Shown: one piece after another, positions 1 through 32,902 of the stretch
Numbering within the stretch: the stretch's first letter is position 1
How the letters are laid out: every line of letters starts with the position of its first letter
Source of the DNA: Candidatus Melainabacteria bacterium
Lineage (GTDB): Bacteria > Cyanobacteriota > Vampirovibrionia > LMEP-6097
NCBI GenBank assembly: GCA_018695135.1
Contig: JABHOV010000102.1
Location: 1-32,902 of the forward strand
Direction of reading: 5' to 3'
Length of the DNA stretch: 32,902 bases
Notes under the pieces: generated by a model
Seen by the model: only the letters and a program-made list of their open reading frames with translations
What the model was told of the DNA's origin: nothing
The model's database searches: none
Program-made: the position numbers and the translations under genes

Positions 1-2
1 TC

Positions 3-254
3 TCTGAGATGAGCTTCGTTGATAGAGAGTTAGCTTTAATAAAAGTCTCTAGTAAAATCAACCGTAGTGAAATCATAGAAATCTCATCACTGTTTCGCTC
101 TCGTATTATTGATGTTGCTGATGACTCAATGATCATAGAAGCGCTTGGTGACAATGAAAAAATCTCTTCACTTATACAAATCCTTACACCATATGGTATT
201 AAGGAAGTCTCTAGAACTGGGACTATTGCAATGGGTCGCGGCAAGTCTAAGTAG
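3..254 (+). CDS. ilvH: Acetolactate synthase small (regulatory) subunit, C-terminal fragment
   Basis: This is the C-terminal half of the regulatory subunit of acetohydroxyacid synthase, which carries valine feedback control of the first step of branched-chain amino acid synthesis. The frame is open from the window edge. The stretch RELALIKV, then FRSRIIDVADDS, then LTPYGIKEVSRTGTIAMGRG is the typical core-to-C-terminal region of IlvH/IlvN. Family members are about 160-170 residues and about 84 are visible, so the start lies upstream. The Met at position 9 falls inside conserved sequence and is not the true start. The gene converges on the nucleotidyltransferase pseudogene with one base between the two stops. 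Confidence 0.88.
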   Translation, partial: SEMSFVDRELALIKVSSKINRSEIIEISSLFRSRIIDVADDSMIIEALGDNEKISSLIQILTPYGIKEVSRTGTIAMGRGKSK

Positions 255-255
255 G

Positions 256-722
256 CTAAAGATTACCAAGTTGCAAGCCTAGATTGCGGGAATAAATTTT
301 CTTGCTCGTTCTTTTGATTTCCTTAAAAAATCCAGGGTCAATATATTTATCCTTATAAAAATTATTAGAATTAAAAGCAAAGAGTTGTAAATAAGGCTCA
401 AGTATATCTGCTTTACGCTTTAGTTCTAAAACATTTTGGTAAGTTAATTTATTAGGATCAATATCTGGTGAAATAACACAACATCAATATCACTGGTGTC
501 AGTTTCAAGCCCCTTGGCATAAGAACCAAACAGTAGAACCTCGTCAACGTCATAATTTAAGACAATCTTGTCTGTAAGTCTCTTGAAAAACTCTCGTAAT
601 TCTATTTTATTTTTTTCCAGCCATGAAAATATCCTCTTCGTTTCCTTTAAAATCCTTTCAGAGTCAAGCTCTTCAATACTTGCTTGTAGCATTTCAAAAT
701 CATCAGGATAACGAGTACTCAT
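256..722 (-). pseudogene. Minimal nucleotidyltransferase (MNT-type), frameshifted
   Basis: The first frame (from 722) encodes a nucleotidyltransferase domain with the signature LLFGSYAKG followed by DTSDIDVV, the GS...DxD metal and nucleotide motif of the DNA polymerase beta-like / MNT family. It runs out of frame at a short A run around 469-474 and stops at 444. From about 471 a second frame (SPDIDPNKLTYQ onward) stays open to a TAG at 256-258. It reads like the normal C-terminus: charged, helical, with LKRKADILEPYLQLFAF. One missing base would restore a protein of about 155 aa. MNT proteins often pair with HEPN toxins; no HEPN partner is seen here. The frameshift may be a real mutation or a sequencing error in a homopolymer. 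Confidence 0.72.
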
Positions 723-752
723 ATATAATATATCAAGATTTTACCATGTCAG

Positions 753-983
753 TGGGGGGTGTAAAAGTTTAGAGGACTTGTTTTATAAAGCCAAGCAAAG
801 ACCATTTTGAAAAATATCGCTCGAACAGCCCGCTCTTCGCTTTTGCATCAAAATTTTCAATAATCACGCGTTGGACTCGCTACAGGAGGATCGATGAATG
901 TGATTGGTCCTCCTGAATATTTTTCGAGAAATGGCTTTGCAGGCTTTATTAAAACTAGAGTCCTCTAAACTTTTACACACCCA
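753..983. mobile_element. MITE-like non-autonomous element inserted in the 3' end of purB
   Basis: About 231 bp bounded by inverted ends that share gtgtaaaagtttagaggact (759-778, and the complement at 959-978). The similarity continues inward over roughly 50 bp (ATAAAGCC, GCAAAG, CCATTT, GAAAAATAT on both arms), so the unit can fold back on itself. It is flanked by a 7-bp direct repeat atgtcag (746-752 and 984-990), as expected for a target duplication. The centre has a smaller AGGAGGA...TCCTCCT hairpin. There is no transposase gene. A solitary copy of the same end lies at 25275-25297. The family of the mobilising transposase is unknown; the ends do not match the IS3 element in this window. 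Confidence 0.75.
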
Positions 984-2368
984 ATGTCAGGTTCAAGACC
1001 AGAAGCCAATTGCTCTGCAATACCAATATAATTAGCTGGCTCTAACTTACTCAGTTCTACTTTAATAGCTGAATCTAGATCAAGTTCTTGAATAAAGTGT
1101 TTGAAGTCCTCTGTCGTTACTTTCTTGCCCCGAGTCAAAGTCTTGAGTTGCTCATAAGGAATAGCAAGCCCTTCGCGTCGCATTACCGTTTGAATAGCTT
1201 CAGCCAATACTTCTGGATGCTCATCGAGGCTTGCTTGGACCCTTGCTTGATTGACTTTGGTTTTACTCAAACCTTTGAGAGTAGATTTATAGGCAAGCAA
1301 TGAATAAGCAAAAGCAATTCCAAAATTGCGCAAGACTGTAGAATCCGTAAGGTCTCTTTGCAATCTCGAGATAGGCAGTTTTGTTTTAAAGAAGCCAAAC
1401 AAAGCGTTAGCAAGTCCTAGATTACCTTCACTGTTTTCAAAATCGATGGGATTAACTTTGTGCGGCATCGTTGAAGAGCCAACCTCTTTGTCATTAGCTT
1501 TTTGGATAATCCAACCATCGCTAATATAGCGCCATATATCCTGATCAAAACTGATTACGATAGTGTTGAGGCGAGAGAAGATATCTGAGATCTCTGCCAA
1601 AGTATCATGCGACTCAATTTGAGTAGTGTACAAATTAGCTTCTAGTTTAATCGTAAGATCTTGATTAAGAGTATTGATAAAGCTAGTGGTAAATTCTTGC
1701 CAGTCAATATTAGGGAAGGCTACTTGATGAGCGTTATAGTTACCTGTCGCGCCGTTGAGCTTGGCTAGCATAGTAAAAGATTGTATTTGTTTGACTTGTC
1801 TTTGAATTCTCTGAGCAAAGACTTTGAATTCCTTACCAAAAGTTGTTGGTGACGCTGATTGTCCGTGAGTACGAGCGAGTATCGCTGTTGATTTGTATTC
1901 TTCAGCCATAGCATCAAGCTTGTTTTGAAGTTCAGCTATACAAGGTAGCATCACATCATTGACGGCTTCGCAAATCATCAAAGCATAAGAGAGATTATTG
2001 ATGTCTTCAGAGGTGAGTGCAAAGTGAATCCATTCCTTGAGATCTTCAAGTGAATTGTCACTGAGCTTGTCTTTAAGTAAGTACTCAACTGACTTAACAT
2101 CATGGTTAATCACTGATTCTTTGGCTTTGACATTAATAGCGTCATCAAAACTAAAGTCCTTATATATAGAACGAAGTTGCGTCAATTCAGCCTCGGTCAA
2201 ATCTCTTAATCCAAGACCAGGCTGCTTGGTAAGTGCAATAAGGTATTCCACCTCTACTCTGACTCTATAACGGATCAAGGCTGCCTCGCTAAAATAATTA
2301 GCTAAAGCGTCTACTTTGGCTCTATATCTACCGTCTATAGGACTAATTGCTTTGAGTTCTTGCATCAA
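965..2368 (-). CDS. purB: Adenylosuccinate lyase
   Basis: PurB releases fumarate from SAICAR (step 8 of IMP synthesis) and from adenylosuccinate (AMP synthesis). At 467 aa it is close to the E. coli-type enzyme of about 456 aa. The N-terminus ISPIDGRY and the fumarase/ASL superfamily signature SSTMPHKVNPIDFENSEGN (about residues 290-310) are clear, as is the conserved TSEDIN region with its histidine-containing partner ARTHGQSASPTT. The start overlaps the purC end by 26 bp, which suggests tight operon coupling. The last codons and the stop are supplied by the inverted end of the inserted repeat element: the protein now ends EPDIGCVKV. Joining the flanks across the element gives EPDMVKS with a stop at 733-735, probably the ancestral end. 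The change is at the extreme C-terminus and need not harm activity. Confidence 0.96.
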   Translation of the reverse strand: MMQELKAISPIDGRYRAKVDALANYFSEAALIRYRVRVEVEYLIALTKQPGLGLRDLTEAELTQLRSIYKDFSFDDAINVKAKESVINHDVKSVEYLLKDKLSDNSLEDLKEWIHFALTSEDINNLSYALMICEAVNDVMLPCIAELQNKLDAMAEEYKSTAILARTHGQSASPTTFGKEFKVFAQRIQRQVKQIQSFTMLAKLNGATGNYNAHQVAFPNIDWQEFTTSFINTLNQDLTIKLEANLYTTQIESHDTLAEISDIFSRLNTIVISFDQDIWRYISDGWIIQKANDKEVGSSTMPHKVNPIDFENSEGNLGLANALFGFFKTKLPISRLQRDLTDSTVLRNFGIAFAYSLLAYKSTLKGLSKTKVNQARVQASLDEHPEVLAEAIQTVMRREGLAIPYEQLKTLTRGKKVTTEDFKHFIQELDLDSAIKVELSKLEPANYIGIAEQLASGLEPDIGCVKV

Positions 2369-3257
2369 ACTTGTCTCCAGTCAACTGCTCACAAATAGAG
2401 ATATAACGCTTAGCTAGTTCAATCACCATTGCTTCAGGAGCTTCAGGTATAACCTCATCCTTATAAGGATCACAGTTGTCTTTAAACCAGATACGCAAGA
2501 ACTCTTTATCAAAGCTCTTTGGGTTAGTTCCCTTATCAAAAGCTTCTTGATAGGAATCTGCCATCCAATAGCGAGATGAATCAGGCGTATGCACTTCGTC
2601 AATCAAGACTAAGTTATCATCTTCATCAATACCAAACTCATACTTAGTGTCAACAAGAATCAAACCACGCTCTAAAGCAAGCTCTTGACCACGCTTGAAG
2701 ATCTTGATTGCAATATCATTTACTTCCTCGAGTCTTGCTTGAGTCAGTAAACCCATTTCAACGATTTGTTTTGAATTTACATTCTCGTCACCAAGGTCAG
2801 ACTTGGTAGTTGGAGTGAGTACAGGCTCAGGAAGTTTTTGGTTTTTGACTATGCCATCTGGCAATTGAAAGTCACCAAAATCTCTTTGTCCATCGTTATA
2901 GACAGTCCAAAGTGAAGTAGAAGTTACACCTGTAATATATCCACGCACGATGATTTCTATCGGCAATGGCTTAGTTTTCTTGGCAATGATTGTATTGGCG
3001 TCAGGTGAAGAGATCACGTGATTGGCTACTATGTCTTTAAGTTGATCAAACCACCAGATGCTTAATTGATTTAGCACACTGCCTTTGTGAGGGATGTGGG
3101 CTAAGACTCTATCAAAAGATGAGTGTCTATCAGTAGTTACAATAGTCAAAGTACCATTGTTATTGTCATAAATATCCCTGACCTTGCCCTCGCGCTTATC
3201 GCCGCTTAACTTAGTTGTTTTAATTACGTTCTTTGCATCAATTGTTTCTACTGTCAT
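2343..3257 (-). CDS. purC: SAICAR synthase (phosphoribosylaminoimidazole-succinocarboxamide synthase)
   Basis: PurC joins aspartate to CAIR with ATP, giving SAICAR. The 304-residue length fits the longer (yeast-like) PurC group rather than the roughly 240-residue E. coli type. Motifs seen are REGKVRDIY near residue 22, IVRGYITG (103-110), the family signature PEPVLTPTTKSDLGDENV (144-161) and LILVDTKYEFG followed by IDEVHTPDSSRYW near 205-235. The start codon overlaps the purM stop by 4 bp (ATGA), so translation is probably coupled; the other end overlaps purB. Confidence 0.96.
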   Translation of the reverse strand: MTVETIDAKNVIKTTKLSGDKREGKVRDIYDNNNGTLTIVTTDRHSSFDRVLAHIPHKGSVLNQLSIWWFDQLKDIVANHVISSPDANTIIAKKTKPLPIEIIVRGYITGVTSTSLWTVYNDGQRDFGDFQLPDGIVKNQKLPEPVLTPTTKSDLGDENVNSKQIVEMGLLTQARLEEVNDIAIKIFKRGQELALERGLILVDTKYEFGIDEDDNLVLIDEVHTPDSSRYWMADSYQEAFDKGTNPKSFDKEFLRIWFKDNCDPYKDEVIPEAPEAMVIELAKRYISICEQLTGDKFDARTQSN

Positions 3258-4291
3258 TTTATCGTTACCTCTTTATTTCCTACTACTACCTTACCGATAG
3301 TATAAAACTCTTTGCCTGAAACACTTAGTTTGTTTTTGACCTTGGCAGCATCACTTGGATCAACAATGATGATCATACCAATACCCATATTAAATACTCT
3401 AAACATCTCTTCTCTAGAAACAGAACCAAGTTCTTGAATCAAATTAAAGATAGGAAAAACAGGCCAAGTGCCGTCATTGATTTCTACTGCAACACCATCA
3501 GGAAGCACTCTTGGTATGTTTTCAGTAAAGCCACCACCGGTGATATGAGCGAGTGAATGTACATCGATACCAGAGTCCAAAATATCTAGAATCTCTTTGC
3601 CGTAACTCAAATGTGGCTTGAGTAAAACCTCGCCGATGCTTTGTCCATCTAGCTCGACTGGTTGGTCGGTGACCTTATGATCTTTCAGCAAAACAGTGCG
3701 AGCAAGTGAATAACCATTGGTATGAAGTCCACTAGACTCTATCCCAATCAAAACATCACCGGCTTTGACTTTCTCACCAGTAATCACTTTGGACTTCTCA
3801 ACGATGCCAGTTATACAACCAGCAATATCATGTTCATTAGTTTGGTAAGTGCCTGGCATCTCTGCCGTCTCACCTCCAACTAAAGAAAGACCGTTTTCTC
3901 TACAAGCCTTGCACATACCCTTGACGATATCTGCCATCAGTGCTGGATCAAGCTTGTCGTGTGCAACATAATCAAGAAAGGTAAGACCGCGAGCACCCAT
4001 CACCAAAATATCATTAATACTGTGATTGACTATATCCTCGCCAACAGTATCAAATTTGTTCATGAGTTTAGCGACACTTAGCTTCGTGCCAACTCCATCA
4101 ATACTTTGAACCAAAATTGGTTCTTTGTAGTCATTGACTATTTGCTTCAAATCATAAAGCGCACCAAAACTACCGAGCCCAGTAATTACAGAGCTTGAAT
4201 GTGTGCTTGCAACGTCATCTTTGATAAGCGAAATAGTTTGACTACCTGCATCAATACTTACCCCAGCTTGTGAATATAAATCAGTTGCCAT
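3254..4291 (-). CDS. purM: AIR synthase (phosphoribosylformylglycinamidine cyclo-ligase)
   Basis: PurM closes the imidazole ring of FGAM to give AIR using ATP. The sequence has the usual YSQAGVSIDAG opening, the SIDGVGTKL and DILVMGA regions, GGETAEMPG and the C-terminal HITGGGFTENIPR motif. I place the start at 4291 (MATDLYSQ), giving 345 aa, the usual length. An in-frame Met 14 codons upstream would overlap purE and adds a basic stretch not normal for the family. With this start there is one base between the purE stop and the ATG, with AAAGG 7 nt upstream as a weak ribosome site. The gene lies between purE and purC in one operon. Confidence 0.95.
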   Translation of the reverse strand: MATDLYSQAGVSIDAGSQTISLIKDDVASTHSSSVITGLGSFGALYDLKQIVNDYKEPILVQSIDGVGTKLSVAKLMNKFDTVGEDIVNHSINDILVMGARGLTFLDYVAHDKLDPALMADIVKGMCKACRENGLSLVGGETAEMPGTYQTNEHDIAGCITGIVEKSKVITGEKVKAGDVLIGIESSGLHTNGYSLARTVLLKDHKVTDQPVELDGQSIGEVLLKPHLSYGKEILDILDSGIDVHSLAHITGGGFTENIPRVLPDGVAVEINDGTWPVFPIFNLIQELGSVSREEMFRVFNMGIGMIIIVDPSDAAKVKNKLSVSGKEFYTIGKVVVGNKEVTIK

Positions 4292-4292
4292 T

Positions 4293-4820
4293 TTAAACCT
4301 TTGTTTTTGTTTGTTGCGAAAGGTATTCTTCATAACCTATCTCTTCGAGCCTTGCAGAACGAGCTTCTACTTTGTCTTTCATGTCTTTCTTGAATGCAAT
4401 TAGCTTATCGTGCATTACTTGGTTTGAAGCACCAATAATTTGTGCTGCTAAGATCCCAGCGTTGCGAGCACCATCTATAGCCACTGTAGCAACAGGAACT
4501 CCCGGTGGCATTTGCACTGTAGCAAGCAGCGCATCCATACCATCAAGGCTTGATTTAATTGGTACTCCAATAATTGGCAGAGCTGAATGTGCTGCCATTG
4601 CTCCAGCTAAGTGAGCTGCCATTCCAGCTGCTGCAATAATGACCTTAAGACCTCTAGATTGAGCTGACTTTGCATACTCTGCTGCTCTATCAGGACAACG
4701 GTGAGCCGACATTACGGCAATCTCACTCTCAATACCTAGTTCCGTTAATACTTTAGCTGATTCTTTCATGACCCCAAGGTCAGAATCAGAGCCCATTACT
4801 ATGCCTACTTGAATCGTCAT
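4293..4820 (-). CDS. purE: N5-carboxyaminoimidazole ribonucleotide mutase (class I PurE)
   Basis: Class I PurE moves the carboxyl group of N5-CAIR to C4, giving CAIR. The signature is complete: [43 protein letters not shown] and [19 protein letters not shown], which places it in class I (the PurK-dependent class) rather than the CO2-using animal class II. Its 175 residues are slightly longer than the usual 160-170 because of a charged C-terminal tail. No purK occurs in this window, so the ATP-grasp partner must be elsewhere or absent. The gene starts 46 bp after purD, and a promoter-like site in that gap could give it its own transcript. Confidence 0.96.
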
Positions 4821-4828
4821 CGAGACTT

Positions 4829-4856
4829 ATTGTAGCATATTGCAATACCTAATCAA
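4829..4856 (-). promoter_or_regulatory. Promoter-like site directly before purE (possibly leaderless)
   Basis: On the minus strand a TTGATT hexamer (4851-4856) is followed 16 bp later by TGC plus TACAAT (4829-4834), an extended -10. Only 8 nt separate this hexamer from the purE ATG, which would put the transcription start at or within 1-2 nt of the ATG. No Shine-Dalgarno is present. Confidence 0.5.
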
Positions 4857-4866
4857 AATGAAATAT

Positions 4867-6171
4867 CTAGGCTGAGATTGAACAATTAGTCAGGCTGGTC
4901 AAATTAAAACCAATATCATTACGTTGATATTTCCCTTCAAAATTGATCTTGGCAGCAGCTTTATAAGCCTTGCTGATAGCAGTCTCAAGATCAGCTGCTA
5001 TTGCAGTGACTCCAAGCACTCTACCGCCATTAGTAACAAGGTTGCCATCATCTAACTTAGTCCCTGCTTGAAAAACAACAATGTCGATTTCTTGATTAGC
5101 TTCATCAATTCCAGTAATCTCTTTGCCTTTAGCATAGCTTCCTGGGTAACCACCAGAAGCAAGAATTATACAAGCAGCACTTTTGCCTGACCACGCAAGC
5201 TGGATTTGATCTAGCCGCCCTTCAAGACTCGCTTCAATAATATCTACTAAGTCAGTCTCCAAGGTTCTCATATAGATTTGTGTTTCTGGATCACCAAAAC
5301 GTACATTGTATTCAAGTACCCGTGGTCCTTTCTTGCTCATTATCAGTCCAGGATAAAGCAAACCAACAAAAGGATTACCTTCTGCTTTCATGCCGGCAAT
5401 AGTCGGCTTGACAATTGTTTCATCAATCACTTGTAGTTCTGCTTCAGTTAACCAAGGCAAGGGAGTAATAGTGCCCATGCCACCAGTATTAGGTCCTGTA
5501 TTGCCTTCACCAACAGGTTTATGATCTTGTGCTGATTGTAAAATAAGTGAATTGCTGCCATCAGCAAAAGCATGGATCGAAATCTCTGGTCCTTCCAAGA
5601 ATTCTTCAATTACAACTTCATTACCAGCGTCACCAAAAATTCTTTCAACAAAAATCTTCTCTAGAAAATCATGCGCTTCTTGCTGGCACTGTGCAATCGC
5701 AACTCCCTTGCCAAGTGCAAGTCCGCTTGCTTTGATTACAATCGGGTAGCCTTTTTCATTACAATAATTCATCGCTGCTTCAAGTTCAGTGAAAACCTGA
5801 TACTCAGCAGTCGGGATATTGTGCCTAGTCATAAAATCCTTTGAAAATGCCTTTGAGGATTCAAGTCTTGCAGCAGACTGGCTCGGTCCCCAGATCTTGA
5901 GTCCCTTGGCTTGAAAACTATCCACAATACCATCACCCAAAGGATCATCAGGACCAACTATAGTTAGATCAATCGCTTCCTTATATGCCAGGTGTTCAAG
6001 TTTGCCAAAGTCCATTACTTTGATATCGACGTTCACGGCTTTATCAATGGAGGCAGTGCCAGGGTTGCCAGGAGCTACAAATATCTTCTCTACTTGCGGT
6101 GATTGTGCTAATTTCCAGACGAGAGCATGCTCTCTACCACCAGATCCTATTACTAATAGACGTTTGGACAT
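4867..6171 (-). CDS. purD: Phosphoribosylamine--glycine ligase (GAR synthetase)
   Basis: PurD ligates glycine to phosphoribosylamine with ATP (step 2 of IMP synthesis). The N-terminal Rossmann-like motif VIGSGGREHAL (residues 6-16) and VAPGNPGT are followed by an ATP-grasp core: YPIVIKASGLALGKGVAIA, FLEGPEISIHAF, the diagnostic HKPVGEGNTGPNTGGMGT and VLEYNVRFGDPETQ. At 434 aa it has the normal length. It follows the purN-like gene in the pur series but is separated from it by the opposite-strand fic gene, so it probably has its own promoter (see 6179-6187). A 46-bp gap leads into purE. Confidence 0.96.
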   Translation of the reverse strand: MSKRLLVIGSGGREHALVWKLAQSPQVEKIFVAPGNPGTASIDKAVNVDIKVMDFGKLEHLAYKEAIDLTIVGPDDPLGDGIVDSFQAKGLKIWGPSQSAARLESSKAFSKDFMTRHNIPTAEYQVFTELEAAMNYCNEKGYPIVIKASGLALGKGVAIAQCQQEAHDFLEKIFVERIFGDAGNEVVIEEFLEGPEISIHAFADGSNSLILQSAQDHKPVGEGNTGPNTGGMGTITPLPWLTEAELQVIDETIVKPTIAGMKAEGNPFVGLLYPGLIMSKKGPRVLEYNVRFGDPETQIYMRTLETDLVDIIEASLEGRLDQIQLAWSGKSAACIILASGGYPGSYAKGKEITGIDEANQEIDIVVFQAGTKLDDGNLVTNGGRVLGVTAIAADLETAISKAYKAAAKINFEGKYQRNDIGFNLTSLTNCSISA

Positions 6172-6178
6172 GAAAATA

Positions 6179-6187
6179 AGGTTAGCA
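6179..6187 (-). promoter_or_regulatory. -10-like site 7 nt before purD
   Basis: The minus strand reads TGC TAACCT, then seven bases, then ATG. The hexamer matches TATAAT only at T, A and the final T, but the TGC extension and the spacing match the better sites before purE, purF and grxC. No convincing -35 or Shine-Dalgarno is present. Confidence 0.3.
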
Positions 6188-6270
6188 TGGCTTGGTTAGT
6201 AGCGTTGTAGGCTTGTTTTCTCTAGCAAGACGGGGGTTGATTCTCTTGTGAAACACGGCTATTATTTCTA

Positions 6271-6441
6271 TATACCATATACCCTCTTTTCTAAAAAATA
6301 TATACCATGATTTCTGGAAAATATAGGGTATAATATCAGAACACGCTGAAAACGAAGTTTTCTAGTCGGGTTCATAACAAAAGGTAGCAACCATGCAAAA
6401 CATGTGTTGACCAAATTAGGGCTTCACTGCTTAAAGGTGAA
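6271..6441 (+). promoter_or_regulatory. fic upstream region: promoter, repeated half-sites and a structured leader
   Basis: The purD-fic gap is about 280 bp. It has two exact copies of tataccat (6271-6278 and 6301-6308, 30 bp apart, same helical face), an extra overlapping atacc half-site near 6279, and an inverted gggtata (6327-6332) that overlaps a TATAAT -10 (6329-6334). Transcription from there would give a leader of about 113 nt with a GAAAAC-gaa-GTTTTC hairpin near 6349-6363. A TTCAC/GTGAA stem (6423-6427 with 6437-6441) encloses the AAAGGTGA ribosome-site candidate. The layout would suit repression by the protein and translational control, but no direct evidence is available. Confidence 0.4.
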
Positions 6442-6453
6442 TAATTTACATAC

Positions 6454-7938
6454 ATGGCATATAGCTATAAAGAAATTGAACAAGAAGCAAGGCGATGGCT
6501 AAAAGAACAGCTTAAAAGAGAACAGTTTGTTTTCAAAAAAAGCGAATTAGAAACTAGCACTTATAAATATCTACAGCAACAATCACTAGCTGCTGAAATC
6601 AACAACCAATATATTTTTCTCAAATCAGACAGTGAATTAAGCAGCACCGCTTTTCAGAATAATTTATGGCTCTTAGTACTGCAATTCTTAAATGAAGCTT
6701 TTGATTCATCTTGGTACTTTACTGGACATTATGCGTATCAGTTTGCCGTAGAAAGCTTTAGCTATAGAGAAGCGCAAATCACTGTTACAACTAAAGCCAA
6801 ATCAAATACAATCATTGAGCTACCAGCTGGCATCAAAATAGTGGCTAGATATGACAAAGACTTCAATAAAAAGCAATTAATCAAAAAGGGTTTTCTCAAT
6901 ATTAATTACAAAGAGCTTAAGCACGAATTATTAGTAATCAATTCAACTGAGAATGAATATAGAAACTACCAAGAAGAAATAATCTCAGTTCTTAAAAATA
7001 GCAATCGAGATGAGGAGTTTATAGTTCAATACTTCCAAGAGAATAGCCAGCCAGTGCTCTTAGCAAGGTTAACTGGAGCATTACGAGAGATCGGCGATCA
7101 TGGTTTAAGAATTGAACTAGAGAAACAGCTCAAGCTCAACAAGAGCAAAGTCAGTATTAAAAATCCGTTTGGACCAGTTATTCTCAATGAATCAAGAGAG
7201 AAGCCTACCTACCTCAATAGATTTGAATTATCCATACAAAAAGCGATTGACACACTCAATAAAACAAAAAAACCGAGAAGACTCTCTAAGAAGCTCAGTA
7301 CTAAAGAATTAGAAGAGTTGATCGTAGAAGATACTTATCACAGCTTAACTATAGAAGGCTATACAGTAACCAGAGCATTAATCGAATACCTCAAAGATCA
7401 AGAACAAATGACAGAAGTATTCCCTGAAGACTTGCGCAATCAACTGGCAGCCAAAGGCTTTATGAACGCGCTAGCTTATATTAAAGAACTGAATAAAGGC
7501 AAATACACAGTCAATGAACAGATTAGTTATAAATTATTCCAAGAACTTTGGAAACCATCTATCAACGCTGGTACAGTGAAAGCCCAGCTAGATACTTATC
7601 GCAAACACATGGTTGCAATCAGAGGCGCCCAATACGTCCCGCCCAATCATGAGAAGCTCAGCTTTATGCTTGATGAGGTTTTTGATTACTCTAGGCAAAT
7701 CGATAATGGCTTTGAGCAAGGTATATTCCTGCATTTCTTTTATGTCGGAGTGCATCCCCACTCTGACGGCAACGGCCGTATTTCTCGTTTCTTAATGAAC
7801 CTTGCCTTTATTAAAGACAAATACAAATGGCTTACCATTCCATCAGAAGATCGCAAAAACTATTTTGCTGTACTAGAAAAATCACAGCTAGAAGATGATA
7901 TTAGTTATTTTGCGGAGTATATCAAGGGATTAGTTTAA
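6454..7938 (+). CDS. Fic-domain protein with N-terminal AbiEi-like/winged-helix region
   Basis: Fic proteins transfer AMP or related groups to target proteins; many act as toxins or stress regulators. The Fic motif HPHSDGNGRISR (residues 434-445) has the catalytic His, the acidic residue, the GNGR loop and the final Arg; the usual Phe after HP is His. An inhibitory-helix motif SLTIEG (297-302, Glu301) lies before the Fic core, so the protein is a self-inhibited class II Fic. Residues 1-240 resemble the AbiEi-like antitoxin/winged-helix region found in some long Fic proteins (WLLVLQFLNEAFDSSWYFTG; TGALREIGDHGLRIELEKQL). It is the only plus-strand gene between purD and purN, which suggests acquisition. 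It probably controls its own expression; toxin-antitoxin behaviour is an inference. Confidence 0.85.
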   Translation: MAYSYKEIEQEARRWLKEQLKREQFVFKKSELETSTYKYLQQQSLAAEINNQYIFLKSDSELSSTAFQNNLWLLVLQFLNEAFDSSWYFTGHYAYQFAVESFSYREAQITVTTKAKSNTIIELPAGIKIVARYDKDFNKKQLIKKGFLNINYKELKHELLVINSTENEYRNYQEEIISVLKNSNRDEEFIVQYFQENSQPVLLARLTGALREIGDHGLRIELEKQLKLNKSKVSIKNPFGPVILNESREKPTYLNRFELSIQKAIDTLNKTKKPRRLSKKLSTKELEELIVEDTYHSLTIEGYTVTRALIEYLKDQEQMTEVFPEDLRNQLAAKGFMNALAYIKELNKGKYTVNEQISYKLFQELWKPSINAGTVKAQLDTYRKHMVAIRGAQYVPPNHEKLSFMLDEVFDYSRQIDNGFEQGIFLHFFYVGVHPHSDGNGRISRFLMNLAFIKDKYKWLTIPSEDRKNYFAVLEKSQLEDDISYFAEYIKGLV

Positions 7939-7984
7939 CCTAACTAAGTGACCGATATACTCACTAGCACCCTTTAGATATATT

Positions 7985-8014
7985 GATCGTTTTTCCGACG
8001 TCGGCAAAATGATC
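7985..8014. terminator. Dyad between convergent fic and purN (bidirectional terminator candidate)
   Basis: A near-perfect 30-nt inverted repeat, gatc-g-ttttt-CCGAC / GTCGG-c-aaaa-t-gatc. The GC-rich core is flanked by T runs on one side and A runs on the other, so either strand can form a stem followed by a short U tract. It lies 46 bp after fic and 35 bp after the purN stop, the expected place for a shared terminator. Confidence 0.6.
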
Positions 8015-8049
8015 AGACACCGTACAACCACTGGTTTTAAAATCAACAG

Positions 8050-8772
8050 CTAATACAGCACTATCGCTTCCTGTTTAATCCGATTCAATAAATCCACTTC
8101 AAAGCTTTTAATCAAGGGCTGCTCACGCTGCCATTCTTTGACTCTGCCATTAGCAAAATCATCTACTACTTTAATTTGCAGGCGGTGCTCTTCAATTAAG
8201 GCTTTATCAGCCAGGCTTTCAACTGTCTCATTCTCTAAAATAGGGATTCTAATTCTATCCAAGATAGCACCCTTGTCATATTCTTCAGCAACTCTATGAG
8301 TGGTAACTTCTGTCCACCAATCCTTGTTAGTTTCTTGGACAAATTTGAGGCGAGTATAGTGTACCCGCTTGCCGTACATACCCCTACCACCAAAATCAGC
8401 CTCTCCTTGCGGGTCAAGCGGTCCTGGGTGCTGGTTGATAATCATATCCTTATAAGCGTCAATTAAATTAGCAGGGCTTTTAACCAGCCAACCATAATGA
8501 CCAACTAAATCTACTTCATGTTTTTTACAAAGCTTGAGTATCGCTTCACCAAAATCAATTGAGCTAGTCAACATCTTAGGAGAGATTACATAAGTATTCT
8601 TTTCATCAAGTCCTGCTCTAATTAAATTAGGCAAGCCCGCTCTAGGATTACTGGCAATTGCAAGCACCGGTCTAACATTGGTTGAATCGATGAACTTGCG
8701 CACGATTGCAGCTGCAGTTGAACCCTGACCTGATATTAATAATGCGACTCTTAAGCCATCGAAGTTGGACAT
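8050..8772 (-). CDS. purN: Divergent GAR formyltransferase (PurN-like formyltransferase)
   Basis: Probably transfers a formyl group from 10-formyl-THF to GAR (step 3 of IMP synthesis). It opens with VALLISGQGSTAAAIV (9-24), matching the PurN substrate loop, and has SNPRAGLPNLIRAG. The catalytic triad is present: Asn113 and His115 in INQHPGPLDP, and Asp166 in EEYDKGAIL. Between them is an unusual stretch, DFGGRGMYGKRVH (127-139) and a DWWTEVTTHRV segment, which is longer than in E. coli PurN. At 240 aa it exceeds the usual 190-220. Being the only formyltransferase in a purine cluster that otherwise lacks purN supports the role. A related formyltransferase of different specificity is possible. 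Confidence 0.75.
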   Translation of the reverse strand: MSNFDGLRVALLISGQGSTAAAIVRKFIDSTNVRPVLAIASNPRAGLPNLIRAGLDEKNTYVISPKMLTSSIDFGEAILKLCKKHEVDLVGHYGWLVKSPANLIDAYKDMIINQHPGPLDPQGEADFGGRGMYGKRVHYTRLKFVQETNKDWWTEVTTHRVAEEYDKGAILDRIRIPILENETVESLADKALIEEHRLQIKVVDDFANGRVKEWQREQPLIKSFEVDLLNRIKQEAIVLY

Positions 8773-8778
8773 GATTTT

Positions 8779-8784
8779 ATTATA
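8779..8784 (-). promoter_or_regulatory. TATAAT six bases before the purN start
   Basis: A perfect TATAAT on the minus strand is followed by aaaatc and then the ATG. A -35 at normal spacing would fall at the very end of the IS3-family element (boundary near 8800), so the insertion may have changed or replaced the original promoter. No Shine-Dalgarno is seen. Confidence 0.45.
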
Positions 8785-8856
8785 ACCGACACAGGGTCGT
8801 GTTGGAGTGCACCCCTTATACTAGACATTGTAATTAGTTACGATAGGTAATAACAA

Positions 8857-9138
8857 ATGTCTAAGATTAGTGAAGAAATAGTAATAGAAGTACTTTTACG
8901 GATCAAGAAAGGTGAATCACCTACAAAGTTAGCAAAAGAATATGAGGTCGGTCTCACCACAATTAAGCGTTGGCAAAGGGGTACACAGAGGGGCGGAAAA
9001 GATTTTGATCCAGAATTAGTGCTAAATCCAGAAAAAAGAATGAAGGATCTTGAAGATAAAGTTGAAGACTTGAGAACACTTCTAGATCATGCACTTGGTT
9101 TAAAAAAAACGAAGAAAGCAATTAACTTTAATGAGTAA
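8857..9138 (+). CDS. IS3-family transposase OrfA (helix-turn-helix)
   Basis: A 93-residue protein. Residues about 8-40 form a helix-turn-helix (ESPTKLAKEYEVGLTTIKRWQRG) that would bind the IS ends. Residues about 60-85 (MKDLEDKVEDLRTLLDHALGL) form a leucine-zipper-like coil, as in other IS3 OrfA proteins. The stop overlaps the orfB start by 8 bp. An A8 run at 9102-9109 lies just before the overlap. The offset between the two frames is +1, not the usual -1, so a separate restart of translation at the orfB ATG is more likely than standard frameshifting. Confidence 0.85.
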   Translation: MSKISEEIVIEVLLRIKKGESPTKLAKEYEVGLTTIKRWQRGTQRGGKDFDPELVLNPEKRMKDLEDKVEDLRTLLDHALGLKKTKKAINFNE

Positions 9139-9961
9139 AGAACTCAGGATGACAAAAACTCAATTAGCGATAGAACTGGGTCTTAGTCGCTCGACTTTGT
9201 ATTATCAATCAAAGATTGATTCAAAGGACACAAAAATACTCTCTTCTATTAAAGAAGTTATGGATAAAAATCCTAGTTACGGACATAGAAGAATAGCACT
9301 TGCTTTAGGCATTAATCACAAAAGAGCTCTTAGGATAATGCAGAAATTTGGCTTACAGCCTGCATTGAAGAGGATTAGAAGCAAGTATCGCAATAATGCA
9401 AAACCAAAGAAAGTAACAAATTTGATTAAAAATATTTGTCCGATAGCACCAAATATCATTTGGGTAACAGATTTTACTCACAGAAGGTTTAGAAACAAAT
9501 TTGTTTATTTAGCAACTGTTTTGGATTTATTTTCAAGAAAAATAATTGGTTGGAATTTATCATTTAAGCAAGATCAAGTATTGACTTCGAAGGCAATAGA
9601 AGAAGCCTTTAAACAAGGAAAAGCAGAGATATTACACAGCGATAGAGGTGCACAATATCAAACCAAAGATTTAGAGAAATTATTACAGAGTAAGAAAGTT
9701 AAACATTCTCAAAGTGATAAATCTAGTCCTTGGCAAAATGGTTGGCAAGAGAGCTTTTACAGCCAGTTTAAGCTCGAATTAGGTGGGACAGGGAAGTACT
9801 TAGCTATCGAAGATCTTACAAATGCTATTTCTTCGCAAATCGATTATTACAACAATGATAGAATTCATACAAAATTAAAGACTTCACCACTCAATTTTCT
9901 TAAACAGTATTACCAGAAAATTAAAGGGGTCGTTTTATTGTCTGAAAAAATGGGTACTTGA
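9131..9961 (+). CDS. IS3-family transposase OrfB (DDE integrase core)
   Basis: A 276-residue catalytic subunit. The N-terminal part has the HTH_21-like motif MDKNPSYGHRRIALALG. The rve integrase core follows with its DDE residues in WVTDFTHRRF (first Asp), LHSDRGAQYQT (second Asp) and WQNGWQESFYSQFKLEL (Glu), then the usual DYYNNDRIHTKLKTSPLNFL C-terminus. All catalytic residues are present and the frame is intact, so the element may still be active. The final codons (MGT, stop) are formed by the terminal inverted repeat. Confidence 0.92.
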   Translation: MSKELRMTKTQLAIELGLSRSTLYYQSKIDSKDTKILSSIKEVMDKNPSYGHRRIALALGINHKRALRIMQKFGLQPALKRIRSKYRNNAKPKKVTNLIKNICPIAPNIIWVTDFTHRRFRNKFVYLATVLDLFSRKIIGWNLSFKQDQVLTSKAIEEAFKQGKAEILHSDRGAQYQTKDLEKLLQSKKVKHSQSDKSSPWQNGWQESFYSQFKLELGGTGKYLAIEDLTNAISSQIDYYNNDRIHTKLKTSPLNFLKQYYQKIKGVVLLSEKMGT

Positions 9962-10090
9962 CATAGATCCAGATTCCATATAAAGATCGGGAGGTCACTT
10001 CACTTATTAAAAAAATGGAAAATGGATCTACGACACCATTCAGCCACGAAGTCGACTTTACTGAGGGAGCTGAATGGGGTACTTGACATA
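9952..10090. repeat. 125-bp segment bounded by direct copies of the IS right end; IS or gene remnant
   Basis: The 14-mer gggtacttgacata occurs at 9952-9965 (true IS right end) and again at 10077-10090. The preceding ~20 bases are also similar, so the second copy looks like the right end of an older, diverged relative. Between them, one plus-strand frame is open from about 9968 to the TGA inside the second copy (containing KDREVTSLIKKMENGST and TEGAEWGT); it has no homologue I recognise. A ccattcagc/gctgaatgg hairpin (10036-10044 with 10069-10077) closes the segment. It may be a tandem-insertion scar or the tail of a gene lost at this site. Confidence 0.5.
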
Positions 10091-10105
10091 TCCTGACATT
10101 GGACA
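10089..10105 (-). repeat. Left flanking inverted repeat of the REP transposase
   Basis: A 17-bp sequence, tatcctgacattggaca, present in inverted form at 11094-11110. The similarity extends a few bases outward (GATAyGwC when read from the gene). Inverted copies on both sides are typical for RAYT genes, whose substrates are REP elements. Confidence 0.65.
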
Positions 10106-10148
10106 AATATAGTGTAATACACAGTTGCGCAATTTCACAATGCTAGGA

Positions 10149-10169
10149 TTTCTCCACATTAAGGAGAAA
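10149..10169 (+). promoter_or_regulatory. Hairpin covering the ribosome binding site of the REP transposase
   Basis: TTTCTCC (10149-10155) pairs perfectly with GGAGAAA (10163-10169) around a 7-nt loop. The AAGGAG Shine-Dalgarno at 10161-10166, five bases before the ATG, is largely inside the stem. This would keep translation of the transposase low. It is also one of the few clear Shine-Dalgarno sites in the window. Confidence 0.6.
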
Positions 10170-10171
10170 CC

Positions 10172-11119
10172 ATGACCAGAGATTTAAGCATCGAATTTCC
10201 CAACGCTTTTTATCACGCCTTTTCACGAGGCATTAATAGACAGCGACTTTTTTATGACGACGAGGACCATAGAGTCTTCATACACTTGTGCAGAAAGGCT
10301 GTTATCAAATACGGCATTAGGATTTATGCATTTTGCTTAATGAGCAATCATTATCATTTATATTTGTGTACGCCACACGCCAATATTGCCAAAACAATGA
10401 AATTCATCAATCAGTCTTATGCGATATTTTTTCTCGCCAAATATCCCGAAAAAGACGGGCACGTATTCAAGGGCAGGTACAAAAGAAAAATTGTAGACTC
10501 TGACCAATATTCCAAAACACTAATTAACTATATTCACAACAATCCAGTGGCAGCCAAAATCAAGGAGAAGCCAGAAGAATACCAATGGTCTAGCTATCAA
10601 TCATATATCAAAGCTGAGTTACGGTATGATTTCATAGACTACTCATGGACTTTAAATCAGTTTGGCAGCGGGGCTAAGCAAATTGATCAGTTTATCAAAT
10701 TTCACCAAAAGAATACAAACTCCAGCTGGGATCCTGAGAAAGAAGCCAGGGCACAAATCTTCTTAGCTGATGATAGCTTCATAAAATCAATCTGTGATCA
10801 GTATATAGATTTCGATCAGCTTGAAGGGAAATCGATTAAGGGAGTCAAGGAATTAAAGGCAATATGCAATCATGAATCTTTATTAGAAGTCATTAATTCA
10901 CGAGTTCAAAGCAACGATCATCGCTTTAAAATCACAGCCTACCTATTAAAAGAGTATACCGATATCACTAATAAAGAGATTGGCAAACTCATCAATAAAT
11001 CAGAGGCTGCTGTTGCAAAAAACATACAACGTTTTAAAAAACTACTAGACCGTGATCAAAGCTTCAAGGCTGAAATAAGAAATTTAATCAAAATGTCCAA
11101 TGTCAGGATACGACCCTGA
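10172..11119 (+). CDS. REP-associated tyrosine transposase (RAYT, Y1/HUH family)
   Basis: A single-strand-acting transposase related to IS200/IS605 TnpA, associated with REP palindromes. The N-terminal Y1_Tnp domain (about 1-150) has the HUH motif in MSNHYHLYL and the catalytic Tyr region NQSYAIFFLAKY, then GHVFKGRYKRKIV and YIHNNPVAAKI. Residues about 230-310 form a DnaA-like/winged helix-turn-helix tail (ITNKEIGKLINKSEAAVAKNIQRF), common in longer RAYT proteins. The gene is flanked by inverted 17-bp repeats and its last 17 bp overlap the purF 3' end on the other strand; both stops lie in or beside the right repeat. The start is set by AAGGAG. It belongs with the insertions that split the pur operon. 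Confidence 0.92.
   Translation: MTRDLSIEFPNAFYHAFSRGINRQRLFYDDEDHRVFIHLCRKAVIKYGIRIYAFCLMSNHYHLYLCTPHANIAKTMKFINQSYAIFFLAKYPEKDGHVFKGRYKRKIVDSDQYSKTLINYIHNNPVAAKIKEKPEEYQWSSYQSYIKAELRYDFIDYSWTLNQFGSGAKQIDQFIKFHQKNTNSSWDPEKEARAQIFLADDSFIKSICDQYIDFDQLEGKSIKGVKELKAICNHESLLEVINSRVQSNDHRFKITAYLLKEYTDITNKEIGKLINKSEAAVAKNIQRFKKLLDRDQSFKAEIRNLIKMSNVRIRP
11094..11110 (+). repeat. Right flanking inverted repeat / REP-like hairpin at the purF end
   Basis: tgtccaatgtcaggata, the complement of the left repeat. Here it continues into a hairpin, GTCAGG-atacgac-CCTGAC, a REP-like stem-loop. It contains the purF stop codon, so the purF C-terminus (VRVVS) and the transposase C-terminus are both encoded by repeat sequence. 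Confidence 0.65.
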
Positions 11120-12515
11120 CTTCACCGGCTCTACCCAATAAGTCAACTGGATACTCGCCGGTAAAACAAGAAGTACTAAAATAATTTGGATCAAGCTCAG
11201 TAGAAGCAAGTAAGCCCTCTATACTCAAGTAATAGAGAGATGTTGCTCCAAGATATTCCTCAATCTCTTTGACAGACTTCGTTGCTGCAATTAGCTTGTC
11301 TTGTTTGGGTGTATCAATTCCATAAAAATCTGGGTACTTCACCGGTGGTGAGCTGACCAAGAAATGAACCTCGGTTGCTCCAGCTTCAAACAAGGTCTTG
11401 ATGATTTGTTTAGATGTAGTTCCACGAACAATCGAGTCATCAATCAAAGCAATCTTTTTGCCGTTAATGATTGCATTAAGTGGGTTAAGTTTCATTCTTA
11501 CACCCATCTCACGAGTGTGCTGATCAGGTTGAATAAAAGTACGGTGAATATATCTATTTTTAACCAGTGCCCATTCAACAGGAATTCCTAATGCCTGAGA
11601 GTAACCAATAGCAGCAGGTGTAGCGGTGTCAGGCACAGCCACTACCATATCTACATCAAGTGGATATTCTTCAGCGAGCTTCTTACCACCGTTTTTTCTA
11701 ACTTCATAAACAGACTTACCAAGCAAGACACTATCAGGACGAGAGAAATAAACAAACTCAAAAATATCCATCTTAAGATCAGAACTAGCCAATTGCTTAG
11801 CAGTAATTCCATCTTGATTAATCACAAGCATCTCACCGGGCTCAATTTCTCTTAATGACTCAGCGCCACTAGTTTGAAAAGCACAAGTCTCGGAGCTAAT
11901 GACATAACCATTGTCGCCAATCGTCCCAAGTGATAGTGGTCTCACTCCACAACGATCACGAATCGCAACTAAATTCTCTTTGTCCATTACCAAAATAGAA
12001 AAGACACCAGTAAATAAAGGATAAGCGTTCTCAACAGAATCAGCCAAGCTAAGCCCGTCATTGACATAACAATTAATAGCAGTTGCCATCAACTCTGAAT
12101 CATTCAAATGAGCAAATTCAATTCCCTTGTCATCAAGAAATTCTTGAAGAGCAACAAGTGAAGGGATATTACCATTGTGCACAAGAGCAAAATTGATTTC
12201 CGTTCTCTTACTACGATTACGCCTAATGACTGGCTGCGCGTGATCACAATCTGCAACCTTGGTATTTGAGTATAAATTATGTCCAATCGCTATATGTCCC
12301 TTGAGCTTCTTGATATCGTCCTCGGAATAAACATGTGTCACAAGACCAATATCTTTGTGATAATGGATAGTTTCTCCATTACTAGTAGCGATACCAGAGG
12401 CTTCTTGACCCCTGTGTTGCAAAGCAAATAATCCGTAAAACGTCAGCCTACTAACATCAAGGTTGTCCCCGTATACACCAAAAACAGCACATTTTTCCTT
12501 GAGTTTGTCGTCCAT
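11103..12515 (-). CDS. purF: Amidophosphoribosyltransferase, with altered Fe-S and glutamine-site residues
   Basis: PurF makes phosphoribosylamine from PRPP and glutamine, the committed step of purine synthesis. An 8-residue propeptide precedes the nucleophile Cys9 (KEKCAVFGVYG), as in the B. subtilis type. HRGQEASGI, ALVHNGN and the PRPP loop KIALIDDSIVRGTTSKQII (about 352-370) are intact. Unusual: three of the four Cys ligands of the B. subtilis 4Fe-4S cluster are replaced (MDIFEFVYF near 248, YPDFYG near 395, STSCFTG near 448, which keeps only the last). The glutaminase motif GHxRY is GHNLYSNT (about 77-84), losing the glutamine-binding Arg. It starts 23 bp after purQ and has its own -10-like site. 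Confidence 0.95.
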   Translation of the reverse strand: MDDKLKEKCAVFGVYGDNLDVSRLTFYGLFALQHRGQEASGIATSNGETIHYHKDIGLVTHVYSEDDIKKLKGHIAIGHNLYSNTKVADCDHAQPVIRRNRSKRTEINFALVHNGNIPSLVALQEFLDDKGIEFAHLNDSELMATAINCYVNDGLSLADSVENAYPLFTGVFSILVMDKENLVAIRDRCGVRPLSLGTIGDNGYVISSETCAFQTSGAESLREIEPGEMLVINQDGITAKQLASSDLKMDIFEFVYFSRPDSVLLGKSVYEVRKNGGKKLAEEYPLDVDMVVAVPDTATPAAIGYSQALGIPVEWALVKNRYIHRTFIQPDQHTREMGVRMKLNPLNAIINGKKIALIDDSIVRGTTSKQIIKTLFEAGATEVHFLVSSPPVKYPDFYGIDTPKQDKLIAATKSVKEIEEYLGATSLYYLSIEGLLASTELDPNYFSTSCFTGEYPVDLLGRAGEVRVVS

Positions 12516-12522
12516 TAGGTTA

Positions 12523-12531
12523 ATACTAGCA
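12523..12531 (-). promoter_or_regulatory. Extended -10-like site 7 nt before purF
   Basis: The minus strand reads TGC TAGTAT, then taaccta, then ATG, inside the 23-bp purQ-purF gap. The TGC extension and 7-nt spacing match sites before purE, purD and grxC. It could be an internal leaderless promoter in the pur operon. Confidence 0.35.
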
Positions 12532-12538
12532 TGACTAG

Positions 12539-13279
12539 TTAGTTAAAGTATTCAACTGCATTCTCAAACAAGCTCAAACCAGGACCATTATCTGGCAAAG
12601 CCATTGATTCTCTTGAAGCTTTTTCTTTAAGAAAAGTCCAGTGCGGCAAGTGATGAAACTCTATCGCTCTTTCTGGGTGAGGCATCATACCCAAAATACG
12701 TCCATCATCACTAAGTACAGCAGCAATGTCATCGTCTGAACCATTAGGGTTAGCTGGATAATCAAAGTGATTACTAATTTCAGCATCAGTATATTGCAAG
12801 GCGACAGGCACATCTTGATCTTTGACATAACGTCCCTCACCATGTGCAACAGGCAATGACATAGATTCAATTCCCTTGAGCCAAGGCGAGTCACTACTAA
12901 CTTTGAGATCAACCCATCTATCAATAAACTGCGCGCTTGTGTTGTGAGTAAGTGTGCCCTTGAGTAAACCAAGACTAGTCAAGACTTGAAAACCATTACA
13001 GATACCAATCGTCAAAGTATCTCTTGCAACGAAGGCTTTGATTTCCTTGAGCAAATGATTCTTAATCATATTGGCGTAAGCCTTACCAGAACCGGTATCA
13101 TCACCAAAGGAAAAGCCACCTGGGAAAGCTGCGATTTGATAATCCTTGAGACGTGATGGTTCAGCTATTAAATCATTAAGGTGAACAATATCAGCCTTGG
13201 CACCAGCAAGTTCAAAAGCCCGCTTGGTTTCTTCCTCACAATTGATTCCATAACCAGAAAATATAAGTGCAGTTACCAT
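12539..13279 (-). CDS. purQ: FGAM synthase, glutamine amidotransferase subunit
   Basis: PurQ supplies ammonia from glutamine to PurL. It is a class I glutaminase of 246 aa: FPGGFSFGDDTGSGKAYANMI (oxyanion loop), the nucleophile Cys in LTIGICNGFQVL, and the His/Glu pair in MMPHPERAIE near the C-terminus. Its start overlaps the purL stop by one base (TAATG), giving translational coupling and probably equal amounts of the two subunits. The small-PurL complex also needs PurS, whose role is taken here by the N-terminal extension of PurL. Confidence 0.96.
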   Translation of the reverse strand: MVTALIFSGYGINCEEETKRAFELAGAKADIVHLNDLIAEPSRLKDYQIAAFPGGFSFGDDTGSGKAYANMIKNHLLKEIKAFVARDTLTIGICNGFQVLTSLGLLKGTLTHNTSAQFIDRWVDLKVSSDSPWLKGIESMSLPVAHGEGRYVKDQDVPVALQYTDAEISNHFDYPANPNGSDDDIAAVLSDDGRILGMMPHPERAIEFHHLPHWTFLKEKASRESMALPDNGPGLSLFENAVEYFN

Positions 13280-16272
13280 TAGTTTACCCCCGCCAATTCT
13301 TTTTTTTGATCGTTTAAATAATTAGAAAATGGAGCCCTGTAAGCACTAGTCGCTTCCTCAAGACTCAATTCCTCGGCATTGATTTTAATTCGCTTAGTTT
13401 CGTTAACTTCTCCAAGTAATTGAGCTTTAGGGAACAGTGTTTCAAAACGCTTGGATTTGAGAGGGTCAATGCTTACCAGAATTGCTCCACTAATTTTACT
13501 ATCTTCACTAAGACTCACTTCAATACCCAACTGCCCAGCAATTGCTTTTTGAGCCAGTGCAAGCTTGAGCGGCTTGTGTGCAAGGCTCATAGCTGAGGCA
13601 ACCAGCTCAGTTTGTACTGCAGAATAAAATCTTCTATAAAAACTCAAATTAGCTTTAGCGTCTACAGCTCCTTCAGTGGCATTCAATAAATAAAGCTTGT
13701 CACCTGCCATTTTTAAATCCATGCTCACTACTTTTGAATAATCATCAATAATTCCCAAAGCAGAAATTAACAAAGTAGGCAAAGCAGAGATTTTGATCTT
13801 ATCGCCATTCGTGTCATAGCCCTTGAAATCATTAAACATACTATCCTTACCAGAAATAAACGGAGTACCAAAAGCAACTGCATAATCATAACAAGCACGT
13901 GCTGTTTCCTTGAGCTGATAAAGACGTTCTGACTCATCAGAGCTACACCAACAAAAATTGTCAAGAATAGCGATATAGTCAGGGTTTGCTCCAGTTGCAA
14001 CAGCCGAAGCAATCGCCGAGTCAATAGAACGAGCTGCCATCATATAAGGATCAATATCAGTTTCTTCTGGTTTTAAACCATAACTTATAATTGCTGCTTT
14101 CTTTGAATCGAGCCTTGGTTTAATTACAGCTGTATCGCCATTGACTCTTCCTCTTCCTTGAAGTGGTTTAAGTACAGAAATCCCTTGAACCTCGTGGTCA
14201 TATTGTTGGGAGATAAATTCTTTGCTGCAATAGTTAGGATTGGCTAAAAGCGCAAGCAAGTCATTATCAAGTTGAAGCGAGACGACTGGGGTATTTTGTT
14301 CTAGCCATTCTTGACTTGGTTTGCGAGTCTGCAACTGACGACTAGGTAGTCCATCATGCAAAAACTCAAGCTCAATGTCCATCGCTGTTTGACCTTGATA
14401 ATTCACTTGGCATCTTCCAGAATCTGTAAACTCACCAATGACAACCGCCTCAACATCACGTGACTTCATTAAGTCATTAAATTCTTCCCAGTTCTCTGGC
14501 GGGATAGCAAGTGTCATTCTTTCTTGAGACTCACTAATCCAAATCTGCCAAGCTTGCATACCTGGATATTTCAAAGGCACTTTATCTAATTCAACACGAC
14601 AGCCACCACATTCTTTTGCCATCTCAGCAACACTACAAGAAATTCCACCAGCACCATTGTCAGTAATACTTGAATAAAGCCCCTTGTCTCTTGCTTCTTT
14701 AATAATTGCATCACTAAATTTCTTTTGGGTAATTGGATCGCCTATCTGTACTGCCGTGGCTGGACTTGAAGAATCCATTTCAACAGAAGAGAAAGTAGCC
14801 CCGTGAATACCATCAAGACCAACTCTACCTCCAAGTACTACTATCAAGTCACCTGGTCTGGCAGCCTTCTGGCAAGAGTCATTGCCATTGACAAGGCGCG
14901 GCATCAAACCAAGTGTGCCAACAAAAACCAGTGGCTTAGCTCTAAAGCTAGGATGAAAATAACTAAAACCATGCACGGTAGGAATTCCAGAACAATTACC
15001 GCCTACTCTAACTCCATCAATTACACCTTCCATGATGCGCTTTGGCGAGAGCATTTTTTGAGTGAGTTCTTTGTCTCTATAAAGATCTTGCTTAGAGTCA
15101 TCAGAAAAACAATAACCATATAGATTGGCAATAGGACGCGATCCCATCCCACATCCAATAGCATCTCTATTAACTCCCACGATCCCAGTAATCGCTCCAC
15201 CAAAAGGATCAAGCGCAGATGGACTATTGTGAGTTTCCATCTTATGAGTAATTAAATACTCGTCATCAAAAGCTATAGCACCAGAGTTGTCAGAAAAAAC
15301 AGAAACACAAAAATCCTTGTCACCTTTGTCTTTGCGAATTTGATTTGTTGCGGCTTTGATATATCCCTTATAGAGACCGTCTTTTAGTTCATCAATGGGA
15401 TCAGCAAAAATAGTATGCTTGCAATGCTCTGACCAAGTTTGAGCAATAGACTCAAGCTCAATATCTGTTGGATTACGTCCTTCTTTAATGAAGTAAGCCT
15501 GAATCGCTTTCATGTAATCAAGACCAAGAGCCAGCGGACCACGTCTTGAACCGTCATTGTCAAGAATACCTTTGCTACCAAGCTCGGTGAGAATTGCATC
15601 ATCTACATTCAGATCGACTTCAGTAATCTCTTGCTTATTAGTCAGTACAACATTGGGTATTTCAATACCCATGCCTTCTTTATTAGAGTTCCTGCGAAAG
15701 TTCCCTTTATCTTTACTAACGGAACTAGTGCACCGCACCGTTCCGACCTTTTTTGTGTCGACATCACTAGCAAAACGGGGTTTTGCAGGATGTCTATTAA
15801 ACTCTTGACTAGTTTTGATTCTCGCTCTTTGAATAAGTGGGTTGTGCAAACTATCTATGATTTGTTTCAAATCAATCTCCGACAAATTTCCTTTGAGCAG
15901 AAAAACTTGAGAGCTATAAACATTGATAGCTACATTTTGTTTGAGACTATCTTTCAAAATCATCGTAACCGTCTTTGCTAAATTATCTGTGACTCCTGGC
16001 AAGAAACCTATTTCAATAGCAAAGTCAAAATCATGCAAATTGGTTGCAATCATCAACTGCTCTTTTTTGAAATCAATTAAGTTATTTGCAGCTTTTTTAA
16101 TGGTAGCGGCTGTAAGATCCGCCTGAATAGTGTAAGAATCAACTATTTGCAAAGACTCAAGCTCAGAACTGAGTTCAAGCTGGCTTAAAGACGTCAAGAG
16201 CTGAGATGCCCTGGTATCTTTGATTTTGGAACTTATATCTATTCTTACTGTTTGCAAATCAAGGATAATCAT
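13279..16272 (-). CDS. purL: FGAM synthase synthetase subunit with fused PurS-like N-terminus
   Basis: PurL converts FGAR to FGAM with ATP and PurQ-derived ammonia. At 997 aa it is about 250 longer than free-standing small PurL. Residues 1-160 hold two PurS-like repeats, the second with IGFLPGVTDNLAKTV (88-102). After a basic linker the PurL core starts near residue 215 with TWSEHCKHT (about 280), MHKMETHNSP-type metal/ATP residues, GGNCSGIPTVHGF, DNGAGGISCSVAEM (about 537) and the second AIR-synthase half with SGKDSMFND. No glutaminase domain is fused, in agreement with a separate purQ directly downstream. It starts 28 bp after the 331-aa hypothetical gene, so that gene is probably the first of the transcript. 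Confidence 0.95.
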   Translation of the reverse strand: MIILDLQTVRIDISSKIKDTRASQLLTSLSQLELSSELESLQIVDSYTIQADLTAATIKKAANNLIDFKKEQLMIATNLHDFDFAIEIGFLPGVTDNLAKTVTMILKDSLKQNVAINVYSSQVFLLKGNLSEIDLKQIIDSLHNPLIQRARIKTSQEFNRHPAKPRFASDVDTKKVGTVRCTSSVSKDKGNFRRNSNKEGMGIEIPNVVLTNKQEITEVDLNVDDAILTELGSKGILDNDGSRRGPLALGLDYMKAIQAYFIKEGRNPTDIELESIAQTWSEHCKHTIFADPIDELKDGLYKGYIKAATNQIRKDKGDKDFCVSVFSDNSGAIAFDDEYLITHKMETHNSPSALDPFGGAITGIVGVNRDAIGCGMGSRPIANLYGYCFSDDSKQDLYRDKELTQKMLSPKRIMEGVIDGVRVGGNCSGIPTVHGFSYFHPSFRAKPLVFVGTLGLMPRLVNGNDSCQKAARPGDLIVVLGGRVGLDGIHGATFSSVEMDSSSPATAVQIGDPITQKKFSDAIIKEARDKGLYSSITDNGAGGISCSVAEMAKECGGCRVELDKVPLKYPGMQAWQIWISESQERMTLAIPPENWEEFNDLMKSRDVEAVVIGEFTDSGRCQVNYQGQTAMDIELEFLHDGLPSRQLQTRKPSQEWLEQNTPVVSLQLDNDLLALLANPNYCSKEFISQQYDHEVQGISVLKPLQGRGRVNGDTAVIKPRLDSKKAAIISYGLKPEETDIDPYMMAARSIDSAIASAVATGANPDYIAILDNFCWCSSDESERLYQLKETARACYDYAVAFGTPFISGKDSMFNDFKGYDTNGDKIKISALPTLLISALGIIDDYSKVVSMDLKMAGDKLYLLNATEGAVDAKANLSFYRRFYSAVQTELVASAMSLAHKPLKLALAQKAIAGQLGIEVSLSEDSKISGAILVSIDPLKSKRFETLFPKAQLLGEVNETKRIKINAEELSLEEATSAYRAPFSNYLNDQKKELAGVN

Positions 16273-16300
16273 ATCACGCTCATTTCTTTAAGGACGAGAG

Positions 16301-17296
16301 CTAAATCTCACCCAATTCACCCTTGTTAACTGACTGCCTCAAAATATACTTCGCCATTCCATCCAAGCCCAAACTCACAGGTACCATATAGGACTTAGAC
16401 TTAGAAAACATCGAAGAACAAAAATCAGCTAAGGCAGCGCCACATTGCATAATACCTGAAAGAAAATACAATCTACGCCCCTCAACAAAATGACCAGGAT
16501 TAATATAATTTGTTGACTTTAATGAGCCACCAATATCCCGCATGAAGGTAGCTGTTTTCTTGCCAAATAATGGCCACAAAGCCACGCCTAGAATACTAAA
16601 AAAGCCGCCAATAATTCCAGGCAATGCATTTCCGCTCTTGAAGAAATTAGTCTTGAAATCTTTTGAAACAAGATTTTTAAAAGTGTTACTCAAAGCCTCA
16701 CCCAGGTGTTCGTTATGTTCTTTAAAGTCTTTAAACTTGGCTTTATTACCATTGGCAATTCCGAGCGAATAAGACAAGTGATAAGTCCCTGAAGAAAGTC
16801 CACGGGCAAGAAAGGTATGTTCTTGAGGCACCACTGCTGCAATAACATTGTCGAGGAAATAACCAAAAGCAGACAAGTAATTATTACGTGTAATCTGCTC
16901 TAAGGTATTAATAGTGGCATTGACGAAAAGAAATAATTTAGTACCAAAAACTCCAAAGATATCAGAAAAATGTTTAACTTTCTCAGGGACATCAAAAAGA
17001 TGAGCAACTGCTGAAGCTGCATTACCCACGAATGAAAACATACTGGAAATGTCAGGCAAAACTGTATTCAATAATGGATCTTTGATTAATTCACGAATCT
17101 TGTCTCTGTAATCTGTTTTTGTAGACGAAGGCTTTTTTGCGTTATGTAATAAAAAAGCTCCGGACTTGGAGCTTTGGCTATCTAAATCAGTGGCTTGATC
17201 TGTAGTTGATTTAGTGTTTGTAATTTTGGGCGAAGTTTCTATAGGCTCCGGCGAGGAATCAATAAATCTAACTGGTATGTCTGTTTTGAGTTGCAA
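16301..17296 (-). CDS. Hypothetical protein with hydrophobic helices, head of the purL transcript
   Basis: I do not recognise a family. The first 65 residues are polar, rich in Ser/Thr/Lys and probably disordered. The rest has several hydrophobic helices: FSFVGNAASAVAHLF, TKLFLFVNATINTL, SAFGYFLDNVIAAVV, and a strong one, GIIGGFFSILGVALWPLFG. A Cys-containing segment (SGIMQCGAALADFCSSMF) lies near the C-terminus. It may be a membrane or membrane-bound protein without a signal peptide. The start is uncertain: the frame begins at a TTG (17294-17296) and no in-frame ATG occurs for about 80 codons. A 16-nt palindrome sits over this start. The 28-bp gap to purL suggests co-transcription, but nothing in the sequence links it to purines. 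Confidence 0.65.
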   Translation of the reverse strand: MQLKTDIPVRFIDSSPEPIETSPKITNTKSTTDQATDLDSQSSKSGAFLLHNAKKPSSTKTDYRDKIRELIKDPLLNTVLPDISSMFSFVGNAASAVAHLFDVPEKVKHFSDIFGVFGTKLFLFVNATINTLEQITRNNYLSAFGYFLDNVIAAVVPQEHTFLARGLSSGTYHLSYSLGIANGNKAKFKDFKEHNEHLGEALSNTFKNLVSKDFKTNFFKSGNALPGIIGGFFSILGVALWPLFGKKTATFMRDIGGSLKSTNYINPGHFVEGRRLYFLSGIMQCGAALADFCSSMFSKSKSYMVPVSLGLDGMAKYILRQSVNKGELGEI

Positions 17297-17311
17297 GATT
17301 ACTTGTAATCT
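17296..17311. promoter_or_regulatory. Palindrome at the start of the 331-aa gene (operator candidate)
   Basis: AGATTAC-tt-GTAATCT, a perfect 7-bp-arm palindrome abutting the TTG start and lying in the divergent gap (about 208 bp) between the purL transcript and the small-protein cassette. A dimeric repressor site is the simple reading. The rest of the gap is AT-rich with no clear promoter; the plus-strand ATG at 17505 has AGGAG seven bases upstream. Confidence 0.4.
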
Positions 17312-17504
17312 AAACGAATCATCCCCCCTACAAGGCCAAATACTAACATTTATATTTCTTAGAAAAATTAAAATTTCGACTGAGTGAAAACACCTAACCT
17401 GGCTATAAAATCTGAATGTTTTTGCTGTTTGTTAACCGAACTTTAACTCTGCCTTGTTTCTATTAGCTTGTTGGGAAAGCAACAAAGGAAATAGGAGAAA
17501 CACA

Positions 17505-18128
17505 ATGGTTGGAAAATCAATAAATATAGCACTACAGCAAATTGTTGAGAGCAATGACAAGGTTTTTAAAGAAGACCAAAAGAAAAGCGCAGACAAGCTT
17601 GCTAGGAAATTAGAACAACTTGAGCATGAAAGAAGTGAGGCAAATCCAGCTGCGGCAATTGACTTAAGAGTACAAGCATTTAGCTTGAACAAAGTCGCTG
17701 ACTACGCTGAGAACTTAGCAACTCACCTTGAACAAAATCCAAATGAGAAGCTCGAGAAAAAAGATCTTAAAGAAATCAAAGAAGCATTAATGGAATCACT
17801 TGGTATCCCTGCTGAGTTTATTGATCAATTAAGCATCCTTGTTAAAGCAGGACCAGATGCTTTAAGAGAAGCTGCAGGTGTCTATAGAGGCAAAGCCGCA
17901 GAACTTAGAGAACAAGCTGACCTTATGACAATGGAGATAGAGCAAATTGATACGGAAATTAGTAGGCTGACAAATCTCAAAGAAGCGTTTAGTGGGACAA
18001 CAGTAGATTCCAAGCGTTCTATTAAAGACTTTGTCGCAGAAAAACTCTATAACGAATCTCTTCGCGATAGATCAGAGCTAGTCCTCAAGGAAGCTCTTCA
18101 ATCATTAGAAGGAGTTGCAGAACACTAA
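17505..18128 (+). CDS. Hypothetical helical/coiled-coil protein, first gene of a three-gene cassette
   Basis: A 207-aa protein, highly charged and almost wholly helical by composition, with no Cys, no signal peptide and no membrane segment. Heptad-like stretches occur at about 20-50 (KVFKEDQKKSADKLARKLEQ) and 135-175 (KAAELREQADLMTMEIEQID), so a coiled coil is likely. The start at 17505 is chosen because AGGAG lies 7 nt upstream; an in-frame Met at 17454 has no ribosome site. The next gene follows after 25 bp. I recognise no family. The C-terminal half has the same helical style as the two following proteins, so the three may form one complex. Confidence 0.7.
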   Translation: MVGKSINIALQQIVESNDKVFKEDQKKSADKLARKLEQLEHERSEANPAAAIDLRVQAFSLNKVADYAENLATHLEQNPNEKLEKKDLKEIKEALMESLGIPAEFIDQLSILVKAGPDALREAAGVYRGKAAELREQADLMTMEIEQIDTEISRLTNLKEAFSGTTVDSKRSIKDFVAEKLYNESLRDRSELVLKEALQSLEGVAEH

Positions 18129-18153
18129 TAAGGTCGAAGCAAAAGCTTAAGTT

Positions 18154-18432
18154 ATGGCAATCAATCCATCACAAGAATTAGCATTTTCAGAGTTCAAAAT
18201 TGAATTCTATCAGTCAAACTCGACTGGTCTTGAAAACGTTATGGATCAATGGGTTGCAGTCAATGATGAATCTGGTTTTGCACGTGCACAAATTGCACAA
18301 ATTAGAGCACAAATTAATTTAGTTCGTGCAGCAATTGGTTTCTGGAGGGGAGAAGCTAGCTTCTGGAGACAAGAAATTAATGAGAACAAACTTGCAGTTA
18401 AAGAAGGTAACAAGCTAGCTAGTACAGCTTAA
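18154..18432 (+). CDS. Small helical protein with FWRGEASFWRQEI motif
   Basis: A 92-aa protein. The central part is an imperfect repeat (ARAQIAQIRAQINLVRAAI) that leads into GFWRGEASFWRQEI, with two FWR units eight residues apart. The C-terminal half resembles the next protein (EASFWRQEINENK versus SEAFWRQQISDAK), so the two are probably paralogues. The size and W-x-G (WRG) motif recall WXG100 secretion substrates, but the motif lies at about residue 64 rather than near the middle, so this is only a possibility. No Shine-Dalgarno is evident; coupling to the gene 25 bp upstream is likely. Confidence 0.65.
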   Translation: MAINPSQELAFSEFKIEFYQSNSTGLENVMDQWVAVNDESGFARAQIAQIRAQINLVRAAIGFWRGEASFWRQEINENKLAVKEGNKLASTA

Positions 18433-18449
18433 GCATCTAAACAAACAAT

Positions 18450-18710
18450 ATGAGTATCAACGTCACAATTGAATTATCCAAAGTAGTAAGCACACAGGAC
18501 TTACTCCAACTTTCTATTGCAGATCTTGATAGAAGAATGGATTCTGCAATCCTCGCTGAATCTGATGAAGATATTTCAGCAATTAGATTTGAATTATCCA
18601 AACTTAAAGCCTCATTGGGGCAATCACGTAACTCGGAAGCTTTTTGGAGGCAACAGATTTCTGATGCTAAAGAGGCGAGAAAGGCGCAAGGCGATATAGC
18701 TAGAGGATAA
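18450..18710 (+). CDS. Small helical protein, paralogue of the preceding gene (FWRQQI motif)
   Basis: An 86-aa protein starting 17 bp after the previous stop. It has a predicted helical hairpin: an N-terminal helix (TQDLLQLSIADLDRRMDSAI), then ISAIRFELSKLKASLGQ, then SEAFWRQQISDAKEARKAQG. The FWRQQI block matches FWRQEI in the preceding gene. There is no signal peptide and no Cys. Its stop codon lies in the left arm of a long palindrome that probably ends the transcript. Function unknown. Confidence 0.65.
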   Translation: MSINVTIELSKVVSTQDLLQLSIADLDRRMDSAILAESDEDISAIRFELSKLKASLGQSRNSEAFWRQQISDAKEARKAQGDIARG

Positions 18711-18744
18711 AATCTTATTTGAAAATTTTCAAATAGGATTTTAT
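18707..18744. terminator. Long palindrome ending the small-protein cassette
   Basis: A 38-nt inverted repeat with arms ATAAAATC-t-TATTTGAAAA and its complement, one mismatch, and almost no loop. It starts at the TAA of the last cassette gene. It is AT-rich rather than GC-rich, so it may act as a terminator, an mRNA 3' stabiliser, or a cruciform; terminator is the best guess from position. Confidence 0.5.
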
Positions 18745-18748
18745 CCAG

Positions 18749-18872
18749 GCATACGCCCTTCTGGCTGCGTACGCTTCGCTGCACATGGGCTTCGCCCTGG
18801 CTCTTTAATCGATTTTATCCAGTGAAGCCTTTGCAGGCACATAGTGCCGTTTGCAGCCCAAAGGGCGTATGC
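18749..18872. repeat. 124-bp foldback repeat with internal hairpins
   Basis: The outer arms gcatacgcccttctggctgc (18749-18768) and gcagcccaaagggcgtatgc (18853-18872) are complementary except for 2-3 positions. Inside are GGGC-ttc-GCCC and GGCAC-atag-TGCC hairpins. It fills the gap between the cassette palindrome and the stop of the ABC ATPase gene. It is more GC-rich than its surroundings. It resembles a BIME/REP-type or MITE-like unit; no second copy occurs in the window. Confidence 0.55.
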
Positions 18873-18877
18873 AGATC

Positions 18878-19636
18878 CTACAGCACTGGCACCGAAGCTA
18901 GTAGGTGTTTAGTATAATCCTCTTTCGGCTTATCAAAAATCTCATAGACAGTCCCAGACTCAATAATGTCACCATGTTTCATCACCAAAACTCTATCGGC
19001 AATCTCAGCTACAACTCCAAGATCATGAGTAATAAACAATATAGTTTTCTTCAAGGACTTCAAAAGCTCGAGGATCACAGCTTGTACTGTTACATCAAGA
19101 GCCGTGGTCGGTTCATCGGCAATTAATAAATCAGGTTCGTTGATTATTGCCATTGCAATCATCACTCTTTGTCTCATGCCACCAGAGATTTCATGCGGGT
19201 AGGCGTCCAAGGTTCGAGCAGGATCTGGAATACCGACCTTCTCTAGGTAATCAAAACAAAGTTGATAAACTTCTTGCTTACTTAGTTTCGTTTGATAAAT
19301 TTTTACCGCTTCAATTAATTGATCTTTAATTGAATACATCGGGTTGAGTGCGCTCAATGGATCTTGGGCAATTAATGCAATTTTGCAAGCACGCACAGCT
19401 GGCGGGTATGGTTTCTTGACTAAATCCATTTCTTTAAAATAAATAGCTCCAGAGAGAATGGCATTCACAGGTTGCAGACCCAGTATGCTAAGAGCTGTCA
19501 GTGACTTGCCGCTACCACTCTCTCCAACCAAAGCAAGAATTTCGCCTTCATTTATATCAAAACTAATTCCATTAACCGCAGTGAAATTAGTCTCAGCAAA
19601 ATCGATCTTGAGTTGGTTTACTGATAACAGAGGCAT
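18878..19636 (-). CDS. ABC transporter ATP-binding protein, oligopeptide/dipeptide (DppD/OppD) type
   Basis: An ATPase that would drive uptake of peptides or related solutes at the inner membrane. The nucleotide-binding motifs are complete: Walker A GESGSGKS (38-45), Q-loop Gln91 ([12 protein letters not shown]), signature ISGGMRQRV (150-158), Walker [13 protein letters not shown] (170-181) and H-loop His204. The QDPxSALNP sequence is typical of the Dpp/Opp subfamily. At 252 aa it stops soon after the ATPase core and lacks the C-terminal oligo_HPY region of full DppD/OppD (about 320-330 aa). No permease, binding protein or second ATPase lies beside it, so its partners must be elsewhere. The subfamily is sure; the substrate is not. 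Confidence 0.88.
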
Positions 19637-19716
19637 TGATTTTAGTATATAGCAAAGTGTGATTGCAGTGAGTAAAACGACAAAGCAATCAAGTTGATCA
19701 TCTTAAATTTAAACTA

Positions 19717-19746
19717 GATTGCCACGCCCTACGGGCTCGCAATGAC
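19717..19746. repeat. REP-like palindrome
   Basis: A 30-nt imperfect palindrome: ATTGC at one side and GCAAT at the other enclose GCCC-tac-GGGC. The form (gattgccac...ctcgcaatgac) is like dispersed palindromic repeats known from many bacterial genomes. It lies directly upstream of the promoter of the RNase J-like gene and could also act as a terminator for incoming transcription. Confidence 0.55.
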
Positions 19747-19754
19747 GAAAAGAA

Positions 19755-19763
19755 TGCTATAAT
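19755..19763 (+). promoter_or_regulatory. Extended -10 promoter of the RNase J-like/mfd operon
   Basis: TGC TATAAT, a perfect extended -10, ends 29 nt before the ATG at 19793. The expected leader is about 22 nt. No good -35 lies 17 bp upstream, which an extended -10 can tolerate. No strong Shine-Dalgarno precedes the start. Confidence 0.6.
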
Positions 19764-19792
19764 AGCGGCTTGGCTAAAAAGTATCACAAATT

Positions 19793-21499
19793 ATGAAAGA
19801 CAACGACAATACAACTAACTCACTAAATATCACAGCTCTTGGCGGTCTTAACGAGACTGGCAAAAACATGTGGTTAGTGCAATCAATCAAAGCAAAGAAA
19901 GATCCTGAAACAATCATTCTTGATGCTGGGGTTCATTATCCAGGTAACGACGCACCAGGGATTGACTACACAATGGCTGACAACAGTATGGTCAAAGGCG
20001 AAATCAAAGCTCTTGTTTTAACTAGCGTACATGAATATCATTCTGGCGGCGCCCATCACGTTATTAACAAACGCAATATCAAAAAAGTTATCGGTTCAAA
20101 GCTCGCTCTTGAAACAGTCAAACTCAAACTCAGTGAAGACCAAGTTGCAAGAATAGAATGGGTGGAATTTTCTTCTCGAGAACAAATCCAAGTTGGTTCA
20201 TTTACTTTAATACCATTTAGGATTACCTCTGGCTCTGCTGAGTCATATGCCTTGGTGATTGAATCACACGGCTCTAAGATATTTTATACCGGCACATACA
20301 AAATCGATCAAAGTCCTAGTGATGGAATCAAAACTGATATAGCTGGAATCTCAATTTATTGCACCGCTTGCCTTGAAGCCGGCAAACCAATTGATCTATT
20401 ATTGAGTGATTCAGCACTCGCCGAAAAAGAGGGTTACTCAGCCTCAGAAATGGCACTTGCCAAAAGCCTCAAAAAACTTATTGCAAGCAAGAATGCTAGA
20501 GTCCTCATTAACACTTGTAGCTCAAACACAGTGAGAATACAAAACCTATTTATTATCGCCGAACAATTAGGTAAAAAAATAGCACTACTTAATAAAGAAG
20601 CTCGCGAAACATATACCGCAGCAGTCAATGCCGGCTATCTTAAACACAAAGCTGAGACATTAATTAGTATCAAAGAAATCGACAATCACAAGGATTCAGA
20701 GCTTTTGATTATTTCAACAGCTCCTGAAGGAGATGCGCTCAAAGAGCTTGAAAGAGTGGGTTACGACAAAAGTCTTGAGATACAAATCAAAGAAGGTGAC
20801 GTCATTATCAATAGTGCAGACCTACCTCCTGGGACAGTGAGAGTAATGGCGCAAATTTCGGATCAATTCTTCCTCAAGAAAGCAGAAATCATTGGTGGTA
20901 GAAATGCCAATGTCAATATCGACAATCATGCATTAACAGAAGAGATGAAATTCCTGTTTAACCTAATTAGACCAAAGCATTTTGTACCTGCAATGGGAGA
21001 AGCTAGACTCTTAGTGCAGCACGCCAAACTTGCTGTAGATAGTGGAGTGGACCCAGGTTCTATTTTCATCTTGGATAATGGGGACCAGATCAAGATCTAC
21101 AATGGCAGACTGGAAGTTACAGAACATATCAACACCGATCAAGTGCTCTATACCGATTCTCAAGACTTTCATCTTGACACCAAGGTACTCAAAGAAAGGG
21201 ATGCACTCGCTAAAGAAGGAGTTGTTACTCTTAGTTTTGCAATCAACAAAAAGAACAAAGTTGTCTCAGGACCTTCATTCTCTGCAAGAGCTTGTACCTT
21301 CTCGAATAATAAAGAATGGAGAGCATTTTGTTTGATGAACTCAGCAGACATAGTCCATGAGATAGAACAGTTGCCTGAAGACATGCCAAATGCCAAAATT
21401 GAGGACTTTCAAAACACGGCAAGAGAATTTCTCAATCGAATAATCAAAACACAAATAGGTAAAAAACCATCAGTCATCGTACTGGCTTCTCAAATATAA
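19793..21499 (+). CDS. RNase J-like protein with degenerate active site (probable pseudoenzyme)
   Basis: The full-length RNase J fold is recognisable: metallo-beta-lactamase/beta-CASP core plus C-terminal domain (568 aa; ALGGLNETGKN, ILDAGVHYP, LLSDSALAEKEGYSASE, LIRPKHFVP, VVSGPSFSARA). The metal-binding residues are mostly gone. HGHEDH is SVHEYH (78-83), so the first His and the Asp are lost. The His of THSIPDS is Ser146. The Asp of HTGDFK is Thr168 (YTGTYK). The final His of PxHGE is Met401 (PAMGE). Five of seven ligands are replaced, and the His of SNIHR is Val247. Hydrolysis by the usual mechanism is unlikely; RNA binding or partnership with an active RNase J is possible. Its stop overlaps the mfd start (TAATG), so the two are coupled. 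Confidence 0.88.
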   Translation: MKDNDNTTNSLNITALGGLNETGKNMWLVQSIKAKKDPETIILDAGVHYPGNDAPGIDYTMADNSMVKGEIKALVLTSVHEYHSGGAHHVINKRNIKKVIGSKLALETVKLKLSEDQVARIEWVEFSSREQIQVGSFTLIPFRITSGSAESYALVIESHGSKIFYTGTYKIDQSPSDGIKTDIAGISIYCTACLEAGKPIDLLLSDSALAEKEGYSASEMALAKSLKKLIASKNARVLINTCSSNTVRIQNLFIIAEQLGKKIALLNKEARETYTAAVNAGYLKHKAETLISIKEIDNHKDSELLIISTAPEGDALKELERVGYDKSLEIQIKEGDVIINSADLPPGTVRVMAQISDQFFLKKAEIIGGRNANVNIDNHALTEEMKFLFNLIRPKHFVPAMGEARLLVQHAKLAVDSGVDPGSIFILDNGDQIKIYNGRLEVTEHINTDQVLYTDSQDFHLDTKVLKERDALAKEGVVTLSFAINKKNKVVSGPSFSARACTFSNNKEWRAFCLMNSADIVHEIEQLPEDMPNAKIEDFQNTAREFLNRIIKTQIGKKPSVIVLASQI

Positions 21500-24400
21500 T
21501 GCTCTTAGACATAATACAAAAAAACAACAAATTCGAAGAAATATACTCAAAGCTCATCAAGGATGGTCAGATAGTACATGGACTAACAAACTCAGCCAAG
21601 AGTTTAATACTAGCCAATATGCTCAAAAAGAGCACAACACCTCTAGTCTTCATCGTTGCAAATCACCACGAAGCTCACACTTATTACCAAGAAATTCAGA
21701 ACCTAAGTGAAAGACCCGTCTACAACTTCCTCTGTCAAGAGGTTTCACCCTATGATCAAATCAACTCCGACATAGGTGTAATCAATAGTCAGTATCAGAT
21801 TTTTGAATCCTGGAGCAATAATGAAATATCACTTACTGTGATGAATATCAAAGCTCTGTCGCAGTTATATATCAACAAACAACAGCTTGAAGAGAATTCT
21901 TTTTTTATAAACAAAGACACTGAAGTTGATCCAAGTAAACTAGCGACCAAGCTCACACTGCTTGGTTATAGCAATGAAGCTATGGTTGAAGGGCGAGGAC
22001 AGTTTAGTCAACGTGGTGACATTACAGATATTTATCCAATCATTGGTGAAGCAGTCAGAATCGAATTCTTTGGTGACAATATTGAAAGTATCAAAGAACT
22101 TAATAGCTCTACTCAAAGATCTAATAAATCTTTGGACTTTACACAAATCAATCCACGCTACTCGATAATCAGGACGGAAGATGATGGGCTCAATGACAAG
22201 GTCAAAGAGCTAGTCAGTAAGCACAAGATTGATGACCTGACAGAACTAGATTCACTATATTTTGAAGGAATTGAATACTATAGATCAGTACTCAATCAAG
22301 TACCTAGTAATTTATTTGACTACATACCGTCTCATAGCCATGTAGTTTTTGATGAATGGCAAGACCTGAGTCATTTAGGCGAACAATGGGACACAAACCT
22401 TAACGAACAATACAATGAAGCAATTAAGTCAAACGCATTAATCCCACTTGAAAAACCACTACATCTTGCACATAAGCAGCTTGTCAAAAACAGCACTGAA
22501 TTCAAGCGCAAACTTTATTTACAAACACTAACAGAAGCCATCGATGGTGTTTTTGAAGAAGGCAAAGAGCTGAGCTATGAACTAAGAAGCTTTCCTACTG
22601 AGCGTTTTGCCAGCAAGGTAGAAGAATTCGTCGAATACATTCGCAGAAAACTCAGAGACCAGCAAAATATAATCATTTTCAGTGAGCAACCTAATCGTGT
22701 CTTAAATATACTTAGAGAATGGGATATAACTGGACTCTATCAAGGTGACATTGAAAACATAGACGTCGAACAAATTGTTAAAGAACAGGAATTAAACAAT
22801 AAAAGAGTCATCGTTCAACGTGATGGACTTGAAGAGGGTTGTGTTTTACCAGAACTCAATATCGTAGTACTTACTGATAGAGAATTATTCGGCAGAAGCA
22901 GACAAGCAGTTGCCAAACAAAAAACCAAAATGTCTGAGAAGAGTCAGCGTGACATCTACACTGACATTTCAGAACTCAAAGTAGACAACTATGTCGTGCA
23001 CTACAAACATGGGGTCGGGCAATACAAAGGCACTGAATTCATAGACCTTGACGGTGGCGCACTCAGGCAAGAATACCTTGCAATCGAATACGCATCTGAA
23101 GCAAGGGTATTAATCCCAGTTGACCAAGTCAATCTTTTATCCAAGTTTAATATCAACCAGGATATCAAACCAAAACTCTCCAAACTTGGTGGTACAGAAT
23201 GGGAAAGAACCAAGAAGAAAGTAAAAAAATCAGTCCGTTTAATTGCTCAAGATCTCATCAATCTCTACGCACTAAGAGAAAAACAAACTGGTTACAAATA
23301 TCCTCATGACACACCATGGCAAATCGAGATGGAAGATGCCTTTCCTTATACTGAAACAGAAGATCAATTAAAGGCAATCACCAATGTCAAAGAAGACATG
23401 GAAAGCAAAAAACTCATGGACCGCTTAATTTGCGGTGATGCTGGCTTTGGCAAGACTGAAGTGATTATCAGAACTGCTTTTAAAGTCGTCATGGAAGGTA
23501 AACAAGTTGCTATCTTAGTTCCAACAACGGTCTTAGCGCAACAGCACCATGACGTGTTTAGTGACCGCTACGCCGCTTACCCAATCAAAATTGGTTTACT
23601 TAGTAGATTCAGATCAGCAAAAGAGCAAAGAGAAGTAACCAACAAACTCAAACTCGGTGAAGTTGATTTAGTTATAGGTACTCATCGCCTGCTGCAAAAA
23701 GATATTCAATTCAAGAACCTTGGGCTTTTGGTTATTGATGAGGAGCAGCGCTTCGGTGTATCCCACAAAGAAAAACTCAAATCCCTACGCAAGGACCTGG
23801 ATATAATTTCAATGTCAGCAACTCCGATACCTCGTACCTTGCATATGTCACTCTCTGGAATTCGCGATATTAGTTTAATTACTACAGCGCCAACCAATAG
23901 AAAACCAGTCAAAACATTTGTTGGCGAGTACAAAAGCAACATTATCCGTAACGCAATCCTGCACGAGCTTGAACGTGGCGGACAAGTCTTCTTTGTTAAT
24001 AACAGAGTAGAAAATATAGATCGAGTCGCTTTTGAAATACAAGAGCTAGTACCGGAAGCTAATATCAGAATTGGTCATGGACAAATGAAAGACAAAGAAC
24101 TTGAAGATGTGATGTTCTCATTTGTCAATGGCGAATTTAATGTACTTGTTTGTACTACCATTATTGAAACTGGCTTGGATATCACCAACGCGAACACCAT
24201 CATCATCAAAGATGCCAATGCCTTTGGTCTATCACAGCTCTATCAGTTGCGTGGTAGAGTCGGACGTTCTGACTTGCAAGCCTACGCTTACTTACTCTAT
24301 AATCCAGAAAATGAAATCTCTGCTCCCGCAAGAGAAAGACTCAAAGCAATTAGAGAGTTGACCAATCTTGGTTCTGGTTATCAAATCTCAATTCGTGATA

Positions 24401-25005
24401 TGGAAATTCGTGGAGTCGGCAATATATTTGGTGCCGAGCAGCACGGGCACATGCTTTCAGTTGGTTTTGATCTTTATTGTAAGATACTGAGTGACACTAT
24501 TGAAGAGATGAAGGGCAATCTTCAAGCCATTGAACTTGAGGATAGTTGCACTATTGACATCAAAGTTAATGCTTACTTCCCTGACACTTGGATTAGTGAC
24601 AATAAACAAAGAATGAATGAGTACAAACGCCTCTCGCTTGCGAGAGACGAATCAACTCTTGACCACTTGCAAACTGAATGGCGTGATCGCTTCGGTAGAA
24701 TCCCACAAGAAGCTATCAACCTTACTGAAATCAGCAGAGTTAAAATCAGAGCCAATAAAGCTGGTATCAAAAGTATTAATCAAGAAGGCGACTTCATCAA
24801 AATTGCCAACAAACTCAGATTACAGCAATGGTTACAATCTATGCGCAAGCTTCCTAACTTCCTTCAAACTAGAATTAATTTCAAATCTGGTGCCGTTGGC
24901 GCTAGAAGCTCAGACTCAATGATTTCAATGAATGTCAGTGGCTTGGATACAGAGGCTAGATTAACTGCAATTAGTGATGTGATTGAGTTGTTTATGAACA
25001 AATAA
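21499..25005 (+). CDS. mfd: Transcription-repair coupling factor
   Basis: Mfd removes RNA polymerase stalled at DNA lesions and recruits UvrA. The 1168-aa protein shows the full order: a UvrB-homology module (about 1-360, with GRGQFSQRGDITDIYP), the RNA-polymerase-interacting domain (YVVHYKHGVGQYKG, about 500), the RecG-like SF2 motor with Walker A GDAGFGKTE (about 646-654), DEEQRFG (747-753), SATPIPRTLHMSLSGIRD, the TRG region with TTIIETGLDI and QLYQLRGRVGRS, and the C-terminal TRCF domain. All motor motifs are intact. It begins on the last base of the RNase J-like gene, which implies co-expression of an RNA-decay-type protein with a transcription-rescue motor. Confidence 0.97.
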   Translation: MLLDIIQKNNKFEEIYSKLIKDGQIVHGLTNSAKSLILANMLKKSTTPLVFIVANHHEAHTYYQEIQNLSERPVYNFLCQEVSPYDQINSDIGVINSQYQIFESWSNNEISLTVMNIKALSQLYINKQQLEENSFFINKDTEVDPSKLATKLTLLGYSNEAMVEGRGQFSQRGDITDIYPIIGEAVRIEFFGDNIESIKELNSSTQRSNKSLDFTQINPRYSIIRTEDDGLNDKVKELVSKHKIDDLTELDSLYFEGIEYYRSVLNQVPSNLFDYIPSHSHVVFDEWQDLSHLGEQWDTNLNEQYNEAIKSNALIPLEKPLHLAHKQLVKNSTEFKRKLYLQTLTEAIDGVFEEGKELSYELRSFPTERFASKVEEFVEYIRRKLRDQQNIIIFSEQPNRVLNILREWDITGLYQGDIENIDVEQIVKEQELNNKRVIVQRDGLEEGCVLPELNIVVLTDRELFGRSRQAVAKQKTKMSEKSQRDIYTDISELKVDNYVVHYKHGVGQYKGTEFIDLDGGALRQEYLAIEYASEARVLIPVDQVNLLSKFNINQDIKPKLSKLGGTEWERTKKKVKKSVRLIAQDLINLYALREKQTGYKYPHDTPWQIEMEDAFPYTETEDQLKAITNVKEDMESKKLMDRLICGDAGFGKTEVIIRTAFKVVMEGKQVAILVPTTVLAQQHHDVFSDRYAAYPIKIGLLSRFRSAKEQREVTNKLKLGEVDLVIGTHRLLQKDIQFKNLGLLVIDEEQRFGVSHKEKLKSLRKDLDIISMSATPIPRTLHMSLSGIRDISLITTAPTNRKPVKTFVGEYKSNIIRNAILHELERGGQVFFVNNRVENIDRVAFEIQELVPEANIRIGHGQMKDKELEDVMFSFVNGEFNVLVCTTIIETGLDITNANTIIIKDANAFGLSQLYQLRGRVGRSDLQAYAYLLYNPENEISAPARERLKAIRELTNLGSGYQISIRDMEIRGVGNIFGAEQHGHMLSVGFDLYCKILSDTIEEMKGNLQAIELEDSCTIDIKVNAYFPDTWISDNKQRMNEYKRLSLARDESTLDHLQTEWRDRFGRIPQEAINLTEISRVKIRANKAGIKSINQEGDFIKIANKLRLQQWLQSMRKLPNFLQTRINFKSGAVGARSSDSMISMNVSGLDTEARLTAISDVIELFMNK

Positions 25006-25030
25006 TTTAAGGACAAGGTTTTTCTCTCTT

Positions 25031-25100
25031 TATAACGTTTTGCCATAATTTCTGCTAACTCGGGAGCAAGCTCCCTGGTTTTCAGCTACTTTCGAATAAA
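25031..25100. repeat. 70-bp intergenic repeat, copy 1
   Basis: Near-identical to 29609-29706 apart from one substitution and an internal duplication in the other copy. It has a GGGAG-caag-CTCCC stem-loop in its middle and ends ctactttcgaataaa. It begins 25 bp after mfd and may also serve as its terminator or 3' structure. The whole 345-bp gap from mfd to 25351 is filled by this repeat, a foldback and a solitary element end. Confidence 0.7.
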
Positions 25101-25107
25101 CATAGAC

Positions 25108-25228
25108 GGAGCATAAACAAAACGAATTTTCAAAAAAGCAATCTCGCAAAGCCAGCAGCTTCTTTGAAGCTGTACTGTAGTCGCTTTGCTACAAAACCTT
25201 TTTTGAGAAATTGTTTTGTCCACGCTCC
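25108..25228. repeat. 121-bp foldback element with nested stems
   Basis: The outer arms (25108-25138 and 25197-25228) pair over about 30 bp with a few mismatches (shared ggagc, acaaaac, tcaaaaaag). Inside, GCAAAGC pairs with GCTTTGC, and AGCTTC-ttt-GAAGCT forms a central hairpin. The nested order gives one long, branched or bulged hairpin on either strand. It could be a MITE-like element or a structured RNA; no protein frame fits it. Confidence 0.5.
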
Positions 25229-25274
25229 CTAATTCCTCAAATTATTGAGCTTTTACTGTTTATGCAGAAAAACA

Positions 25275-25297
25275 GGGTGTGTAAAAGTTTAGAGGAC
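25275..25297 (+). repeat. Solitary copy of the MITE terminal repeat
   Basis: The 23 bp from ggg through tgtaaaagtttagaggac are identical to the purB-proximal end of the 753-983 element. The following bases (ataaggct...caaa) only weakly resemble its inner arm and no opposite end is found nearby, so this is a decayed or truncated relic. Confidence 0.65.
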
Positions 25298-25335
25298 ATA
25301 AGGCTCTACAAAATACGCCCCACTCGATCCAAGTA

Positions 25336-25344
25336 TGTTATATT
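25336..25344 (+). promoter_or_regulatory. Extended -10 six bases before the 135-aa gene
   Basis: TGT TATATT, then aatcta, then the ATG at 25351. It lacks a Shine-Dalgarno and fits the leaderless pattern seen before other genes in this window. Confidence 0.45.
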
Positions 25345-25350
25345 AATCTA

Positions 25351-25758
25351 ATGGCAAGTTCAATTCCCGAAGCATTAGTTTTTTTCAGAACTGCAACAAA
25401 AAAGTTTATTAAGAATACAACCATTGAAGATGCCTCTTTAGTTGCGAGTTCAGCGAAGAGTTTAAATAAAGCATTATCAACTACAGAGCTCCCTGATGAA
25501 CTCAAAAGCGAATTAGCCAAGCTGGATGGTGAACCTAAAGAAAAATTACAAAATGAATTTGAATTTACTGCCAATTACAGCTTCGCTGAAGCTTTCAAGA
25601 ATCGAATTAATCTCGATAGAAACAAAAGAAAGGAAGCAATTGATCTAGAGGCAGAAACCAAACTGAAACAAGCTGCAGAGCATGTTCCAGTAATTGCTGA
25701 AGCACAAGCCAAACTACGAAAAATAGCTCAAGAATTAGCAGCGCCATTAGCAGTCTAA
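25351..25758 (+). CDS. Hypothetical helical protein coupled to the MEKHLA-domain gene
   Basis: A 135-aa protein of unknown family. It is helical and charged, with an Ala/Lys/Glu-rich C-terminal half (RKEAIDLEAETKLKQAAEHV...AQAKLRKIAQELAAPLAV) that could form a coil. There is no Cys, signal peptide or membrane segment. The stop shares one base with the ATG of the next gene (TAATG), so the two products are probably made together and may act together. Confidence 0.6.
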   Translation: MASSIPEALVFFRTATKKFIKNTTIEDASLVASSAKSLNKALSTTELPDELKSELAKLDGEPKEKLQNEFEFTANYSFAEAFKNRINLDRNKRKEAIDLEAETKLKQAAEHVPVIAEAQAKLRKIAQELAAPLAV

Positions 25759-26186
25759 TGCAATTTAGTCCTGAGCTTCAATCCTACATCAAGCTAGTTC
25801 TCACTAGTTACCAAAACTATACTGGCACAACTCTAGCCAAAGACATCAACGATCTTTATAATGCAGATTTTATTTCAGCAAGTCATTCTTTTTATGACGA
25901 TAATCTTACACGTTTTGTTTTTGCCAATCTCAAGGCTCAAGAGCTTTGGCAAATGACTTGGGATGAGTTTCTGGGACTTGAATCCAAGTACTCTGCCAAT
26001 CCCAATGAAAGATCAGAAAGAGATGAATTACTCGCCAAAGTCAAGCAAGAAGGTATCATTTATAACTACAGTGGTATGAGGGTCTCCAAAACAGGTCAAG
26101 AGTTTTTGGTTAAAGACGCTACTGTCTGGAATGTTAATGATAGTGAGGGGAAATTGATTGGGCAGGCTGTTAAATTTGCCTCGTAA
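25758..26186 (+). CDS. MEKHLA-domain (PAS-like) protein
   Basis: A 142-aa protein matching the MEKHLA family, a PAS-related sensory fold found alone in bacteria and at the end of some plant homeodomain proteins. Characteristic runs are FVFANLKAQELWQMTWDEF (about 55-74), RDELLAKVKQEGIIYNYSGMR, and VKDATVWNVNDSEGKLIGQA near the C-terminus. It is a single-domain protein, so its output must come from a partner, the coupled 135-aa protein being the obvious candidate. The ligand is unknown. Confidence 0.82.
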   Translation: MQFSPELQSYIKLVLTSYQNYTGTTLAKDINDLYNADFISASHSFYDDNLTRFVFANLKAQELWQMTWDEFLGLESKYSANPNERSERDELLAKVKQEGIIYNYSGMRVSKTGQEFLVKDATVWNVNDSEGKLIGQAVKFAS

Positions 26187-26237
26187 CTACTCAGAAAACC
26201 GTGTTGTAAAGGAGCAGGGATTGCTCACCGTACTCTT

Positions 26238-26335
26238 TTGACAATGAAGAGGCTCCAAGAATTATTTTGAGAGTCTTGTACTCGAAAAATGAATTCGCGA
26301 GGAGGAGTGTCATTTCCCAGTAATCGTATTATAAT
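26238..26335 (+). promoter_or_regulatory. Two promoter candidates before the foldase gene
   Basis: A consensus TTGACA (26238-26243) is followed 18 bp later by TTATTT (26262-26267), a normal promoter with a leader of about 67 nt. A separate perfect TATAAT (26330-26335) ends six bases before the ATG and would give a leaderless transcript. A GGAGGAG at 26301-26307 is too far (about 35 nt) from the ATG to be its ribosome site, and no in-frame start follows it. Confidence 0.4.
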
Positions 26336-26341
26336 GGAATT

Positions 26342-27448
26342 ATGTTCAGAAAGACCTTAGCTGGAGTTGCAATATTGTTATTGTCGACACCCTTCACTGT
26401 AAATGCAGATGTTGATAAACAAAAATACGTTGAGCTATACCGCACAGAGTTCGACAAGAAAACTGCTGCTGATCTCTATGCAAGTCCAGCCGAAAATAAA
26501 AACGCACAAGAATATAGAAAAGAGATAGTTGATTTTCTTTCAGAGCGCAAACATAAAATACCTAATTTGCTCGTCAAAAAACGCTGGCGCCAACATCTCA
26601 GTGAATATCCTAGCCTAGAAAACTATGAAGAAAAGCTCGACAACTCATATGTCTCGCATGATTTAGTTAGAAAAAAATTCTTGCAAAATCAATATATGGA
26701 TGATTATTTCAAATTGACTGTCAAACAAAAAGCAATTGAAGACTTGGATGACAGAAATAAGATACAAAGTCTCGCAGAAAAAAACGGCATCCTGGTCAAA
26801 CAACAACAGATAGACGAAAAACTCTTGCAATTCATGGAGAATCAAGGTGGCAAATTACAGTTTGAGGCATTCATGACCGAACACAAATTCAGCAAAGAAG
26901 ATGTTCAGTTTTTTATTGAAACAGACTTGATCAAAGACGCTCTAATAACAAAGATGCTCCAAGAGGAAATAAAACAAGCCAGTGATAATCACTTCAAAAA
27001 CGTTAATGACAACAACAAAAGAGAACCTCGCTATTATTTCAGTCAAGCCTTTGTTCCTCACTCAGTGATAGACGCCAAGTCCAAAATAGACAAAGCCAAA
27101 GATTTATTCCAGGAAGAATCATCTATATTCCCAACAGACAAAATCGATCCAGAAATTAGAGTTATGAGCCTAGAAATACCAGTTGCATTAGACACCAGGT
27201 TATTCGTTAAAGAAATCAGAGACGAGCTTGTAGAACTGAGTAATAACGGTTCTATGATTAGCAGCCAAGTAAGCAAAGTCATCAAGAGCGCCAATGGCTA
27301 TCATCTCTTGCAAATCAACGGAGTAGAAGTTCGTGAATCACTTAGTTACGACAAAGCCAAATTAGAGATTCTACAAAAACTCAAAGAACAAAGAGCCAAA
27401 GATATAGATGGTTTATATAGTTTCTTTATACCTGAGGACCAAGGATAA
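26342..27448 (+). CDS. Secreted SurA/PpiC-like foldase (peptidyl-prolyl isomerase family)
   Basis: A Sec signal peptide is clear: basic MFRK, hydrophobic core VAILLLSTPF, likely cleavage after Ala22 (VNA-DV). Residues about 140-210 resemble the SurA N-terminal chaperone helices (GILVKQQQIDEKLLQFMENQGG, FMTEHKFSKEDVQFFIETDL). Residues about 228-345 resemble a parvulin/PpiC domain in its final strand pattern (SQVSKVIKSANGYHLLQINGVE). The usual PpiC active-site residues are not obvious, so it may be mainly a chaperone. The product would act in the periplasm or outside the membrane on secreted proteins. It overlaps the convergent RDD gene by 36 bp. Foldase genes near mfd occur in other bacteria too. 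Confidence 0.75.
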   Translation: MFRKTLAGVAILLLSTPFTVNADVDKQKYVELYRTEFDKKTAADLYASPAENKNAQEYRKEIVDFLSERKHKIPNLLVKKRWRQHLSEYPSLENYEEKLDNSYVSHDLVRKKFLQNQYMDDYFKLTVKQKAIEDLDDRNKIQSLAEKNGILVKQQQIDEKLLQFMENQGGKLQFEAFMTEHKFSKEDVQFFIETDLIKDALITKMLQEEIKQASDNHFKNVNDNNKREPRYYFSQAFVPHSVIDAKSKIDKAKDLFQEESSIFPTDKIDPEIRVMSLEIPVALDTRLFVKEIRDELVELSNNGSMISSQVSKVIKSANGYHLLQINGVEVRESLSYDKAKLEILQKLKEQRAKDIDGLYSFFIPEDQG

Positions 27449-28756
27449 ATCAACCTTGGACTTGGCTGCTAAGCCCTTTGGCACTAACCTAAACCGATCT
27501 AGCTCTTCAAAGAAACGCTGACAGAATTGATTAAATGCTTCAGACTTACTTGGTTTCTCCAAACTAATATGATCAACATAGCCTGTCTTAGTGTCTAAAT
27601 CAAACTTGATTTCATTTTCCAAAATAGTTTTGCTCTCTGTAAACTTTTTAAGTTCATTGGCTGGCATAAAGCGCAGGTGTTTATCCCAATCGAGGCGCGT
27701 TTTGCGTAAAATATATACTAAGTAATTACGAGAAGCCTCATCCAGCTCTTTATCTGCCAAAATCTCGGCGTCACCTTCATAAAGCTTGAGACTCAAGAAG
27801 GACTGGTCATGATCAATTCTATAATCCCAGGTCTCTAATAAATCAGCGCCAAGCTGATCTTGATCTTGGGTGACAATAAATTGTTGGTTAAAGACTTTAA
27901 TGTCTTGTTTATTTAGATCTTTGAAAGTCAATGCCGGTATCACCACACTTGGTTTAATTTTCTTAAAATCAAGATCTTCAATCCTTAGATCATAATCAAT
28001 CAAACTCAGTCCTAGCTTAGCCAAGCTAGCTTCACTTATATAAGAATCCTCTTGATAATCATTAAGTTCAAACTCAATATAGTCAATAGATTTAGCGTCA
28101 GCCAAAGCCGTCAACTGATTATTAGAAATCGGCAGCTTGATCTCAAGATTCTTAGTTAATAGCGATGATTCAATATGCGAATGTAAATTCATTGAATAAA
28201 AACTCTTAGCTCCCAGATAAGGAACTAGTGCCAAACTGGCAAGTAAAACGATAGTCGTCACTAAGCCTAATAAAATACTAACAACTTGAATAAAACCAGT
28301 AACAATTTTGCCAACAATATTTTGTTTGATCCTAACTACCTTTGTTGATATCAAAAGATCATGTAGGCTCTTCGCGTCAAGGTTAAAGCCAATTGCTAAA
28401 TAACCAAGTCCAAAGAAAGCCACAGAGAATATTGCGATCACTGATCTTATTAGTGAGCGAATCAAGCCAATAGAAGCGTCTCGGTGAGAGTCATAGAGCC
28501 TAAGACCAAGCAAGAATTTAGAAAGATTGAAAGTAAGAATACCTTGAAGAATCGAATCAAATACAAAAACACCTAGAACTATTTTACTAACATGAATATA
28601 AAACCCACTAGTCCATAACTCAAATTTGGGAATTTGCAATTTGATCAAAACAAGTTCAATCAACAATGCTGCAGCTATAATAAAAAACAAGTTGAGGTAA
28701 AAGGCAGCGAACCTAGTCCAAAATCTTGCAATCTTAGAATCTTGACCTATTTGCAT
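27413..28756 (-). CDS. RDD-family membrane protein with large C-terminal extracytoplasmic domain
   Basis: Four hydrophobic segments lie in the first 185 residues (about 16-37, 51-74, 101-123 and 152-184). The first three match the RDD domain (ARFWTRFAAFYL; LLGLRLYDSHRDASIGLIRSLIRS), although the usual first-helix Asp is Asn. Residues 185-447 form a polar domain, presumably outside the membrane. Its last part (FFEELDRFRLVPKGLAAKSKVDLSLVLRY) faintly recalls TonB/TolA C-terminal domains. The start overlaps the HAD gene by 10 bp, suggesting one transcript; the 3' end overlaps the foldase gene. The function of RDD proteins is poorly defined (ion antiport has been reported for some). Confidence 0.75.
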   Translation of the reverse strand: MQIGQDSKIARFWTRFAAFYLNLFFIIAAALLIELVLIKLQIPKFELWTSGFYIHVSKIVLGVFVFDSILQGILTFNLSKFLLGLRLYDSHRDASIGLIRSLIRSVIAIFSVAFFGLGYLAIGFNLDAKSLHDLLISTKVVRIKQNIVGKIVTGFIQVVSILLGLVTTIVLLASLALVPYLGAKSFYSMNLHSHIESSLLTKNLEIKLPISNNQLTALADAKSIDYIEFELNDYQEDSYISEASLAKLGLSLIDYDLRIEDLDFKKIKPSVVIPALTFKDLNKQDIKVFNQQFIVTQDQDQLGADLLETWDYRIDHDQSFLSLKLYEGDAEILADKELDEASRNYLVYILRKTRLDWDKHLRFMPANELKKFTESKTILENEIKFDLDTKTGYVDHISLEKPSKSEAFNQFCQRFFEELDRFRLVPKGLAAKSKVDLSLVLRYKETI

Positions 28757-29574
28757 ACTTTCTCGTGTAGTGACTCCAAGAACTTGATAGTGTCCTTGTA
28801 ACTATCTAACTTAATAGTAACAGCTTCTTCATTAACCAAAGCTGGTCCAACACAAACATTTTTGACCTTGAGTCGTTTTTGTTGATACTTTTGTTGATAA
28901 GCTCGCAAAGCCAGCATCGCTTTGTAGTCAGCCATTGAGTCGCCAAAGAAAAATACCTGAGTTAGCTCACTAAGATCTATTTGGTCTAAGATATCCCAAA
29001 TCGCATCACCCTTGTCATAAGGATACTTAGCATCTTTAAAAATCAATTCTTTACCAAAATCTAGTATCTGCCAGCGATTCGAATGAGAAAAAACTATTTT
29101 AAGTACATTCATAATTGATTTTTTTTGTGCTTGATATTCCTGAGATTCAAAATACAGAGCAAAGTCACCAGGTGTAACCAAAAAACTAACGTCTTGCGTC
29201 AAATGCGGACCTAGAATGTCTTTGATAATATCAATAAAAAATATAGTCTCATCATAAGCCTTAGCAAATTCTTGACGAGTATAACGAACTGCATCGTTCT
29301 CAACAATTTGTTTGCCAAAACCACAATACTTCTTAATACTTTTGGGCAAGTTAGATCTAAAAATATCGACATAGCTTCGAGCAGTCAAAATCAAAACATC
29401 AACCTTGTCATGTTGATTAAGTTCAAGAAGTTGCTCTGCAGCCTTGGGATCTATCTTCGGATACCTGTGATCCAAAGCAGTTACTTGATCTGGTCGAAGT
29501 GTGCCATCAACATCAAAGACTAAAAGATATTTAGAGTCAGTTTCCAAGTCAAACTTGGCAATTAGGTCTTGCAT
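28747..29574 (-). CDS. HAD-superfamily phosphatase, trehalose-phosphatase-like (type IIB cap)
   Basis: A cytoplasmic hydrolase of 275 aa. HAD motif I is FDVDGTL (nucleophile Asp21, acid Asp23), motif II is ILTARSY (Thr64), motif III is Lys188 in YPYDKGDAI, and motif IV is FFGDSMADYKAM (211-220). The region between II and III forms a C2B-type cap as in OtsB and Cof proteins. It is closest in layout to trehalose-6-phosphate phosphatase, but no OtsA synthase is nearby, so the substrate is unproven. It is the first gene of a two-gene unit with the RDD protein (10-bp overlap). Confidence 0.82.
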   Translation of the reverse strand: MQDLIAKFDLETDSKYLLVFDVDGTLRPDQVTALDHRYPKIDPKAAEQLLELNQHDKVDVLILTARSYVDIFRSNLPKSIKKYCGFGKQIVENDAVRYTRQEFAKAYDETIFFIDIIKDILGPHLTQDVSFLVTPGDFALYFESQEYQAQKKSIMNVLKIVFSHSNRWQILDFGKELIFKDAKYPYDKGDAIWDILDQIDLSELTQVFFFGDSMADYKAMLALRAYQQKYQQKRLKVKNVCVGPALVNEEAVTIKLDSYKDTIKFLESLHEKVCK

Positions 29575-29582
29575 ACATATAT

Positions 29583-29588
29583 ATTATG
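29583..29588 (-). promoter_or_regulatory. -10-like CATAAT eight bases before the HAD gene
   Basis: The minus strand reads CATAAT, then atatatgt, then ATG. It is five of six to consensus, at leaderless spacing. No Shine-Dalgarno is seen. Confidence 0.35.
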
Positions 29589-29608
29589 CCCCAATAGGTG
29601 CTTTGCAC

Positions 29609-29706
29609 TATAACGTTTTGCCTTAATTTCTGCTAACTCGGGAGCAAGCTCACCGAGTTTTATCCACGGGAGCAAGCTCCCTGGTTTTCAGCTACTTTCG
29701 AATAAA
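29609..29706. repeat. 70-bp intergenic repeat, copy 2, with internal duplication
   Basis: Same family as 25031-25100. It carries an extra 28 bp because the ggagcaagctc core is present twice (29641-29651 and 29669-29679). The second core forms the GGGAG-caag-CTCCC stem-loop; the first has lost the pairing arm. It lies in the divergent gap between the HAD gene and the HExxH gene. Confidence 0.7.
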
Positions 29707-29741
29707 AGCCAACTATCAAAATAATAGCAAATTCGTCTTTG

Positions 29742-29747
29742 TATAAC
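29742..29747 (+). promoter_or_regulatory. -10-like TATAAC nine bases before the HExxH gene
   Basis: TATAAC (five of six) is preceded by TG and followed by tagctaatt and the ATG at 29757. No Shine-Dalgarno is present. Confidence 0.35.
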
Positions 29748-29756
29748 TAGCTAATT

Positions 29757-31082
29757 ATGTCTGTCGATCTACTAATACCTAGAAATACAACTGAAATCGT
29801 ATTTCTGAGCAAAGAACCTAAAACCACAAAGAATCGTAGCGGTGATTTTTATGCAAAAACAAGCACTAAAGAGCCTGACTTTATAAGCTCACAGCATTTT
29901 GCTATGGCTTATGACATGAATCGTTCTAAGGAAGACTCAAAACAGTTCTATCTTAATCTAGGCAGATTCATAAGAACCGGTTCAACGGATATCAATGATT
30001 GTTATGCCTTAGTAGCCGACTATGTTTATCAAGCTTGTGATTTATATCAAGAGGCAGAGCCAACAAAGGACAATATGAAGGATGCATACAGCAACATAGT
30101 AATGCGATTAAATTTTTGCGGTAGAGCCTTTGCTGCTTGCAACCCAACTAAAGAACAAGAAACTATGTTTCGTTCAAGTCTAATTAGCGCCACACTTGCT
30201 CCTGTAGTTGAGATGCGTGGTTGTTTCAAGGACATCGATAAGTTAAATAGCACGGAATATTTAAATCTAAAATCAATGCTATATGCGGAACTTGCAAAGC
30301 AAACAGGTTTTTTACCTGAACCTGGTTTTCTTTCAAATGAAGATTTTCACTTTGAAGAGTACGATTATATGATCAAAGTAGAAACACAAAAACTAGAAAC
30401 AGTCACTCATGATGTCCTTAAAGCACTGTATGACTTACTAGAAATAGACTATAGTGAGTCAGACATATCCACTTACTTTGTCAATGAGTCTGGCAGCTCG
30501 TCTCGCTGTCAAGGTGTCGCTAGTTACGTACCTGTAGTATTCAAAGAAAATATGAATGGTTTCCTCGATGCACTAGGTAAATCAAAAGATCCAAAGAGTA
30601 GACAAGATTTTGAAAATATAACAGCCGCACATGAAATCACTCACGGTTTACTCTCTGACAACTTTAGGCATCTTGTTGACCCTGAGGCATTAGCAAAGAT
30701 CGAACAAGATACAGGAATTCCAGCAATTGCGCATGATGAATTAATTGCTTTTACGACCAATCTATTCAGGGCTCCATATGATGCAATTTTAATACTGCAT
30801 CGACATGCAGATACACGAGAATATGGATATTCTGCAAGCATACTAAAAGATGAGATTTCTAAATATTTAACTAGTCAAGGTTTAGCACAAAACACAGTAG
30901 AAGATCTCTGCAAAAGCAATGAGGGCTTAGTAGCTAGATTTAGGTCATCAGCTATAAATACAGGACGATTGATTTGGAATATTCAAACCAGGTTCGTTAA
31001 TGAGGCTATTCGATCTGTTAAAATTCTCAAAGAATATCCAAACGATTTTGATTCTATTTATGATCTACCAGCTGGAGAATAG
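29757..31082 (+). CDS. Hypothetical protein with HExxH zincin-type motif
   Basis: A 441-aa protein with no signal peptide or clear membrane segment. Residues 292-296 read HEITH in the context ENITAAHEITHGLLSD, a good zinc-peptidase helix. Glu328 in AHDELIAFTTNLF, about 32 residues later, could be the third ligand of a gluzincin. The N-terminal 280 residues are unfamiliar, mixed helical, and contain several Cys. I cannot assign a family. It is a single gene between the divergent HAD unit and the convergent ksgA, so context gives no role. Protease activity is an inference from the motif only. Confidence 0.65.
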   Translation: MSVDLLIPRNTTEIVFLSKEPKTTKNRSGDFYAKTSTKEPDFISSQHFAMAYDMNRSKEDSKQFYLNLGRFIRTGSTDINDCYALVADYVYQACDLYQEAEPTKDNMKDAYSNIVMRLNFCGRAFAACNPTKEQETMFRSSLISATLAPVVEMRGCFKDIDKLNSTEYLNLKSMLYAELAKQTGFLPEPGFLSNEDFHFEEYDYMIKVETQKLETVTHDVLKALYDLLEIDYSESDISTYFVNESGSSSRCQGVASYVPVVFKENMNGFLDALGKSKDPKSRQDFENITAAHEITHGLLSDNFRHLVDPEALAKIEQDTGIPAIAHDELIAFTTNLFRAPYDAILILHRHADTREYGYSASILKDEISKYLTSQGLAQNTVEDLCKSNEGLVARFRSSAINTGRLIWNIQTRFVNEAIRSVKILKEYPNDFDSIYDLPAGE

Positions 31083-31105
31083 ACACCAGCGACTCATAAT
31101 TTAGA

Positions 31106-31951
31106 TTAGGTAAGAAGTTTAACCATCTCTGCCATCTCTTGCAATGTCAAAGTCTCGCCTCTGAGATTTTCAGATAAGTCTAGCTTAGCAATCTCAGCTT
31201 CAAGATAGCCAGCAGCTTTAAGACCATTAAGTAATTTCTTGCGGCGATTAGCAAAAATTGCTTTGATCAAACGTCTCAATTGTTTAGGCTGAGCGACATC
31301 AACAAGTGGTTTGTCTCTTAGTTTGATTTTAATAAACGCCGAATCCACTTTGGGGCTTGGCATAAACTTGTTTTTGGGTACGTCCAAGCAATACTCTACT
31401 TCCGCCCAGTATCTCACCAAAAGAGTAATCGCTCCATAAGCCTTACAGCCCGGTTCAGCACAAAGCCGCTGGGCAAACTCTTTCTGCACAAGTATATTAA
31501 TTTCTGAAAGATATTTTCTATTGGGGCTTTCTTGTGCCATCTCACCAAGTAAATGCAAAAGGATCTTGGTGGATATTTGATAAGGAATATTGGCAACGAT
31601 CTTGACTTTCTGATCCAAAAATTCAGGAGCTACTATATCTGTAATATTGAGTGAAAGAAAGTCTCTCCGCAAATAATCAAAGTTGTCATTGTTTGCTTTG
31701 AGTATTTCAAGAGCCGTTAAAGCATTTTGATCTAATTCAACACTATATAATTGTTTGACATTGCCTACGAGCCGTTCAGTAAGAAAACCAGCTCCTGATC
31801 CTATCTCTATAACCACATCATTCTCTGGATTAAGGTCCGAAACTGCAACAATTTGATCTAAGGTCTTAGAGCAAACCAAAAAGTTTTGTCCCAAGCTTCG
31901 TTGCTTAGGGTAGTTCTTTGCTCTAAATATTAAATCCTTATCCGTTGACAA
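31106..31951 (-). CDS. rsmA: 16S rRNA dimethyladenosine transferase
   Basis: RsmA (KsgA) dimethylates the two adjacent adenines in the helix 45 loop of 16S rRNA during late small-subunit assembly. The 281-aa sequence has LGQNFLV (20-26), the SAM-binding VIEIGSGAGFLTERL (47-61), VELDQNA (71-77) and the catalytic NIPYQIST (121-128). The C-terminal domain has PSPKVDSAFIKI and FANRRKKLLNGL. The start overlaps the glutaredoxin gene end by 14 bp, so the two are co-transcribed. Confidence 0.96.
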   Translation of the reverse strand: MSTDKDLIFRAKNYPKQRSLGQNFLVCSKTLDQIVAVSDLNPENDVVIEIGSGAGFLTERLVGNVKQLYSVELDQNALTALEILKANNDNFDYLRRDFLSLNITDIVAPEFLDQKVKIVANIPYQISTKILLHLLGEMAQESPNRKYLSEINILVQKEFAQRLCAEPGCKAYGAITLLVRYWAEVEYCLDVPKNKFMPSPKVDSAFIKIKLRDKPLVDVAQPKQLRRLIKAIFANRRKKLLNGLKAAGYLEAEIAKLDLSENLRGETLTLQEMAEMVKLLT

Positions 31952-32207
31952 GCGAATCTAATTCTCCACTTGCGTCCAGCGCCTGTAAATCATCACAACC
32001 ACCGATAGAGTTGCCGGCAATAAATACCTGCGGCATTGATTTACGGTTGCCTTTAGTGGTCTTGGACATCTGGTCGCGGGCAGCTTCATCACCATCGAGG
32101 CGAATTTGCTCGTATTTTAGTCCCTTGCTATTAAGCAAAGCTAGAGCCTTCTGGCAAAAAGGGCATTGATCCCAGGTATAGATTTTAATTTCTTTAGTTT
32201 GTGGCAT
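31938..32207 (-). CDS. grxC: Glutaredoxin 3-type dithiol glutaredoxin
   Basis: A small cytoplasmic thiol reductant of 89 aa with the active site CPFC (15-18) in IYTWDQCPFCQKAL, the cis-proline motif SMPQVFIAG and GGCDDLQAL, which bind glutathione. Its length and motifs fit GrxC. It is first in a two-gene unit with rsmA and has a strong -10 just before the ATG. Confidence 0.92.
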   Translation of the reverse strand: MPQTKEIKIYTWDQCPFCQKALALLNSKGLKYEQIRLDGDEAARDQMSKTTKGNRKSMPQVFIAGNSIGGCDDLQALDASGELDSLVNG

Positions 32208-32214
32208 AAGGGAG

Positions 32215-32223
32215 ATTATAGCA
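32215..32223 (-). promoter_or_regulatory. Extended -10 seven bases before grxC
   Basis: The minus strand reads TGC TATAAT, then ctccctt, then ATG: a perfect extended -10 at leaderless distance. The intervening bases are pyrimidine-rich, so there is no room for a Shine-Dalgarno. Confidence 0.6.
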
Positions 32224-32258
32224 AAAATAGGTAAAGCAAAACCTATTGCCTAGCTATC

Positions 32259-32753
32259 CTATTGACAAAGACTAGCACTGGCATCTTTGGCGCACAAATA
32301 TGACCTAAGAGAATCAAGCTCAGACTGCAAACTATCCAATTCTTTATCTTTTTGATCTAATTTATCATTGAGTTCTTTGACTGCTTCTACTAAGACTGCA
32401 GACATCTTGCCATATGTAACAGACTTGTAACCATCAGTATCAGTACGTACCAGCTCAGGAAAATAAGGCTCAAGTTCTTGAGCTATAAATCCAATATTGA
32501 CTTGGTCTCCATGACTTTCTCTATCTATCCAGTTATAAAAGACCCCGCGTAGTTGCATTAATTTATCAAGCACTTGTCCGAGTGGTTCTATATTTTCCTT
32601 GTAGCGAATGTCAGAAGAATCGGTAATTGTATAGCCTCTGATAGTACCGTTGACATCAAGTTTGTAGGTTGGAGTTGAGTCGTTAATACCTACATTACCG
32701 GTAGCCTTTGTAGTTCCAGTGCCATCAATATTAATCGAAATTAATTCTATGTT
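32259..32753 (-). pseudogene. Peptidase S74 / intramolecular chaperone C-terminal domain, 5' truncated
   Basis: This is the C-terminal auto-cleaving chaperone domain found at the end of phage tail spikes, fibres and some bacterial surface proteins. Typical sequence is visible: NVGINDSTPTYKLDVNGT leading to the cleavage site DSSDIRYKENI, then LMQLRGVFYNW, NIGFIAQELEPYFPELV, GYKSVTYGKMSAVLVEAVKEL, and a C-terminal coil (LDQKDKELDSLQSELDSL). The frame is open from 32753 without a start codon; a TAA at 32754-32756 cuts it off where a long fibre region should continue. A GTG at 32571-32573 is internal to the domain. The missing N-terminal part may have been removed by an insertion or rearrangement at about 32750. 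Confidence 0.75.
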
Positions 32754-32757
32754 TTAA

Positions 32758-32902
32758 AGAAAGCTGAAAAAGGCAGACGCGGCCCTTATGCTAAGAAGAA
32801 AAACACCCTTAAAAACGGATCAGATCAATAATGTCCTTGGAGAAGATCTAAGCTGTTCGGGAATAAGTAATAGAATCAAATCATTAATTAAAAGATCACA
32901 CA
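32758..32902 (+). other. Possible start of an unidentified plus-strand gene at the window edge
   Basis: One plus frame is open from 32758 to the window end, with an ATG at 32788 (MLRRKTPLKTDQINNVLG, then ISNRIKSLIKRS). It is basic, like the N-terminus of a DNA-binding protein or transposase. A second frame carries KKAEKGRRGPYAKKK before a stop. Too little is visible to name it. It begins where the S74 gene is broken, so it may belong to the inserted DNA. Confidence 0.25.

What the first reader, a model, noticed from the sequence alone, without database searches (positions are those of the whole stretch)
17505..18744. Unknown three-gene cassette of small helical proteins with paired FWR motifs
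Seen: three tightly spaced genes (207, 92 and 86 aa; gaps 25 and 17 bp), all helical, no Cys, no signal peptides. The last two share FWRQ[EQ]I at the same C-terminal position. One strong ribosome site drives the first gene and a 38-nt palindrome closes the unit. A palindromic operator candidate lies in the divergent gap. I recognise no family. The composition would suit a filament, a membrane-remodelling complex, or secreted helical-hairpin proteins (WRG is a W-x-G motif, but in an unusual place).
Basis: inference. Interest (0 to 1): 0.6.

Follow-up and report, generated by a model that had tools for sequence, protein, structure and literature searches.

The report
Helical-hairpin cassette, possible type III filament
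Two of these three small genes encode members of a new helical-hairpin protein family found only in two lineages of non-photosynthetic cyanobacterial relatives, and gene linkage suggests the proteins are exported by a flagellum-like secretion machine that has no flagellar filament.

Summary
Genes A (207 aa), B (92 aa) and C (86 aa) are real, conserved and under purifying selection. B and C are paralogues of one unnamed helical-hairpin family (AlphaFold pLDDT 94). I found the family in 9/9 genomes of the window's family (f1) and 11/11 of a second family (f6). It was absent from 126 other genomes of the class and 286 others of the phylum.

The same hairpin occurs alone (86-99 aa), with an inserted domain (130-260 aa), and repeated 2-3 times in large EF-hand, dockerin or RTX proteins. 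Members are almost free of cysteine. One small member sits beside a 153-aa glycine-zipper protein.

The class carries a second FlhA lineage (FlhA2), separate from flagellar FlhA. f6 has only FlhA2, with FliE, FliF, FliH, FliI and rod proteins, but no flagellin and no P-ring. f1 and f6 are sisters in the FlhA2 tree. Hairpin loci lie 12.7-14.1 kb from FlhA2 in six f6 genomes and 3.6-4.0 kb from the second FliF in four f1 genomes.

Best reading: axial (needle-like) subunits or substrates of this filament-less type III apparatus. This is inferred, not shown; no needle, WXG100 or other known family matches.

The parts
17505..18128 (+). Gene A: 207-aa all-helical, Cys-free protein, first gene of the unit
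   Evidence: homologues in 8 of 9 f1 genomes, none elsewhere in 60; AlphaFold: six helices, pLDDT 75
18154..18432 (+). Gene B: 92-aa helical hairpin (helices 5-34 and 42-91) with FWRGEASFWRQEI
18450..18710 (+). Gene C: 86-aa helical-hairpin paralogue of B with FWRQQI
17488..17504 (+). Ribosome-binding site region of A (AGGAG, then ATG)
   Evidence: conserved in G001 and G002
18705..18746 (.). 42-nt AT-rich palindrome at the 3' end of C; overlaps its last codons; not a canonical terminator
16301..17296 (-). Gene D: divergent 331-aa protein with hydrophobic stretches, no known family; seen beside the cassette in genus g1 only
   Evidence: a distant homologue lies about 4 kb from another hairpin gene in G007

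Best explanation
B and C are founding members of a new helical-hairpin family whose members are most likely substrates of a second, filament-less flagellar-type III export apparatus (FlhA2, FliI, FliH, FliF2, FliE2, plus rod proteins in f6). They probably assemble outside the inner membrane as its axial or needle-like structure. The minimal hairpins (B, C) would be the polymerising subunits. Hairpins with a domain inserted between the two helices would be decorated subunits, on the plan of flagellin. The large EF-hand, dockerin or RTX proteins with repeated hairpins would dock into the same structure as adhesins or effectors. A would be a helical accessory: chaperone, ruler or tip. Shown here: the gene family, its fold prediction, paralogy, taxonomic limits, Cys depletion, the two FlhA clades, absence of flagellin and P-ring in f6, and the gene linkages. 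Inferred: export, polymerisation, position in the machine, and the role of A.
For: (1) The family profile finds 9/9 f1 and 11/11 f6 genomes, 0/126 other class genomes, and 0/286 others in a phylum-wide draw. (2) The FHIPEP tree has two 100%-supported clades. The flagellar clade occurs only in flagellin-bearing families. FlhA2 includes the flagellin-free families f4, f5 and f6, and f1+f6 are sisters in it at 100/99. (3) f6 has FHIPEP, FliF, FliI, FliH, FliE, FlgC and FlgF/G-type rod proteins, but no flagellin and no FlgI. (4) Linkage: hairpin cluster 12.7-14.1 kb from FlhA2 in six f6 genomes; A-B-C cassette 3.6-4.0 kb from the second FliF in four f1 genomes. (5) Architecture: minimal, insert-bearing and multi-repeat hairpin versions, some fused to Ca-binding modules typical of exported proteins. 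(6) 63 family proteins of 12,387 aa hold 9 Cys, against about 106 expected at the background rate. (7) A glycine-zipper protein lies directly beside one hairpin gene at every fetched locus where it was found, in both f1 and f6. (8) f4, with unrelated sequences, carries an analogous small helical protein plus an insert-bearing protein just upstream of FliE2-FliF2-FlhA2.
Against: No sequence or fold match to needle, rod or flagellin. FlhA2 also exists in f3, f4, f5 and f8 without this family. The linkages are kilobases apart with housekeeping genes between, and each may be a single ancestral event. In the window itself no type III gene is near. Cys-free composition is common in coiled-coil proteins. 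RTX domains usually go with type I secretion.
Confidence: 0.45

Rival explanations
1. Extracellular or surface hairpin proteins that form an adhesive layer or filament but leave by another route (type I or an unknown one); the tie to FlhA2 is shared ancestry of f1 and f6 only.
For: RTX and EF-hand fusions; f1 and f6 are sisters, so co-occurrence is one phylogenetic event; other FlhA2-bearing families lack the family.
Against: Small members carry no RTX-type secretion module; two different hairpin loci are each linked to a different type III gene.
Confidence: 0.22
2. Cytosolic chaperones or regulators of the type III apparatus (FliJ/FlgN/FliS-like helical hairpins).
For: FliJ-type proteins appear among the non-significant fold hits (CdsO for B, YscO for A); FliS in the sequence hits at E = 0.28.
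Against: Known chaperones are not found as 2-3 tandem repeats in 500-1200-aa Ca-binding proteins, nor with large inserts between the helices (general knowledge of those families).
Confidence: 0.13
3. Cytosolic helical scaffold or membrane-remodelling complex (BAR/ESCRT-like), unrelated to secretion.
For: Non-significant fold hits to arfaptin BAR (B, E = 0.23) and Vipp1/ESCRT-III (A, E > 0.5).
Against: The hits are generic for long helices; fusions to dockerin and RTX modules point outside the cell.
Confidence: 0.12
4. WXG100/ESX-type secreted pair of a type VII system.
For: About 90-aa helical-hairpin pair; weak WXG100 profile hits for A only (E 0.04-0.4); EsxA/EsxB among non-significant fold hits.
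Against: No EssC ATPase in 60 genomes; no W-x-G in the turn; no WXG100 match for B or C.
Confidence: 0.03

Closest known systems
Type III needle protein SctF (PF09392: PrgI, MxiH, YscF)
   Same: About 80-90 aa, helix-turn-helix, no signal peptide
   Different: No profile match above cut-off in any genome; FW motif; tandem repeats and inserts; not in a type III operon
Flagellar axial proteins (flagellin, FliE, rod)
   Same: Terminal helices conserved with variable inserts between them in some members; occurs with FliE, FliF and FlhA genes
   Different: No sequence match; minimal members have no insert at all
WXG100 / ESAT-6 proteins (PF06013)
   Same: Small paired helical-hairpin genes
   Different: No EssC, no W-x-G in the turn, no profile match for B or C
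Non-flagellar type III system of the Myxococcales type (Abby and Rocha 2012, PMC3459982)
   Same: Flagellum-derived export apparatus that may work without a filament
   Different: The f6 apparatus keeps flagellar rod genes (FlgC, FlgF/G type) and a FliF rather than SctJ; different phylum
'Incomplete flagella' of Melainabacteria (Di Rienzi 2013, PMC3787301; Soo 2014, PMC4040986)
   Same: Filament-less flagellar gene sets were seen there and read as reduced or incomplete flagella; whether they are the same genes was not checked
   Different: Here the filament-less sets belong to a separate FlhA2 clade that coexists with true flagella in f1, f3 and f8

Membership tests
SctF needle (PF09392) | Profile match above the curated cut-off | tested here: not met
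   0 of 60 genomes over the cut-off; no hairpin locus among the weak hits
SctF needle (PF09392) | Short two-helix hairpin, exported without a signal peptide, polymerises | tested here: inconclusive
   Two-helix hairpin predicted; export and polymerisation not testable here
WXG100 / type VII | WXG100 profile match for B and C | tested here: not met
   No match
WXG100 / type VII | EssC/EccC FtsK-type ATPase in the genome | tested here: not met
   TIGR03928 (Firmicutes-type EssC) absent from 60 genomes
Flagellum (for the f6 apparatus) | Flagellin | tested here: not met
   None in 11 f6 genomes
Flagellum (for the f6 apparatus) | P-ring FlgI | tested here: not met
   None in 11 f6 genomes
Flagellum (for the f6 apparatus) | Export gate, MS ring, rod | tested here: met
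   FlhA2, FliI, FliF, FliE, FlgC, FlgF/G-type; FliP/Q/R and FlhB not searched
Non-flagellar type III system | No flagellum-specific (rod/hook) genes | tested here: not met
   FlgC and FlgEFG-type genes present beside FliE-FliF
Non-flagellar type III system | Secretin | not tested
ZorA (defence, PADLOC) | MotA/TolQ membrane domain | tested here: not met
   A matches only profile positions 426-582 of 677, E = 1.2e-6; A is hydrophilic throughout (GRAVY -0.52)

The most novel reading that the evidence does not exclude
Non-photosynthetic relatives of cyanobacteria carry a widespread, filament-less, rod-bearing type III secretion machine (FlhA2 clade) that was taken for decayed flagella. In two families it has its own previously unknown needle family, made of FW-motif helical hairpins that can also carry inserts or be strung together in giant Ca-binding proteins.
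Probability: 0.33. Interest if true: 0.78.

Novelty: new variant of a known kind. Interest (0 to 1): 0.58.

Why it matters
If the hairpins are the axial subunits, some filament-less 'incomplete flagella' of Melainabacteria are a working secretion system. That would give a living example of a flagellum-type apparatus between a flagellum and an injectisome. It would also give these uncultured, often host-associated bacteria a means of contact or delivery, and a set of candidate substrates. The FlhA2 tree and the hairpin profile make this directly testable.

Tried and rejected
Pfam, NCBIfam, PHROGs, PADLOC and PDB sequence searches of A, B and C: nothing above a curated cut-off. Foldseek of the B and A models against PDB: 0 matches at E <= 0.001. 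The profile search of PDB gave one nominal hit (C-type lectin neck, E = 1.8e-4, 28 residues), rejected as a repetitive coiled coil. T3SS needle profile: none. Type VII ATPase: none. Profile comparison of the hairpin family with the analogous f4 small proteins: no homology, probability 0.5%. A ZorA relationship for A was rejected as a helical-tail match. The XopAW hit of a large hairpin protein was rejected: it covers only the EF-hand region and is far below cut-off. Three Cys-rich f6 proteins with signal-like N-termini (L115, L116, L118) and one odd ORF (L028) were left out of the Cys count because their hairpin matches are weak or partial; this is a post-hoc choice. A claim that the palindrome is a terminator was dropped.

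Full report
Setting. The window is contig C123 of an unnamed 2.05-Mb draft genome. I call its family f1.

The observation. Genes A, B and C are at the stated coordinates, with gaps of 25 and 17 bp and no Cys. The same A-B-C order occurs in G001, G002 and G005. In G006, G003, G007 and G008 the third gene is a 153-165-aa hairpin with an insert. A is found in 8 of 9 f1 genomes. Purifying selection is strong, most of all on B (dN/dS 0.03). The 42-nt palindrome is real but not terminator-like, and the operator candidate is weak.

What B and C are. They are paralogues: local score 85 against a shuffled maximum of 52. An iterated profile joins them to about 50 proteins in the fetched loci. AlphaFold predicts for B two long helices, 5-34 and 42-91, with mean pLDDT 94. 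The conserved core is an N-terminal helix starting near an NP motif, a short turn, and a second helix with FW followed by an NK-rich amphipathic end. No known family matches by sequence or fold.

Forms of the hairpin. (a) Minimal proteins of 86-99 aa. (b) Proteins of about 130-260 aa with a variable domain inserted between the helices, for example in L105 and L107-L111. (c) One to three hairpins in large proteins, several with EF-hand, dockerin or RTX modules: L051, L053, L056, L058. (d) In f6, long proteins whose C-terminus carries a weak match to the second helix (L117). One minimal hairpin is followed by a 153-159-aa glycine-zipper protein, in f1 and f6 alike. Across 63 family proteins (12,387 aa) there are 9 Cys against about 106 expected; the four excluded sequences are named under 'tried and rejected'.

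Distribution. The profile finds all 9 f1 and all 11 f6 genomes and none of 126 other genomes of the class. In a phylum-wide draw of 292 genomes the only hits are six f1/f6 genomes.

The link to type III export. FHIPEP (FlhA/SctV) occurs twice in most f1, f3, f8 and f9 genomes. In f6 it occurs once (split over contigs in two drafts), in f5 once or with fragments, and in f4 as one full copy plus a C-terminal-only copy. It is absent from f7, and f2 has at most one sub-cut-off hit. Flagellin is present only in f1, f3, f8 and f9. A tree of 37 FlhA proteins splits them into a flagellar clade (f1, f3, f8, f9) and a second clade, FlhA2 (f1, f3, f4, f5, f6, f8), each with 100% support. Within FlhA2, f1 and f6 are sisters at 100/99. 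The tree program warns that long branches meet at the root, so the depth of the split is less certain than the grouping. f6 keeps FliE, FliF (matching the N-terminal half of the flagellar model), FliH, FlgC and FlgF/G-type rod proteins in one cluster and FliI beside FlhA2, but lacks flagellin and the P-ring protein FlgI. NCBIfam scores the FlhA2 proteins closest to FlhA but below its cut-off; the f1 flagellar FlhA also falls just below it.

Gene linkage. In six f6 genomes the hairpin cluster lies 12.7-14.1 kb from FlhA2. In four f1 genomes the A-B-C cassette lies 3.6-4.0 kb from the second FliF; in G006 a set of atp genes lies between. In the window the cassette is not near any type III gene. 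These are probably two ancestral linkages, not ten independent ones. In f4, a different and unrelated set of small helical proteins, again with minimal and insert-bearing versions, sits just upstream of FliE2-FliF2-FlhA2. That is an analogy, not homology.

Interpretation. The pattern fits axial proteins: minimal polymerising hairpins, versions with exposed inserts, versions strung into large Ca-binding proteins, near-absence of Cys, and co-occurrence and linkage with a filament-less export apparatus. I therefore propose that B and C are axial or needle-like subunits, or at least substrates, of the FlhA2 apparatus, and that A is an accessory. The fold hits of A include the type III stalk protein YscO, but not significantly. 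Export and polymerisation are inferences. That axial type III proteins are poor in Cys is my own knowledge, not a test made here.

Literature. Earlier papers read the filament-less gene sets of these bacteria as reduced or incomplete flagella (PMC3787301, PMC4040986). The open-access papers I could search gave no description of an injectisome-like type III system in this class. Abby and Rocha (PMC3459982) describe the Myxococcales system as an early-branching type III system lacking a secretin, the closest published idea.

Limits. The evidence is from draft assemblies. FliP/Q/R, FlhB, secretin and hook proteins were not searched. The taxonomic match between hairpins and the f1+f6 FlhA2 branch is one phylogenetic coincidence. 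The needle and flagellin profiles do not match, so I do not file the proteins in those families.

Noticed in passing
window 18705-18876: Intergenic stretch with nested inverted repeats (21-nt and 25-nt arms); parts recur elsewhere in the genome (C119, C124), so it may be a dispersed palindromic element.
   Followed up: partly
window 10172-11119: Y1_Tnp (IS200-like) transposase gene, which could relate to the palindromic repeats.
   Followed up: no
window 25351-26186: Gene pair: a 135-aa protein of unknown family followed by a MEKHLA-domain protein.
   Followed up: no
L050 8261-8740 and L064 9298-9759: 153-159-aa glycine-zipper protein adjacent to a minimal hairpin gene at every fetched f1 and f6 locus where it occurs; a candidate membrane-inserting partner.
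   Followed up: partly
L145 586-1203 and L157 1322-4196: Small helical proteins and a 419-aa protein with helical ends and a large middle domain, upstream of FliE2-FliF2-FlhA2 in f4.
   Followed up: partly
L117 2796-7993: In f6 genome G028, a 214-aa helical protein followed by three long, low-complexity proteins that end in a hairpin-like second helix; resembles an f6 version of the cassette.
   Followed up: partly
G026:C3:317649-318671 and equivalents in f4: f4 genomes carry an extra FHIPEP fragment matching only the C-terminal (cytoplasmic) part, in ORFs of about 495 aa.
   Followed up: no
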